Source of the DNA: Chloroflexota bacterium
Lineage (GTDB): Bacteria > Chloroflexota > Dehalococcoidia > SM23-28-2 > RBG-16-64-32
Length of the DNA stretch: 64,000 nt
Assembly: GCA_029262695.1 (NCBI GenBank)
Contig: JAJCYV010000003.1
Coordinates: forward strand, 55,171 to 119,170
Direction: 5' to 3'
Part shown: positions 1 to 64,000 of the stretch, piece after piece
Numbering within the stretch: the first letter of the stretch is position 1
Layout: each line of letters starts with the position of its first letter
The notes under the pieces: generated by a model
Seen by the model: the letters and a program-made list of their open reading frames with translations, nothing else
The model's database searches: none
Told to the model about the DNA's origin: nothing
Made by a program: the position numbers and the translations under genes

Positions 1-2024
1 ATCGCGACGCGCTGAGGAGCACGCTCGGGACGCTGCGCAATATGCTCGAACCGCTGGCTACGACGCGCAACGTGCTCGTCCCGAACGGGACGGACCATCT
101 GCCGGCGCACAACGGACTCTCCGGCGTCATCGCGTCCGCCAACGAGATCCTTGAGGACGCGACGATGGAGCATGGGACGTACCCGCAGTTCGTTGCCGCC
201 GTGCGCGAGGATCTGGGCGAGCGCTACGACGAGCTGCCGCTCCTCACGGGCGAGTTCCGATCGAGCGACCGCTCGAACGTCCTGCCGGGCGTGCTCTCGG
301 CGCGGACGTGGCTGAAGCAGCGCTACGCCTGGTGCGAGGACCTGCTGGCGCGCTACGCGGAGCCTCTGGCGGCCTGGGCGCACCTGCTGCGGTCGCCGAA
401 CGGCGGTTCGCCGGAGCGCACGGCGGAAGACCGGCGGCTGCTGGGACATGCCTGGAAGCTGCTGCTGCAGAACGGCCCTCACGACTCCGTAACCGGCTGC
501 TCCGTGGACGCGGTGTACGACGACGTTGGCCTGCGCTTCCAGAAGTGCGAGCAGATCGGCGAGGCAGTGTACTTCGCGGCGCTTTCGGAGATCGCCGAGG
601 CGGCGGCGCCGTCCGGCGAGACGTGTGCGGTCGCCTGGAACCCACTCAACGTTTCGCGCACTGACTTCTGTACCGTCCGCGTGCCGGTGCGGGAGGGCGA
701 GGAGCCGACGCACGCGGTCGACGAGTCCGGCGTTGCGGCGGCGCTGCAGCCGGTTGAGCGCGGCCTCAAGTCGCCGCTCGACCGGCGCGAGCGCGTCGTC
801 TTCGGTTTCGTGGCGAACGAAGTGCCCGCGCTCGGGTATAAGGTCCTCCGGCTCGAACGGCGAGAAGGAGTCGGACCGCCTGCGCCGAGCGGCCCGACGA
901 TCGAGAACGAGTTCTTCCGCGTCAAGGGCGAGGCGGACGGCACGCTGACGGTGGAGGACAAGAGCGACGGCCGCGTCATGCGCGGCCTGAACCGCTTCCT
1001 CGACGCCGGCGACCGCGGCGACGAGTACACTTACGACCCGCCGCCCGACGATCGCGCCGTCGATCGTCCGAGCGGCCCGGCGACGGTTGCTGTGACGGAG
1101 ACGGGGCCGGCGCGCTGGACGCTCGAGGTGCGCCAGACGTATCGGCTGCCGGCGCGCCTGACGCCTGACCGCCGAGCGCGGGCCGGAGACGAGGTGGAGT
1201 GCGAGATCACGAGCCGCGTTCGCCTCTATCCGGGCGTCGGCCGTGTGGACGTTGAGACGGAAGTCGACAACCGCGCGGAGGACCACAGGCTGCGCGTGCT
1301 CTTCCCCGCCGGGGTCGCCACCGACCACTCGGACGCTGAGCAGCACTTCGGCGTAGTGCGTCGGCCGGTCGCCTGCCCGCCCGAGGCGCCGAACGCGCCG
1401 GAGTCGCCCGTCGCCTACTACCCGCAGAAGACGTTCACGGACCTGAGCGACGGCGAACGCGGCCTGATGATCGCGAACCGTGGCCTGGCCGAGTACGAAG
1501 TGATGAAAGCAGACGACGGGACGGCCACGCTGGCGGTCACTCTGCTCCGTTGCGTGTCCTGGCTCTCGCGCGACGACCTGTCGATGCGGCGCGGCCACGC
1601 CGGGCCCGGCTTCGAGACGCCGGGCGCGCAGATGATCGGCCGCTGGACGTTCGAGTATTCGCTGATCCCGCACACCGGCGGCTGGCGCGACGTGTTCTCG
1701 GAGGCGCATGCGTTCGCGAGGCCGTTGCGCGCGCTGCGCACGAGCCGCGGCAGCGGCCGGTTGGCGTTCCAGCAGAGCCTGCTGGCGGTTGATGCTCCGG
1801 AGCTGGTCGTCTCCACGGTGAAGCTGGCCGAGGACGATGACGGCGTCGTCGCGCGAGCGTACAACATCGCCGATGAGCCGATCGAGGGGGGCGTTGCGCT
1901 GAGCGGGGCGCACGGGGGCGTCAGCGCGGTCGACTTGAACGAGGAGAACGCGGCGGACGTGGACGCTTCGGACCTCGCGTTGCGGTCGAATGAGATCGTC
2001 ACGCTGAAGTTCCCTCACCCCTAG
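1..2024 (+). CDS. Alpha-mannosidase, GH38 family (5' truncated by window)
   Basis: Reading frame is open upstream of the listed ATG to the window edge; C-terminal GH38-like sequence (NPLNVSRTDF, YYPQKTFTDLSDGERGLMIANRGLAEYEV). Confidence 0.85.
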   Translation, partial: RDALRSTLGTLRNMLEPLATTRNVLVPNGTDHLPAHNGLSGVIASANEILEDATMEHGTYPQFVAAVREDLGERYDELPLLTGEFRSSDRSNVLPGVLSARTWLKQRYAWCEDLLARYAEPLAAWAHLLRSPNGGSPERTAEDRRLLGHAWKLLLQNGPHDSVTGCSVDAVYDDVGLRFQKCEQIGEAVYFAALSEIAEAAAPSGETCAVAWNPLNVSRTDFCTVRVPVREGEEPTHAVDESGVAAALQPVERGLKSPLDRRERVVFGFVANEVPALGYKVLRLERREGVGPPAPSGPTIENEFFRVKGEADGTLTVEDKSDGRVMRGLNRFLDAGDRGDEYTYDPPPDDRAVDRPSGPATVAVTETGPARWTLEVRQTYRLPARLTPDRRARAGDEVECEITSRVRLYPGVGRVDVETEVDNRAEDHRLRVLFPAGVATDHSDAEQHFGVVRRPVACPPEAPNAPESPVAYYPQKTFTDLSDGERGLMIANRGLAEYEVMKADDGTATLAVTLLRCVSWLSRDDLSMRRGHAGPGFETPGAQMIGRWTFEYSLIPHTGGWRDVFSEAHAFARPLRALRTSRGSGRLAFQQSLLAVDAPELVVSTVKLAEDDDGVVARAYNIADEPIEGGVALSGAHGGVSAVDLNEENAADVDASDLALRSNEIVTLKFPHP

Positions 2025-2047
2025 CCCCTCTCCCCCAGGGAGAGGGG
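2025..2047. repeat. Inverted repeat CCCCTCTCCC-cca-GGGAGAGGGG at the GH38 3' end
   Basis: 10-bp perfect arms directly after the TAG stop; CCCTCACCCCTAGCCCCTCTCCC-type dispersed repeat or terminator-like hairpin. Confidence 0.7.
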
Positions 2048-2080
2048 GACAAGGCCTTTGTCGTGGCATAATCCGGTACG

Positions 2081-3037
2081 ATGCCTGAACTGCCTTCGTA
2101 TGACCAGTTGCCCGTGAAGAAGGGCGCGCCGCCGCACTCGGCCTGGGGCCTCTGGGGCGACGACGACGAACTGGGGTGCCTCAACCTGCTGACGCCGGAG
2201 CGGGTGGCTGCCGCGGCGGGACTCGTGGGCAGGGGCGTTGTCTTTCCGCTGAACCTGCGGATCGACCGTCCCGATCCGCCGCTGTACGGGCGTGGCGCCG
2301 TGCGGCACACGATTACAGGCGCGGGCGGCGACGGCCGCGACGATCACCTCGACAACTTCTGGCCGCAGGCGTCGAGCCAGTGGGACAGCCTGCGGCATGT
2401 CCGCCATCCGCAGTACGGCTGGTACAACGGCGTGCGCGACGATGAGATCGTCGCGGGAGACGCGGGCAAGCTTGGCATCGACACGATGGCGCGGAGGGGC
2501 ATCGCCGGCCGGGGCGTGCTGCTGGACGTGGCGCGGTACTTCGCGTCGCAAGGACGGCGGCTCGACTACCTCGCGCCGGAGCTGATCACGCCGGATGATC
2601 TGGAGGCGTGCTCGCGGGAGCAGGGCGTCGAAATGCGGACGGGCGACGTGCTGGTAGTGCGCACGGGCTGGCTGGCGTGGTACCTGAACGAGGCGACGCC
2701 CGAAGTGCGAGAGGCGATATCGGACCGAGGGCGGTTGAAGGCTCCGGGGCTGGGGCCGGCGGAAGAGATGGCGGCCTGGCTCTGGGACCAGCAGGTGGCG
2801 GCGGTGGCGGCGGATAACCCGGCGCTGGAGGTCTGGCCGCCGAAGCCGGAGACGGGCGATTTCATGCACTGGCGGCTGATCTCGCTGCTGGGGATGCCGA
2901 TCGGAGAGCTCTGGGACCTGGACGCGCTGGCGGCGGACTGCGCGGAGGACGGCGTGTACGAGTTCCTGTTCACGTCGGCGCCGCTGAACGTGCCGGGCGG
3001 CGTTGGCTCACCTCCGAACGCGATGGCGATCAAGTAG
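2081..3037 (+). CDS. Cyclase family protein (kynurenine formamidase-like)
   Basis: Cyclase-type sequence, C-terminus NVPGGVGSPPNAMAIK. Confidence 0.8.
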   Translation: MPELPSYDQLPVKKGAPPHSAWGLWGDDDELGCLNLLTPERVAAAAGLVGRGVVFPLNLRIDRPDPPLYGRGAVRHTITGAGGDGRDDHLDNFWPQASSQWDSLRHVRHPQYGWYNGVRDDEIVAGDAGKLGIDTMARRGIAGRGVLLDVARYFASQGRRLDYLAPELITPDDLEACSREQGVEMRTGDVLVVRTGWLAWYLNEATPEVREAISDRGRLKAPGLGPAEEMAAWLWDQQVAAVAADNPALEVWPPKPETGDFMHWRLISLLGMPIGELWDLDALAADCAEDGVYEFLFTSAPLNVPGGVGSPPNAMAIK

Positions 3038-3074
3038 ATTCAGACGGCGGCGTGGCTAGATGACCGCCGCTGGC

Positions 3075-3566
3075 TCAGCGACACGGATCTTCCGTGGGTT
3101 CATACCAGGGGAGGCCTTCCGGCCGATCAGGATCGTCCCAACTGACGACGGTGTCCGCGGGGAAGAGTGTGAAGTAGAGCTTTCCGTCGACGCTCTGTTT
3201 GGTGAACCCACCGCCCTTCAAGTCCACGGGCAGAGGTTCGGTGCCGTTCCACGTCCAGCCGCTTGGCAATGCCGGACGGCTTCCCGGTTCGCTGGGATCA
3301 AAGGCGGGCAATTGAACGGCGCCCGCCGGTAGCGTTGGCACTTCACCCTTGGAGGGATCCCAGCCAGGAGTGCTCAACGGGATGGGGGGAGGTTGTGGCA
3401 CGATGGCATCGCCGCTACACAGGTCGCGGGATTCGGCAGGGGCGTTAGCGGGCCCAAGCGACAGGATCGCCAACAGAGCTACGGCTACGACACCGGCGAT
3501 TGACCCGGCCAGATACTGACCGCGCACCCTCAAGCGCTGGTTCCGGAGTGCCTCAAGGAATCTCAA
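3075..3566 (-). CDS. Hypothetical membrane-anchored protein
   Basis: N-terminal hydrophobic segment (GSIAGVVAVALLAILSLG) and soluble Pro-rich domain; no family recognised. Confidence 0.55.
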   Translation of the reverse strand: MRFLEALRNQRLRVRGQYLAGSIAGVVAVALLAILSLGPANAPAESRDLCSGDAIVPQPPPIPLSTPGWDPSKGEVPTLPAGAVQLPAFDPSEPGSRPALPSGWTWNGTEPLPVDLKGGGFTKQSVDGKLYFTLFPADTVVSWDDPDRPEGLPWYEPTEDPCR

Positions 3567-3724
3567 CGGTGCTCACCCTGCCCTGGATCGAGTCAGTTGC
3601 GGCGCTGATGCCAGCGACACGTCCGTCCCGTGTCTACACGACCCGAGGCCCCTATATTATACGCCTCCTGTGCTCGCCCTGTTCCCCTCCGAATGGGATG
3701 GCGATAAAGTGACGGGCGGAAAAC

Positions 3725-3771
3725 GAGAACCTGAGAACCTAGAACCTAGAACCTGAGAACCTGGAGCCTGG
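3725..3771. repeat. Short tandem repeat of GAACCTGA/GAACCTA units
   Basis: gagaacctgagaacctagaacctagaacctgagaacctggagcctgg read directly. Confidence 0.85.
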
Positions 3772-3811
3772 AAGGATTGTCCCTACGGTTCTTGGTTCTG
3801 ATAGGCGGGAG

Positions 3812-5002
3812 TTGGAGATGGACACTGCGGTAACAGCTGTAGACAAGGCGAAAGAGCGAGCGAAGGTTGCGGTGGCCGAAGCTGGCGAGATGCTGGTGGA
3901 GGTTAGCCGCGACATACACGCGCACCCGGAGCTGGCGCTCAAGGAGACGCGCGCGGCGAAGCTGCTGAGCGACACGCTGGAGGGGCAGGGGTTCGCGGTG
4001 GAGCGCGGCGTCTACGGCATCGAGACGGCTTTCCGCGGGGTCTGGGGCGAAGGGCCGGTGACTGTCGCCTACCTGCTGGAGTACGACGCGCTGCCGGGCA
4101 TCGGGCACGCCTGCGGGCACAACCTGATCGCAACGGCCGGGCTGGGCGGCGCGATCGGCCTCAAGGGCGCCGTTTCGCCCACGGACGTGCGCCTGGTCGT
4201 ACTCGGGACGCCCGCGGAGGAGGACATCGGCGGCAAGCAGCTGCTGCTGGACAAGGGCGCGTTCGACGGTGTCGACGCGGCGCTGATGGTGCACCCTGCT
4301 CCGGTCGAGATCGCGGACCCGTTCATGTTCGGCGTCTACATGTGCGACGTTACGTACCAGGGCCGTGAGGCTCACGCGTCGGTGGCGCCGGAGACCGCAC
4401 TCAACGCACTCGACGGTCTGGTGACCGCGTATCAGGCGGTGGCGCAGCTGCGGCAGCATATCCGCCGGGACGCGCGCATGGCGGGCGTCATCCTGGAGGG
4501 CGGCGAGGCGAGCAACGTGATCCCGGCGAGGGCGAAGGGAAGGTTCGAGGTGCGGGCCCTGCAGCCGCAGTACCTCGAGGACCTCAAAGGGCGCATCGAA
4601 GGCTGCTTCCGCGCCGGCGCCGAGGCCAGCGGCACGAAGGTCGACATCGAGTGGACGTCCGTTGCCTATGAGCCGATGAACAACAACCCGACGCTCGTCT
4701 CGCTCTACAAGGCGAACGCGGAGGCGCTGGGCCGGCGCTTCCTGGAGGGGGTGGCGGCGTCCACAGGCAGCACGGACATGGGCAACGTGAGCTGGAAGGT
4801 GCCGTCCATCCACCCGACGTTCCAGATCGGGGCGTTTGCGCTGAACCACACGGCCGGCTTCACCGAAGTCTCCGCCACGGACGCCGCGCACGAGAACATG
4901 GTGCAGGTCGGCCAGGCGCTGGCGATGACCGGCGTCGACATTGCCCTCGGCGAGTCCGTGGCCGACCAGGCCCGCGACGAGTTCGCGGCCACGCGTCGTT
5001 AG
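3812..5002 (+). CDS. M20 family metallopeptidase/amidohydrolase
   Basis: HAHPELALKE, EYDALPGIGHACGHN and AGREAHAS-like motifs typical of M20 amidohydrolases. Confidence 0.88.
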   Translation: MEMDTAVTAVDKAKERAKVAVAEAGEMLVEVSRDIHAHPELALKETRAAKLLSDTLEGQGFAVERGVYGIETAFRGVWGEGPVTVAYLLEYDALPGIGHACGHNLIATAGLGGAIGLKGAVSPTDVRLVVLGTPAEEDIGGKQLLLDKGAFDGVDAALMVHPAPVEIADPFMFGVYMCDVTYQGREAHASVAPETALNALDGLVTAYQAVAQLRQHIRRDARMAGVILEGGEASNVIPARAKGRFEVRALQPQYLEDLKGRIEGCFRAGAEASGTKVDIEWTSVAYEPMNNNPTLVSLYKANAEALGRRFLEGVAASTGSTDMGNVSWKVPSIHPTFQIGAFALNHTAGFTEVSATDAAHENMVQVGQALAMTGVDIALGESVADQARDEFAATRR

Positions 5003-5095
5003 CGCGAGCACCCGGCCCCGCGTAGGGGCGACCGGCGGTCGCCCACGCCGCGCCGCCGGGTGTCCGGGACCAGGGCGAGCGCCGCTCGCCCCTAC

Positions 5096-6211
5096 TTACG
5101 GCGTGATGACGACGCGGGAGGCGGAGGTCTGCTTGCCCTCCCATTCCGCCTTCTGGAACGCCTCGTTCGTCTGCTCCAGCGTGAACGTATCGGAGATGAC
5201 GTTGGCGAGGGGGAAGCGGTCCTTGTTGCGGACGAGGAAGTCGAGTGCGACGGCCAGCGTCGCCGGGTCGTACATGACGACGGAGACGATCTTCTTGTTT
5301 TGCCAGACGAGCATCGAGGGGTCGATCGTCACCGTCTTGCCGAGGCTGATGTTGCCGACTTCGACGTAAGTGCCGCCGGCGCGCACCATGTTTAGCCCCT
5401 CGGCGATCGCGTCCGGCACGCCGACGAACTCGGCGACGACGTCGGCGCCGCGCCCGGACGTCAGGCTCATCACCCTGGCGACGCGGTCGGGTCCCGCCTT
5501 CGCCTCGTTGATGTCGATCACTTCGTCGGCGCCGCACTCTTTGGCGAGCTTGAGGCGCTCGGGCACGCCGTCGATGACGATGACCGTGCCGGCGCCCATC
5601 GCCCGGGCGACTGCCGTGGCGTTGACGCCGAGCCCGCCGGCGCCCTGGATGACTACGGAGTCGCCCATGCGCAGGCCGGACTTGCCGAGGGAGTGGATGA
5701 CCTGCGAGAGCGCGCAGTTGACGGGCGTCACCATCTCGTCCGTGAGTTCGTCGGGGACTTTGAAGACGAAGGCGGCGTCACCCATGTAGTAGTACTCGGC
5801 GTAGGCGCCGAAGAAGTGTGGCGCGTTGTCGGAGACGGGGATCGGCGTCATCTTCAGGGGGCAGGCCGCGAACTCGCCGCGCAGACACTGGTAGCAGCGG
5901 CGGCAGGGCGTGAAGTAGGGGTAGACGATGCGGTCGCCTTCCTTGAGCGGCGCGCCGAGCGAGTCCGTGCGGACGTTGGCGCCGAGCTTGGCGACCTTGC
6001 CGGTCATCTCGTGGCCGAGGATGCGCGGGCCGGGGCCCATCATCGTGATGCGGATGTCGCCGCGCCAGACGTGCAGGTCGGAGCCGCAGACGCCCGCGGA
6101 CGTGATGCGCACGACGAGGCCGTCGGGCGCCGGGTCGGGGACTGCGTACTCTCGGATCTCGAACGGGTTACCGACGTCGGTGTAGATGGCTGCTTTGCCG
6201 GTCTCGGCCAT
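5096..6211 (-). CDS. Zinc-binding alcohol dehydrogenase family protein
   Basis: [18 protein letters not shown], four-Cys structural zinc motif ([15 protein letters not shown]), Rossmann GAGGLGVNA. Confidence 0.9.
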
Positions 6212-6229
6212 GGGGCGCCTCCTTTTATA

Positions 6230-6247
6230 ACTAAGCAGGCACTTAGT
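6230..6247. promoter_or_regulatory. Candidate operator ACTAAG-CAGGCA-CTTAGT (TetR-like form)
   Basis: 6-bp inverted arms in the divergent intergenic region between the ADH and the LysM protein. Confidence 0.5.
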
Positions 6248-6340
6248 ATCGCAGGGGAGGCTACGCCGTCAAGCGCCGCCGCCGTTTCCCTCTTGGACTT
6301 CGGGCGCGGCGGCTGCGATCCTGCGTCCCACGAGGAGGAG

Positions 6341-7423
6341 GTGGCGGAGGTGGAGACGTTCGCCGGCAAGTGGGTCTGGATCTGGAACTGGCGCCGCTGT
6401 GACGGCGGCGACACGGGACGGGTGGCCGAGCGGCTGCGGTCAGCGGGCTGCCGCGGCGCGATCGTCAAGGCGTTCGACGCCGGACGCTGGTTCGCGCAGG
6501 GGCCGTCGTTTCGCGACGTCTGCCGGGCGCTCAAGTCGCGTGGTCTGGCGGCCGGCGGCTGGGGCTACCTTTACGGGCGGGACCCGGCCGGGGAGGCGAA
6601 GCGGGCGATCGAAACCGCGCACTACGGCGAGGCCGACCTGCTGGTGCTGGACGTCGAGAGCGAGTTCAAGGGCCGTCCCGAGGTGGCGGAGGAGGTCTGC
6701 CAGCGCGTGCGGGAGGCGCTGGGGCCGTCGTACCCGCTGTACTACAGCACGTTCGCCATCGCCCGCTATCACCGCTCGTTCCCGTACGCGGCGTTCGGGC
6801 GCTACTGCACGTCCGGCGGGTCCGTAGGAGGAACGGCGCCGCAGGTGTACTGGAACGCTTTCCGCTGGCCCCACGACCGGGCGCTGGCCTGGACGTACGA
6901 GGACTATGCGGCGCTGGGCGTGCCGCCGGAGCGGGTCTTCCCGGTCGCCGGCCTGTACCGCGAGGGGCTGACGCCGTACCCGGCGCCGCATGAGGTGCGA
7001 GACTTCGTCCGGCGCGCTGCTGAGGCAGGCTCACGTGGGGTGAGTTTCTGGAGCTACGAGCACATGTCGGAGGCGATGTGGGACGCGGTGGCGTCCGCCG
7101 CGATGAGCGATGGCACAGCAGAGGAGGAAGAGATGTCGAGCGCGGAGTACGAAGAGCTAACGCGGGAACTGGCGGCCGTCGGAACGCGACTTGGCCGGCT
7201 GGAGACGGACGTACGGGCGTTGCGCGGGGAGGCGCCTGCGCCTCCTGCGGACCCGCCGCCGCCCGGCCCGGCGACGTACACGGTGCGGGCCGGCGACACG
7301 CTGAGCGGCATCGCGCAGAAGCTGGGCCTCGGCGGCTGGCAGGCGCTCTACGACGCCAACCGCGCGATGATCGGCGGCAACCCGAACGCGATCAAGCCGG
7401 GCCAGGTGCTGATTCTGCCGTAG
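6341..7423 (+). CDS. Putative TIM-barrel glycoside-hydrolase-like protein with C-terminal LysM domain
   Basis: GTG start (6341 or 6350) after GAGGAGGAG; C-terminal Lys[18 protein letters not shown]...[14 protein letters not shown]. The ORF track start at 5693 runs antisense through the ADH and is rejected. Confidence 0.7.
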
Positions 7424-7515
7424 GGCGGCGTTGGGCAAGGGCGCAGCGAGCGGGGGCGCAGCAAGCAAGCGGCGCCCCTACCGCGTGGCTGCACGCTGGG
7501 CGATAATCGCCTCGT

Positions 7516-8748
7516 ATGCAGCTCGATTGTGACGTTGCGGTTGTCGGCGCGGGGCCGGCCGGGTCGCGCACGGCGCGGGACCTGGCGCGCGCCGGTCTGC
7601 GGGTGCGGCTGCTGGAGGAGCACCGCCGCGTGGGGGTGCCTTCGCACTGCTCGGGGCTGATCTCGCCGCGCACCTTGCGCGAGGCCGAGATCGGCGAGGA
7701 GGCGGTGATCCACCGCATTACCGGCGCTTTCGTGCACACGCAGGAGGGCGGCGAGGTGGCGCTGGGCGGCTCGGCGACGCGCGCCGTGGCGATCGACCGC
7801 GTGGCCTGGGACGAGACGCTGTGCGAGCAGGCGCAGGCGGCGGGAGCCAACCTCGTCCGGGCGCGGATGACGCACGCCGAGCGCGAGAACCATCACGTGC
7901 GGCTGACGGCGCAGACGGACGGCCGAGACTGGACGCTGACCGCGCGCATGGTGGTCGGCGCCGACGGAACGCACTCGCGGGTGGCGCGCACGCTGGGCCT
8001 GCCGCGGCCGAAGGAGTACGCGTACAACCTCGGGATCGAGGGCCGGATCTCGCCCGATGCGCGTGCGACGTGGCGTGACGACTACGTGCACGTGTTTGTC
8101 GGGCGCGACCTGGCGCCCGGCTGGTTCGGCTGGATCATCCCGACCGGCGAAGGCACCGTGCGCGCCGGCATCGGCACGACCGGCCCTGTGAAGCCGATCG
8201 TCGCCTACCGGCGCATGGCGGCGGCCTTCCCGGAGCTGTTCGCTGGCCTGGAGCCGGTCCGCATGTACGGCGGGACGATCCCGCTGGCGTTCGCGCCGCG
8301 GTCGTACGGGGACCACGCGCTGCTGGTAGGCGACGCCGCCGGGCAGGTGAAGCCGTTCTCTGGCGGTGGCATCTACACGAGCCTGGTGGCGGCGCGACAC
8401 GCGGCGATCACGGTGCGGCAGGCGTTCGAGCGCGACGCCTTCGGCGCGAAGTCGCTGGCGGCGTACGAGCGGGGCTGGAAGCGGGAGATCGGCCGCGAGC
8501 TGCGCAAGTCGTGGCACCTGCGGCACTTTGGTCTGGCGATGAGCGGTGCGCAGATCGAACGCGTGGTGCGGGCGCTGCGGTCGCCGGGTCTACAGGAGCT
8601 GGCGGACGAGCACGCGGACATCGACTACCCTTCGCGGGTGCTGCTGCGTTTGGCGCGGTCACTGCCGGCGCTGGCGACGCTGGGCGCGGTGACGGTGCGG
8701 CGTCCGGGTGCGGCGCTGAACCTGGTGCGCGCGCACTTGCCGGTCTAG
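7516..8748 (+). CDS. FAD-dependent oxidoreductase, geranylgeranyl reductase family
   Basis: N-terminal VVGAGPAGSRTARDLARAG; GDAAGQVKPFSGGGIYTSL motif. Confidence 0.85.
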   Translation: MQLDCDVAVVGAGPAGSRTARDLARAGLRVRLLEEHRRVGVPSHCSGLISPRTLREAEIGEEAVIHRITGAFVHTQEGGEVALGGSATRAVAIDRVAWDETLCEQAQAAGANLVRARMTHAERENHHVRLTAQTDGRDWTLTARMVVGADGTHSRVARTLGLPRPKEYAYNLGIEGRISPDARATWRDDYVHVFVGRDLAPGWFGWIIPTGEGTVRAGIGTTGPVKPIVAYRRMAAAFPELFAGLEPVRMYGGTIPLAFAPRSYGDHALLVGDAAGQVKPFSGGGIYTSLVAARHAAITVRQAFERDAFGAKSLAAYERGWKREIGRELRKSWHLRHFGLAMSGAQIERVVRALRSPGLQELADEHADIDYPSRVLLRLARSLPALATLGAVTVRRPGAALNLVRAHLPV

Positions 8749-8869
8749 GCAGGGTGCCGAGGGCGGTTCGCGGGCCTCAGCGTGAGCGGTATCGTCGGCG
8801 ATTCGACGCGTGGGTTGGGCCGTTCGCGAACGGCCCCTACGCGGGACGTTGTGGTAACTTCAGGGCGCT

Positions 8870-9457
8870 ATGTTTACCGGGATCATTGAGGAAGTCGGCA
8901 CGGTGCGCCGTGCGGACCAGGGAACGTTGGTGATTGAGTGCCGGACGATCCTCGAGGGGACGGCGCTCGGCGATTCGATCGCGATCAACGGCGTCGACCT
9001 GACGGTCGCGGCGGTCGACGGCGCGCTGCTGACGTTCAACTGCATGCCGGAGACCTATCGGCGCTCCAACCTGGGTGAGCTGGCGGAAGGCGCTCCGGTC
9101 AATCTGGAGCGCTCGTTGACGCTGGCGACGCGCCTCTCCGGGCACCTCGTGCGCGGCGTCGTCGAGGCGACGGGGACGCTGGTGTCGCTGACGCCGGAGG
9201 GCGACGCACTTGTCGCGCGATATAGCGCGCCGGGGGAGATCCTGCGCCACTGTGTCGTGAAGGGCCCGATCACTGTCGACGGGGCATCGCTGACGGTGAC
9301 CGCCAAGGACTCCGAGTCGTTCTCGGTGTCGCTGGTGCAGTACACGCAGGATCACACGAACCTGGTGGGACGCGAGCCGGGCGACAGCGTGAACCTGGAG
9401 AGCGACATCATCGCCCGCTACGTTGACGAGCTGCTGAGCGAGCGTGCGGCCGGATAA
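8870..9457 (+). CDS. ribE: Riboflavin synthase alpha chain (lumazine-binding fold), divergent motifs
   Basis: MFTGIIEEVG start, duplicated lumazine-binding domains, KGPITVDGASLTV. Confidence 0.85.
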   Translation: MFTGIIEEVGTVRRADQGTLVIECRTILEGTALGDSIAINGVDLTVAAVDGALLTFNCMPETYRRSNLGELAEGAPVNLERSLTLATRLSGHLVRGVVEATGTLVSLTPEGDALVARYSAPGEILRHCVVKGPITVDGASLTVTAKDSESFSVSLVQYTQDHTNLVGREPGDSVNLESDIIARYVDELLSERAAG

Positions 9458-9506
9458 CGAAAAGGGGGCGGGTCGCCCCGCCGGCGGTTTCGGATCGTAA
9501 CCTCTG

Positions 9507-10856
9507 CTAGCTGCTGGTGGCGCGCCGTTTCGCGGCAATGGTCGCCGCGCCGCCGATGACGGCCAGTGCCGCGCCCATGACCAGGAGGAGCGAGAGCCCT
9601 GGAGCGCCGTCGCCGTTGGGCGGGGCGCCGCCCAACGGCGGTATGCCGTCTGGCGTGCTGGACGCGCCCGCCGAGGTCTTGAGCTTCGTCTCTTCCTCAT
9701 CGCAGTTGTTCGTCAGGTCAGTCTCCGGGGTGCTGGTCCAGAGGCAGACGACGTTAGCGAGCGGGCTCTCCGCCCCCTGGTTGACGAGGACGATGTAGGA
9801 GATCACAGCAGCCTCACCCCCGGCGATGCTGCCAAGTAAGCACATCGTTTCATCGCAGGAGCCCTGGCTCGGCGTGGACGAGATCAGCGAGATGTGGTTG
9901 GGCAGCGTGTCGGTGACGAAGACGTTCTCGGCGGTGATGGCGCCGATGTTGTTGACGGTCACCGTGTAAGCCAGCGTGCCGTCAATCGCCACCGGGTCCG
10001 GCGAGTCGGCCTTGACGATCGTCAATTCGGTGGCCGGCTCTTGGCTCGGTGTCGGCGAAGGCGTTGGGCTCGGAGTTGGCGGCAGGGTCGGAGCCGGCGA
10101 CGGAGTCGAGCTTGGCGTCGGTGACGGAGTTGGGCTCGGTGTTGGCGGGGGAGTTGGGCTCGGTGTTGGCGGCGGAGTTGCGCTCGGTGTTGGTGACGGA
10201 GTTGGGCTCGGTGTGGGCGACGGAGTCGGGCTTGGAGTGGGTGTTGGCGTCAACTGCACGCAGAAGGGCCCGCCTGTTCGATATGTCCAGCCGTCGTGAT
10301 CGTGGGGGCCGGTGTGTACCCAGATCCACGTGCGCTCCGGGCCGCTTTCGAGCGGTAGGTGGAATGTGATTTCGACCGTAAGTGGCATGTCATCGTCACT
10401 GATGCTGCTCACGAGGACTTCGTCCGGGGCGACCAGTTCGATGGTGCCGCCGCTGGTGTGCATGTCCTTGACGTCCTCGACTTGCCAACAGCCGCTCAGC
10501 TTTACGAAGTCGATGTCTTCCCACTGGATGCCGATCCTGGAGGCACTCACGTCTTCGTCAGGCTGGCAGCCATCGATGACGTATGTGTATGTGTCGCTAG
10601 AGCCGGGCACGGAGGGGCTGAGGAGCGTGGCGTCGTAGCCCGGATCTTCGCAGGCCGCCGCGACATCGACTGAATCGGCTCTCGCGTCCGCCGGAGCCGT
10701 GCCGCTGAGCGCGAGATAGGCTATCAGCAGGGCGGCGGCCAGGAGGGCGATGCGGCCGAGCGGCAGGGTCTTGCGCGCGAGTGCGCGGGTGCGGGCGCGG
10801 TCCGCCACCGGCAGGAACTCCCGGTCTTCTTTTGGGCCGCGTCTTCGCAGGTTCAT
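9507..10856 (-). CDS. Secreted/surface protein with (PTPS)n linker, DUF11-like domain and C-terminal TM anchor
   Basis: N-terminal TM/signal; [12 protein letters not shown] linker; DUF11-like [28 protein letters not shown]-terminal hydrophobic segment followed by AAKRR. Confidence 0.75.
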
Positions 10857-10870
10857 GGCCGTCTCCCAGA

Positions 10871-10887
10871 GTTAAGATTCAGTAAAG
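10871..10887. promoter_or_regulatory. GTTAAG-N5-GTAAAG direct repeat (11-bp period)
   Basis: gttaagattcagtaaag, upstream of the 9507..10856 surface protein. Confidence 0.4.
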
Positions 10888-11032
10888 CGCCAATGGACAT
10901 AGTGCGCCCACACGGGTAACTCTGCAGGCTTAGCTGCGTTACAGGCGCGCAAGACGGTGATGCTAAGTGTATCGGAGCTAATACTCCAATATTCCGGCCA
11001 TTATCGCCCGACATTGAGGGGGTTATCGCGGC

Positions 11033-11899
11033 CTAGGTGGCCGCTGTATTGAGGCTGAGGTCGAGGGCCGGAGCGGAGTGAGTGATGGCGCCGATCGAGA
11101 TGAAGTCAACGCCGGCCTCCGCGTACTCGCGTGCGTGTACGGCGGTGATCCCACCGGAAGCCTCTAGAAGAGGCCGCGGATCGCGGTTGGCGGCGAATTC
11201 GACTATCGGCCGGACTTCTGCCGGCGTCATGTTGTCGAGCAGCAGCTCTCCGGCGCCGGACTCGATCGCCTCGCGGGCCTCGTCGAGGGACGTGACCTCG
11301 ACTTCGATGCGCAGACCCGGGTTTGTTTCGCGGGCGAGGCGGACGGCGTCCACGATGCCGAGCCCGCGGGTGCGGACGGCGGCGAGATGGTTGTCCTTGA
11401 TCATCACGGCGTCGGCGAGGTCGGTGCGGAACGTCTCCGCCCCGCCCGCCTGGGCGGCGTACTTCTCGGCGAGGCGCAGTCCGGGGATCGTCTTGCGAGT
11501 GTCGCGGAGGCGGCAGCCGGTGCCGTCGAGAAGGCGGATGACGGCCGCTGTGGCCGTGGCGATACCGGAGAGATGCGTCAGGAAGTTGAGGGCGGTCCGC
11601 TCCGCCCGCAGTAGCGCGCCGAGAGAGCCTTCTACGGTGGCGACGGTGTCGCCGCGCGAGACGGAGTCTCCGTCCGCGGTGGACGGCTGCCAGGCGGCGT
11701 CGGCGTCTATCTGCAAGAAGGCGCTCCGGGCGAAGGCGAGGCCGGCGATGACGCCCGGCGCCCTGGCGATGATGGCGCCACGGCCGCGCTGGCCGGGTGG
11801 GACGAGTGCCGAAGTCGTGGCGTCGTCGTGGGCGCGGTCCTCCGCAAGCGCCTCCCGGACGAGCCGGTCGACGAGGTTGGCGTCGAGCGCTATCGCCAC
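11033..11899 (-). CDS. nadC: Nicotinate-nucleotide diphosphorylase (carboxylating)
   Basis: LRDTRKTIPGLRLAEKYA, MIKDNHL, DNMTPAEV, ASGGI motifs. Confidence 0.95.
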   Translation of the reverse strand: MAIALDANLVDRLVREALAEDRAHDDATTSALVPPGQRGRGAIIARAPGVIAGLAFARSAFLQIDADAAWQPSTADGDSVSRGDTVATVEGSLGALLRAERTALNFLTHLSGIATATAAVIRLLDGTGCRLRDTRKTIPGLRLAEKYAAQAGGAETFRTDLADAVMIKDNHLAAVRTRGLGIVDAVRLARETNPGLRIEVEVTSLDEAREAIESGAGELLLDNMTPAEVRPIVEFAANRDPRPLLEASGGITAVHAREYAEAGVDFISIGAITHSAPALDLSLNTAAT

Positions 11900-12774
11900 G
11901 GGTCGTCCTGCGGTACGAACTCGGCTTCAAGGCCGAGGTCGGCGAAAACACGGATCATATCGTGGCGGAGGACGAGCGCTTCCGTCGCGAAGTGCGACGC
12001 GCCGATGAGGTTGAGCGGCACATCGTCCACGAACGCGTCGAAGCCGGGCCGGTGCTCTTCCGCCCAGGGCCCGCCGTGGCGCACTCGAAAGTCGCCGGTG
12101 ACGTAGGTGTCGCAGCCGGCGTCCACGGCCTCTTGCATAAACGGCGGGAAGGCGGCGCCGCCGGCCACGATGGCAACGCGGCGCACGTTATCGTGCACCT
12201 GCTTTGTGTCCAGGCGCTCGACGTCGCAGCCCCGCCGCACGCGGCCGAGGAGTTCGTCGAAGGCGACCGTGTCGATTTCGCCGACAACGCCCGCGTGGCC
12301 GCCCACGTAGCCGGCGAACGTCTCCGTTGTGGGCACGCCGATCGCGCGGGCGAGGGCGCGGGAGGTCGATACCGAGTCGTGGCAGTCGAGGGGTGCGTGC
12401 GCGGAGTAGAGGGAGATGCCGCCGGCGAGCATCCGCTCCAGTGTTTCAGTGCCGATCGGCAACAGGCCGCGGTCCGAAGTCTCGAAGTCCATCGGGTGGT
12501 GGGTGAAGACGAGGGCCGGCCGCCCGTAAGCGCGTCGCTCGACCTCCGCGATGACTTCATCGGACGGGAAGACGAGCGTGTAGACGGGCTGGACTTCGGC
12601 GGCGTTGGCCAGCATGAGGCCGTTGTGGCGGCGCATGAATGCGGGCGTCGCGTAGTCGGCCAGGGGGATGCCGGCGTCGTCGCAGAAGACTACGATCTCG
12701 GCGAAGTCCTCGGGCGGGTAGCCGTCGAGGTGGAAGAAGTCGTCCAGGTGAGCGGCGACGTCTGCGGTTCGCAT
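11890..12774 (-). CDS. Nif3-like dinuclear metal center protein
   Basis: MRTADVAAHLDDFFHLDGYPPEDF start; VFTHHPMDF, YSAHAPLD, TGDFRVRHGG motifs. The longer ORF upstream of 12774 is not supported. Confidence 0.85.
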   Translation of the reverse strand: MRTADVAAHLDDFFHLDGYPPEDFAEIVVFCDDAGIPLADYATPAFMRRHNGLMLANAAEVQPVYTLVFPSDEVIAEVERRAYGRPALVFTHHPMDFETSDRGLLPIGTETLERMLAGGISLYSAHAPLDCHDSVSTSRALARAIGVPTTETFAGYVGGHAGVVGEIDTVAFDELLGRVRRGCDVERLDTKQVHDNVRRVAIVAGGAAFPPFMQEAVDAGCDTYVTGDFRVRHGGPWAEEHRPGFDAFVDDVPLNLIGASHFATEALVLRHDMIRVFADLGLEAEFVPQDDPWR

Positions 12775-12908
12775 ACGGGCATTGTACGGGAGTGGACGTT
12801 GGCAGGTGGAGGGCGGTGAGGGCGGAGAGAGGGGGGACAGGAGCGCGCATCGGCCCTGTCCCCGGGCTCTCGTCGCCGGTCCGTCGTGCGGGGAGGGCTC
12901 GCGGGACC

Positions 12909-13040
12909 GGAAAGAAGTAGCTTCCCGACCCGGAAACCGCACTTCCCAGGCATCCAGGTCTGCGACCCGGAACCGCGGGTTGCCCCGTGACCCCGGCGAG
13001 TCCCTTGCTCCTGAGTCGCTACGACTCAAGTCGAGAAGCT
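12909..13040 (-). ncRNA. Candidate structured ncRNA, copy 1 (E1)
   Basis: Closing stem AGCTTCTCGAC (13040-13030) with GTCGGGAAGCT (12929-12919), one mismatch, then ACTTCTTTCC; CGGG-GCAA-CCCG hairpin; GAGTCG-tag-CGACTC hairpin; promoter-like TTGCAG-N18-CATACT just upstream. Shared with E2. Confidence 0.6.
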
Positions 13041-13110
13041 GCCGGGAGTATGTCGCAGCCGCCGGGAAGGCTGCAAGACGTTTTTCCACACAGTCAACAA
13101 ATGAACATTT

Positions 13111-13150
13111 TGGGGATGGAGCAGGGAACAGGGAGCAGGGAGCAGGGGAT
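13111..13150. repeat. Low-complexity CAGGGAACAGGGAGCAGG tract
   Basis: gcagggaacagggagcagggagcagggg between the two ncRNA candidates. Confidence 0.75.
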
Positions 13151-13199
13151 GCGGATCGCGCAAGAGTGACCGCAGCGCGGGGGCGGCGTGTCGTGGGCG

Positions 13200-13403
13200 A
13201 AAAAAGTAGCTTCCCGAAAGAGGGGCCGCGCGAGGGCCTTGATCCAGGTCTCGGGTCGGGCGGACCTCTGGTTGCCCATCAGCCGTTCCGCCGAGTCCGT
13301 TCTCGCTGGTCCTGCACGCTGCCGGGTCTGGTCCCCTGAGCTTTCGGTTGCCCGTCCACCCTGGGTCGCTTCCCCGGAGCGCTGCGACTCGTTTCGAGAA
13401 GCT
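13200..13403 (-). ncRNA. Candidate structured ncRNA, copy 2 (E2, larger paralog of E1)
   Basis: Closing stem AGCTTCTCGAAA (13403-13392) with TTTCGGGAAGCT (13219-13208), followed by ACTTTTTTC; TGG-GCAA-CCA and CGG-GCAA-CCG hairpins; promoter-like TTGTCG-N16-TAATAA upstream. Confidence 0.6.
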
Positions 13404-13558
13404 AATGGCATTATTACCTGCCTGTCTGAAGGCGACAATCCCTTTGTCCACACCGTCCACAAATAAACAGAATCGGGCCGAAAATCGGGGGATCCGGCGC
13501 CTGCCCGCGCTTGTGAAATGCTAGGGTGCGTAAGCGGCTGATAGCGGCAGGCGGGCTC

Positions 13559-15184
13559 CTACGCCGCTCCTCCGTCTCTTTGGAAGACGAGGTGGCGGCG
13601 CCAGTCTTCGCGGGGTTCGGGGAAGTCGTTGCGGTAATGCGCGCCGCGGGACTCCTCGCGGGCCAGCGCGGCCTCGGTCACCAGGCGGCAGCACGTCAGG
13701 AGGTCGGCCAGCTCCTGCGACGGCCTGTCCGCCGGCGCGGCCAGGGTCGACTGCCAGGCCGCCAGGACGGATGCGGCGCGGGCGAGAGATTCGCCGTCGC
13801 GGACGATGCCGGCCTCCCGCCACATCAGCGACTGCAACGCCTCGCGGGTGAGCGGCGGAACGTCGCCGGCGCCGGGGGCGTCGCCCGGCACCGGGCGGAG
13901 GCTCCTGGCGTCCGGTGCCGGTTCCGCGCGGCCGCTCGGGGCGTCGATTGTGCGCTGGACGACGCGGTTGGCGAAGACGACGGTCTCCAGAAGCGAGTTG
14001 GAGGCGAGGCGGTTGGCGCCGTGGACGCCGGTGCAGGCGCATTCGCCGGCGGCGTAGAGGCCCGCGACGTTCGTCTCGCCCCAGGTGTTCGTGCGCACGC
14101 CGCCCATCGTGTAGTGCGCGGCGGGGGCGATGGGGACCGGCTGGCGCGTGATGTCGAGGCCGTTGTCGGCGCAGAAGCGGTAGATCTGCGGGAAGCGCGC
14201 GGTGACGAGCCCGGGGTCGAGGTGCGTGACGTCGAGCAAGACGTGGTCCGAGTTCGTCGCCAGCATGCGGTCGCGGATGGCGCGGGCGACGATATCGCGG
14301 GGGGCCAGCTCGGCGCGGTCGTCGTAGGCGGCCATGAAGCGCTCGCCGTTCGCGTCGCGGAGGAGGCCGCCCTCGCCGCGCACCGCCTCCGAGATGAGGA
14401 ACGGCTGGACGCCGGGCAGGTGGAGTGCCGTCGGGTGGAACTGGACGAACTCCATGTCCATGATCTCGGCGCCCGCGCGGTAGGCGATGGCGATGCCGTC
14501 GCCGGTGGCGACTTCGGCGTTCGTGGTCGTCTGGTACATCTGGCCGGCGCCGCCCGTCGCGAGGATGAGCGCCCGGCAGTCGTAGGTGGTGCGTTCGCCG
14601 GAGGTGGTGTTTAGCGCGCGGATGGCGGTGGAACGAAGCTTTCCTGCGTCATCATCCGTGGTAGGGGCGGTTCGCGAACCGCCCCTACGCGGTCCGTTGC
14701 CGTTTGTCTGAGTCACGATCTCCGTCGCGATTGTGTGTTCGAGGACCGTGATGCCCTCGAGGCGGGCGACGGAGGCGAGCGTGAGTTCGATGTGAGCGCC
14801 GGTGGAGTCGCCGCCGGCGTGGAGGATGCGCGGAGTCGAGTGTGCGCCCTCGGTAGCGAGCGCGACTTCGCCGTGCACCGTGTCGAAGGGGACGCCCAGG
14901 GAGACGAGGTCGCCGATGCGGTCGGAGGCCTCGTCTGTGAGGACGCGCGCGGCCTCCTCGTCGACGAGGCCGGCGCCGGCCTCGATCGTGTCGCGCAGGT
15001 GCTTCTCGGGCGGGTCGCCGGGGCCGACGGAGGCGGCGATGCCGCCCTGCGCCCAGCGCGTGTTGCAGTCGTCGATGCTGCCCTTCGTGAGGACGAGCAC
15101 GCTGCCGTGCTCACGGGCGAGGATGGCGGCGTAGAGGCCGGCGATGCCGGAGCCGATGATCAGGTAGTCGTAGGTGGTGGTCAT
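13559..15184 (-). CDS. nadB: L-aspartate oxidase
   Basis: LIIGSGIAGLYAAILA, RWAQGGIAAS, HSTPRILHAGGDSTG, HYTMGGVRTNTWGETNVAGLYAAGECACTGVHGANRLASNSLLE. Confidence 0.95.
   Translation of the reverse strand: MTTTYDYLIIGSGIAGLYAAILAREHGSVLVLTKGSIDDCNTRWAQGGIAASVGPGDPPEKHLRDTIEAGAGLVDEEAARVLTDEASDRIGDLVSLGVPFDTVHGEVALATEGAHSTPRILHAGGDSTGAHIELTLASVARLEGITVLEHTIATEIVTQTNGNGPRRGGSRTAPTTDDDAGKLRSTAIRALNTTSGERTTYDCRALILATGGAGQMYQTTTNAEVATGDGIAIAYRAGAEIMDMEFVQFHPTALHLPGVQPFLISEAVRGEGGLLRDANGERFMAAYDDRAELAPRDIVARAIRDRMLATNSDHVLLDVTHLDPGLVTARFPQIYRFCADNGLDITRQPVPIAPAAHYTMGGVRTNTWGETNVAGLYAAGECACTGVHGANRLASNSLLETVVFANRVVQRTIDAPSGRAEPAPDARSLRPVPGDAPGAGDVPPLTREALQSLMWREAGIVRDGESLARAASVLAAWQSTLAAPADRPSQELADLLTCCRLVTEAALAREESRGAHYRNDFPEPREDWRRHLVFQRDGGAA
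14661..14688. repeat. Perfect 28-bp palindrome GTAGGGGCGGTTCGCGAACCGCCCCTAC within nadB
   Basis: Self-complementary over 28 nt; related to the element at 8822-8855 and other GTAGGGGC repeats in this window. Confidence 0.9.
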
Positions 15185-15230
15185 GGCGCGCGGGCCGTTC
15201 GCGAATCCCGACGGATCCGTGGGACGGCCC

Positions 15231-16457
15231 CTACTTCACGCTGAGCATGCGCTCGAGGGCGACCTTCGCGTGCTTCGAGATGTCCTCCGGCACGTCGACG
15301 CGGTTGACGACGCGGCCGTCGGCCAGCTCGTCGAGAGTCCAGGCGAGGTAGGCCGGGTGGATGCGGTACATCGTGGCGCAGGGGCAGACGACGGGGTCGA
15401 GGCAGAAGACGGTCTTGTCGGGGTTTTCGCGGGCGAGGCGGGAGACGAGGTTGATCTCGGTGCCGACGGCCCAGGTGCTGCCGGCGGGCGCGTCGGTGAT
15501 CGTGCGCGAGATGACCTCGGTCGAGCCGTCGAGATCGGCGGCCTGGACGACCTCCATCGTGCACTCCGGGTGGACGATGACCTTGACGTCGGGGTAGTCG
15601 GCGCGGGCCTTCTCGACCTGCGCGACGGTGAAGCGGCGGTGCACGGAGCACCAGCCCTTCCAGAGGATCACCTTCGCCCGCTCCAGCTCCTCGCGCGTGT
15701 TGCCGCCGAGCGAGCCGTACGGGAGGGTGTAGTCCCAGACGACCATCTCGTCCAGCGGGACGCCCATCTTGAGGCCGGTGTTGCGGCCCAGGTGCTGGTC
15801 CGGGAAGAACAAGACCTTGTCGCCTCGTTCAAACGACCAATCGTAGACCTTCGGCGCGTTGGAGGAGGTGCAGACGATGCCGCCGTTCTCGCCACAGAAC
15901 GCCTTGAGGGCGGCGGCTGAGTTCATGTAGGTGACAGGCACGACGCCGCCGATGCCGGCCTCGCGCAGCTCGTCCCAGCAGGCGAGGACGTCGTCGGGCT
16001 CGGCCATATCGGCCATCGAGCAGCCGGCGGACATGTTGGGGAGGACGACCTTCTGGTGTGGCGCGGAGAGGATGTCGGCGGCCTCCGCCATGAAGTGGAC
16101 GCCGCAGAAGACGATGAATTCGGAGTCGGGGCGTTGGGCGGCCCACTGCGCGAGCTTGAAGGAGTCGCCGCGCAGGTCCGCGAACTGGATGATGTCCTCT
16201 CGCTGGTAGTGGTGGCCGAGGACGACGCAACGCTCGCCCAGCTTCGCGCGCGCGGCGGCGATGCGCTCCGAGAGTTCCTCGGCGCTGAGGTCCCAGTAAG
16301 CCTCCGGGATGTCCTTCTGCCAGTAGGCGAAGGCGTGCTCGGCGGAGAGGGGAGTGGTCTCGAGGGGGCGGTCGACGGTGCACTCGTTGGCCTCGTTGAG
16401 CACGTCGATCTCGTTGATGATCGGTTGCTTGCGCGGCGTCTTCAGTACCATCGTCAT
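15231..16457 (-). CDS. nadA: Quinolinate synthase NadA
   Basis: LGHHYQREDIIQFADLRGDSFKLA, GVHFMAEAADIL, CSMADMA, HPECTMEVVQAAD, CPCATMYRIHPAYL. Confidence 0.95.
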   Translation of the reverse strand: MTMVLKTPRKQPIINEIDVLNEANECTVDRPLETTPLSAEHAFAYWQKDIPEAYWDLSAEELSERIAAARAKLGERCVVLGHHYQREDIIQFADLRGDSFKLAQWAAQRPDSEFIVFCGVHFMAEAADILSAPHQKVVLPNMSAGCSMADMAEPDDVLACWDELREAGIGGVVPVTYMNSAAALKAFCGENGGIVCTSSNAPKVYDWSFERGDKVLFFPDQHLGRNTGLKMGVPLDEMVVWDYTLPYGSLGGNTREELERAKVILWKGWCSVHRRFTVAQVEKARADYPDVKVIVHPECTMEVVQAADLDGSTEVISRTITDAPAGSTWAVGTEINLVSRLARENPDKTVFCLDPVVCPCATMYRIHPAYLAWTLDELADGRVVNRVDVPEDISKHAKVALERMLSVK

Positions 16458-16465
16458 CTCCGGCG

Positions 16466-16490
16466 ACTTAGTGTAGTATGTACACTAAGT
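16466..16490. promoter_or_regulatory. Palindromic operator ACTTAGTGTA-gtatg-TACACTAAGT, putative NrtR box
   Basis: 10-bp perfect inverted arms just upstream of nadA; NrtR-like gene at 18014..18718. Confidence 0.75.
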
Positions 16491-16501
16491 CTTCCACCGT
16501 C

Positions 16502-16531
16502 AGATTAGCACGGGATGCGGGAAGGTGTCAA
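16502..16531 (-). promoter_or_regulatory. Putative nadA promoter TTGACA-N18-TAATCT
   Basis: Minus-strand -35 TTGACA (16531-16526), 18-nt spacer, -10 TAATCT (16507-16502), flanked by operator-like sequences. Confidence 0.65.
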
Positions 16532-16624
16532 GGAGACACTAAGTGCGGTAGTGGAGAGTGGCCAGTCGTTAGTGGACAGTAAGGCTCCAGCGACAGGATA
16601 GGACGGACGGTGGCGCCCGGGTGC

Positions 16625-16864
16625 CTATTCCGACTTCTGCAAGAGGGACGCTATCTCGTTAGCCAAACCCTCAGTCTCCGCGGGGGTGCCGCCGGAGAGC
16701 ACGGCCAGCACGACGACGTTCAGCTCTTCCGAATGGGCCCGGCTAAGAACGTACTGCGTGCCGTTGCCGACATCGACCACCGGCACGTCGGACTGAATAC
16801 CGGCAGCCAGTTGCGAGAGTAATCCCGACAGGATCTCACGGGCCTCGGCTTCGGACGTTGCCAT
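16625..16864 (-). CDS. Small hypothetical protein (79 aa)
   Basis: ORF with internal ATG start (MATSEAEAREIL) preceded by a purine-rich RBS (AAGGAAGGGGAA). Confidence 0.55.
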   Translation of the reverse strand: MATSEAEAREILSGLLSQLAAGIQSDVPVVDVGNGTQYVLSRAHSEELNVVVLAVLSGGTPAETEGLANEIASLLQKSE

Positions 16865-16887
16865 TGCGTTCCCCTTCCTTCTCTTGC

Positions 16888-17445
16888 TTACAGCAGGCAC
16901 TGCAGGTCGATACTGAGGCCGCCGGACGTCGCGCTGGATTGCAGCGCCGTGCACGCGTCGTGGTACCGGCCGCCGATCGTCGCGCCGTCGAGACGCCCGA
17001 ACAGATCCAGGAACTCGGCGTCGCTCGCGGGCGGAGATTTGCCCAGCTCCGTGCGCAGCTCCTGGGCCAGGAGGACGCCGTCGCCGGCGGCGGAAACGAG
17101 CGCTGCGTGCTCGTCCGTGAGGTCCTCTTCCGGCGTGAGCGCTTCGATGGCGGCGAGGCGGTCCGATGCGAACGTCTCGTAGGCCAGGCCGTAGGCGTCC
17201 GCGGCTGCGGCGTCGGGGCCATCGTCGAAGGCGTCGGTACGGAGTTCGTCAAGGCCGTCGAGCTGGGCGTTGACGGCCTGCAGCGCCGGCGCCAGCGCTT
17301 CGAGGTACGCAGCGTCCGTAGCGGCGATCGTCGGCGAACCCTCGCTGGCGTCGTCGTCATCTCCGCAGCCGGTTATGGCGAACGCGGCGAGGATCAGCAG
17401 CGCAGGCAACAGGGCCGAGGCGGCGCTAGTTTTCACAGAGGTCAA
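16888..17445 (-). CDS. Putative lipoprotein
   Basis: Signal peptide with lipobox-like ITGCGDDDD. Confidence 0.65.
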   Translation of the reverse strand: MTSVKTSAASALLPALLILAAFAITGCGDDDDASEGSPTIAATDAAYLEALAPALQAVNAQLDGLDELRTDAFDDGPDAAAADAYGLAYETFASDRLAAIEALTPEEDLTDEHAALVSAAGDGVLLAQELRTELGKSPPASDAEFLDLFGRLDGATIGGRYHDACTALQSSATSGGLSIDLQCLL

Positions 17446-17974
17446 TCGTGATGCCCTCCGCGTCGGCGATCTCCTGGAGATCGAAGCAAGCGTTGTCAGA
17501 CTTAGTCACGCCGGCTTCGACGTCATCGCTATAGTCGGACAGCCTGTCGTCCAACTCGTCCTGCGTTTCGATGTCTGGAAGGTCGTCGCGCAGCGCGTTG
17601 CCTAAGTTCAGCGAGGCGCGGACGCCGTCGATGAAGTCCTGGTTCTCGTCCGCGACTATGTCAGGAGCGCCAAGGGCCTCCAGCCGCTCGGCCGCGTCGG
17701 TGAACACGCCCCCGATGTCGGACAGGAAGGTGTCGATCGCAGCGATCTGTTCCTCCAGAGGCGCGTCGCGAGGCGCTTCGTTGAGCGATTCCTCGGCAAC
17801 GTTGGTCGCCTCTTCAGCATCGTCGAAGATCTCTTCGACGCTCGTGAAGTACTGATCGAGGCTGATCGGTGTGGCTGAGTCGCCGTCATCGTCGCCGCAG
17901 GCGAATGCGAAGGACAGCGCGAGGAAGAGGGCGGCGAGGAGTGGCAGGGGGCGCGCGAGGGTAGTCGTCTTCAT
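17426..17974 (-). CDS. Putative lipoprotein
   Basis: Signal peptide with lipobox-like AFACGDDDGD; overlaps the next gene by 20 nt. Confidence 0.65.
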   Translation of the reverse strand: MKTTTLARPLPLLAALFLALSFAFACGDDDGDSATPISLDQYFTSVEEIFDDAEEATNVAEESLNEAPRDAPLEEQIAAIDTFLSDIGGVFTDAAERLEALGAPDIVADENQDFIDGVRASLNLGNALRDDLPDIETQDELDDRLSDYSDDVEAGVTKSDNACFDLQEIADAEGITIDLCEN

Positions 17975-18013
17975 ACGGGGGTGAGTCGCGGCGATTATAT
18001 CACCGGATCGCCG

Positions 18014-18718
18014 CTAGACCACTACCGGGCGGCGCTCCAGGAAGCGGTAGAGCTGCGCGGGGCGGTGGCGGCCCTCGCTCTCGTAGCGGCCGGTTGCCTC
18101 GAGGATGCCGAGCGAGGTGATGCGCTTGCGGAAGTTCCGCTTGTCCAGCTCACGCCCGAGGATCGCCTCGTAGGACTGCTGGAGCTGCGACAGTGTGAAC
18201 TCCGGCGGCAGGAGCGAGTAGGCGACGTTGGAGTAAGCGAGCTTGTTGCGCAGGCGGGTCAAGGCGTAGTCGACGACGGTTGTGTTCTTGAACGCCAGGT
18301 CCGGCAGTTCGTCGACGTGATGCCAGGCCGGCTGCCACTCGTCGCGGTGCGCCAGTTGTGCGCTGCCCTTGTCGACCAGCGCCCAGTAAGCAACGGCGAC
18401 GGAGTCGCGCTCGTCCAGTGCGGAGAACGTGTACAGCTGCTCGAGGAAGACGTCGTGGACGCCGGTCTCGATCTCGAGGCGGCGGGTGGCGGCCTCGGCG
18501 AGCGATTGGTCTTCGGCGAGCAGGCCGCCGGGAAGCGACCAGGTGTCCTGGTGCGGAGGAGCGCTGCGGCGGATAAGCAGCACCTGCAGCCGCCCGGCTT
18601 CGACGGTGAAGATGACGACGAGGAGCGCGACCGGCCGGTCAGGCGTGCTCGCGGCGCGGCGCTGGGCGTCTGTGCTGGGCTTCTGCGCGGCCATCGTGTT
18701 ACACGACGGCAGTCGCAC
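18014..18718 (-). CDS. nrtR: NrtR-type transcriptional regulator: degenerate Nudix domain plus C-terminal winged helix
   Basis: WSLPGGLLAEDQSLAEAATRRLEIETGV (degenerate Nudix box) and C-terminal FTLSQLQQSYEAILGRELDKRNFRKRI...GRHRPAQLYRF. Start may be 18694 (MAAQKPSTD). Confidence 0.85.
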   Translation of the reverse strand: MRLPSCNTMAAQKPSTDAQRRAASTPDRPVALLVVIFTVEAGRLQVLLIRRSAPPHQDTWSLPGGLLAEDQSLAEAATRRLEIETGVHDVFLEQLYTFSALDERDSVAVAYWALVDKGSAQLAHRDEWQPAWHHVDELPDLAFKNTTVVDYALTRLRNKLAYSNVAYSLLPPEFTLSQLQQSYEAILGRELDKRNFRKRITSLGILEATGRYESEGRHRPAQLYRFLERRPVVV

Positions 18719-20015
18719 CGGCGCGCACTCGTTCGCCCTGGAGCGACCACGGCGTCGTCTTCGCGATGCGGACGTCCACGAGGTCGCCGATGGCCACCGG
18801 CGGCTCGGCCCTGAAGTGAACGAGCTTGTTCGCGCGGCTGCGGCCGGTGAACGTCCCGTCCTTCTCCCCTTCGACCAGCACCTCCTGCGTCGTGTGGAGG
18901 AGCGCGGCGTTGATCTCAGTCGCGATGCGCTCCTGTAGCGTCTCTACGGCGTGGAGGCGGCGCATCTTCTCCTCCTGCGGCAGGTCGTCGTCGAGGTTGC
19001 GCCAGGCGATCGTGCCCGGCCGCGGCGAGTAGGCGGCGACGTGGACCTTGTCGAAGCGCACTCGCGCCAGCACGTCCATAGTGCGCCCGAACTGCGCCTC
19101 CGTCTCCCCGCAGAAGCCGACGATGACGTCGGTGCTGAGCGAGGCCTGCGGGGCGTGTTCGCGGATCCGGCCCACGCAGTCGAGGAACTCCTCGATCTCG
19201 TAGCCGCGGCGCATGCGTGCGAGCACTTCGTTGTCGCCGGCCTGCACGGGGATGTTGAAGTGTTCGCAGACCTTTGGTTCGCCGGCCACGGAACGGATGA
19301 TGCGGTCGGTCATGTCGCGCGGGTATGAGGTGAGAAAGCGGATGCGCTGGAGTTCGGGCAGAGCCGAGAGCGACTCGAAGAGGTCGGCGAGGTCTGGACG
19401 GCGGGACGAGCCAGCGATCTCCGGCAGGTCCTTGCCGTAAGCCTCGACCGTCTGGCCGAGCAGCGTCACCTCGCGCACGCCCCGCGACGCCAGGGACGTG
19501 ACCTCACGCCTGACGTCGGCGATTGTGCGCGACTTCTCGCGGCCGCGGCGGTAGGGGACGATGCAGTAAGTGCAGAACTTATTGCAGCCGTGGACGATCG
19601 GCACGAAGGCGGTCGGGCCGCCGGGTTCGGGGAACGTGTCGGGCCAGAACTCGCCGCCGAGGTCGTTCGCGGGCATCAGGTGCCGGATCACGACGTCGAA
19701 GCTCTGCGGGCGCGCCCAGACGTCGACGAAGGGGAAGCGCTTGCGCAGCTCCTCGGTGCGGGGGCCGACGAGGCAGCCCATGACGGCGATCTGCATGCCT
19801 TCGCGCGACTCCTTGAGCTTGCGCAGGTGCCACATGTAGCCGACGGCGCGGTCCTCCGCCTTCTGCCGGACGACGCACGTGTTTACGACGGCGAGGTCGG
19901 CCGCGTCGGCCTTCGGCGCCGGCTCCCAGCCCAGCTTTGCGAGTCCAGCCGCGAGCTTTTCGGAGTCGGCCTCGTTCATCTGGCAGCCTTCAGTCCAGAT
20001 GTGGTAACGCATCAC
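18699..20015 (-). CDS. miaB: tRNA-2-methylthio-N6-dimethylallyladenosine synthase MiaB
   Basis: MRYHIWTEGCQMNEADSEKLA, VHGCNKFCTYCIVPYRRGREKSR radical SAM motif, C-terminal TRAM. Confidence 0.92.
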   Translation of the reverse strand: MMRYHIWTEGCQMNEADSEKLAAGLAKLGWEPAPKADAADLAVVNTCVVRQKAEDRAVGYMWHLRKLKESREGMQIAVMGCLVGPRTEELRKRFPFVDVWARPQSFDVVIRHLMPANDLGGEFWPDTFPEPGGPTAFVPIVHGCNKFCTYCIVPYRRGREKSRTIADVRREVTSLASRGVREVTLLGQTVEAYGKDLPEIAGSSRRPDLADLFESLSALPELQRIRFLTSYPRDMTDRIIRSVAGEPKVCEHFNIPVQAGDNEVLARMRRGYEIEEFLDCVGRIREHAPQASLSTDVIVGFCGETEAQFGRTMDVLARVRFDKVHVAAYSPRPGTIAWRNLDDDLPQEEKMRRLHAVETLQERIATEINAALLHTTQEVLVEGEKDGTFTGRSRANKLVHFRAEPPVAIGDLVDVRIAKTTPWSLQGERVRAGATAVV

Positions 20016-20045
20016 GGAGAGATTGTAGCAGGAGGGCGGTTCAGG

Positions 20046-20108
20046 TCAGGCTGAGAGCCTGACCCGCGAAACGCGTCGTTACCCGATGGCCAGGCTTAAG
20101 CCTGGCCT
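20046..20108. terminator. Pair of hairpins GTCAGGCT-gag-AGCCTGAC and GGCCAGGCT-ta-AGCCTGGCC
   Basis: Two adjacent inverted repeats downstream of the hydrolase gene; repeat-like or terminator-like. Confidence 0.6.
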
Positions 20109-20134
20109 TCGGGGGGCCCTGCAGCGGCGAGGGG

Positions 20135-21094
20135 CTACAGCCCGTTCAGGAAGCCGATTAGCGCCTCGTTCGTTTCCTTCGCGCGCTCTTGCTGGGTCCA
20201 GTGGCCGGCGTCAGGGAAGGAGACGATCTTGAGGTCGGGCACCAGCTGCTTCATCGGGTCCATCGGCGAGAACGACAGGGCGCCGTCCGCCTCGCCGTAG
20301 ACGAAGAGCGCGGGGATCTCGATCTTGCGGTTCTGCATCTCGGGGAGCTGTTCGTGGTCGAGGTCCATGCAGCGATAGCGGTTTAGAGGGCCGCGGAAGC
20401 CGCCCTTCTCGAACTTCTCCACGTAATAGTCGAGGTCTTCTTCGGTCGTCCACGGCGGGACGCCCTCGACTTCCGGGGCGTCGTCGAAGAGCTTCGCGTC
20501 ACGCGGCTTGCTGGCCATCGCCGTGGCGAAGCCGCCGACGTCGCGGGCCTCGCCGGAGGCACCCCAGGTAAAGAGCCTCAGGGAGCGGCGCACGTCGGCC
20601 TCAAACTCAGCCTCGGCGACGCCGGGCTCCTGGAAGTAGAGGATGTAGAAGAACTTGTCCTGGAACATCGCCTTCATCATCTGCAGCGGCGGCACCGGGC
20701 CGCGAGGCAGGTACGGCACGCTCATGCCGACAACGGCGCGAAAGCGCTCCGGGTGAAGCGCGGCGGCCGTCCAGGCCATCATCGAGCCCCAGTCATGCCC
20801 GACGATCACTGCCTGCTCCTCACCCAGCGCGTCGAGCACGCCGAGGTAGTCGGCGACCATCTCGCGCATGGCGTAGTCCTCGATCTCGGGTGGCTTATCG
20901 GTGTCGCCGTAGCCGCGGACGTCGGGCGCGACGGCGTGGTAGCCGGCTTCAGCCAGCGCGGGTAGCTGGTGGCGCCAGGAGTACCAGAGTTCCGGGAAGC
21001 CGTGGACGAGGAGGACGAGCGGGCCCTCGCCGGCTTCGGCGATGTGCATGTTGATGCCGTTGGTCTGGATGGTGCGGTGCGTGATCTCGGTCAT
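20135..21094 (-). CDS. Alpha/beta hydrolase (epoxide hydrolase-like)
   Basis: LVHGFPELWYSWRHQLPALAEAGYHAVAPDVRGYGDTDKP, VGHDWGSMMAW, GHWTQQERA. Confidence 0.9.
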   Translation of the reverse strand: MTEITHRTIQTNGINMHIAEAGEGPLVLLVHGFPELWYSWRHQLPALAEAGYHAVAPDVRGYGDTDKPPEIEDYAMREMVADYLGVLDALGEEQAVIVGHDWGSMMAWTAAALHPERFRAVVGMSVPYLPRGPVPPLQMMKAMFQDKFFYILYFQEPGVAEAEFEADVRRSLRLFTWGASGEARDVGGFATAMASKPRDAKLFDDAPEVEGVPPWTTEEDLDYYVEKFEKGGFRGPLNRYRCMDLDHEQLPEMQNRKIEIPALFVYGEADGALSFSPMDPMKQLVPDLKIVSFPDAGHWTQQERAKETNEALIGFLNGL

Positions 21095-21179
21095 GTCGGT
21101 CCTTTGGGTACGGAGGGGTTAAAGGTGGAGAGATGATAGCATGCGGCGGCTGCGGGAACGGGGGACAGGTGCCAGAGGA

Positions 21180-21290
21180 CAGGGAACAGGGAACAGGGAA
21201 CAGGGAACAGGAGACAGAGGACAGGGGGGACGGGAGACAGGGGACAGGAGACAGGGGACAGGGAACAGGTGCCAGGTGTTAGGTGCCAGG
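21180..21290. repeat. Low-complexity AGGGAACAGGGGACAGG tract
   Basis: Runs of gggaacag/ggagacag/gggacag units read directly. Confidence 0.85.
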
Positions 21291-21320
21291 TGATGGGTCC
21301 TCGGCGGCAGCTGATTCGTT

Positions 21321-21371
21321 GAGCGGATAAACGGATGCAAGGGGAGGCAGTACGAATTCGTTTATCCGCTC
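21321..21371. repeat. Inverted repeat GAGCGGATAAACG-N25-CGTTTATCCGCTC
   Basis: 13-bp perfect arms, 25-nt loop, downstream of the GGT gene. Confidence 0.85.
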
Positions 21372-21433
21372 TCTTTCCGTTGACAGCAGGCGTTGGGGTG
21401 GACAGGTGACAGGTGTTAGGTGCTAGGTGATGG

Positions 21434-22735
21434 TCAGTTGCCCAGGGCGGCGCCGTCTGAGCGCGGGTCGGCGGCGGCGACGAGGTGGTCCGGCTCGACG
21501 AGGATGGCGTGGGCGTGCCCGGCCTGCTCGGGGAGGGCCATGGGTCCCGCGCCGAGGTCCGGGAGGCCGGCTTCCGCAAGGAGGCCGCCGCCGTCGCCGA
21601 AGCGCCAGCGCGGGGCGGCGATCGCTTCGCCCAGCTCCTGGCCGGCGACGAAGACGCGCGCCAGGAGCTGGAGGTGCACCTGGACCTGTGCCTCGCCGCC
21701 CATCGTGCCGAAGACGAAGCGCGGGCGGCCGCCCTGGAGGGCCATCGCCGGTGCCAGCGTGTGGACGGGCTTTGCGCCGGGCCGGTACTGGTGCGGCTTG
21801 AAGTAGGCGCCTCGGTTCTGGAGGAGGACGCCCGTCCCCGGCACCGTAACGCCGGAGCCGAACGCCTGGTAGAGGCTCTGGTTGAGGCTGACCGCCATGC
21901 CGTCGCGGTCCATGGCGCAGAGGTAGATCGTGTCGCCATCCCCACGCGCGGGGTCGAGCGCCCGGATCAACCGGCGGTGCCACTCCGCGTCGCCGGGCGA
22001 GAGGCCATCGAGCGGTTGGAGGCAGTCCAGCGCCTTGAGGGCGAGGTGGCCGCGGCTGTTCGGCGGCATCTCGCAGACGTCGAGGTCGCGCCATTGCGTG
22101 CGGGCGGGCTCGACCCACTCCGCTTTGTGCCCGGCGAAATCTTCGGGCGTGAAAGGAGCGGGGGCGCACTTGCCCACGCGGTCGTAGAAGCCGTCGATGT
22201 GCCCGAGCGTTTCGGCGAGGTCGGTCTGGACGAGCGGGTCGGGCGCCAGGAAGATGCGCTCGGTCTCCGCGTCGCGTTCGAGGAGCGGGCGCGCCAGCTC
22301 GGTGATCTTGCTCAGGCCCGGCGCACGGTGTACGCCGCGGCGGGCGTAGTCGATCGCCGGTTTCGCGAGGTCGCCGAGGTCGCGGGAGGCGAAGCGTTCG
22401 TGCAGGGCGCGCAGTCCGGCGACGCCGCCGGGCACGGTGACCGACCCGATGCCACGTTGCGGCACCTTCTCCTGCAGACTGGCCCCGGCCCAGACGGGCG
22501 CGGCGGGCAGGCGACCGGTGGAGTTGAGGCCGTGGAGCTTGCCTTCGGCCCAGACCATGGCGATGAGGTCGCCGCCGAGGCCGCACATGTGCGGATAGAC
22601 GACGGCCAGCACGAGGTTCATGGCGATTGCGGCGTCGGCCGCGTTGCCGCCGGAGGCGAGGACCGAGAGGCCGGCGGAGGACGCGAGGTAGTGGGGCGAG
22701 GCGACAGCGGCGTTTGGGAAGACCGGTGCGGGCAT
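21434..22735 (-). CDS. Gamma-glutamyltransferase family protein
   Basis: VLASGGNAADAAIAMNLVLAVVYPHMCGLGGDLIAMVW; GDTIYLCAMDRDGMAVSLNQS; RPRFVFGTMGGEAQ. The track ORF extension to 23755 is rejected. Confidence 0.9.
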   Translation of the reverse strand: MPAPVFPNAAVASPHYLASSAGLSVLASGGNAADAAIAMNLVLAVVYPHMCGLGGDLIAMVWAEGKLHGLNSTGRLPAAPVWAGASLQEKVPQRGIGSVTVPGGVAGLRALHERFASRDLGDLAKPAIDYARRGVHRAPGLSKITELARPLLERDAETERIFLAPDPLVQTDLAETLGHIDGFYDRVGKCAPAPFTPEDFAGHKAEWVEPARTQWRDLDVCEMPPNSRGHLALKALDCLQPLDGLSPGDAEWHRRLIRALDPARGDGDTIYLCAMDRDGMAVSLNQSLYQAFGSGVTVPGTGVLLQNRGAYFKPHQYRPGAKPVHTLAPAMALQGGRPRFVFGTMGGEAQVQVHLQLLARVFVAGQELGEAIAAPRWRFGDGGGLLAEAGLPDLGAGPMALPEQAGHAHAILVEPDHLVAAADPRSDGAALGN

Positions 22736-22786
22736 GCGGCGATTGTAGGCACAGGTGCGAAGGAAGGGAAGAGTGACGGGCGTCAC

Positions 22787-22817
22787 TTGACACTTCAGAT
22801 ATATCGTACGATATACT
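22787..22817 (+). promoter_or_regulatory. Promoter TTGACA plus 16-bp palindrome TATATCGTACGATATA, likely PadR operator
   Basis: TTGACA at 22787; perfect palindrome 22800-22815 overlapping the -10 region (GATATA or TATACT). Confidence 0.7.
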
Positions 22818-22848
22818 CTGCGCAGGACTGAAAGGAGGTCTGGAAAGA

Positions 22849-22959
22849 ATGAAGAATCACAAGATTCTACCGCTGCTGGTGATCGCTCTCGGCGTCGCTC
22901 TGCTCGCCGGGCGCCACCACCGCGCACACCTGAAGGGGCGCGACTGGGATGCCTGGTAA
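22849..22959 (+). CDS. 36-aa small membrane peptide MKNHKILPLLVIALGVALLAGRHHRAHLKGRDWDAW
   Basis: ATG with AAAGGAGG RBS; one predicted TM; stop overlaps the PadR start by 11 nt. Too short for the ORF track. Confidence 0.65.
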   Translation: MKNHKILPLLVIALGVALLAGRHHRAHLKGRDWDAW

Positions 22960-23500
22960 GCACGGCCGCGGCCGGCTCCGCCACATGTTCGGACTCGGCG
23001 ACAAGCACGAACAGCGCGGCCCATGGGGCTTTCGCCGCCGCTTCTTTGAGCCGGGCGAGGTGCGAATCGCACTGCTCTCGCTGATCGAGGAGGGACCGAA
23101 GCATGGCTACGAGCTGATGAAGGAGTTGGAGGCGCGGTCCGGCGGTGTCTACAGGGCCAGCGCCGGCACCGTGTACCCTAACCTGCAACTGCTCGAAGAC
23201 CAGGGCTTCGTCCGGGCCGATGTGCCCGAGGACGGCAAGCGCGTCTTCACGATCACCGACGAAGGACGGGCCGAACTGGAGAAGAACCGCGAGCAGATCG
23301 GCCGCATCTGGAACCGCGCCGACGACTGGGGCGACTGGAGCGACGCGATGAGTCCCGGCGCGATGGAGGTCTGGGCTCCCGGCATGAAGCTGGTGCGCTC
23401 CGCCTTTCGCGCGGCGGCAAGCGGCGACGAAGAGAAGGTGGAAAAGGTCAGGCGGGTCCTGAGTAAGGCCGCCGCAGAGATCGAGAAGCTGAAGGAGTGA
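22949..23500 (+). CDS. PadR family transcriptional regulator
   Basis: EVRIALLSLIEEGPKHGYELMKELEARSGGVYRASAGTVYPNLQLLEDQGFV. Confidence 0.92.
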   Translation: MPGKHGRGRLRHMFGLGDKHEQRGPWGFRRRFFEPGEVRIALLSLIEEGPKHGYELMKELEARSGGVYRASAGTVYPNLQLLEDQGFVRADVPEDGKRVFTITDEGRAELEKNREQIGRIWNRADDWGDWSDAMSPGAMEVWAPGMKLVRSAFRAAASGDEEKVEKVRRVLSKAAAEIEKLKE

Positions 23501-24325
23501 ATGATGGGACCAGCCGCAGACGCCTGGAAGCAACAGGTCGAGTCTCACCATGCGCAGAGCATTCGCGCGCGCGGAAACCGGCCGGACGGCGACATGTGGA
23601 GCGCGCTCGCGGACAACTTCCGCGACGACCCACGGCGTACGAAAGACCCGATCGTCAACCTGACCACGCAATGGCTGACGCCTCAGACCACCGTGATCGA
23701 CGTCGGCGGCGGCGCCGGCCGTTACGCCCTGCCGTTCGCGCTCGCCGGCAAGCACGTCACGGTCGTCGATCCGTCGCCGTCGATGTTGAAGGCGCTCGAA
23801 GACTCGGCTCGCGAGGCGTCGATCGAGAACGTTTCGCGCGTCGACGTCTCATGGGAGGATGCGGAGGTCGAGCTGCACGACGTTGCTTTCTGTGCCAACG
23901 TCGTCTACGGCGTGACGGACATCGAGCCTTTCCTGCGCAAGCTGGACGGCGTGGCGCGCGAGCTGGTCGCGATCGTCGTTTACATGGAGGCGCCGCTCTC
24001 AACGCTGTCGCCACTGTGGAAGGCGGTGCATCAGGAGGAGCGGATCAACCTGCCGGCGCTGCCGGAGCTTCTGCCGGTGCTGTGGGGGATGGGCATCTAT
24101 CCGAACGTGTCGATGATGCCGCCGACGCCGCCGCGCCGCGTGCCGACCATGGAGGTCGCGCTGGCGTTCGCCCGGCACATGCTTCACGTCGACGAAGGCA
24201 GCGAGAAGGACGGGCGCCTCGTTGAGGCTGCGGACCGTCTGGCGGACGTGACGCCGGAGGGCGTGACGTTGCGGCAGGCCGCGCCACCGCCGGGCGTCGT
24301 CTGGTGGCGCAAGACCGCCCCGTAA
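23501..24325 (+). CDS. Class I SAM-dependent methyltransferase
   Basis: VIDVGGGAGRYALPFALAGKHVTVVDPSPSML motif I. Confidence 0.85.
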   Translation: MMGPAADAWKQQVESHHAQSIRARGNRPDGDMWSALADNFRDDPRRTKDPIVNLTTQWLTPQTTVIDVGGGAGRYALPFALAGKHVTVVDPSPSMLKALEDSAREASIENVSRVDVSWEDAEVELHDVAFCANVVYGVTDIEPFLRKLDGVARELVAIVVYMEAPLSTLSPLWKAVHQEERINLPALPELLPVLWGMGIYPNVSMMPPTPPRRVPTMEVALAFARHMLHVDEGSEKDGRLVEAADRLADVTPEGVTLRQAAPPPGVVWWRKTAP

Positions 24326-24423
24326 CCGCGCGACGACGAAGGCCGCCTGGCTCTATCTGAGAGCGGGTCGAGGTGCGTAGTGGGCCGGCATCTGATTATC
24401 TCCTTGAACGTATACTGGGGAGG

Positions 24424-25134
24424 ATGACCGAAGACGCCATTCCCGGCGCGGCGCCGGACGACGATCCGTCGATTCCGGAGCATCCGCCGCAGCGCATCGT
24501 CCTCGACGCGCCGTCGTGGGTGCCGACCGACAGGATACCGCGCGGTGTGCTCATTGGCGGGGTGATCGTCGTCTTGCTCGCGGCGTTCTTCGGAACGTCG
24601 ATCCCCGTGGCGCTCGGCTGGCTGGGGGAGGACGAGTTCAACGACTTTGGTTACGCCGGCATCTTCGCGGCGAACTTCCTGGGCACGGCGACTGGCTTCA
24701 TCCCGGTGCCTGGACTGACGGCGGCCGGGCAGGCGTTGATCATCGCCGGGTCCGATTCGCTGTGGGTGCCGGGCGTTGTCGTGGCGGGCTCGGTGGGGAT
24801 GACGCTGGCGGAGTCGACGGCGTACCTGACGGGCGCCGTCGGGCGCGGCCTGGCGGAAGAGCGCCAGATGCCTGTCAAAGGGCGGCTGGGCGAGTGGATG
24901 CACCGGGCCGCGGGCTGGATCGACTGGATGATGGAGCGCTACGGGGTTATGACGCTGCTCGTGCTTTCGGCGATCCCCAACCCGTTCTTCGAGTTCGCCG
25001 GGATCACGGCCGGCGCGGTGCGGATGAACTTCTGGCGGTTCCTCGTCGCGGTCGGCATCGGCAAGACGATCCGCGTGATCCTTCTGGTGACGGTGGGCAA
25101 GGCGCTGGTCGACTGGATTATCGATGCGTTCTAG
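24424..25134 (+). CDS. VTT/DedA-like membrane protein
   Basis: Multiple hydrophobic segments, GFIPVPGLTAAGQALIIAGS, IPNPFFEFAGITAGAVRM. Confidence 0.75.
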   Translation: MTEDAIPGAAPDDDPSIPEHPPQRIVLDAPSWVPTDRIPRGVLIGGVIVVLLAAFFGTSIPVALGWLGEDEFNDFGYAGIFAANFLGTATGFIPVPGLTAAGQALIIAGSDSLWVPGVVVAGSVGMTLAESTAYLTGAVGRGLAEERQMPVKGRLGEWMHRAAGWIDWMMERYGVMTLLVLSAIPNPFFEFAGITAGAVRMNFWRFLVAVGIGKTIRVILLVTVGKALVDWIIDAF

Positions 25135-25817
25135 CCGGCGAAGGAGTAGCCGAGACCGCGCTTCGTCACGATCATCTCCGGCTTGTGCGGGTCGTTCTCG
25201 ATCTTCTTGCGCAGGTACGAGACGTAGAGCTTGACCTGGTTGCGGTCGCCAGCGTAGTCGGAGCCCCAGACGTGGCTGAGGATCTGGTCGTGCGAAAGGA
25301 CCCAGCCGCGGCGGTCGATCAGGTAGGTCAGGAGCCTGTACTCGGTGCCAGTGAGTTGCACCGGATTGCCCTGGACAAAGACGTCGCAGCTGCGGAGGTC
25401 TACCGTGAGGCCGTTCCGCTGGTAGACCCAGCGTCCCTCGTCTGATTCCGAGGCCTTGTTCTGGATGGCGCTCAGGCGTTCGGTCAGTTCGTGCTGCTCG
25501 AGCGGCTTGCTAAGGAAGGCGTCGACGTTGAGTTCGAGGGAGCGCGAGACGTCCTCATTCGTCGCCTCGGCGGCTGTGACCACGACCGGTGTGTCCGACA
25601 GTTCGCGGATGCGCTTGATGACGGTCCAGCCGGACATTTCGCTGACATCGAGATCGACGATGACGATGTCCGGGTGCAGGTTGAAGAACTGGCGCAGGCC
25701 GGTGAGGCCGTCCTCGGCCTCGGCCGTGTCGTAGGCGTTGGCCGACAACAGGCTGGACGTCCGGGCGCGAGCGTCCGGATCGCTGTCGATGATTAAGACG
25801 GCTGTCCTCCCGAGCAT
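25131..25817 (-). CDS. OmpR/PhoB-family response regulator (no adjacent kinase)
   Basis: Receiver domain (MLGRTAVLIIDSDPDARART..DIVIVDLD) plus winged helix (LTGTEYRLLTYLIDRRGWVLSHDQILSHVWGSDY...GYSF). Confidence 0.88.
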   Translation of the reverse strand: MLGRTAVLIIDSDPDARARTSSLLSANAYDTAEAEDGLTGLRQFFNLHPDIVIVDLDVSEMSGWTVIKRIRELSDTPVVVTAAEATNEDVSRSLELNVDAFLSKPLEQHELTERLSAIQNKASESDEGRWVYQRNGLTVDLRSCDVFVQGNPVQLTGTEYRLLTYLIDRRGWVLSHDQILSHVWGSDYAGDRNQVKLYVSYLRKKIENDPHKPEMIVTKRGLGYSFAG

Positions 25818-25945
25818 GCGAAGGTCCTTTCCTGGGGCGGATGAGGCCCCGCACTTAATGAGATGCGCTCGCCGCGCAACCCGTTGTACAAGAATCGGGG
25901 TTGCATCAATGTAAACCGGCCCCAAATGCCCACGTTACGGCGCGT

Positions 25946-26031
25946 CTTAACGACATCTGAACGCCGGCAGCGGTCTTCTGACGCTTTTCTAACGGTTCTC
26001 AGACCGCGGGCCAACTTTACCCAAACTTTAC
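25946..26031. promoter_or_regulatory. Cluster of 11-bp-spaced half-sites between response regulator and exopolysaccharide locus
   Basis: CTTAAC/CTGAAC (25946, 25957), TCTGAC/TCTAAC/TCAGAC (25977, 25988, 25999), CTTTAC/CTTTAC (26015, 26026). Confidence 0.55.
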
Positions 26032-26049
26032 GGAGCTAAGTTCGAAGGC

Positions 26050-27438
26050 GTGAAAGACGCGATAACCGTGGTCGGCGGGGGTTACGTCGGGCTGATTACA
26101 TCGGCCTGCTTCGCCCGTCTCGGCCACCAGGTGTTTTGCCTGGAGATCGATCACTCCCGCGCCGAAGCGCTGCTGGACGACCGCCTGCCGATTAAGGAGC
26201 CGGGCCTGGCCGAGATCTGGGAACGCGGCCGCGCGTCCGGTCTGCTCAAGGTGACGCGGAGCTACCGCGAGGCGATGAAACAGAGCGGCTTCGTCTTCCT
26301 GGCGGTTGGCACGCCGTCGAAGGCGAGCGGCGCCGTCGACCTGCGACAGGTCATTTCGGCCGTACGAAGCGCCGCGACGAACGCCGACGATGGCGAATCG
26401 CCGGTGATCGTGCTCAAGAGCACGGTGCCCCCGGGAACGGCGGAGCTCGTCGCCGATGTCTGGCGCGAGTATCACCCGAACGATGAGCCGCGCGTCGTCT
26501 CCAATCCCGAGTTCTTGCGGGAAGGCCAGGCTGTGTTCGACTTCATGAGGCCGGCCCGCATCGTCGTCGGCGCTGATGAGCGCGAGACGGCGGAGCTGGT
26601 GGGCGCGCTGTACGAAAAGCTGCGCCGGCCCGTGATCTACACCAGCAGCCGGGCGGCGGAGATGATCAAGTACGCTTCCAACGCATTCCTCTGCACGAAA
26701 GTCAGCTTCATCAATGAGCTGGCCGCTCTCTGTGAAGAGATCGGCGTCGATGTCGTCGACGTTAGCGAGGCGCTGGGTATGGACCCGCGCGTCGGTAGCT
26801 CGTACCTCGGCGCCGGGCTCGGCTGGGGCGGAAGCTGCCTGCCGAAGGACATCGGCGGGCTGATCTGGTCCGCATCACGGATGGGTGTGCACACGCCGAT
26901 CCTCTCGGCGGCCGTGAAGATCAACAAGCGCCAGGTACGACTGGCGGCGGCGAGACTGGAATCGCTGATCGGCGACCTGAACGGTAAGACGATCGCCGTC
27001 TGGGGGCTGGCATTCAAGGCGAACTGTGACGACATCCGCGAATCACCGGCGCTGGCGCTGGTCCGCCAACTGCGGGAATACGGGTGCAAGGTACGCGCCT
27101 ATGACCCGGTGGCGATGGAGGAGTCCGCAAAGCTCTTCCCCGAAGTTGAGTACTGCGCGGGCCCGTACGAGGCCGCCACAGGCGCCGACGCGATCGTGCT
27201 GGCGACCGCCTGGAGCCAGTTCGGTTCGCTGGACTTCGACCGCTTGCGCACGCTCGTGGGACGGCCGCTGATCCTGGACGGGCGCAACTTCCTCGACGGC
27301 GAAGCGGCGACGGCCGCCGGATTTATCTACGTCGGCATCGGTCGCGCCGTCGCCGGACCGGACTTCGAGCCTGGTACCCGCGACGTCCTTCCGCACCTGC
27401 AGCCGGCTCGCCGCCGTGCGAGGACGAGGAGCGCATAG
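26050..27438 (+). CDS. UDP-glucose/GDP-mannose dehydrogenase family protein
   Basis: VVGGGYVGLITSACFARLGHQVFCLEID; SFINELAALCEEIGVDV; GLGWGGSCLPKDI. Confidence 0.93.
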   Translation: MKDAITVVGGGYVGLITSACFARLGHQVFCLEIDHSRAEALLDDRLPIKEPGLAEIWERGRASGLLKVTRSYREAMKQSGFVFLAVGTPSKASGAVDLRQVISAVRSAATNADDGESPVIVLKSTVPPGTAELVADVWREYHPNDEPRVVSNPEFLREGQAVFDFMRPARIVVGADERETAELVGALYEKLRRPVIYTSSRAAEMIKYASNAFLCTKVSFINELAALCEEIGVDVVDVSEALGMDPRVGSSYLGAGLGWGGSCLPKDIGGLIWSASRMGVHTPILSAAVKINKRQVRLAAARLESLIGDLNGKTIAVWGLAFKANCDDIRESPALALVRQLREYGCKVRAYDPVAMEESAKLFPEVEYCAGPYEAATGADAIVLATAWSQFGSLDFDRLRTLVGRPLILDGRNFLDGEAATAAGFIYVGIGRAVAGPDFEPGTRDVLPHLQPARRRARTRSA

Positions 27439-28101
27439 GTGGAATACACCCGCACGGAGACGCAAGGAGCCGATCTCTCGGCGGAGACAGGCTCCGTGCT
27501 CAAGCGGACGATGGACATCGCGCTGTCACTGGCGGCGCTGGTGGCGCTCCTGCCGCTGCTGGCGGCGATCGCGGTCGCGATCAAGAGCGACTCGTCCGGG
27601 CCGGTGTTGTTCAAGCAGGAGCGCCTGGGCCGAGGCCGACGGCCGTTCACGATGTACAAGTTTCGCAGCATGCGCGTGGACTCCGGAGATGCGCTGCACC
27701 GCGAGGCCGTGAAGCGCACGGCTGAGAGCAAGCGGCGTGAGATCGGCGTCTTCAAGTCGCTGGATGACCCGCGGGTGACGAGAGCAGGGCGCTTCATCCG
27801 GGCCTGGAACCTGGACGAGCTGCCGAACCTGCTGAACATTCTGCGCGGCGAGATGAGCATCGTCGGCCCGCGTCCGGCGGTGGACTACGAGCTGCCCTAC
27901 TACAAGGACTGGTACTTCCAGCGTTTCGCCGCCCGTCCGGGCCTCACAGGGCTCTGGCAGGTGAAGCGCGCCAGCGCCGAGGACTTCGACGAGATGATCC
28001 GCATGGACGTGGAATACACGGAGCGGATGAGCGTCTGGCTGGACCTCAAACTAATCGCGCTAACGATACCGTCAATCATCAGGGAGAAAGGGACGTTCTG
28101 A
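27439..28101 (+). CDS. Polyprenyl-phosphate sugar phosphotransferase (bacterial sugar transferase)
   Basis: KRTMDIALSLAALVALLPLLAAIAVAIK, MYKFRSMRVD, DELPNLLNILRGEMSIVGPRPAV. Confidence 0.92.
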   Translation: MEYTRTETQGADLSAETGSVLKRTMDIALSLAALVALLPLLAAIAVAIKSDSSGPVLFKQERLGRGRRPFTMYKFRSMRVDSGDALHREAVKRTAESKRREIGVFKSLDDPRVTRAGRFIRAWNLDELPNLLNILRGEMSIVGPRPAVDYELPYYKDWYFQRFAARPGLTGLWQVKRASAEDFDEMIRMDVEYTERMSVWLDLKLIALTIPSIIREKGTF

Positions 28102-29288
28102 TGGGACAGGAAAACAGGATCAAGGTTGGCCTTGCCGGTTGTGGTTACTGGGGCAGCAAGCACCTGCGCGTGCTGAACGAGCTGCCGGACTGCGAGCTGA
28201 CCGCCATGTGCGAACCATCAACGGAGAATCTGGACAAGGTCTCGAAGGCCTTCCTGCCGGAGTTCATCACGGATGACTTCGACGAGATGCTGGAGACCGA
28301 CATCGACGCGGTTGTGATCGCGGCGCCGGCGCGGCTGCACTATCCGCTGGCGAAGGCGGCGCTCCTCAAGGGCAAGCACGTCCTGACCGAGAAGCCGTTC
28401 GCGACGACGGGCGAGCACGCGCTTGAGCTGGCCGAGCTGGCTACTTCGCGCGGCCTGACGGTGATGGTCGGCCACACTTACGTCTTCCACCCGGCCGTGC
28501 AGTACCTCAAGGAGCTGGTGAACAGTGGCGAGCTGGGAGAGCTGCACTACATCCACACGGCGCGGCTGAACTTCGGTTTGCTGCAGCCGGACGTGGACGT
28601 GCTCTGGGACCTGGCGCCGCACGACCTTTCGATCCTCTTCTACCTCCTGGAGGATGAGCCGATGGTTGCCGGTGCACGCGGCGCGGCGCGGATCAACCCG
28701 CACCTCGCGGAAGTGGCCCACCTGGACCTCGAGTTCATGGACGGCCTCTTCGCACACATTCACGTCAGCTGGCTTGAGCCGGTGAAGGTGCGGCGGATGA
28801 CGCTCATCGGTTCGGAGAAGACGGTCGTCTACGACGACGTGGCTCAGGGCGAAATGATCCGTATCTACAACAAGTCGATAACGCTTGGCGAGCGCAACGG
28901 CGAGACCGGGTTCGCGCCGCCCACCTACAACGACGGCGACATCACGGTGCCGTTCGTGAAGCCGGGCGAGCCGCTGAAGCTGGAAGACGCGCACTTCATG
29001 GACTGCATCCGGACAGGCGCCAGGCCGCGCAGTGACGGCTGGCAGGGACTCAAGGTAGTGAACATTCTGGAGTCTGCTTCCCGGTCGCTTTACAACAGCG
29101 GCTCGCTGGAGGACCTCACGCCGCGCTACTACTTCCAGACGAACAACGGCGCCACAGCGGACGAATCCAACGGTCACACGAGGGCAGGTGCCCGCCTCAA
29201 TGGCAATGGCAGGCGCGCGAACAGCCGCGCCCGGGCCGGCCGCAGCAACGGCAATCAGACAGCAGTGAAGGGTCAGGTCGGAGAATGA
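28101..29288 (+). CDS. Gfo/Idh/MocA family oxidoreductase
   Basis: KVGLAGCGYWGSKHLRVLNEL, GKHVLTEKPFATT. Confidence 0.9.
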   Translation: MGQENRIKVGLAGCGYWGSKHLRVLNELPDCELTAMCEPSTENLDKVSKAFLPEFITDDFDEMLETDIDAVVIAAPARLHYPLAKAALLKGKHVLTEKPFATTGEHALELAELATSRGLTVMVGHTYVFHPAVQYLKELVNSGELGELHYIHTARLNFGLLQPDVDVLWDLAPHDLSILFYLLEDEPMVAGARGAARINPHLAEVAHLDLEFMDGLFAHIHVSWLEPVKVRRMTLIGSEKTVVYDDVAQGEMIRIYNKSITLGERNGETGFAPPTYNDGDITVPFVKPGEPLKLEDAHFMDCIRTGARPRSDGWQGLKVVNILESASRSLYNSGSLEDLTPRYYFQTNNGATADESNGHTRAGARLNGNGRRANSRARAGRSNGNQTAVKGQVGE

Positions 29289-30448
29289 AGAATATCCCGC
29301 TGGTAGACCTCCGCGGCCAGTACGCGCCGCTTCAAGAGGAAGTCAAGGAAGCGATAGCTGGCGTGCTGGACGGGATGAACCTCTTCCTGGGCGAGAACGT
29401 GTTCCAGCTGGAGCGCGACTTCGCCGCGTTCTGCAACGCGAAGCACGCCGTTGGTGTGGGCTCCGGGACGGACGCTCTCTACCTTGGTCTTCGGGCGCTG
29501 GGCGTCGGGCCAGGGGACGAAGTGATCACGGTCCCGAACACGTTCATCGCGACGGTGTCAGCGATCAACATGGCGGGCGCGAAGCCGGTCTTCGTCGACA
29601 TCGATCCCGACACGTATCTTATGGACACGTCGAAGATCGCGGCGGCGATCACGGAGCGCTCAAGGGTGCTGCTTCCCGTCCACCTCTACGGACAGCCGGT
29701 GGCGATGGACAGGGTGCGCATGCAGGCGGAGGAGCACGGCCTCGCTGTCCTTGAGGACGCCTGCCAGGCCCACGGCGCGGAGTACCGAGGCGCCCGTACC
29801 GGCACGCTGGGCGACGCTGCGGCCTACAGCTTCTACTACTCGAAGAACCTCGGCGCGTACGGTGAGGGTGGTATCGCCGTCACCGACAGCCGCGACATCG
29901 CGACGCAGCTACAGCTGCTGCGCAACCACGGATCCTCGACCCGCTACTACCATTCCGTCCTCGGGATGAACTCGCGGCTGGACGAGCTGCAGGCGGCGGT
30001 GCTGCGGATCAAACTGCGCCACCTGGAGCAGTGGAACGAGGCGCGGCGGGCGCTGGCCGGCGAGTACAACAGGCGCCTGGCCGGGCTGCCGGGCGTGGTA
30101 ACACCGATTGAAGCGCCGGACGCCAGGCACGTCTACCACCTGTACGTGATCCGCGCGCAGGCGCGCGACGAACTGCTGGAGTGGCTCAAGGGACACGGCG
30201 TACAGGCTGGCATTCACTACCCGGTGCCGATCCATCTGCAGGAAGCTTGCCGCGAACTGGGATACGAAGACGGTGACTTCCCGGTGGCGGAGAAAGTGGC
30301 AGACGAGATCATCTCACTGCCGATCTACCCGGAGCTGACGACCACGGACGTGGACTACGTCTGCCAGACGATTGGCGACTTTTTTAGCGACAGGCGGACG
30401 GAGCGGCCGGCCGCCGCGACGGTGTCCGAAGGAGGGACGAGGGAGTGA
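29285..30448 (+). CDS. DegT/DnrJ/EryC1/StrS aminotransferase
   Basis: IPLVDLRGQYAPL, VGVGSGTDALYLGLRALGVGPGDEVITVPNTF, EDACQAHGAEY, YYSKNLGAYGEGG. Confidence 0.93.
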   Translation: MKNIPLVDLRGQYAPLQEEVKEAIAGVLDGMNLFLGENVFQLERDFAAFCNAKHAVGVGSGTDALYLGLRALGVGPGDEVITVPNTFIATVSAINMAGAKPVFVDIDPDTYLMDTSKIAAAITERSRVLLPVHLYGQPVAMDRVRMQAEEHGLAVLEDACQAHGAEYRGARTGTLGDAAAYSFYYSKNLGAYGEGGIAVTDSRDIATQLQLLRNHGSSTRYYHSVLGMNSRLDELQAAVLRIKLRHLEQWNEARRALAGEYNRRLAGLPGVVTPIEAPDARHVYHLYVIRAQARDELLEWLKGHGVQAGIHYPVPIHLQEACRELGYEDGDFPVAEKVADEIISLPIYPELTTTDVDYVCQTIGDFFSDRRTERPAAATVSEGGTRE

Positions 30449-31440
30449 TTCCAGAACACTACTGGCGCATCCTCAAGAGCTGGTACTGGCTCATCGGCGG
30501 CATCGCCCTTGCCTGTGCGCTGATCGCTACGGCGGCGCTGCCGGCGCTGCTCAGCGGCGACAGCAGCGGGTACAGCTCCTCGGTAACGCTGGGCGTCACG
30601 CGTCTGGTCTCGTTCAGCGGCACGACCGCTGCCGGCGAGGGCGACGACGAGGCGATGGCCAGCTATACGACGAGCATCGCCGAGCGAGGCTCCTCGCCGC
30701 AGTTCACTTCGATTCTGAAGAACGCGCTGAAGGCGAAGGGCGTAACGCTGACGGAAGGTCTGAGCTTCACGGCAAACGAGGGCCTGTTCCGCATTACGAT
30801 CGAGGCGACGGCCGCCGTGCCGAACGACGCGCAGGTGATCGCCGACACTGCCGCCGAGCAGCTGATCGCCGACACGAAGGCAGAAGAAGGCCGCATCGCG
30901 CTGTCGCTTACGTCCACCACCGACCAGCAGGAGACGGAGCTTCTGGCACGGCTCTCCGTCGTTTACCAGGACCGGCTCGACCGGCTGCTCGCGATTGGCG
31001 AACCGGCCGTTCGGCAGGCGCTTGCCGACTTCGTGAGCCGCGGCGTTGGTGCGTCGGTTACTGCTGATTACGAAAGGTTGGTCGAGGACGTTGCGCGCAT
31101 TTCGTCCGATCCTCAGCTCGCCATTCTCAACACAGAGGCCGAGGCGCTCGAATCGCAGCTGGCGGAGATCTCGGCCGCGAGCCGCGACTTCTCGACCGAG
31201 CTGCTGCAGGGCGACCCGGTGTCGATCGTGACGCCGTCCGAGACCGTGCCATTCGTTTCGGGCTCGGCGCTCAAGGCGCGCGACAGCGCCGTCATGGGCC
31301 TGTTCGCCGGGCTGGTCCTCGGCTGGATCGCGGCGAACATGCTTGAGTCGACGCAACTGAACCTGCGCATGAAGAAGCACCGTGAGGAAGAGTGGGACAC
31401 GACCCTGACGAGCGCCGGGAGTCTGTTCAGCGATGACTGA
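30445..31440 (+). CDS. Wzz/chain-length-determinant-like membrane protein
   Basis: Two flanking TM segments, coiled periplasmic region, N-terminal YWRILKSWYWLIGGIAL. Confidence 0.7.
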   Translation: MIPEHYWRILKSWYWLIGGIALACALIATAALPALLSGDSSGYSSSVTLGVTRLVSFSGTTAAGEGDDEAMASYTTSIAERGSSPQFTSILKNALKAKGVTLTEGLSFTANEGLFRITIEATAAVPNDAQVIADTAAEQLIADTKAEEGRIALSLTSTTDQQETELLARLSVVYQDRLDRLLAIGEPAVRQALADFVSRGVGASVTADYERLVEDVARISSDPQLAILNTEAEALESQLAEISAASRDFSTELLQGDPVSIVTPSETVPFVSGSALKARDSAVMGLFAGLVLGWIAANMLESTQLNLRMKKHREEEWDTTLTSAGSLFSDD

Positions 31441-32407
31441 GCCCGTCCTGGTCACCGGTGGCGCGGGCTTCATCGGCTCGCACCTTGTGGAGCGGCTGGT
31501 GGAGCGCGGCCGGCGCGTGGTGCTGTTCGACAACTTCGATCCGTACTATCCGGAGGCCGTAAAGCGCTCCAACATCGAGCGCTCGCTGGCCAGTGGCCTC
31601 GTGACGCTGGTGACGGGTGACGTGCGCGATCCCGAAGCTCTGCGCGCGGCCATCACGGACAACGGCGTGAGCCGCGTCGTCCACCTGGCCGCGCGGCCGG
31701 GCGTGCGGCCGTCACTGGAGGCGCCCGAGCCCTATCTGGACATCAACGTTGGCGGGACGCTCAACGTTCTCACGGCCTGCCGCGATCACGGCGTGGGCAA
31801 GGTCGTCTTCGCCTCGTCGTCGTCGGTCTACGGCGGCACGAGCCAGCCGGCCGACGAGGAGACGACGCCCAGCCGTCCGCTCTCCCCCTATGGGGCGAGC
31901 AAGGTAGCGGGCGAGGCGCTGTGCTCGTCGTTTGCGGCGAGCGCCGGGTTGGATATTGTGGCCCTGCGCTTCTTCACTGTCTACGGGCCGCGTCAGCGGC
32001 CGGACATGGCGATCAACCGCTTTACGCGGATGATCGCCGATGGCGAAGAAGTGCCGGTTTACGGCGATGGGACCAGTCAGCGCGACTACACCTACGTATC
32101 GGACATTATCGACGGCGTTGTGGCCGCGATCGACACGGTTCTGCGCGGCTACCGGGTGCTGAACCTGGGCCGCGGCGAGCCTGTCGTCTTGCGCGACCTG
32201 CTCAGGAATCTCGAAACCGAGATCGGGCGGGAGGCGCGTCTGCGGCACGTGCCCGAGCAGACGGGCGACCCGCAGAGCACGTGCGCCGACATCAGCCGCG
32301 CGCGGGCGATACTCGGCTACGAGCCGAGCGTCTCGGCCGCCGACGGCGTGCGCTTGTACACGCAGTGGTACAAGGAGAAGAACCGTGACCGTATCGGCAG
32401 TTGCTGA
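31433..32407 (+). CDS. NAD-dependent epimerase (UDP-glucose/glucuronate 4-epimerase-like)
   Basis: VTGGAGFIGSHLVERLVERG, SSSSVYGG, YGASKVAGE, RQRPDMAI. Confidence 0.92.
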   Translation: MTEPVLVTGGAGFIGSHLVERLVERGRRVVLFDNFDPYYPEAVKRSNIERSLASGLVTLVTGDVRDPEALRAAITDNGVSRVVHLAARPGVRPSLEAPEPYLDINVGGTLNVLTACRDHGVGKVVFASSSSVYGGTSQPADEETTPSRPLSPYGASKVAGEALCSSFAASAGLDIVALRFFTVYGPRQRPDMAINRFTRMIADGEEVPVYGDGTSQRDYTYVSDIIDGVVAAIDTVLRGYRVLNLGRGEPVVLRDLLRNLETEIGREARLRHVPEQTGDPQSTCADISRARAILGYEPSVSAADGVRLYTQWYKEKNRDRIGSC

Positions 32408-33767
32408 GCGGGTCGAAGAGGCGCCGGCTGCCAAGCTGGAGCTGACTTCGACGGCGGCGCTACTCTTCGGGGCGAACGCGCTGCAATACGTGATCATCGG
32501 CGTCACCGGCGTCGTCCTGGCGCGCGGGCTGGGGCCCGGTGGGCGCGGCGTTTACGGGCTGATCAACGAAACGGCGCTAATGCTGGCGGCGTTCCCTGGC
32601 GTGGCGCTGGAGCTTGCCGGTATCTACATGATCGGACAGCGTCGCCATAGCCTGCAGACTGTCTTCTCGAACTCGTTTAGTTGGAGCCTTGCGATCTCGG
32701 TGATCTGCCTGCTGCTGATCCCCGTGGTCGTGCTCTCCGGTCAGACGTTCTTCGGAATGTCGATCGCAGAGACTTCGATCGCGCTCATGGGCGCAGCGAT
32801 GATGACAGTTGGCGATGGCTCACGTCAGTACCTGCTGCCGCTGAACCGGCCGCTGGCCTACACGGGACTGACGCTCGTTCCGCCGATCGTCCGCTTTACC
32901 GGAGTACTCATCGTCGTGCTGGCGGTGGGCCTGACGGTTGACCGGGCCGCCGCTATCTGGCTGATCTCGTTCGCGGCGCTACTGCTGTTCACGATGACGG
33001 TCATGAGCCGCCATGTACACTTCCGGCCGAGCCTGAACTGGAAGGCGCTGAAGGCACAGGTGTCGTTCGGCAGCCGGACCCACTTCGGCTGGATTCTGCA
33101 AGCGCTGAATCATCGCCTCGATGTCTTCATGATCGCCGCCATGGTCGGCACGGGCGGCGTCGGCCACTACCTGGTCGGCGTGAACCTGGCGGAGCTGACG
33201 TGGTGGGTGCCGCTGGCGCTGGGGACCGCGCTCTTCCCGAAGGCCTCGGCGATGGACTCCGAGAGCAACTTCCAGATGTCGGCGGTGGCTTGCCGCCGGA
33301 CGCTCGTCGTAACGATGCTGGCGGGCCTCGGCCTGCTCATCGTCGCACCGACAGCGATCCCGCTCGTCTACGGGGGGGAATTCGTGCCGAGCGTGACGGT
33401 GTTCCTGATCCTCCTGCCTTCCGGGCTCTTCTACACCGTCCACAAGGTGCTGGGCTCGTCACTCTCCGCGCACGGGATGCCACAGGCGACGCTGTTCGCC
33501 GGGCTGGTCTCGTTGCCGCTGACGGTGGGTCTGAACGTGCTGATGATCCCGCGCTGGGGGATCACGGGCGCGGCGATCGCATCCGACATCGCATACGCCG
33601 TGAACGCAGCGGTGGTCCTGGCGCTGTTTGTGAGCGCATCGAAGCTCTCGCTGCGGGAGATCCTGCTCTTCAACGGGTCGGATTTCAGGGCGGCGCGCCA
33701 CAACCTGCAGACGAAGCTGTTGGACCGCCTGCGCAAGGACGATAGCAGAACGGAGGAGGACCTCTAA
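32385..33767 (+). CDS. Polysaccharide flippase (Wzx-like)
   Basis: Multi-TM protein with GVVLARGLGPGGRGVYGL and repeated hydrophobic segments. Confidence 0.85.
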   Translation: MTVSAVAERVEEAPAAKLELTSTAALLFGANALQYVIIGVTGVVLARGLGPGGRGVYGLINETALMLAAFPGVALELAGIYMIGQRRHSLQTVFSNSFSWSLAISVICLLLIPVVVLSGQTFFGMSIAETSIALMGAAMMTVGDGSRQYLLPLNRPLAYTGLTLVPPIVRFTGVLIVVLAVGLTVDRAAAIWLISFAALLLFTMTVMSRHVHFRPSLNWKALKAQVSFGSRTHFGWILQALNHRLDVFMIAAMVGTGGVGHYLVGVNLAELTWWVPLALGTALFPKASAMDSESNFQMSAVACRRTLVVTMLAGLGLLIVAPTAIPLVYGGEFVPSVTVFLILLPSGLFYTVHKVLGSSLSAHGMPQATLFAGLVSLPLTVGLNVLMIPRWGITGAAIASDIAYAVNAAVVLALFVSASKLSLREILLFNGSDFRAARHNLQTKLLDRLRKDDSRTEEDL

Positions 33768-34738
33768 TGACGAAAGTTACCGTGGCCATCGCTTCCTACA
33801 ACATGGCGAACTATCTGCCGGCAGCGATCGACTCTGCGCTGGCGCAGGACCACGACGATGTCGAGATCGTGGTCGTCGACGATGGTTCGACCGACGACAC
33901 GCGCGAGGTCGTGAGCCGCTACGGGCGCAAGGTGCGCTACGAATACCAGGAGAACGCCGGAGTTGCGAACGCGTGCAACCGCGCGCTGGAGCTGGCGAAG
34001 GGTGAATACGTGCACTTCCTCGACGCCGACGACATCCTCACGCCGATCACCGTTGACCGGCTGGCCGGCCTGCTGGACGAATCGCCGAGTGCCGGCCTTG
34101 CCTACGGCGACGCGCTGGTGATGGACGGCGGCAGCAAGGTTTACGGGACCCGCGTCGCGCCGGGGGCGTTCACCGGGCGCAGGCTGATCCCATCTGCGGA
34201 GGCGTTCAAGGAGCTGCTGCGGGGCTGCCACATCACGAAGAGCGCGGTGATGACTCGCAAGTCTGTCTTCGGCAAGGTTACGCCTTTCCGGCAGAAGGCA
34301 GCTCCCGGGGAAGACTGGGACATGTGGCTTCGTGTGGCGGCTGAGTACGACGTGGTGCATCTGCCGATCTCGGCCTGCTACTACCGCGTTCACGACGCGA
34401 GCGCCACGTCCACTTACACGGTGGAGCGTGTGATGCGCTCGCACCTCTACACGCTGGACACGATCTTCGGGAATCCGACGTTCCGGTATGCACACCTGCG
34501 CGACTACGCCTATGCGTGCCTCGACCGCACGATCGCGCGTGTCGCCGCGAGGGCGCGGGAGCGGCGCCGATTCGTCGGCGAGCTGCGAAACGCCCTCGTG
34601 CGGCAGCCCTCAATCGCGCTCGAAGGGGCGACCGTGGCGACCGTCCTCGAAGGGTTGAAGACGATTGTGCCGGCGCCGGTGATCAGGGCCGGGAAGCGAC
34701 TGCGGGGCGGCATCGCGACGAGGATGGTCTCGCTATGA
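33767..34738 (+). CDS. Glycosyltransferase family 2
   Basis: VAIASYNMANYLPAAIDSALAQ, VVVDDGSTDDT, FLDADD. Confidence 0.92.
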   Translation: MTKVTVAIASYNMANYLPAAIDSALAQDHDDVEIVVVDDGSTDDTREVVSRYGRKVRYEYQENAGVANACNRALELAKGEYVHFLDADDILTPITVDRLAGLLDESPSAGLAYGDALVMDGGSKVYGTRVAPGAFTGRRLIPSAEAFKELLRGCHITKSAVMTRKSVFGKVTPFRQKAAPGEDWDMWLRVAAEYDVVHLPISACYYRVHDASATSTYTVERVMRSHLYTLDTIFGNPTFRYAHLRDYAYACLDRTIARVAARARERRRFVGELRNALVRQPSIALEGATVATVLEGLKTIVPAPVIRAGKRLRGGIATRMVSL

Positions 34739-35736
34739 GCACGCCGAAGGTGAGCGTGGTCATTCCCACGTACAACCGGGCGCACCTGATCGGCGAGACG
34801 CTTGAGAGCGTGCTGGCCCAGACTTTCGGTGACTACGAGATCGTGGTCGTCGACGACGGGTCGACCGATGACACACGTTCGGTCGTGACGAGAATCGCGC
34901 CTCAGGCGCGTTACATCTACCAGGAAAACACGGGCATCCCCGAGGTGCTGAACGTCTGCCTGCGCGAGGCGCGCGGTGAGTACATCCAGCATCTGGGATC
35001 GGATGACGTGCTGGTGGAAGACACGCTGGCCCGCTCGGTGGCGCTCCTGGACGCGCACCCGGACGTGGCGATGGTGCACGGCGCCGCCTGGCTCATCGAC
35101 GAGGCGAGTGAGCGCCTGTCCATCTCGCGGCCGGGCTTCGCGACGGGCGATTACATCCGCTCGGGGCGCGAGGAGATCCGCGACCTGCTCTTCTCCAACC
35201 ACATCGTCGCGCCAACGGTGATGGCGCGTCGCCAGGTGATGTTGGAGATGGGCATCTACGATGCCCGTTTCGGCCTGTACGAGGACTGGAACCTGTGGAC
35301 GCGAATCGCCAAGAAGCACGACATCGCCTACAGCCACGAGCCCCTGGTCAACTATCGCGTGCACGGCGGGCCGTCCGGGAGCATCTTCCACACGGCCTCT
35401 GCGCACGACATCGACCTCTACCGACGGATGCACCTGGACGATGTGCTCAACGATCCTTCGGTGCGCGACATCTACGCGGGCGTCAAGCGCAGGGCGCTGG
35501 CGCTGCACCATCTGGTCGTCGGTAAGCGCGCGTGCGAGACCGGCGAGATGTGGTACGCGAGGCGGTCAGCCGTAAGAGCCGCCTTCTCGCACCCCTCTGC
35601 CGCGGCGGCCGCTGCGCGTCTCTTCGCGCGGACTCTGGCGCCGGCGCCGCTTGTGAACTTCGTTCGCCGGCGTCGCGAGAAGCGCACGCAGAGGCCGGCG
35701 ACGTTCGGCACGACTTCGCAGAGGGCGCCGGAGTAG
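34735..35736 (+). CDS. Glycosyltransferase family 2
   Basis: SVVIPTYNRAHLIGETLESVLAQ, VVVDDGSTDDT; ATGA overlap with the preceding gene; similar to its neighbour. Confidence 0.92.
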   Translation: MSTPKVSVVIPTYNRAHLIGETLESVLAQTFGDYEIVVVDDGSTDDTRSVVTRIAPQARYIYQENTGIPEVLNVCLREARGEYIQHLGSDDVLVEDTLARSVALLDAHPDVAMVHGAAWLIDEASERLSISRPGFATGDYIRSGREEIRDLLFSNHIVAPTVMARRQVMLEMGIYDARFGLYEDWNLWTRIAKKHDIAYSHEPLVNYRVHGGPSGSIFHTASAHDIDLYRRMHLDDVLNDPSVRDIYAGVKRRALALHHLVVGKRACETGEMWYARRSAVRAAFSHPSAAAAAARLFARTLAPAPLVNFVRRRREKRTQRPATFGTTSQRAPE

Positions 35737-35738
35737 CG

Positions 35739-36296
35739 ATGGGAGTCCTGTCGTTCGCCGGCGACTTCCGCAACCGTTGGCTGCTGCGCTCGTTCGTGCG
35801 GCGCGGTCTGAAGCTGGGCCGCGACGTGCGCATCATGGGCAAGCCGGACTTCGGCAGCGAGCCGTACCTGATCACGATCGGCGATCATGTCACGGTCTCC
35901 ACGCACGTAGAGTTCGTCACGCATGACGGCGCGACGTGGGTCTTCCGCGACCGGCCGCAGTACCGGGGTCTGCAGCGCTTCGGGCCGATTGAGATCGGAA
36001 GCAACTGCTTTATCGGCACGCGCTCGGTCATCCTGCCGGGCGTGCGCATCGGCGACAACTGCGTCGTCGGCGCCGGGTCCGTCGTGACGCGCGAAGTGCC
36101 GGACAACACCGTCGTGGCGGGCGCACCGGCGCGCGTAATCTGCACCTACGACGAATACGTGGAACGCACGGCGCCGCGCTGTCGCTACTTCCCGCCGGAG
36201 GTGGCGGACGATCCGGACCGCCTGCGCGAGGCCCTGCTCTCAGCGCCGCTGGACACCGCTTCTGACGAAGTTGTTGGCGAGCGGGTGCGCCGGTGA
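35739..36296 (+). CDS. Acyltransferase, left-handed beta-helix (hexapeptide) family
   Basis: GSNCFIGTRSVILPGVRIGDNCVVGAGSVVTREVPDNTVVAGAPARVI. Confidence 0.9.
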   Translation: MGVLSFAGDFRNRWLLRSFVRRGLKLGRDVRIMGKPDFGSEPYLITIGDHVTVSTHVEFVTHDGATWVFRDRPQYRGLQRFGPIEIGSNCFIGTRSVILPGVRIGDNCVVGAGSVVTREVPDNTVVAGAPARVICTYDEYVERTAPRCRYFPPEVADDPDRLREALLSAPLDTASDEVVGERVRR

Positions 36297-37807
36297 GTTC
36301 ACCCGCAATCCCCCTGCCGTTCCCGCGGCTGCGGCTTCCCGACTGGGAAGTGCCATGGTACGCGCTGGCGCCGCTGCTGCTGATCCCGCTTCTCGGCGGG
36401 TCGCCGGGCGCCCTGAACAACATCCTCTTCGCCGTCGAGTTGCTCTTGCTGGTGGCGGGAACGCGCCGCGCCGTGTGGGTCCCGGCGGCGTTGATCGTCT
36501 CCGAGATGACGTCTTCGAACTACATGCACGAGATCGGCGGCCTGGAGATGAGCAACCGGCTGCTCCTGAGCTTCCTCTCATTCCTCGTTGTCATGCCGTA
36601 CCTCACGCGCCGGATTGAAGTTGGCACGCGCGGAGCCCTGACGATCGGCGTCGCCTGTGCATTCCTTCTGCTGACGACGTTCGTGAACATGGTGCTGGTG
36701 GACTATGGCGCGACGCTGGGGTTCCTGCGCTTCATCGCGACCGGCATCTTCCTGATGGTGCTGATCCCGATCGCGATCCGGGACAAGGACGACGTCCTGG
36801 ACCTGGGCAAGGTCTTGCTCGTCGTCGCCGGAGTAGCGGCGCTGGTAGCCGTCTTCCAGAGCGCGTCCGGCTCGCTGGGCACGCCGCTGTACGAGGTCAT
36901 CCCGCACGCCGGTGCCAGCGGCGATCTGGCGTCCTGGGAGAACCGGGCGCTGGCCCTCTCTGAGAACCCGGTCCTGGCCAGCAACGTGCAGATGATCGCC
37001 GGCCTCTTCGCCCTCGGCGTCGTGTTGCTGGCGCCGGTCTCGCCGCAGACGAAGCGGCTCGTCATGCTGGTCATCCTCCTCATGGCCGCGGCGTCGTACC
37101 TGACGTTCACGCGGTCGTGGGTGCTCTCCGCGGGCATCGCGCTGGTCGTGCTGGCCAGCTTCTATCGCGGGAAGTACTGGCGGGAGTTGCTCATCGTCGT
37201 CGTAATCGGCGCGGCTGCTTTCTGGTACGTGAGCGGCGCGCAGGAGACGCGATACACGCAGACGGCCGCCGACGACGACAGCGCGGCCGCGCGTCCCGTC
37301 CTCTGGGAGTTGAGCCTGAACGTAGCGACCGACAACCCCTGGTTCGGTATCGGCTACGACCAGTTCCGCGAGGTCTCACCGGGGTACACAGACACCGTCT
37401 CTGAGGCCGCTCTTGAACGGCAGCACGCCGGCGACGTGATCGGCCGGGAGAACCCTCATAACGACGTGCTGGACGTCTGGGTGTCCTGGGGCTTCTTCGC
37501 GCTGATGATCTACGTCGCGCTTGGGGTGGTGGTTGGCCTCAACTTCATCTACGTCTACCGCAACGCCGCGGACCAGGTGATCCGCGGCCTGGCGCTGGGT
37601 GGCCTGGCGGCGCTCGTCGCCTATGAGGCGAACTCCATGTTTCACAACTTCATCGAAAACTCGCTGGTCTTCTGGATCATCGCCGGGTTCTCGCTCGTGC
37701 TGCCGAAGGTGGACAGGCCTCCGGTCGTGACGGGCGGGCCGTTCGGCAGGCTGATGCGGAGCGGCCGGGACGTTGAGTGGAAAGAGTCTCAGAAGGCGCC
37801 CGGATGA
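36293..37807 (+). CDS. O-antigen ligase/polymerase-like membrane protein
   Basis: Multi-TM; WFGIGYDQFREVSP and NPHNDVLDVWVSWGFFAL-like ligase loop. Confidence 0.82.
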   Translation: MSSPAIPLPFPRLRLPDWEVPWYALAPLLLIPLLGGSPGALNNILFAVELLLLVAGTRRAVWVPAALIVSEMTSSNYMHEIGGLEMSNRLLLSFLSFLVVMPYLTRRIEVGTRGALTIGVACAFLLLTTFVNMVLVDYGATLGFLRFIATGIFLMVLIPIAIRDKDDVLDLGKVLLVVAGVAALVAVFQSASGSLGTPLYEVIPHAGASGDLASWENRALALSENPVLASNVQMIAGLFALGVVLLAPVSPQTKRLVMLVILLMAAASYLTFTRSWVLSAGIALVVLASFYRGKYWRELLIVVVIGAAAFWYVSGAQETRYTQTAADDDSAAARPVLWELSLNVATDNPWFGIGYDQFREVSPGYTDTVSEAALERQHAGDVIGRENPHNDVLDVWVSWGFFALMIYVALGVVVGLNFIYVYRNAADQVIRGLALGGLAALVAYEANSMFHNFIENSLVFWIIAGFSLVLPKVDRPPVVTGGPFGRLMRSGRDVEWKESQKAPG

Positions 37808-38994
37808 TGCGGAGGAAGCTCAACGTCTGCCTGCTCGTCAACGACCTGCGCTACGGCGGCGCCGAGCGTCAACTCGTCGAGCTGGCGCGCGGCCTGGACA
37901 AGGACCGTTTCAACCCGCTTGTAGTGACGCTCTACCCGGGCGAGCCGCTGGAGCGCGATCTGCGGCACGATTCGGGCGTCGAGCTGATCTCGCTGGAGCG
38001 CAAGGGGAAGTGGGACTTCGGTGCGCTGCGGCGGCTGTCGCGGTTGCTGCGGGACAAGGACGTGCACATCATCCAGCCTTTCCTGACGCCGGCGGCGGCG
38101 TTCGGCCTGAGCGCGGCGATCATGGCGCGAACGCCGGTCAAGATCGCGACCGAGCGCTGTGGCGTGCGCCTGAACACGAGCGTTGGCAACAAGCTCTACC
38201 GCTTCGTGGAGGACCGCCTGACGCGCTTCGCCGACGCCGTGGTGCCGAACAGCGAGGCCGGCCGCGACTACGTGCTCTCGCGCGGCATCGATGAGGAGAA
38301 GGTGCGCGTGATCTACAACGGGGTCGCGCCGGAACGCACGACGTGCATGCCGGACGACCGGGCTGCCGTGCGCGCATCGTTTGGCATCCGGGCGGACGAG
38401 CCGGTCGTCGGCATCGTTGCCAGCCTGACGCCGGCGAAGGACCACGAGACGTTCCTGGAGGCTGCCTCGATCATCCGGACGCACGTGCCGAGCACGCGCT
38501 TCCTGATCGTCGGCGACGGCCCGCTGCGACCGCAGCTGGAGGCGCGAGCGCAAGAGCTCGGCCTGCGTGATGCGGCCGTCTTCGCCGGGCACCGGGCGCA
38601 GATCGCACCTTTCATCGGGACGATGGACGCCGCCGTCCTCTCGTCCTGCGACCACGAGGGCTGCTCGAACTTCTTGCTCGAAGCGATGGGGCTTTCCCGG
38701 CCGATCGTGGCGACCGATATCGGCGGCAACCGCGAGCTGTTTGCCTCTGGCGAGGCGGGACTGTTCGTGGAAGCCGGAGACGCTACGGCGATGGCTTCGG
38801 CGACGCTGCGCATACTGACCGCGCCGCAGGTGGCGGACGAGTTCGGGAGCCGCGGCCGCAGCGTTTTCGAGCGGCGCTTCACGCTGCCGACGATGATCAA
38901 GGCCTACGAGGATCTGTACACGGAACTGTGGGCGGCGAGGACGGACCGCGCCAGGACGGGCGATGAGCCGGTGGCGGCAGAGGAGTGGCGATGA
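37804..38994 (+). CDS. Glycosyltransferase family 4
   Basis: LLVNDLRYGGAERQLVELARGL; VASLTPAKDHETFLEAA; EGCSNFLLEAMGLSRPIVATDIGGNREL. Confidence 0.92.
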   Translation: MMRRKLNVCLLVNDLRYGGAERQLVELARGLDKDRFNPLVVTLYPGEPLERDLRHDSGVELISLERKGKWDFGALRRLSRLLRDKDVHIIQPFLTPAAAFGLSAAIMARTPVKIATERCGVRLNTSVGNKLYRFVEDRLTRFADAVVPNSEAGRDYVLSRGIDEEKVRVIYNGVAPERTTCMPDDRAAVRASFGIRADEPVVGIVASLTPAKDHETFLEAASIIRTHVPSTRFLIVGDGPLRPQLEARAQELGLRDAAVFAGHRAQIAPFIGTMDAAVLSSCDHEGCSNFLLEAMGLSRPIVATDIGGNRELFASGEAGLFVEAGDATAMASATLRILTAPQVADEFGSRGRSVFERRFTLPTMIKAYEDLYTELWAARTDRARTGDEPVAAEEWR

Positions 38995-40061
38995 GGCCGA
39001 TCCGGCGCGTCACCGTCGTCTCGGAAAACATGGGCGGCGTCCTGGACGAGGGCATACGAAAGTTCGCGACGGGGTTGCTCGATGGCCTCCGCGTCCACGT
39101 TGAGGCGTCCGGAGTGGCGACCAGCGGGGGCGAATCGTCGCACCCGCTGGTGAAGAGCGTTTCGGGCAACAAGCTGTACACGGGCCGCCCGCTGCGCAGA
39201 GAGATCGAATCGCTGCGGCCGGAGCTGGTGGTCTACGTGCCCTCGGCTTCGGCGACGGCGTTCAGCTTCTGGCGCGCACGGATGCTCAAGCGTTATGCGC
39301 CGGGTGGGCAGGTGGCGCTGGTGGCCACGCAGCCGCGGTATCACACGGCGCTGGGCCGGCTGGCGGCGAGCGAGATGGCGCCGGACAAGGTCTTCGCGCA
39401 GTCACGTGAGACGATCCGCTACCTGGAGTGGCTGGGGATGACGGCGCAGTTCCTGCCAGGCGGCGTCGACCTGCAGCGCTTCTGCCCGGTCACAGCGGAG
39501 CGGAAAGCGGCGCTGCGAGAGGGGCTCGGTCTGCCGCAGGACGCCTACCTCGTACTGCACGTGGGACACCTGCAGCCGGGGCGCAACGTTGAGCTGCTGA
39601 CGCGCCTCGGCGATGTCGGAACGCCCGTCGTCGTGGCCGGAAAGAGCATGGGGCAGGACAAGGCGCTTCGGCAACGGTTGACCGAGTCGGGCGTCATCTT
39701 AATAGACAGATACCTGCGCGACGTAGAGATCGCCTACCAGGCGTGCGACGCGTACCTATTTCCCGTACGAGAGGAAGACTCGGCGATGGACTTTCCACTC
39801 AGCGTGCTCGAAGCGATGGCCTGCAACCTGCCGGTTGTGGCGCACCCATACGGCGGTCTGCCGATGGCGCTTGAGCCCGGCGAGGGGCTGGTCTTCGTCG
39901 AAAGCGACGAAGCGATGCTGAACGCGATCGAGACCGTGAAGCGGATCCCTGTCGCCACACGCAAGAAGGCCGAGCCGTACGCCTGGGAGCACGTGGCCGG
40001 CCGCTTACTCGAGACTATGCAAGGAGCAGGTGATGCAGAGGCTTACGTCCGCGCCGTCTGA
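38991..40061 (+). CDS. Glycosyltransferase family 4-like
   Basis: HVGHLQPGRNVELLTRL; DYPLSV-like MDFPLSVLEAMACNLPVVAHPYGGLP; ATGA overlap. Confidence 0.88.
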   Translation: MRPIRRVTVVSENMGGVLDEGIRKFATGLLDGLRVHVEASGVATSGGESSHPLVKSVSGNKLYTGRPLRREIESLRPELVVYVPSASATAFSFWRARMLKRYAPGGQVALVATQPRYHTALGRLAASEMAPDKVFAQSRETIRYLEWLGMTAQFLPGGVDLQRFCPVTAERKAALREGLGLPQDAYLVLHVGHLQPGRNVELLTRLGDVGTPVVVAGKSMGQDKALRQRLTESGVILIDRYLRDVEIAYQACDAYLFPVREEDSAMDFPLSVLEAMACNLPVVAHPYGGLPMALEPGEGLVFVESDEAMLNAIETVKRIPVATRKKAEPYAWEHVAGRLLETMQGAGDAEAYVRAV

Positions 40062-41799
40062 CGAGGCGCCCCGGATGCTGGACGAGCTGGTCGCGCCGTT
40101 CGCTCACGGCGAACGTGCGGTCGCGGGGCTGGTAGCGCGTCTGCGGCGGAACAAGTATCCGCTGCTGGCGCTGGACGCTGCGGCCAAGGACCATCCGCTG
40201 CTTTCGGGGTCCGAGACCTGGCGCGCGGAGCTGGCAGCAGACCGTGCGGAGCTTCAGGCGCAGCGGCGCGAGTACGTCGCCGTCAAACGCGCCTGGTCCG
40301 AGGCGGGAATCCCGTGCGTGATGTTCAAGTCCGCTGGGGAGTATCCGGCGTTCCCGTACACGAGCGACAACCTGGACATCCTTGTCCCACGCAACCGGCT
40401 GGACGACGCGCGGCGCATCCTCGTCGAGCTTGGCTACGTCTGGCTGCACAACATCGACGAGACGCAGAAGTTTCTCTTCCGTAAGTTTCACGCCGGCCGG
40501 TCAGTCTCGGCGATCCACGTGCATACGTGGGTAGGCTGGGACGTGGAGTTCCACGAGGACGCGATCTGGGACGGCGTGCGCCAGTCTGGCGACGACGCCG
40601 ACGTGATGGTGCCTTCGGCCGAGGACGCGGTGCTGGTCAACGTCTCTCACGCGCTCTACGAGAACAAGGAGATCCGTTTGTACGACCTGGAGAAGGTGCG
40701 CAGCCAGTGGGGCGGCGGCCTGCACTGGGAGTACGTCGAGGGCGTGGCGCGGCGGCGCGGCTGGCTGGACGGCCTCTATTTCGGCCTGCTGGTCTGCGCA
40801 AAACTGGAGCGGGCGATCTACGGCTACAACACGGTACCGTCGAACGTGCGGCGGCGCTGGCACGAGGGGTTGAAGCGATATCCGCTGCAGTGGCGCTACT
40901 GGCGCAAGGTGCGCAAGCAGGAGTTCGATCTGCCCTTCCCCGTCTCCTTCGCCATGAGCAAGGTGCTCTACTACAAGAAGATCCTGCGCGACTCACACGA
41001 CGACGTCGGCCGGCGCCTCACCAATCTGGTTCACACGCTGGCCTGGGGTATCAAACAGAAGTCTGGGCTGCGGCCGCAGCGGGGCATGCTGATCTCGATC
41101 AGCGGCACCGACGGCGCGGGCAAGACGGCACAGGCACAGGCGCTCAGCGAAGCGCTGACGACGTCAGAGGCTTACAACAACGTGGTCTGGAGCCGCATCG
41201 GCACGACGCCGCTGTACCGGCGCGCGAGCCGAACGGCGCAGCAGACGACGGGCGCCTCGAAGAAGAGCCTTCCGGCGGCCGAAAAGACGCCCGGCGTCCT
41301 GCGGCGAGCCTTGCGCTTTGCCTGGGCGACGGCCAACGCGCTGGACCTGGCGCTGACGTACCAGTGGCGGGTGCGGTTGCCACTGATGACGGGCCGCGTG
41401 GTGGTCTGCGACCGCTACACCTACGACGCGGCGGTCGAGATCGCCGAGCGTCTCGGCCCGTCCGCTCTGGGCGGGCTGCCGGTGAAGCTGCTGTACGCGC
41501 TTTCGCCGCGGCCGCGCTTCGGCTACCTGCTGGACGCACCGGCCGATGTCGCGGCGGAACGCTCGCTCGACCCGGAGGACGCCGGCCAACTGGCGGCGCA
41601 GCGCGAGCTGTACCGCGAAGTCGCGGAGGAACGCGGACTGCGCATCGTCGACGCGTCTGGGGAACTGGCTGAGGCGTCCGACGTCATCGTGGGTGAGGTG
41701 CTAACGGAGTTCCAGGACACCCACAGGACGGTCGTGAATGGGCTGCTGCTCTCAAACCCGGACCAGCTGATTCGCGCAAAGAGGGAGGCGACGGGATGA
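40033..41799 (+). CDS. Fusion: nucleotidyltransferase-like N-terminal domain plus thymidylate-kinase-like P-loop C-terminal domain
   Basis: N-terminal CVMFKSAGEYPAFPYTSDNLDILVPRNRLDDARRILVELGY; C-terminal ISISGTDGAGKTAQAQALSEAL (Walker A), VVCDRYTYDAAVE. Confidence 0.8.
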   Translation: MQRLTSAPSDEAPRMLDELVAPFAHGERAVAGLVARLRRNKYPLLALDAAAKDHPLLSGSETWRAELAADRAELQAQRREYVAVKRAWSEAGIPCVMFKSAGEYPAFPYTSDNLDILVPRNRLDDARRILVELGYVWLHNIDETQKFLFRKFHAGRSVSAIHVHTWVGWDVEFHEDAIWDGVRQSGDDADVMVPSAEDAVLVNVSHALYENKEIRLYDLEKVRSQWGGGLHWEYVEGVARRRGWLDGLYFGLLVCAKLERAIYGYNTVPSNVRRRWHEGLKRYPLQWRYWRKVRKQEFDLPFPVSFAMSKVLYYKKILRDSHDDVGRRLTNLVHTLAWGIKQKSGLRPQRGMLISISGTDGAGKTAQAQALSEALTTSEAYNNVVWSRIGTTPLYRRASRTAQQTTGASKKSLPAAEKTPGVLRRALRFAWATANALDLALTYQWRVRLPLMTGRVVVCDRYTYDAAVEIAERLGPSALGGLPVKLLYALSPRPRFGYLLDAPADVAAERSLDPEDAGQLAAQRELYREVAEERGLRIVDASGELAEASDVIVGEVLTEFQDTHRTVVNGLLLSNPDQLIRAKREATG

Positions 41800-42788
41800 A
41801 GGTGTTGGTTGTAACGAACATGTACCCGCAGCCGGAGACGCCGGCGTTCGGAGTCTTCGTGGAGGACCAGGTGAAGTCGCTGCGGCGGATCGGCGTCGAG
41901 GTCGACGTCTTCTTCATGAACGGACGGCGCAACAAGCTCAACTATCTGGCTGCTTTCCCGCGGCTCTGGAACCACCTGCGCAGGAACCGGTACGACGTCG
42001 TGCACGCGCACTACATCTTTTCCGGGCTCGTGGCGCGCGCGCAGTGGCAGGCGCCCGTCGTGCTGACGCATCACGGGCCGGAAGTCTTCATGACCTGGGA
42101 GCGGCACGTCTGCAACGCGGCGACGGGCAGGTTCCACAAGGTGATCGTCGTCTCGGAAGAGATGAAGGAGCGCCTGGGTTACGAAGACGCGGTCGTCATC
42201 CCCTGCGGCGTCGACCTGGAGCGCTTTAGCCCCGTCGACAAGCTCGAGGCGCGTCGCCTGGCCGGCCTGCCGGCTGACAAGAAGCTTGTGCTCTGGGCGG
42301 GCGAGTTCTTCCGGCCGGAAAAGAGGTACGAGATCGTCGAAGCGGCGATGGCGACGCTGACGGCGGAGGACCCGGACGTGGAGCTGGTGACGCTCTCGGG
42401 GCAGCCACACACGGTCGTACCGACGTTCATGAACGCCGCCGACGTCCTCCTGCTAACGTCCGACGCCGAGGGCTCGCCGATGGTGGTGAAGGAGGCGATG
42501 GCCTGCAACGTGCCGGTCGTCTCGACGGCCGTGGGCGACGTGGCGGACGTGATCGGCGGTACGGAAGGTTGCCACATCACGAGCCAGGACCCGGCCGACG
42601 TCGTCGAGAAGCTCAAGGCAGCGCTGGCTTTCGGCCGGCGGACGAACGGCCGCGAGGCCGTGAAGCGGATGGAGCTGGATGAGATCAGCCGCCGCATCGT
42701 CGAGGTCTACGAGGACGCGGTCCGCGAGCGCGGGCGCGAGCTGACGGCGCCTGCCGACGGTTCCGTGGGAGCGGGAGGCGACGCATGA
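41796..42788 (+). CDS. Glycosyltransferase family 4
   Basis: VTNMYPQPETPAFGVFVEDQVKSLRRIG; EGSPMVVKEAMACNVPVVSTAVGD. Confidence 0.92.
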   Translation: MKVLVVTNMYPQPETPAFGVFVEDQVKSLRRIGVEVDVFFMNGRRNKLNYLAAFPRLWNHLRRNRYDVVHAHYIFSGLVARAQWQAPVVLTHHGPEVFMTWERHVCNAATGRFHKVIVVSEEMKERLGYEDAVVIPCGVDLERFSPVDKLEARRLAGLPADKKLVLWAGEFFRPEKRYEIVEAAMATLTAEDPDVELVTLSGQPHTVVPTFMNAADVLLLTSDAEGSPMVVKEAMACNVPVVSTAVGDVADVIGGTEGCHITSQDPADVVEKLKAALAFGRRTNGREAVKRMELDEISRRIVEVYEDAVRERGRELTAPADGSVGAGGDA

Positions 42789-44005
42789 GCCAGCGGACCC
42801 GCCGCAAGCGCATCTGCTTCATCCGTATGAACTACTTTCCGGAGGAGGCCCACGTCCGCAAGAACGCGGAGGCGCTGACCGAGGCCGGATACGAGGTCGA
42901 CATCATCTGCATGCGCCAGAAGGGCGAGAAGGCGCGCGAGGACTGCGGCGGCGGGCGCATCTACCGGCTGCCGCTGATGCACAAGCGGTCGGGCGCGCTG
43001 CGCTACCTGTTCGAGTACGCTGCGTTCTTCGCGATGGCGTTCTGGCTGGTGACGTTCCTGGACGTCCGCCGACCGTACAAGATCATCGAGACGTACAACG
43101 TACCTGACGTCATCGTCTTCGTGGCGCTGGTGCCCAGGCTGCTCGGTGCGAAGCTCGTGCACTACATGTTCGAGGCGACGCCTGAGATGTACGCCGACCG
43201 CTTTGACCTGAAGCCCGGTGGCCTCGTCGAGAAGTTGCTGCGCTTCATGGAGCGCATCAGCGTACGGTTCGCGCACAAATCGATCGTTGAGGGGCCGTAC
43301 GAGCGCGAGATGCGTGGCGAACGCGGCGTGAACGTCGAACGCATCGGCGTTGTGATGAACGTGCCGGAGGGACACCTCTTCCAGCCCCGCGCTGAGGCTG
43401 AGGTCAACGGCACCTCCAGCGGACCCGTTGGCTGCCAGATGATCACGCACGGAAGCATGCTCAAGCGATACGGCGTGCAGACGCTGATCAAGGCGATGCC
43501 GCGGCTGCGCGACGAGATTCCCGGACTGAAGCTCTGGGTCGTCGGCGACGGCGAGTACCGGCAGGCGCTCGAAGATCTGACGATGCGCCTCGGTGTATCT
43601 GGCGCCGTCGAGTTCACGGGCTGGGTGAAGCACGAAGAGGTTTCCGACTACATTGGAAGCTGCCGCATCGGCATCGTGCCGATGCTCTACAACCAGCTCC
43701 CGAACAAGCTCTTCGAGTACGTGGCGATGGGCCTGCCGGTCGTCGTCGGCGACGTGCCGTCGATCCGCGCGGCGTTCGGGCCCGAGGCGGTGGAATACTA
43801 TCACGCGGGTGACGCTGACGAGCTGGCCGATCGCGTGCTCGCCGTTTACCGCGATCCGGATGCGGCGCGAGCGATGGCGGAGCGAGCCCAGGAGACGTTC
43901 CAGAAGTACACCTGGGACGTGATGAAAGAAGTCTACGTTGGTATCCACGACGAAGTGCTCACGAAGCACAAGGGACGCAGCGAGACGCAGGCGGTGGAGG
44001 CCTAA
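42785..44005 (+). CDS. Glycosyltransferase family 4
   Basis: HVRKNAEALTEAGYEVDIICMRQKGE; LPNKLFEYVAMGLPVVVGDVPSIR. Confidence 0.9.
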   Translation: MSQRTRRKRICFIRMNYFPEEAHVRKNAEALTEAGYEVDIICMRQKGEKAREDCGGGRIYRLPLMHKRSGALRYLFEYAAFFAMAFWLVTFLDVRRPYKIIETYNVPDVIVFVALVPRLLGAKLVHYMFEATPEMYADRFDLKPGGLVEKLLRFMERISVRFAHKSIVEGPYEREMRGERGVNVERIGVVMNVPEGHLFQPRAEAEVNGTSSGPVGCQMITHGSMLKRYGVQTLIKAMPRLRDEIPGLKLWVVGDGEYRQALEDLTMRLGVSGAVEFTGWVKHEEVSDYIGSCRIGIVPMLYNQLPNKLFEYVAMGLPVVVGDVPSIRAAFGPEAVEYYHAGDADELADRVLAVYRDPDAARAMAERAQETFQKYTWDVMKEVYVGIHDEVLTKHKGRSETQAVEA

Positions 44006-45064
44006 ATGAGCAGCGAGATGAACGTCGTCGACCCGCGGACGTGCCCGGACTGGGACGCGTTCGTCGAATCGCATGCGGACGCCACGGTCTTTCACACGAG
44101 CGGCTGGGCGCGTGTTGTGTTGGACACATACAAGTACCGCCCGCTCTATCACGTGCGCCGCGACGGAGCAGGCGCGATCCGGGACGCAGTGGCGCTGATG
44201 CAGGTGGACGGCCGCCTGACGAAGCGGCGGCTCGTGGGCCTGCCCTTCAGCGACGTCTGTCCGCCGCTCCTTGAGGCGACCGCGGAGAGCGCCGGACTGG
44301 TCTCGGCGCTGAAGAGTGCGGCGGCGGAGGCGAACGCATCGCACGTTGAACTGCGTGGCCCGGCGGTCTTTCCGCTCGACTCAAGCGGGTTCAGCGGCGG
44401 CCAGGCGTTCTACCAGCACATCATTCCGATAGCGGCCAGCGCGGAGGAGACGGCGAAGGGGTTCCACTCGTCGGCGCGGCGGGCGATCCGCAAGGCCGAG
44501 CGAGAAGGTCTCTCCGTGCGCGAGGCGAACGGCCTCGACGACATGCGCGAGTTCTATCGGCTGACGGTACTTACGCGCAAGAAGCACGGCCTGTTGCCGC
44601 AGCCGTGGCGGTTCTTCGCGAACATCCACAAGCACATGATCGAGACCGGAGCCGGCCACCTGCTGCTCGCCGACTTCGAAGGACGGCCGATCGCGGGCGA
44701 TCTGTTGCTGCGGTTCCGCGACCAGATGGTGTACAAGTTCAACGCCTCTGATCCGCAGTTCCTGCACCTGCGGCCGAACAACATCCTGCTCTGGCAGGCG
44801 ATCCAGCTTTCGGCGTCGCTGGGCTGCCGCTCTCTGGACCTGGGGCGCTGCGACATGGACAACGAGGGCTTACGGCGCTTCAAGCTGCTCTGGGGCAGCG
44901 ATGAGCAGACGCTTCGCTACTACACCCACACGCTGCCAGGCGCGACGAACGGGAGCCTGGTGTCGAGCGCGCTTGGTCAGTCGCTGCTATCGCTCTTCGT
45001 GAAGCTGGCGCCGGGGCAGGCGCTGCGCGGAATGGGTTCCGCGATCTACCACAACTTCGGCTAG
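44006..45064 (+). CDS. FemAB-like/GNAT acyltransferase
   Basis: ATVFHTSGWARVVLDTY; FHSSARRAIRKAEREGLSV; FYRLTVLTRKKHGLLPQPWRFF. Confidence 0.85.
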   Translation: MSSEMNVVDPRTCPDWDAFVESHADATVFHTSGWARVVLDTYKYRPLYHVRRDGAGAIRDAVALMQVDGRLTKRRLVGLPFSDVCPPLLEATAESAGLVSALKSAAAEANASHVELRGPAVFPLDSSGFSGGQAFYQHIIPIAASAEETAKGFHSSARRAIRKAEREGLSVREANGLDDMREFYRLTVLTRKKHGLLPQPWRFFANIHKHMIETGAGHLLLADFEGRPIAGDLLLRFRDQMVYKFNASDPQFLHLRPNNILLWQAIQLSASLGCRSLDLGRCDMDNEGLRRFKLLWGSDEQTLRYYTHTLPGATNGSLVSSALGQSLLSLFVKLAPGQALRGMGSAIYHNFG

Positions 45065-47211
45065 CCGGCGCCCGATTGCGGGCAGGTGGCCGGCAGCGAG
45101 ACGCTCTCTACCAGGTGCCTCAGGATCGTGAGTGCGTCGCCGGCCGTGACCGTGCCGTCGCAGTTGAGATCGGCGAGGTAGGCGCAGCCGGTCGGTGGCA
45201 GTCCCGCCGTTGCCCGCAGCAGGAGCAATGCGTCGGTTGGCGTGATCGTACCGTCGCAGTTCACATCGCCTGTCCGTAGCTCGGCCGGCGCGGCCAGGGG
45301 TGGTGGTCCGGGCGGGTTAGTTGGTCCTGGAGTGGCCGTTGGCGTTGGCGTGAGGGCGGTCGTGGGCGCGGTCGTGGGCGTGGCCGTTGGTGTCGGTGTG
45401 ACAGCCAGTGTTGGCCTGGGAGCGGTCGTGGGCGTCGGCGTGACAGTAAGCGTAGGCGCAGGCGTTGCGGCGGGCGTAGAAGGCGCGACGGCAAGCGTTG
45501 GCGCGGGCGTTGCGGTTGGCGTAGGCGTAGGCGTAGGCGTAGGCGTAGGCGTAGGCGTAGGCGTAGCGGTGGGCGCCTGTGGAGGGAGCTGAGGCGGCCC
45601 TGAGGGGGCTGGCGGGGTCGCGGTCGGGGTTGGGGAAGCTGTCGGTGCCGGCGGTGGCTCAGGGGTGTTTGACGGCGCGGCCGTAGGTTCTGGTGTGCTC
45701 GTTGGCGCCGGCGTGTCCGATGGCGGCTGGGTCGGTGCGACGGTAGGTGCTGCCGTGTTGGTTGGCGCCGGCGTTGGCGCGGACGTGGGTAAAGGTGTTG
45801 GTGCTGGGGTTGGCGAGGGCGTGCTGGGCGGCGGCACGGAGCCGCCGAACTCGAAGGCGCCGATGTCCGGGGCCGATCCGCTGAAGCTTTCGTTGACGCC
45901 GGGGATTATGACGCCGGCGTCGATCAGCGGGCTGCCGGCGAGCGGGCGCAGGCCGGCGTCCCAGCCGAAGTTGGGAGCGGTGATGCCGTGCGTTTCCTGA
46001 CCCGTACCGGAGCGCAGGCTGGAGAGAGAGGCATGCCAGTTGTTCTCCCACTTTACGAAGCGGCCGCTATCGGTCGTATAGATGGCGTCGTAGTCAGCGG
46101 TGATGGTGCCCGTGTGGGTGTAAGTCTCCCAGCCGTAGCGGCCGGCGTAGATCGCGTTGTTGAGCAGGTGGACGTTGCGCAGGTTCGAGTTCGTCTGCTT
46201 AAAGCCGTCGGCCGGAGTGGCGCCGGCGAAGAAGCTGTTGTGGTAGATTCGCACCTCGCCGGTAGAATCGTCGCCGGCTTTGAACATCGCCGGGCCCTCG
46301 CCGCGGCGGGGTTGCGGATCGGTGATGACGTTGCGGACGATCGTCAGCGGGCCGCCGAGGGCGGGGGCGAAGGCGACGCCGATGAGGCAGCCGCTGATCG
46401 TGTTCCCGGAGACGGTGACGTTGTGCGTGCCGCCCTCAACCTGGATGCCGTCATCGTCGCACTCACGGACGGTGTTGCCTTCGATGAGGGTGTCGCCGTT
46501 GAAGACGCCCCAGGGGAAGTCCTCCGGCTCGCCGCCGATGCCGTCGTGGCCGCCGATGATCGTGTTGCCGGTGAACGTGTGGCCGCCGCCGGCGCTCGGG
46601 CCGGTGTTCTTGACCCAGATGCCGTTGCCGGGCCCGACGTCGCTGCCGCTCTCGCTAACCCGGCGTTCGAGGTATGAGTCGCGGACCGTCAGGGCGCGGC
46701 CGCCGCCCCAGGACGAGATGCCGCCGCGGTACTGGTCGGGGCCTTCGCCGCAGTTCCAGTCGGTGACGGTGAGGCGCTGGAGCGTGACGTTGTTCGCGGC
46801 GAAGAGGTGGATGACCTCGGTGTTGGCGCGCCGCGCGCCCAGGTCTTCGATCGTGACGTGATCAGCGGTGATCTCGATGGCGTGACCGCCGCAACCGCCG
46901 TCGATCCAGGTCCCGGCGGCGCCCCGGAAGGTGACCGGCGCGCCGGCCGTTCCGGCGGTGTCGGCGGAGAACGGCGCGTAGACGCCGGGCGCGATGCTAA
47001 CGGTGTCGCCCGGGCCGGCGAGGCTGGCGGCGGCCTGCACGGTGCGCAGGGGTTGCGATTGCGTGCCGGGTGCAGAGTCGTCGCCTGAAGTGGAGACGTA
47101 GTACGTGGCGCCGGCCGCGCGTGCTGGCTCACCGGCGAGCAGGAAGACGGCGGCGATGGCCAGGGCAGCGGCCAGTACGAGTGCAGAAAGTGATCCCCGT
47201 GAGTTTGTCAT
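45061..47211 (-). CDS. Secreted right-handed beta-helix protein with Pro/Thr linker and C-terminal dockerin-type repeats
   Basis: Signal peptide MTNSRGSLSALVLAAALAIAAVFLLAG; beta-helix region; PTPTPTP linker; GDVNCDGTITPTDALLLLR and ADLNCDGTVTAGDALTILRHL. Confidence 0.82.
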   Translation of the reverse strand: MTNSRGSLSALVLAAALAIAAVFLLAGEPARAAGATYYVSTSGDDSAPGTQSQPLRTVQAAASLAGPGDTVSIAPGVYAPFSADTAGTAGAPVTFRGAAGTWIDGGCGGHAIEITADHVTIEDLGARRANTEVIHLFAANNVTLQRLTVTDWNCGEGPDQYRGGISSWGGGRALTVRDSYLERRVSESGSDVGPGNGIWVKNTGPSAGGGHTFTGNTIIGGHDGIGGEPEDFPWGVFNGDTLIEGNTVRECDDDGIQVEGGTHNVTVSGNTISGCLIGVAFAPALGGPLTIVRNVITDPQPRRGEGPAMFKAGDDSTGEVRIYHNSFFAGATPADGFKQTNSNLRNVHLLNNAIYAGRYGWETYTHTGTITADYDAIYTTDSGRFVKWENNWHASLSSLRSGTGQETHGITAPNFGWDAGLRPLAGSPLIDAGVIIPGVNESFSGSAPDIGAFEFGGSVPPPSTPSPTPAPTPLPTSAPTPAPTNTAAPTVAPTQPPSDTPAPTSTPEPTAAPSNTPEPPPAPTASPTPTATPPAPSGPPQLPPQAPTATPTPTPTPTPTPTPTPTATPAPTLAVAPSTPAATPAPTLTVTPTPTTAPRPTLAVTPTPTATPTTAPTTALTPTPTATPGPTNPPGPPPLAAPAELRTGDVNCDGTITPTDALLLLRATAGLPPTGCAYLADLNCDGTVTAGDALTILRHLVESVSLPATCPQSGAG
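45518..45565. repeat. 8 perfect tandem GGCGTA hexamers inside the linker coding region
   Basis: ggcgtaggcgta... read directly; encodes alternating Pro-Thr. Confidence 0.95.
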
Positions 47212-47284
47212 CCCTTCGAAAGAAGGGAGGGTCGCTAGCGGGTCTGCGTTACCGGTTACTCGGGGCCTGGCGTGAAGATGCGGT

Positions 47285-47641
47285 TCAGGCAGCGGCGGCT
47301 GCACGAGAGCCGAGGATGTAGCCCATGCCGCGGCGAGTGATGATCAGCTCGGGGTGGCTGGGATCGCGCTCGATCTTGCGGCGCAGGTACCAGATGTAGA
47401 GCTTCAGGTTGGCGCGGTCGGCGATGTAGGACGGACCCCAGACCTCCGTCAGCGCCTGTTGGTACGTGACGACCCAGCCACGTCTGCGGACGAGCAGCGC
47501 CAGCAGGCGGAACTCCAGGGGTGTCAGGTGGACCGGCCTGCCATCGATTGAGACGAGCATCTCCGGCCAGTCGATGGAGAGGTGCTTGTATTCGAACTTC
47601 TCTTCGTACTCTGCCGGTGCCTGTGCTGGTGCTTGCGACAT
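47285..47641 (-). CDS. Stand-alone OmpR-type winged-helix DNA-binding protein, no receiver domain
   Basis: LTPLEFRLLALLVRRRGWVVTYQQALTEVWGPSYIADRANLKLYIWYLRRKIERDPSHPELIITRRGMGYIL; closely similar to the C-terminus of 25131..25817. Confidence 0.82.
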   Translation of the reverse strand: MSQAPAQAPAEYEEKFEYKHLSIDWPEMLVSIDGRPVHLTPLEFRLLALLVRRRGWVVTYQQALTEVWGPSYIADRANLKLYIWYLRRKIERDPSHPELIITRRGMGYILGSRAAAAA

Positions 47642-47690
47642 GTCGCCCCCGTCCTGCTTTCCTGTGTTGCTTCCAACGTCGCACGCGCGC

Positions 47691-47739
47691 GTTACAGGAG
47701 CGGTGAACGGGCTCCAGGGGGGGTTAAGATTCGGTGAAC
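47691..47739. promoter_or_regulatory. GTTACA-N6-GTGAAC and GTTAAG-N5-GTGAAC repeats upstream of the winged-helix gene
   Basis: gttacaggagcggtgaac (47691) and gttaagattcggtgaac (47723). Confidence 0.45.
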
Positions 47740-47746
47740 ACGGCGC

Positions 47747-49030
47747 TCAGTCGAGCGTCACCGGGCAGTCCGGCGTCTCGCTGCCGGTCATCTCCTGGCC
47801 GGTCGCCGTCTGGAGGCTGGCAAGGTCTTCGAACTCCTTGCCGCCCCAGGCGATGAAGCGCTCCGGGTCGCTCGTCCACATCGTGTCGCCTTCGAACGCC
47901 GTTCCGCCGGGAATCGCGCCACCAAGCCGGATAACGTAGCGGCTGACGCGGAAGCAGTTGGCGCGGGAGACGATTGTCGGCAGGCCGCTGTTCGTCTGCA
48001 TCAGGCCGTCGCCCTCGCTATCGCAGACGTTCTCGGCGAGGAAGACCGCGCCGGGTTCGTCGTGGCCGGTCTTGAAGCAGAAGAGGTTGTCGTAGAGGCC
48101 GGTTTGCAGGTCACGGACGACGTTGCGAATGATGTAGAGCGGACCGGTGAGAGTCGGTGCGAAGGCGACGCCTGTGCCGCAGCCGCTGATCACGTTGCCG
48201 GTTATCCGGATGTCGACGTTGCCGCCTTCGACCTGGATGCCGTCGTCCCAGCAGTCCACGACGGTGTTGTTCTCGATGACCGTGGAGCGATCAAACGAGC
48301 CATGCACGGCCCACTCTGACTCGCCGCCGATGCCGTCCCAGCCGCCGGTGATTGTATTGCCGGCGATGTAGTGGCCGCCGCCGCTGGGTTCTTCGTCGGT
48401 GCTCTTGAACCAGATCCCGTTGCCGTGGCCGCGTTGCTCGCCCGAGGTGCGGTAGGTGATCGTGTTGTTGGTGATCGTCTGGCAGCAGGCGGCCTGCCAG
48501 ACGGCGATGCCGGCGTTGGCCTGGAAGCGGGCGTCGCTGCAGTTGAAGTTCTCGATCGTGAGGCCGTCGAGGGTCACGTGGTCCGGCGGGGAGGCGTCGC
48601 CGCTATCGCCGACGAGGAGGCCGGATCCGCCTGTGTTGCGGACGCCGATGCCCCGGATCGTAACGCCGGAGCCGCTGTACACGTGGATCGCCGCGCCATC
48701 CGCACAATCGCGGTCGACCCAGACGTCGCCATCGCCGGCCGGGCGGATGGTGACAGCCTGAGTGATGCGGACGAACTCATCGTAGACGCCGGCGTGCACT
48801 TCGACGGTGCCTCCAATGCCGGCAGCCTCGATTCCTTCGCTGATCGAGCCGACGTCGCCGCCGGGGCCGACGCTGATCCTAGATGGCGCGGGTGTGGCGG
48901 TTTCGGCGGCCTGCAAGCCGCTGCTGTCGTCGCCGAGGGACGTCAGTGCCAGCACCGCCACAAAGGCGATGAGAAGAGCGGCACCGACGTAGCCAAGCGT
49001 CGTGAATGACCGGAACGCAAGATTAGTCAT
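47747..49030 (-). CDS. Membrane-anchored right-handed beta-helix protein
   Basis: N-terminal TM; NGIWFKSTDEEPSGGGHYIAGNTITGGWDGIGGES parallels NGIWVKNTGPSAGGGHTFTGNTIIGGHDGIGGEP in the other beta-helix protein. Confidence 0.8.
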   Translation of the reverse strand: MTNLAFRSFTTLGYVGAALLIAFVAVLALTSLGDDSSGLQAAETATPAPSRISVGPGGDVGSISEGIEAAGIGGTVEVHAGVYDEFVRITQAVTIRPAGDGDVWVDRDCADGAAIHVYSGSGVTIRGIGVRNTGGSGLLVGDSGDASPPDHVTLDGLTIENFNCSDARFQANAGIAVWQAACCQTITNNTITYRTSGEQRGHGNGIWFKSTDEEPSGGGHYIAGNTITGGWDGIGGESEWAVHGSFDRSTVIENNTVVDCWDDGIQVEGGNVDIRITGNVISGCGTGVAFAPTLTGPLYIIRNVVRDLQTGLYDNLFCFKTGHDEPGAVFLAENVCDSEGDGLMQTNSGLPTIVSRANCFRVSRYVIRLGGAIPGGTAFEGDTMWTSDPERFIAWGGKEFEDLASLQTATGQEMTGSETPDCPVTLD

Positions 49031-49052
49031 GTGACATAAGAGTGAGGGGGCG

Positions 49053-49149
49053 GTTAAGAGGCTGGCAAGGGGCTAGAGGGCATCCTGACTCAATTCCGAC
49101 GCTAATCCAACCTGCCTCCAACGTAGGGACGCCTAAACTAAAACTTAAC
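49053..49149. promoter_or_regulatory. Two further 11-bp repeats: GTTAAG-N5-GGCAAG (49053) and CTAAAC-N5-CTTAAC (49133)
   Basis: Between the divergent beta-helix and LLM oxidoreductase genes. Confidence 0.4.
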
Positions 49150-49179
49150 GAAACCTCGGTTAGTCTATTGGGTCACTGT

Positions 49180-50301
49180 ATGAGATTCGGTACGTTTCAC
49201 CTCGCAGAAGCGCCCGAAGACCTCTCCCCGGGAGAGGCGCTTGCTGCTGAGCTGCGGCAGGTGGCACTCGCCGAGCAACTCGGCTTCGACTCCGTATGGC
49301 TGGCGGAGCACCATTTCACGTCCTATTGCGTCGTCAACGACGCCCTTAGCTTCGCGTCTCACGTCGCCGCGGTCACATCGACTGTGCGGATCGGCACCGC
49401 TGTCAGCGTGCTTCCGCTGCATCACCCGGTGGAGGTCGCCGAGCGCGCGACGCTCGCGGACGTGCTCAGCAGCGGCCGCCTGCTGCTGGGCGTCGGCCGG
49501 GGATACTCCGCGACGGAGTTCGGCGCCTTTGGGCTCGACCTGGCGGGCAGGCGTGAGCGCTTCGAAGAGGCGCTGGATATTGTGCTCAAGGCCTGGACGC
49601 ACGAGCGCTTCGATCACGAAGGCAAGTTCTGGACCCTGAAGGACGTGGCGCTAACGCCGCGGCCCTTCCAGACGCCGCACCCGCAGGTCCTCGTGGCCAG
49701 CTCCGGATCGCCGGAGACGTTGGCGCGTGTCGCGGCGCGCGGTCTGCCGTTGCTGTTCGGCGACGATTTCCTCACGCCCCAGGACGTGGAGCATCGAATC
49801 GAAGCCTACCGGGCCGGCGCGTGTGAGGCGGGCCTTTCGTCTGAGGCCGCCGGCGTCCTCGTCGGCGATTCCTGGGTCATGTTGAAGATACACATGGCTG
49901 AGTCGCAAAAAGAAGCACGAAAGATGGCCGGGCCGTACGCGCTCTGGCGGCACCGGAAGGTCCGCGAACTGCAGCCCGCCGGGTTGGCGCCGACGCTGGC
50001 GTCCAGGGTGACGGACCGGTTGCCGGCCGCCAGGGCGCTGATCTCAGATCCCGCCAGGAAGCACTGGTCTGACGTAACCGAAGACGACCTGACCTCGTTC
50101 GGTCTGTTCGGCACGCCCGACGACGTGGCGAAGCGGATCGACGAGTTCGAGGCCGCCGGAGTGCGCAACATCATCCTCTCGTTCGGCTTCGGCGGGATGC
50201 CCGAGATGATGGTGCGGCGCTCGATGAAGCTGTTCGCGACGGAAGTAGCGCCGGCGTTCACCGGCGCAACGCCTATCACCCGCGCGGGTTCGAGGAGCTA
50301 A
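49180..50301 (+). CDS. LLM class flavin-dependent oxidoreductase
   Basis: MRFGTFHLAEAPEDLS, FDSVWLAEHHF, TAVSVLPLHHPVEVAER, LLLGVGRGYS. Confidence 0.92.
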   Translation: MRFGTFHLAEAPEDLSPGEALAAELRQVALAEQLGFDSVWLAEHHFTSYCVVNDALSFASHVAAVTSTVRIGTAVSVLPLHHPVEVAERATLADVLSSGRLLLGVGRGYSATEFGAFGLDLAGRRERFEEALDIVLKAWTHERFDHEGKFWTLKDVALTPRPFQTPHPQVLVASSGSPETLARVAARGLPLLFGDDFLTPQDVEHRIEAYRAGACEAGLSSEAAGVLVGDSWVMLKIHMAESQKEARKMAGPYALWRHRKVRELQPAGLAPTLASRVTDRLPAARALISDPARKHWSDVTEDDLTSFGLFGTPDDVAKRIDEFEAAGVRNIILSFGFGGMPEMMVRRSMKLFATEVAPAFTGATPITRAGSRS

Positions 50302-50303
50302 CG

Positions 50304-51404
50304 ATGGTTGATTCACACCGCATCCTGGTTACGGGCGCCGGCGGCGCCCCCGCAACGAACTACGTGCGCTCACTGCGGCTGGCACCCGAGCCGTTCCACC
50401 TCGTGGGCGTCGACTGCACTGCGTACAATCTGCCGCTGGCGGAGACGGATGAAACGCACCTCGTGCCGCGAGCCGACGACCCGGACTACATTCCGGTGCT
50501 GAACGAGATCGCCCGCGAGACCGGCGCCGAGCTGATCTTCGCGCAGCCGGACGTCGAGATCCGTGTGCTTTCGGCGCGCCGCGATGAGCTGGCCGCGCCG
50601 ATGTTTCTCCCGGCGAAGGAGACGATCGAGCGCTGCCTCGACAAGTTCTCGAGCTACAGCGCGTGGTGTGACGCGGGGATCAAGGTGCCGCCGACGCGCA
50701 GTATCAGCGGGCCAGCGGACCTGGCAGCCGCTCTTGGCGAGTTCGGCGAGATGTGGCTGCGCCCGACGACCGGCGCTGCGGGCAACGGGTCGTACCACAC
50801 GAGCGATCTGCGGCACGCGAAGATGTGGCTTGACTCGCACGAGGGCTGGGGGAGCTACACTGCGGCCGCCTACCTGGGCCCGGATTCCGTGACCTGGCAA
50901 TCGATCTGGGTCGATGGTGAACTGGTAGTGGCACAGGGGCGGAAGCGGCTGAAGTGGGAGCTGGCCGACCGCTCGCCAACGGGCATTACCGGCGTTACCG
51001 GAGTCGGCATGACGGTCAGCGACCCGCAGATCGACTCTGTTGCCCTTGCTGCCGTACGCGCGGTAGATACGCGTCCTCACGGCATCTTCTCCGTGGACAT
51101 GACGAACGATGCAGAGGGCGAGCCGAACCCGACCGAGATCAACATCGGACGCTTCTTCACGACGTCGCTCTTTTTCGCGCAGGCCGGGCTGAACATGCCG
51201 TATATCTTCACCCGTCTGGCGCTGGGCGAAGAGCCGCCGCCCATTGCGCGCAAGATCAACCCGCTGCCGCCCGGGCTGCTCTGGGTGCGCGGCATGGACC
51301 GCGAGCCGCGGCTGGTGCGCCCCGACACGCTGGAGAGCGCCGCCGATGAGCTGGCGGAACGCCGGTCACGCTGCGGCGAAGAGTTGACGGCGGTGACGGA
51401 TTGA
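50304..51404 (+). CDS. ATP-grasp domain protein
   Basis: ILVTGAGGAPATNYVRSLRLA, KVPPTRSISGPADLAAAL, PTEINIGRFFTTSLFFAQAG. Confidence 0.82.
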   Translation: MVDSHRILVTGAGGAPATNYVRSLRLAPEPFHLVGVDCTAYNLPLAETDETHLVPRADDPDYIPVLNEIARETGAELIFAQPDVEIRVLSARRDELAAPMFLPAKETIERCLDKFSSYSAWCDAGIKVPPTRSISGPADLAAALGEFGEMWLRPTTGAAGNGSYHTSDLRHAKMWLDSHEGWGSYTAAAYLGPDSVTWQSIWVDGELVVAQGRKRLKWELADRSPTGITGVTGVGMTVSDPQIDSVALAAVRAVDTRPHGIFSVDMTNDAEGEPNPTEINIGRFFTTSLFFAQAGLNMPYIFTRLALGEEPPPIARKINPLPPGLLWVRGMDREPRLVRPDTLESAADELAERRSRCGEELTAVTD

Positions 51405-52099
51405 CGCCGATAATCTTTGACCTCGACGGCACTCTGATCGACGTGAGCGCGCGCCACTATTCTCTGTACAGGAGCGTGATCTCCGAACAGGGCGTTGAGG
51501 CGCTGACGCCGGACGAGTACTGGCGGCACCGCCGTGCCGGCGAGTCGACGATCGACCTGCTGGCGGCGACGCCGGGCGTCGATGTCGAGCGCTTCACGGA
51601 GGCATGGATGGAGGGCATCGAGCGGCCGGACTGGCTGGCGCTGGACGAGCCTTACGACGGAGCGATTGAGATCATCAAGGCGCTTCAACCGGAGTACGAG
51701 TTGGTGCTGATCACGCTCCGCCGAGACCGCGCCGCCCTGATGGGTCAGCTGGACGCGCTGCGGATGAGGTCGTATTTCAGGGACGTCATCTGCCACGGGC
51801 CGGAACTGGTTAGTGGCAAGCACCTGCTGCAGGGCGTTGCGGAGCTGACGCCCGGAGGGTACGCCGTCGGCGATACCGAGGCCGATATCGAGCTGGCCTC
51901 AGAGACAGGCCGGCGGGCGATCTGCCTTTCGTACGGGGTGCGTTCGGGATGTTACCTGGCCAGTCGTGGGGCGGAGACGGTGATCGGTACGCTGCGAGAG
52001 CTGCCGGAGGTGATCAACGCCGCGGAGCGCTCAGGCGGGCCGGCGGACGTCGATCAGGGCGTTGCGCTGCGAAATGTCCACACACGCGCCCGCTTCTAG
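51401..52099 (+). CDS. HAD family hydrolase (TTG start overlapping the upstream stop)
   Basis: IIFDLDGTLIDVS; GYAVGDTEADIELASETGRRAICLSYG. Confidence 0.88.
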   Translation: MTPIIFDLDGTLIDVSARHYSLYRSVISEQGVEALTPDEYWRHRRAGESTIDLLAATPGVDVERFTEAWMEGIERPDWLALDEPYDGAIEIIKALQPEYELVLITLRRDRAALMGQLDALRMRSYFRDVICHGPELVSGKHLLQGVAELTPGGYAVGDTEADIELASETGRRAICLSYGVRSGCYLASRGAETVIGTLRELPEVINAAERSGGPADVDQGVALRNVHTRARF

Positions 52100-52118
52100 C
52101 AGGGCCTCGAAACAGGCG

Positions 52119-53264
52119 CTAGTTGCGCGTGGCCTGGATCAGCGGTGCGGCGGCGATCAGTAAGCGCACGAACTCCGGGTCGTGGGGCGCCGTGTCCAGC
52201 TGGTGCATGAGCACCGTCTGGCTATCGCAGGCCGGAATCCGGACGTGGTCCTCGCGCACGCCGTCCGGAAGCTCCGTGCGTACTGTCACGTGCAGCGGGT
52301 CGCCCGTCCGGGAGACCGAGAGGAGCGCCGCTTCGCCGTCGCGCTCGAAGGCAAGCTTGATGGAGACGAGCCAGCCGCGGCCGACACCTTCGTACTTCAC
52401 CGGCTCCAGGTACACCGGAATCTCGCGTTCGTTCTGCTTCAGGGTCAGCCGGTCCGAGCCCCGCGCGGAGACGCTGCCCAGATCCCACGCGCAGTGCTCC
52501 GCCAGCCAGGCGAGGAAGAGGATCGCCTGCGCGGGCGGCTGTTTCGTCTGCTCTGTGTACCTTATTTCGGCACTCTTGACCGACGAGAGCCAATCGCCGA
52601 GGCCGGCGGTGCCCGTGTGTTGCTCGACGAGATCGCGCCAGGGGCGTAGGCGCTCGTAGTTGAGATCCCCGATCGCGCAGTCGTGGAGCGAGGCGAACTC
52701 GCGGATGCGCGCGAGGTCTCCGAGCTGGTCGGCGAAGCGGGAGGAGTCGACGATCAGGTGGTTGGCCACTTCGCACAGCTCCTCGATGAGGTGCGACTTG
52801 TCCGGAAGGGGGCCGGCCCACCAGACGACGACAGGCAAGTCGGGGATGAGCAACGGGACGATGATGCTGTGGAGGTGGAAGGCGGCGCGGCCGGAGACGT
52901 GCAGGGTTATCTCCTCGCAGCAGACTTGCTGGTCTACGCCCGGCGCCAGGTGGCAGTGCGCAGCGAGCGAGGCGTCGATCCGTGACTCGTCTTCAGACGG
53001 CCGGGCGATGACGACGAGCGCGCGCGACGGGTGGTGGGCCGCGAGGTCTTCGATGACGCGGCTGGCCTGCGCGGCGATGTCGTCGTCTTCGGCGTAGACG
53101 ACGACGTTGACGAGGCTCGTGCGGATCGCGAAGCCTTCGGCGCCTTCGGGGTCGCCGGCGGTGAAGTAGCGGAGCTTCGTCAGCTCGGCCTCGATGCGGT
53201 CGATGTCGACGGCGCGGCCCGTCCAGGAGAGTTCGCGGTCTTCGTGGTCTAGAGCCTGCGCCAC
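52119..53264 (-). CDS. opcA: Glucose-6-phosphate dehydrogenase assembly protein OpcA
   Basis: Adjacent to zwf with 16-nt overlap; HLHSIIVPLLIPDLPVVVWWAGPLP. Confidence 0.88.
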   Translation of the reverse strand: MAQALDHEDRELSWTGRAVDIDRIEAELTKLRYFTAGDPEGAEGFAIRTSLVNVVVYAEDDDIAAQASRVIEDLAAHHPSRALVVIARPSEDESRIDASLAAHCHLAPGVDQQVCCEEITLHVSGRAAFHLHSIIVPLLIPDLPVVVWWAGPLPDKSHLIEELCEVANHLIVDSSRFADQLGDLARIREFASLHDCAIGDLNYERLRPWRDLVEQHTGTAGLGDWLSSVKSAEIRYTEQTKQPPAQAILFLAWLAEHCAWDLGSVSARGSDRLTLKQNEREIPVYLEPVKYEGVGRGWLVSIKLAFERDGEAALLSVSRTGDPLHVTVRTELPDGVREDHVRIPACDSQTVLMHQLDTAPHDPEFVRLLIAAAPLIQATRN

Positions 53265-54784
53265 TGGCGGCCGTCCCTTTCGATGAGTTCGTCCGCGGCG
53301 GCCGGGCCCCAGGTGCCCGCCTCGTAGTTCGGGAGTTCCAGGGGGGGCATCGAACTCCAGCCGCTGAGGACGCGCTCCATGATCGTCCAGGCGGCCTCGA
53401 CTTCGTCGGAGCGGGTGAAGAGGGTGGCGTCGCCCTGGAGCGCATCCATGATGAGCGTCTCGTAGGCAGACGGCGCCTGTGCGACGAACGATGCGCCGTA
53501 GAGGAAGTCCATGGCGGCCGGCCGCATGCGCGGTGGCGAGCCCGGGACCTTGGTCAGGAACTTGAGGCTGATCCCCTCGTTGGGCTGGATGCGGATGGAG
53601 AGGACGTTCGGCTCCAGGTGCGGTTTTTCGACGAAGTCGTGGAACAGGAGCTGTGGCGCGGGCTTGAAGGAGACGGCGATCTCCGTGCTGCGCTTCGGCA
53701 GGCGCTTGCCGGTGCGCAGGTAGAACGGTACGCCGGCCCAGCGCCAGCTATCGAGGAACAGGCGTAGCGCCGCGAACGTCTCCGTCTGCGAGCCGCCGGG
53801 CACGCCTTCCTCCTCGTGGTAGGCGGGCACCTCTTCGCCGGCGACCCAGCCGGGGCCGTACTGGCCACGGGCGGTCGCCATCGCCACTTCGTCGTCTTCG
53901 AAGAGGCGGACGGCGTTCAGCACTTTCACCTTCTCGTTGCGGACGGAGCGGCCGTCGATCGCCAGCGGCGGCTCCATGGCGACGAGCGAGAGCAGTTGCA
54001 TGATGTGGTTCTGGAGCATGTCGCGCAGGGCGCCGGAGCCGTTGTAGTAGCTGCCGCGGCTCCCAACGCCCAGGCTTTCCGAAACCGTGATCTGCACGTG
54101 GTCAACGTAACGGCGGTTCCAGATCGGCTCCATGATGCCGTTGGCGAAGCGGAAGACGAGGATGTTCTGGACGGTCTCCTTGCCCAGGTAGTGATCGATG
54201 CGGTAGACGTCGTCTTCGTCGAAGACGGAGTGGACGGCGCGGTTCAGCTCGCGCGCCGAGGCGAGATCGACGCCGAACGGCTTCTCGACGATCACGCGGG
54301 ACCAGCCTTCTCCGCCTTTGCCCTGCGCCTGGGCCCGGCCGAGTTGCTCGATGATGCCGATGAACGTTGTCGGTGGCACCGCCAGGTAGTAAAGGCGATT
54401 GCCGCCGGTGTCGCGCTCCGCTTCGACTTCTCGCAGCCTCTCGTTCAGGCGGTCGTGGCCTTCCGGGTCGTCGTAGCCGCCGTATGAGTAGAAGATGCCG
54501 GCGGCGAACGAGTCCCAGACGTCCGGGTCGATGGGGCGCCGCGAGTGCTTCTCGACGTTCTTGCGCGCCTCTTCGCGGAACGCCTCGTCGGTCCACTTTG
54601 TACGCGCGTAGCAGAGGATGGAGAGGCGCGGCGGCAGGCGCCGGTCAAGCGCGAGGTTGTACAGCGCCGGCAGGAGCATGCGCGCGGTGAGGTCTCCCGA
54701 GGCACCGAAGATGACGATCGTGCAGGGGTGAGGTGCGCTGTCGGAGACGGGCGCGGCGGCGAACGTGGAGGCCTGCGCCGTCAC
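53249..54784 (-). CDS. zwf: Glucose-6-phosphate dehydrogenase
   Basis: IFGASGDLTARMLLPALYNL, YRIDHYLGKETVQNILVFRFAN. Confidence 0.95.
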   Translation of the reverse strand: MTAQASTFAAAPVSDSAPHPCTIVIFGASGDLTARMLLPALYNLALDRRLPPRLSILCYARTKWTDEAFREEARKNVEKHSRRPIDPDVWDSFAAGIFYSYGGYDDPEGHDRLNERLREVEAERDTGGNRLYYLAVPPTTFIGIIEQLGRAQAQGKGGEGWSRVIVEKPFGVDLASARELNRAVHSVFDEDDVYRIDHYLGKETVQNILVFRFANGIMEPIWNRRYVDHVQITVSESLGVGSRGSYYNGSGALRDMLQNHIMQLLSLVAMEPPLAIDGRSVRNEKVKVLNAVRLFEDDEVAMATARGQYGPGWVAGEEVPAYHEEEGVPGGSQTETFAALRLFLDSWRWAGVPFYLRTGKRLPKRSTEIAVSFKPAPQLLFHDFVEKPHLEPNVLSIRIQPNEGISLKFLTKVPGSPPRMRPAAMDFLYGASFVAQAPSAYETLIMDALQGDATLFTRSDEVEAAWTIMERVLSGWSSMPPLELPNYEAGTWGPAAADELIERDGRQWRRL

Positions 54785-55677
54785 TCGTTCTTGACCCTGT
54801 GCCCGCCGAACTCCTGCCGCAGCGCGGCGATCAGCTTGGCGCCGAACGAGTCGTCCTGTCGCGAGCGGAAGCGCGCGAAGAGCGAGTGTGCCATGATCGT
54901 CGCCGGGACATCGCGGTCGATCGCCTCCTGGATCGTCCAGCGGCCCTCGCCGGAGTCCTCGACGTAGCCCTGGATGGCAGAGAGGTTGGGATCGCTGGCC
55001 AGCGCGCGCTCGGCCAGCTCCAGGAGCCAGGAGCGGACGACGCTGCCGTGTCCCCAGAGCTCCGAGATGGCGTGAAGGTCGAGGTCATAGGTGGAGGCGT
55101 CGAGCAGCTCGAAGCCTTCGGCGTAGGACTGCAGGAGCGCGTACTCGATGCCGTTGTGCACCATCTTGACGTAGTGGCCGGCGCCGGCGGGGCCCATGTG
55201 TGCGTATCCCTCGGGCGGCGCCAACGTCTCGAAGATTGGGCGCGCGCGGTCGAAGATGTCCTTCTCGCCGCCGATCATGAGGCAGTAGCCGTTGTCCAGG
55301 CCCCAGACGCCGCCGCTCGTGCCGCTGTCCAGCAAGTGGACGCCGGACGCCTTCAGCGATTCGGCGCGCGCTACTGTGTCGTGGTAGTTGGAGTTGCCGC
55401 CTTCAATGATCGCGTCGTCCTTGTCGAGCAGCGGTGCAAGCGCCTCGATCGTGTCTGTAACAGGCTGACCGGACGGCACCATGATCCAGACGTGCCGCGG
55501 CGCCGATAGCTTGCCGACGAGGTCCTCGATGCTTGCGGCCGGGATCGCTCCTTCGGGCTTGAGGGCGGCGGCCGCTTCTGGATCGCGGTCGTAGGCGATG
55601 ACTTCGTGTCCGCCGCGGAGGAGGCGCAGGCTCATGTTCGCGCCCATGCGACCGAGGCCGATCATGCCGAGCTGCAC
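54781..55677 (-). CDS. gnd: 6-phosphogluconate dehydrogenase, decarboxylating
   Basis: MQLGMIGLGRMGANMSLRLLRGGHEV, LLDSGTSGGVWGL, GAGHYVKMVHNGIEY. Confidence 0.93.
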   Translation of the reverse strand: MQLGMIGLGRMGANMSLRLLRGGHEVIAYDRDPEAAAALKPEGAIPAASIEDLVGKLSAPRHVWIMVPSGQPVTDTIEALAPLLDKDDAIIEGGNSNYHDTVARAESLKASGVHLLDSGTSGGVWGLDNGYCLMIGGEKDIFDRARPIFETLAPPEGYAHMGPAGAGHYVKMVHNGIEYALLQSYAEGFELLDASTYDLDLHAISELWGHGSVVRSWLLELAERALASDPNLSAIQGYVEDSGEGRWTIQEAIDRDVPATIMAHSLFARFRSRQDDSFGAKLIAALRQEFGGHRVKNE

Positions 55678-55678
55678 G

Positions 55679-57337
55679 CTATCGTCCCCGCTCTGCGGTC
55701 TCGCGCAGCGCCGCCTCGACGCTGTCCACGAGGAGTTTCAGGTTGGCCGCCGGATCGTCGCCGAGGGAGACGCGCAGGGCCGGCCGCCGCCTCCCCAGAA
55801 GAGCCGCCAGGTCACCCAGCGCCTGCGCCCGCTTGAGGACGCTGAACGTGAACGACTGCTCGCCGGGCACGTCAAGGTCGATCTCGTCGTTCATCACGAG
55901 TTGCAGGAAGACGCCCGTCGCCGGTCCGCCCTTGTGCAGCTGGCCGGTGGAGTGCAGAAAGCGCGGGCCGTAACCGACTGTCGTCGCGCGGCGTGTCGCG
56001 TCGCGGAGAGCTGTGCGCAGGCGCGTGAGCAGGCGCTCGTGCTCTTCCGTCTGCGGGATGTAGGCCATGACCGCCAGGTACGAGCCCTCCGGCGCCCGTA
56101 GGAAGTGCTCCGCCACGAGCGCGCCGATCGTGCGCTCCGGTGCATCCTCCAGGCGTGCCAGCGTCAAGTCGTCTGCGGCGAGGGTGAGGCCGTCTTCCTC
56201 GACGATCGGCGCCGGGTTGGGCAGCGCGCCGGCCGTCTCGTACTGCTCGATGACGCGGCTGGTGTTGTCTTTGCTCTCGGCGACGTTTGGTTCGTCGAAC
56301 GGGTTGAGGCCGAGCGCGGCGCCGGCGGCCGCGGTGGCGATCTCCCAGCGCAGGAACTCGGCGCCGAGCCCGTACGGTCCGGGGACCTCGATGCGGATGA
56401 CGGGATGGCCGGCCGCTTCGATCCGGCCGGCGGCGGCCGCGGTCTCTTCGTCGCGCTCTTCCAGCTGCAGCGAGACAAAGACGCGGTCGTCGCCGTACGA
56501 CTGCGCGTCTCCGGGCGGCTCGCCGTCGATGGGGACGATGCCCTGGCCGCCCTTGCCGGTGCTCTCGGCGATTAGCTGCTCTGCCCAGGCGCCGAAGCTC
56601 TGGAGGCCGGGTGCGGAGAGGAACGTCAGCTTATCGCGTCCTTCCTGAGCCAGCGCGGCCAGCCGCTCGCCGAGGGCGGCGGCGTCCGTACCGTCGACTG
56701 TGGCTGCTGAGGCCAGCAGCTTCTCGACGTCGACGCCGATGGCAGCCGCGGGCACGAGGCCGAAGAAGGAGAGTGCGGAGAAGCGCCCGCCGATGTCCGG
56801 CGGGTTGACGAACACGCGGTGGAACCCCGACTCGCGCGCCCGGTGGTGAAGTGGCGTGTCAGGATCGGTGACGGCGACGAAGTTGTCGAGTGCGCCCGTG
56901 TCGCCCGTCGCGTCGAGGGTGCGTTCGGCGAAGTAGCGCTCCAGGGACGTCGTCTCCACGGTCGTACCCGATTTACTGGAGACGATGAAGACCGTCGAGT
57001 GCACGTCGATCCTGTTTTCGACGCGTATGATCGCCAGCGGGTCGGTAGTGTCCAGGACGTGCAGCTCCGGGAAACCGGGCGCGGCGCCGAACGTGCGCTG
57101 GAAGACCTCTGGTGCCAGCGAGCTGCCGCCCATTCCGAGGACAACGGCGTTGCGAAAGCTGAGTCCGCGGACCCAGTCGGCGAAGCCGCGCATCTCGTCG
57201 AGGCTGTCGCGCATCGACTCATGGAGGTTCACCCAGCCGAGGCGCTGGCGGATCTTCTCCTGGACGGCGGGCTCAGAGGTCCAGAGAGAGGCGTCGCGCG
57301 CTTGGAGGCGTTCGAAGAAGGAGGCGGGTGAGGTCAC
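55679..57337 (-). CDS. pgi: Glucose-6-phosphate isomerase domain protein
   Basis: VVLGMGGSSLAPEVFQ, FIVSSKSGTTVET, FLHSTGQLHKGGP. Confidence 0.9.
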   Translation of the reverse strand: MTSPASFFERLQARDASLWTSEPAVQEKIRQRLGWVNLHESMRDSLDEMRGFADWVRGLSFRNAVVLGMGGSSLAPEVFQRTFGAAPGFPELHVLDTTDPLAIIRVENRIDVHSTVFIVSSKSGTTVETTSLERYFAERTLDATGDTGALDNFVAVTDPDTPLHHRARESGFHRVFVNPPDIGGRFSALSFFGLVPAAAIGVDVEKLLASAATVDGTDAAALGERLAALAQEGRDKLTFLSAPGLQSFGAWAEQLIAESTGKGGQGIVPIDGEPPGDAQSYGDDRVFVSLQLEERDEETAAAAGRIEAAGHPVIRIEVPGPYGLGAEFLRWEIATAAAGAALGLNPFDEPNVAESKDNTSRVIEQYETAGALPNPAPIVEEDGLTLAADDLTLARLEDAPERTIGALVAEHFLRAPEGSYLAVMAYIPQTEEHERLLTRLRTALRDATRRATTVGYGPRFLHSTGQLHKGGPATGVFLQLVMNDEIDLDVPGEQSFTFSVLKRAQALGDLAALLGRRRPALRVSLGDDPAANLKLLVDSVEAALRETAERGR

Positions 57338-57340
57338 CCG

Positions 57341-58507
57341 TCAGTCTCCCCTCGGCGCAGCGCCGATCCCCTTCGGGCCGGCGAGGATGCGGTCGCGCTT
57401 CTCCTCGACTGTGGCGCGGGCCTTCGCGAAAGAGTCGGCGAAGAGCTTGACGCCCTGCACCTGCAGCTCGTCCGTCACGGCCCGGAAGTCGATACCGGCG
57501 GCTTCGAGTTCGCGGACGTGTGCGAGCGCCTGGTCGGCGCCCTTCGTTAGCGTCGGGGCGACGACGCCGTGGTCGCGGAAGGCGTCGAGAGTGTTCTGTG
57601 GCATCGTGTTGATCGTATCCGGGCCGATCAGTTCCTCAACGTAAAGTACGTCACGGTAGTCGGGGTTTTTCGTGCTTGTGCTGGCCCACAGGCAGCGCTG
57701 AACGCGCGCACCTTTTGCCGCGAGCGCTTCCCAGCGGTCGCCTGAGAAGATCTCCTGGAATTTCGCGTAGGCGATCCTGGCGTTGGCGACGCCGGCCTTG
57801 CCCAGCAGCGCACTCAGGCGCCGGCGTTCAAGGTCGCTCTCGACGGCCTTTATCTTCTCTTCGAGCCGGCCGTCCACCATCGAGTCGACGCGGCTGATGA
57901 AGAAGCTGGCGACCGATCCGATGCGGTCGAGCGGCAGGCCCGCCTTCGCGCGCTTCTCCAGCGCCGCGATGTACGTCAGGGCGACTTGCTCGTAGCTGTC
58001 GACCCCGAAGAGGAGCGTGATGTTCACGTTGATCCCTTCGGCGAGGGAGCGCTCGATCGCCGGCAGGCCTTCCGGCGTGCCCGGGATCTTGATCATCGCG
58101 TTGGGGCGGCCGAGGGCGGCGAACAGGCGCTTCGCCTCGCTCGTCGTGGTCGCCGTGTCGTGGGCGATCAGCGGCGAGACCTCCAGCGAGGCGTAGCCGT
58201 CCGCGCCTTCGGTCTCGTCGTAGACGCCGCGGAAGACATCGGCGGAGAGGCCGACGTCGGTCACCGTCAGCGCGTCATAGGTCTCGTCGAGCGAGACGTC
58301 GGGGCGGACGATCTCGGTGAGGTGTTCGTCGTAGGCGTCGCTGGCGCCGACGGCCTTCTCGAAGATCGACGGGTTTGAGGTGCCGCCGCCAACACCGTCG
58401 TCCTCCACCATGCGCTGGAGCGCACCGGTCTTGAGCAGCTCGCGGTTGAGGTTGTCGTACCAGACGCTCTGTCGCTGGGTCTTCAGTTCCACTAGCGGGT
58501 TGGCCAT
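57341..58507 (-). CDS. tal: Transaldolase
   Basis: SVWYDNLNRELL, GGGTSNPSIFEKA, MIKIPGTPEGLPAIERSLAEGINVNITLLF. Confidence 0.93.
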   Translation of the reverse strand: MANPLVELKTQRQSVWYDNLNRELLKTGALQRMVEDDGVGGGTSNPSIFEKAVGASDAYDEHLTEIVRPDVSLDETYDALTVTDVGLSADVFRGVYDETEGADGYASLEVSPLIAHDTATTTSEAKRLFAALGRPNAMIKIPGTPEGLPAIERSLAEGINVNITLLFGVDSYEQVALTYIAALEKRAKAGLPLDRIGSVASFFISRVDSMVDGRLEEKIKAVESDLERRRLSALLGKAGVANARIAYAKFQEIFSGDRWEALAAKGARVQRCLWASTSTKNPDYRDVLYVEELIGPDTINTMPQNTLDAFRDHGVVAPTLTKGADQALAHVRELEAAGIDFRAVTDELQVQGVKLFADSFAKARATVEEKRDRILAGPKGIGAAPRGD

Positions 58508-58517
58508 GGGGTCGCTC

Positions 58518-58982
58518 CTATCCCGAAATCTGTTGCTTGTCGCCGGCTTCGATGGCTCGCACCTTGTCCAGGCGGCGCACGTAGCGCTCCTGGGCGTCGA
58601 AGGTGGCTGCTACGAACGCCTTCGTCACTTCGAGCGCGACGTCGATGCCGATGACGTGCGAGCCGAGGCAGATGACGTTCATATCGTCGTGTTCCACGCC
58701 CTGGTGGGCGGAGTAGCTGTCGTGGGTGATTGCGGCGCGAATGCCGCTGAGCTTGTTGGCGGCGACGCAGGCGCCGACGCCGCTGCCGCAGACGAGGACG
58801 CCGCGCTCGGCGTTGCCGGACTGGATCCTGGCAGCCAGCGCGACGGCGATGTCCGGGTAGTCGACTGGCTCCTCTGAATCGGTGCCGACGTCGGTGACGT
58901 CATGGCCGTTCGCGCGCAGGTGATCGGCGATGGCGTTCTTCATCTGAAAGCCGCGGTGATCGGCTCCGACGACGATGCGCAT
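58518..58982 (-). CDS. rpiB: Ribose-5-phosphate isomerase B
   Basis: MRIVVGADHRGFQMKNAI, VCGSGVGACVAANKLSGIRAA, LGSHVIG. Confidence 0.93.
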   Translation of the reverse strand: MRIVVGADHRGFQMKNAIADHLRANGHDVTDVGTDSEEPVDYPDIAVALAARIQSGNAERGVLVCGSGVGACVAANKLSGIRAAITHDSYSAHQGVEHDDMNVICLGSHVIGIDVALEVTKAFVAATFDAQERYVRRLDKVRAIEAGDKQQISG

Positions 58983-59119
58983 GGCACTCCTCTCAGCGCT
59001 TGGCGGGGCGGCAGTGTGCGCCCCGAGCGGTCGGGGGCACCCTGTGATCCATGCTATCGCCGCGTGGGGAGGGTCGCAAGGTAACCCCCGTTACGTTCGG
59101 GGTCGAATTGTGGGTAGCG

Positions 59120-59149
59120 AAAGACCCGCGACGATCGTCGCGGGTCTTT
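59120..59149. terminator. Bidirectional intrinsic terminator, 30-bp perfect palindrome
   Basis: AAAGACCCGCGACGATCGTCGCGGGTCTTT between rpiB and the MaoC gene. Confidence 0.85.
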
Positions 59150-59192
59150 GATCGCGTTTGCGTGCGCCGACAGGGCGCGGCTAGCAGCGCCC

Positions 59193-60029
59193 CTACTTGA
59201 CCTCGGCGGCTGCGTTGCTGATGACGACGCGGCCTTCCTGCGTCTTGGCCTGGACGATGATCTTGCCGTTGCCCTCGTCCCACATCTCGGTCGTGATCGT
59301 GTCGCCCGGGAAGACGACGCCGGAGAAGCGGACGGACAGACCGGCGAGGCGGTCCGGGTCGTTGTCGCAGTACTCGGCGAGGACGGCGCGGCCGGCGAAA
59401 CCGAAGCTGCAGAGGCCGTGCAGGATCGGGCGGTCGTAGCCAGCCATCTTCGCGAAGTCGGGGTCGATGTGCAGCGGGTTGCGGTCTCCGGAAAGGCGGT
59501 AGATCGCGGCCTGGATGTCCAGCGTCGTCTCGGACACCGACTTGTCCGGCGCGCGCTCCGGCGCCTTGTTGCCGGCCTCCGGTCCGCGGTCGCCGCCGAA
59601 GCCGCCGGCGCCGCGCACGAAGACGCCGGACGTGTTGGTGAAGACGGTCTCGCCGGATGCGTCCGTGGTCGTCGAGTCGATTGTGACGAGCGCGCCCTTG
59701 CCCTTGTCGTAGACGCCGGTGACGGTGCCGCTGGTCGTCAGCGAGCCGCTTGACGGGATCGTCTTCGCGATGCGGAAGCCCTGCTCGCCGTGCAGGAGCA
59801 TGACGGGGTTGATCTCGACGTTCTGGGCCAGGCCCATCAGCGCCGGAAAGGCGGGGATGACGGCGAAGGTCGGGATTACCTTGAGGTTTCGCTCGAAGAT
59901 AAACGGCAGCTCCCTGGCGCCGATGCCGAGGGCGTAGAGCATGACGTCGCGCTCTTCGTAGTCGAAGGTGGTCGGCGGCAGCTCCAGGCCGACGACGTCC
60001 GGGCTGAGGGTCTTGCGTTCGGTGGCCAT
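59193..60029 (-). CDS. MaoC family dehydratase (two hot-dog domains)
   Basis: QAAIYRLSGDRNPLHIDPDFAKMAGYDRPILHGLCSFG. Confidence 0.9.
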   Translation of the reverse strand: MATERKTLSPDVVGLELPPTTFDYEERDVMLYALGIGARELPFIFERNLKVIPTFAVIPAFPALMGLAQNVEINPVMLLHGEQGFRIAKTIPSSGSLTTSGTVTGVYDKGKGALVTIDSTTTDASGETVFTNTSGVFVRGAGGFGGDRGPEAGNKAPERAPDKSVSETTLDIQAAIYRLSGDRNPLHIDPDFAKMAGYDRPILHGLCSFGFAGRAVLAEYCDNDPDRLAGLSVRFSGVVFPGDTITTEMWDEGNGKIIVQAKTQEGRVVISNAAAEVK

Positions 60030-60032
60030 GGC

Positions 60033-60938
60033 TTAGCTTGCCGCCGTGGCCGCCGAGAGGCGCTTGGAGACCTCTTCGAAGGCGTTGCTGAACTCTTCAG
60101 CGCCGGTCATGTCGCTGATCTTGTCGAAGTTGTCGCGCACGGCCTCGATCGAAATGCCGGGCAGGATTGCGCCCTTGCTCTCGACGATCGCGGCGCGGCC
60201 GACGTAGCCGCCGCCGGCGGTGAAGATGTTGCCGGACACCTGGCACTCTTCCGAGCAGAGGTAGGCGACGACCGGCGACACGAGCTCCGGCAGGAGCTTT
60301 TCGAGCACGGCCGGCGGCATCACGTCCTCGGTCAGCCGTGAGGCGGCGACGGGGGCGATGACGTTGGCTTTGATGTTGTACTTGGCACCCTCCAGCTCCA
60401 GCGTGCTGGCGAGTCCGAGGAGCGCCGTCTTGGCGGAGGAGTAGTTGGCCTGGCCGAAGTTGCCGAAAAGGCCGGCGTTCGATGTGGTGACGATGATGCG
60501 GCCGTAGCTCTGCTGGCGCATGAGGCGGAAGGCGGGCTGGATGACGTCGAACGAGCCTTTGACGTGCACGGCGAAGATCTTGTCCCAGTCCGCTTCCTCG
60601 AGGTTGTGGAATGCGCGGTCACGCAGGATGCCGGCGTTGGCGATGACGATGTCCACCTTGCCGAAGGCGTCGACAGCGGTCTTGATGATGTTCTCGCCGC
60701 CGGCATAAGTGTCGACGCCGTCGTAGTTGGCGACGGCCTCGCCACCGGCGGCCTTGATCTCGTCGACGACCTGATCGGCCATCTTCGAGCCGGAGCCGGA
60801 GCCTTCACGCGAGCCGCCAAGGTCGTTGACGACTACCTTCGCGCCGCGAGAAGCCAGGAGAAGCGCGTGGGCGCGGCCAAGGCCGCCGCCGGCGCCGGTA
60901 ACGACCGCAACCCGGTCGTCGAAACGTACATCGCTCAT
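60033..60938 (-). CDS. SDR oxidoreductase (HSD17B4-like)
   Basis: MSDVRFDDRVAVVTGAGGGLGRAHALLLASRGAKVVVNDLGGS; internal start at 60938. Confidence 0.92.
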   Translation of the reverse strand: MSDVRFDDRVAVVTGAGGGLGRAHALLLASRGAKVVVNDLGGSREGSGSGSKMADQVVDEIKAAGGEAVANYDGVDTYAGGENIIKTAVDAFGKVDIVIANAGILRDRAFHNLEEADWDKIFAVHVKGSFDVIQPAFRLMRQQSYGRIIVTTSNAGLFGNFGQANYSSAKTALLGLASTLELEGAKYNIKANVIAPVAASRLTEDVMPPAVLEKLLPELVSPVVAYLCSEECQVSGNIFTAGGGYVGRAAIVESKGAILPGISIEAVRDNFDKISDMTGAEEFSNAFEEVSKRLSAATAAS

Positions 60939-61152
60939 GGGGAACCTCCAGTCAGCTATAGGGGCGGCCGGCCGCGGTTTTGGGGGGCGTGCGGACAGGC
61001 GCCTGTTGGGCAGCCTATTAAATTCACATTCGGTGCGCAGTGTCAACGCGCCGGGTGGGCCCGTCGGTGGTGACGTTTGACCCCTGACAGCGGGCCGTTA
61101 GACACGTCCGCGCACTGTGCGCGTGCTCTTAGACTTGCGGCAGGAGGTTGAG

Positions 61153-61560
61153 ATGGGTGCGACGGAATACGGCATGACGGTCAGGCTAGACGTTCCGTGC
61201 GAGCGTGCCGTCGAGGCCGTAAGAGAGGCTCTCAAGCGCGAGGGTTTCGGCATCCTGACGACGATCGACGTCCAGAAGACGATGAGCGAGAAGGTGGGCG
61301 CCGATATTGGGTATTATATGATCCTGGGCGCATGCAACCCCGCTCTGGCTTATGCTGTGCTACAAGACGATGCGGCCCACGGACTCTTGCTGCCGTGCAA
61401 CGTGACGGTCCGCGCCGAAGGCGAAAGCTGCGTGGTGTCGATACTGGACCCGCGACTGATGGCGAAGATATCCGGTCGTGAGGGGATGGTGGAGATGGGA
61501 CGAATCGCCCGCTCCAAGCTTGAGCGCGTTCTGGAGGAGATGAAGGGAGTATCGGCATGA
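61153..61560 (+). CDS. DUF302 domain protein
   Basis: AGGAGG RBS before ATG; LKREGFGILTTIDVQKTMSEKVGADIGYYMILGACNPALAYAVL. Confidence 0.88.
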   Translation: MGATEYGMTVRLDVPCERAVEAVREALKREGFGILTTIDVQKTMSEKVGADIGYYMILGACNPALAYAVLQDDAAHGLLLPCNVTVRAEGESCVVSILDPRLMAKISGREGMVEMGRIARSKLERVLEEMKGVSA

Positions 61561-61985
61561 GTGCACAGGAACCGGCGGGGTACACGGAGGCGAAGGTGGC
61601 CGGCGACATCATGACGCAGCCGGCAGTCGCAGCCTCGCGAACGACGACGGCGCGCGACATCGCGATCCAGATGTTCCTCGGCGGGTTCAGCGGCATGCCG
61701 GTGACGGAGCGTGACGGCTCGATCATCGGCCTGGTCACGGAGTTCGATATCATCCGCGCCGTGCAGGCCGGCAAGCCGGCAGCGACGACGACCGCTGAGG
61801 CGATCATGACGCGCGACGTCGTGACGGTGGACGTGGCGACGCCGCTCGAGGAGGTCGTCGATGTGTTGGAGAAGGATCGGTTCCTGCGCGTGCCGGTGAC
61901 GGAGGACGGGCTGCTGGTGGGTGTTGTGTCGCGGCCGGACGTGTTGCGCTGGCTGATAGAGCCGAACTTCATGACGTTCGCCTGA
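61557..61985 (+). CDS. CBS domain pair protein
   Basis: DIMTQPAVAASRTTTARDIAIQMFLGGFSGMPVTERDGSIIGLVTEFDI plus second CBS. Confidence 0.9.
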   Translation: MSAQEPAGYTEAKVAGDIMTQPAVAASRTTTARDIAIQMFLGGFSGMPVTERDGSIIGLVTEFDIIRAVQAGKPAATTTAEAIMTRDVVTVDVATPLEEVVDVLEKDRFLRVPVTEDGLLVGVVSRPDVLRWLIEPNFMTFA

Positions 61986-62005
61986 CGCTGGCGGGGCGGT
62001 GGTGG

Positions 62006-62665
62006 CTATTCGGTGTCGTTGGCGCGGGCGCGGCGCTCGGCGATGAAGGCGGCGGCCTCTGAGCGGCGGCGAAGGTTGAGCTTGCTGAGGATGCTGGAGA
62101 CGTAGTTCTTCACGGTCTTGTCGCTGAGGAACACGTCTTGAGCGATCTCTTTGTTCGTCTTGCCTTGCGCGATGAGGCCGATGATCTTGCGCTCCTGCGG
62201 CGTAAGCGCGGCAAGGTCGTCTGATTCACCTTCGGCGAGTTCGCGCATGCGCTTGAGCACCTTTTCCGTGATTCCGGGGTCCAGTAGAGACTCGCCCGCC
62301 GTGACGCGTCCGATGGCAGACGCCAGGTCCTGTCCCCGTGTCTGCTTGAGCAAGTAGCCGGAAGCGCCGGCCATGATCGATCCGTAGATCGCCTCGTCGT
62401 CGGCGTAGGACGTGAGCATGATGACCTTGGTCTCCGGACGCTGACCGCGGATCTCGCGGCAGGCGTCGACGCCGCTGCCGTCCGGAAGGCGAATGTCCAT
62501 CACGATGACGTCGGGCTCCGTGTGCTCGGCTGCGGCGATCGCCTCTTCGACCGTACCGGCCTCGCCCACGACGGCGATGTTCTCCCGCCGCTCAAGTAGC
62601 GTGCGCAGGCCCATGCGGACGACCTCGTGGTCATCGACGAGGAGGATCTTGATCTGCTTGCTCAT
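62006..62665 (-). CDS. NarL/LuxR-family response regulator
   Basis: KILLVDDHEVVRMGLRTLLE; C-terminal LTPQERKIIGLIAQGKTNKEIAQDVFLSDKTVKNYVSSILSKL. Confidence 0.95.
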   Translation of the reverse strand: MSKQIKILLVDDHEVVRMGLRTLLERRENIAVVGEAGTVEEAIAAAEHTEPDVIVMDIRLPDGSGVDACREIRGQRPETKVIMLTSYADDEAIYGSIMAGASGYLLKQTRGQDLASAIGRVTAGESLLDPGITEKVLKRMRELAEGESDDLAALTPQERKIIGLIAQGKTNKEIAQDVFLSDKTVKNYVSSILSKLNLRRRSEAAAFIAERRARANDTE

Positions 62666-63819
62666 GGCACCTCAGGGGAGTCCCCTATCGACAGTTCGGC
62701 ACGCACGGTCGTGCCTTCGTTCGTCCTGCCGGTCAAGTGTAACTCAGCGCCGACGCTGCGGGCACGATCTCTCATGTTGCGCAGGCCGTGCCGTTCGTGA
62801 GCCTGCTCGCCCTCTGTGTCGAAGCCGATGCCATCGTCATGCACCTCGATGGAGACGAGTCGATCGCTGGCCTCGAGGCGCACGCTGGCGGACCTGGCCT
62901 GTGAGTGCTTGGCAACGTTGTTGATCGCTTCCTGTGTGATGTGAAAGAGGGCGAGGGCCTGGTCCTGCGTGATGGCGTCGGGCAGTTCTCCGTCTATCTC
63001 CAGGCTGGTCTGGATCAGCGTGTTGATGCGCAGATCGTCGACCAGGTGCCGGACTGCCTCAGGCAGGTCGGCGACGACCGAGACCCGGGGCCGCAGGTCG
63101 AAGATGTAGGAACGAATGTCGCCGATCACGTCGTTAAGGGAGTTCATCGCGCCCTCCAGCGATCCCCTCACCCCAGCCGGGTCGTCGTCGACGCGCTCCA
63201 CGCAGTCTTCCAGCGTGAGGCCGACGGCGTAGATCGACTGCATGACGCCGTCGTGCAGGTCCATTCCGATGCGCTCTCGCTCCTCGAGCCGCGCGACGCT
63301 TTCCGCTTTGTCGTGGAGTTCGGCGTTGCGGATGGCGACGGCGGCCTGTGTGGCGAGAAGGCGGACGAGTTCCTGGTCGTGGTCGCTGAAGGCGCGTTCG
63401 CCGGTCTTCTCGGTGAGGTAGAGGTTGCCGATGATGTGGGTGCGGAAGATGAGCGGGACGCCCAGGAGTGAGGTCATCGGTGGGTGGTTAGGCGGGAAGC
63501 CTGCGCTGCGGGGATCGTCGCTGATCGTCTCCAGACTGAGACTGTCGCCCTTGTGCAAGAGTACGCCCAGGAGCCCCCGTCCAGAGGGAATGTCGCCGAT
63601 GGCTAGGCGCTCCTCTGCTGAGATGCCGGATGTGATGAAGCGCGTGATCTCGCCACTGGGCCCGAGGACGCTGAGCGCGGCGTATCGCGCGCCGACCAGA
63701 TCGCGCCCGATGTCGACGACCTTTTGGAGGACCTTCTCCAGGGAGATCTCCGACGTCAGAGATACGCCTGCCTCGGTTAGCGCGCGGAGCTCTTCAAGTG
63801 TGCCTTGCGTGCTGGTCAC
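62662..63819 (-). CDS. GAF-domain sensor histidine kinase (DevS/NarX-like)
   Basis: GAF domain; ERIGMDLHDGVMQSIYAVGL; ALFHITQEAINNVAKHSQA. Confidence 0.92.
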   Translation of the reverse strand: MTSTQGTLEELRALTEAGVSLTSEISLEKVLQKVVDIGRDLVGARYAALSVLGPSGEITRFITSGISAEERLAIGDIPSGRGLLGVLLHKGDSLSLETISDDPRSAGFPPNHPPMTSLLGVPLIFRTHIIGNLYLTEKTGERAFSDHDQELVRLLATQAAVAIRNAELHDKAESVARLEERERIGMDLHDGVMQSIYAVGLTLEDCVERVDDDPAGVRGSLEGAMNSLNDVIGDIRSYIFDLRPRVSVVADLPEAVRHLVDDLRINTLIQTSLEIDGELPDAITQDQALALFHITQEAINNVAKHSQARSASVRLEASDRLVSIEVHDDGIGFDTEGEQAHERHGLRNMRDRARSVGAELHLTGRTNEGTTVRAELSIGDSPEVP

Positions 63820-63947
63820 AGCGGACGAATTATAGCAGGGGACTGTGCCAGACGGCCCCCCCAGTTAGTGAGCATTGCCCCGATCACAGCGACCGGGATG
63901 GCCGTTATCGTCGCAGTGACGGGGTGTGAGATTTGCGTGGTAGCAAG

Positions 63948-64000
63948 GTGACCGGACGAAAGGCAAAGGTCCTCTTAGTTGAGGCTCGTGATGACGTGCG
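63948..64000 (+). CDS. Possible start of a response-regulator-like gene (truncated)
   Basis: GTG start, (M)TGRKAKVLLVEARDDV resembles a receiver N-terminus; only 17 codons visible. Confidence 0.35.
   Translation, partial: MTGRKAKVLLVEARDDV

Follow-up and report, generated by a model that had tools for sequence, protein, structure and literature searches.

Between nadB and a DUF34/NIF3 gene, this Chloroflexota genome has an intergenic region with two similar elements on the minus strand, here called E1 and E2, which raises the question of whether they are genes for a structured RNA and, if so, of what kind. The locus lies within the 64,000-nt stretch of DNA that we analyzed (the window), in a nadA-nadB-nadC neighborhood, with nadB upstream (13559..15184, minus strand; Pfam FAD_binding_2 and Succ_DH_flav_C) and the DUF34/NIF3 gene downstream (11890..12774, minus strand; Pfam PF01784; start codon picked by eye). 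The motifs quoted in the original prediction were all found on the minus strand and in the order given, namely AGCTTCTCGA, GAGTCGyAGCG, GGACTCGsCGG, GGGCAACC, AGACCTGGAT and TCGGGAAGCTACTT. The replacement of GAC:GTC by GAAA:TTTC in the terminal stem with preservation of pairing was also read correctly, as was the presence of about 70 additional nucleotides in E2. E1 occupies 12919..13041 (minus strand), or about 123 nt with the terminal stem included, and E2 occupies 13208..13403 (minus strand), 196 nt by the same measure, as judged from its predicted fold and from its orthologue in G003. E2 consists of the family core plus a hairpin insertion of about 70 nt (approximate limits 13313..13385, minus strand), which in predicted folds forms a separate hairpin with its own CGG-GCAA-CCG tip; this hairpin is present in G003 too and missing from the other short copies. 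The tandem duplication was confined to one genus, represented by our genome (G000) and G003, and a DNA search of that genus recovered the orthologous pair at 87% (E1) and 72% identity. Elsewhere in the window, a 449-aa open reading frame (9507-10856, minus strand) encodes a long PTPSPTPSP repeat and resembles a repeated-domain surface protein.

Beyond the genus, a DNA search of the taxonomic family gave further copies, and the distribution of the elements was investigated by searching whole genomes with covariance models. The resulting RNA family comprises 27 copies, which are 25 model matches together with E2 and its G003 orthologue. Of the 25 genomes from the order, 14 carry one to four copies each. 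Model R1 matched 23 places in 12 of the 25 genomes, 22 of them significantly and the E2 orthologue of G003 at a borderline E of 0.007, and model R2 gave 25 significant places in 14 genomes. E1 was matched at 75.9 bits, and E2 gave a partial match (23.2 bits, E 0.024). The covariance-model search proposed in the original prediction therefore placed the likeness of E1 and E2 beyond chance. A third copy of our own genome lies outside the window (G000:C27:80417-80531), beside genes for a CBM-domain protein and cytidylate kinase. Model R2 found no match among a further 370 or so sampled genomes of the class, and in a sample of 399 genomes from the phylum our own genome alone was matched, although such large searches filter more strictly and may miss distant relatives. 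A pattern scan with GCGGAAGGGCRACCNGAAGCC across all genome contigs and viral contigs returned 13 genome-contig stretches, nine of which were confirmed by the model and are labelled Chloroflexi or Dehalococcoidia. Matches from Phycisphaerae, Nomurabacteria, Variovorax and Terriglobia were not confirmed, the last being the bare motif alone (E 0.56), and a match in a viral contig (E 0.47) is apparently a chance occurrence within a coding region. Detection of the RNA family was thus confined to a single order of uncultivated Chloroflexota, within the class Dehalococcoidia to judge from the contig labels.

We then considered the anatomy of the individual copies. All 27 carry a predicted sigma-70-type promoter whose -10 box ends 4 to 6 nt upstream of where the RNA model begins, at a spacing of 17 to 18 nt; the best -35/-10 score reached at least 9 of 12 in 24 of the 27 copies, compared to 0.3% of shuffled upstream sequences. 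Promoter scoring placed the -10 hexamer of E1 at 13047..13052 (CATACT) and its -35 hexamer, weaker than in most copies, at 13071..13076 (TTGCAG, 18-nt spacer), both on the minus strand; the weakest -35 boxes of the family are those of E1 and of its G003 orthologue, G3_1. For E2, the corresponding hexamers are AATAAT (13410..13415) and TTGTCG (13433..13438, 17-nt spacer), likewise on the minus strand. At the other end, a terminal stem of 9 to 13 bp is followed in all 27 copies by a U-rich run, with 4 to 9 T within 12 nt after the stem, which has the form of an intrinsic terminator; in E1 this run is ACTTCTTTC (12910..12918, minus strand) and in E2 it is ACTTTTTTC (13199..13207, minus strand). 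The 5' strand of the terminal stem forms the 5' end of the predicted RNA and its 3' strand, followed by the T-rich run, the 3' end, so that the stem doubles as part of the terminator. RNA lengths are about 108 to 126 nt, or 145 to 198 nt where extra hairpins are present. Since a promoter and a terminator accompany every copy, each is a self-contained gene in terms of sequence, and we infer that the family, E1 and E2 included, is transcribed.

Folding supported a structured product. E1 had a z score of -3.5, with none of 200 dinucleotide shuffles folding as well, and E2 a z score of -2.5, with 2 of 200; the mean over 25 copies was -4.1. Folded singly, nearly all copies formed an unbranched rod whose internal loops are rich in purines and whose tip carries a GCRA cap. 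From its base, the rod consists of the terminal stem, short helices with small loops and a UCAGG/CC-GA segment, then a purine loop, commonly 5'-AAGAA / GGANN-3', the helix GGGACUCG/CGAGACCU (spelled GGG-A-CUCG/CGAG-A-CCU), a variable helix and a second loop, commonly GGAA/NGAA. The tip reads GC-[GGAA]-GG-GCRA-CC-[NGAA]-GC in many of the copies located at purF, at smc-ftsY and beside the CBM/cmk pair. A by-eye look did not establish a kink-turn reading of the AAGAA/GGA loop. The original prediction had proposed separate hairpins, which agrees with the minimum-free-energy (MFE) fold of E1 but not with the single long rod shared by nearly all other copies. Indeed, the MFE fold of E1 is branched into several hairpins, including GAGUCG-UAG-CGACUC, and that of G3_1 is branched likewise. 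The rod of E1 was 4.9 kcal/mol less stable than the branched fold (-58.8 versus -63.7 kcal/mol), and either fold is therefore possible for E1. An insertion near the tip, different from that of E2, was present in copy G12_4. A 145-nt member (L043 1501-1645, minus strand) with such an insertion shows that extra hairpin domains can be accommodated at several places of the rod.

The helices of the rod vary by compensation, and the purine loops and the tip are among its most conserved parts. In a MAFFT alignment built without structure, and with the consensus structure derived from the same sequences, we counted 13 branch-level compensatory double changes, against 2.96 +/- 1.65 (maximum 10 among 1000) in a null in which substitutions were shuffled along the same tree. 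Sliding the partner strand reduced the double changes to between 0 and 2, and standard pairs filled 85% of pair cells, compared to 56% in the null. A separate test on 20 sequences gave the same picture. In the divergent copy G17_1 (family f2, located after purF), the rod was kept with most helix letters different. An R-scape check, as proposed in the original prediction, was performed as an R-scape-like pairwise test: over all column pairs, no pair was individually significant (lowest E 3.6, at the low power afforded by 25 related sequences), and with the test restricted to the given structure one pair reached E<0.05. Since the pairwise test is underpowered at this sample size, we relied on the whole-structure, tree-aware test; with no single significant pair among all column pairs, support for the fold is collective and applies to the structure as a whole.

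The original prediction had not recognized the pair as a known riboswitch or as 6S, tmRNA or RNase P RNA, and our comparisons agree. Rfam 15 gave no match at gathering score over the whole window. At weak thresholds, the element drew three chance-level matches (E 0.87 or above), and 11 homologous loci drew none with E<=1. Bacterial small SRP RNA (RF00169) resembles the new RNA as a small rod that has purine-rich internal loops and ends in a GNRA-type cap; the new family differs in having several paralogues and no Rfam match, and the sole RF00169 match of the genome lies elsewhere (G000:C7:23733-23832, 62.8 bits). An identity with SRP RNA was therefore rejected. The Chloroflexi-1 motif (RF01698), listed from Chloroflexus aggregans only (PMC2864571), is also a structured-RNA candidate of Chloroflexota, but the Rfam scan of the new RNA did not match it. 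Ms1 of actinobacteria is described as structurally related to 6S RNA and occurs in a group without 6S (PMC4191392, PMC9130861); Ms1 binds the RNA polymerase core, and the new RNA matched no Rfam family. A search of the openly accessible literature found no description of the RNA. Promoter, terminator, homologues and compensatory changes, the marks of an independent structured sRNA gene, were thus all found, and at the level of sequence the tandem copies E1 and E2 belong to a real, independently encoded and previously undescribed family of structured RNA genes.

Genomic context bears on two further explanations. Paralogues occur at no fewer than four unrelated loci, i.e., after nadB, after purF, between smc and ftsY and beside the CBM/cmk pair, and their positions are fixed across genera; the position after a purF-like phosphoribosyltransferase gene is common to families f1, f2 and f3. 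Two copies between nadB and the DUF34/NIF3 gene, and many others after nadB or purF, both genes of nucleotide metabolism, could suggest a cis-acting element (a riboswitch, an attenuator or a 3'-UTR structure) belonging to the nad genes or to the NIF3 gene. This explanation is largely refuted and highly improbable: all copies have their own predicted promoter and a terminator that precedes the next gene, and no consistent position upstream of one gene class was found, which also sets the RNA apart from riboswitch and leader classes. Downstream genes differ between genera or face the opposite way, which rules out a leader, and the additional loci at smc-ftsY and CBM/cmk argue in the same direction. 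The several copies per genome might alternatively reflect a nonfunctional repeat or a mobile-element remnant spread by copying. Covariation and synteny refute this reading, which retains a negligible probability: positions are common to genera, the helices evolve by compensation and the promoters stand at a fixed distance, and the neighbors tested included no identified mobile-element genes. Of the two explanations offered in the original prediction, that of a mobile structured RNA falls with these observations; that of duplicated sRNA genes is borne out by the predicted promoter and terminator of each copy, the conserved homologues, the covariation and the lack of an Rfam match.

Upstream of their promoters, E1 and E2 share a 20-bp element made of tandem 9-mers, located by exact-match search at 13082..13101 (TGTTGACTG/TGTGGAAAA) and 13444..13463 (TGTGGACGG/TGTGGACAA), respectively, both on the minus strand; promoter and element are kept in both copies in G000 and in G003. 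The element TTTGTKGACNNYGTKGANAA had 10 exact matches in the 15 genomes of the family, each 39 to 40 nt upstream of a copy of the nadB-locus type, to which it was exclusive in these genomes; a reversed control pattern had no match in the same 15 genomes. Nine of the copies with the element lie after nadB; the tenth, G12_4, has other neighbors and groups with them in the tree. The nadB-locus copies are probably under a dedicated regulator acting at the shared element. The 9-mers resemble the DnaA box of high-GC bacteria. Matching boxes did not cluster around dnaA in our own genome, and DnaA is therefore just a lead.

As to function, we favor, with a probability of roughly 0.55, the view that E1 and E2 are tandem duplicates within an sRNA family of up to four paralogues per genome whose RNA is a trans-acting, protein-binding structured platform. 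The transcript would act in trans, bound by a protein through the conserved purine loops and the tip, and the bound RNA would be a decoy, a regulator or a scaffold; the paralogues would be expressed separately. It is the location of the conservation that suggests protein binding, and action in trans is likewise presumed.

Two other trans-acting modes appear less likely. Exposed purine-rich stretches such as AAGAAGGGA might pair with pyrimidine-rich mRNA sites, making the RNA an antisense sRNA, with which the independent promoter and terminator, the several paralogues and the conserved purine-rich loops are compatible. We nevertheless consider this unlikely: a long conserved unpaired seed is missing, no internal loop in the predicted rods listed exceeds 7 nt per side, and the conserved loop letters of the two strands face each other, as in purine mismatch motifs. 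A 6S-like RNA, which would bind RNA polymerase as an open-promoter mimic and replace 6S in the order, seems more doubtful still. Like 6S (RF00013), the new RNA is a predicted independently transcribed rod, and tandem copies of 6S are known too, for instance in the Bacillus cereus group (PMC7726162). Against a length of about 200 nt for 6S, that of the new RNA is about 110 to 125 nt. Truncated 6S-1 RNAs of 78 to 82 nt still function in vitro (PMC8876501). Moreover, RF00013 had no match in our own genome, at the copies or in the tested genomes of the order. However, this absence is uninformative because, among 198 genomes of the class, the same model detects 6S in no more than 4; in most of the class, 6S may be very divergent or replaced. 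What defines 6S is a central bubble, large and relatively unstructured, that separates two helical arms (PMC8876501). This bubble is missing here, the largest symmetric internal loop among the copies listed being 5x5 and once 7x7; the conserved letters differ as well, and covariance models gave no match in either direction, that of the new family finding none among the 6S RNAs of the same class. The new RNA is accordingly not 6S itself. At the speculative end, a long shot at best, the family could be an order-specific global regulatory RNA, a rod that has purine-mismatch loops but no bubble and binds RNA polymerase or some other central protein through a mechanism unlike that of 6S, with a dedicated factor, possibly DnaA, switching the nadB-locus paralogues and so tying the RNA to the cell cycle.

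E1 and E2 thus point to a well-supported RNA gene family without an Rfam match, in a bacterial group known chiefly through metagenomes. Its paralogues have expanded in number, its terminal stem incorporates a terminator, and it has an upstream element seen nowhere else in the tested genomes. The family comes with an exact predicted transcript map, a covariance model and a candidate regulator-binding site.
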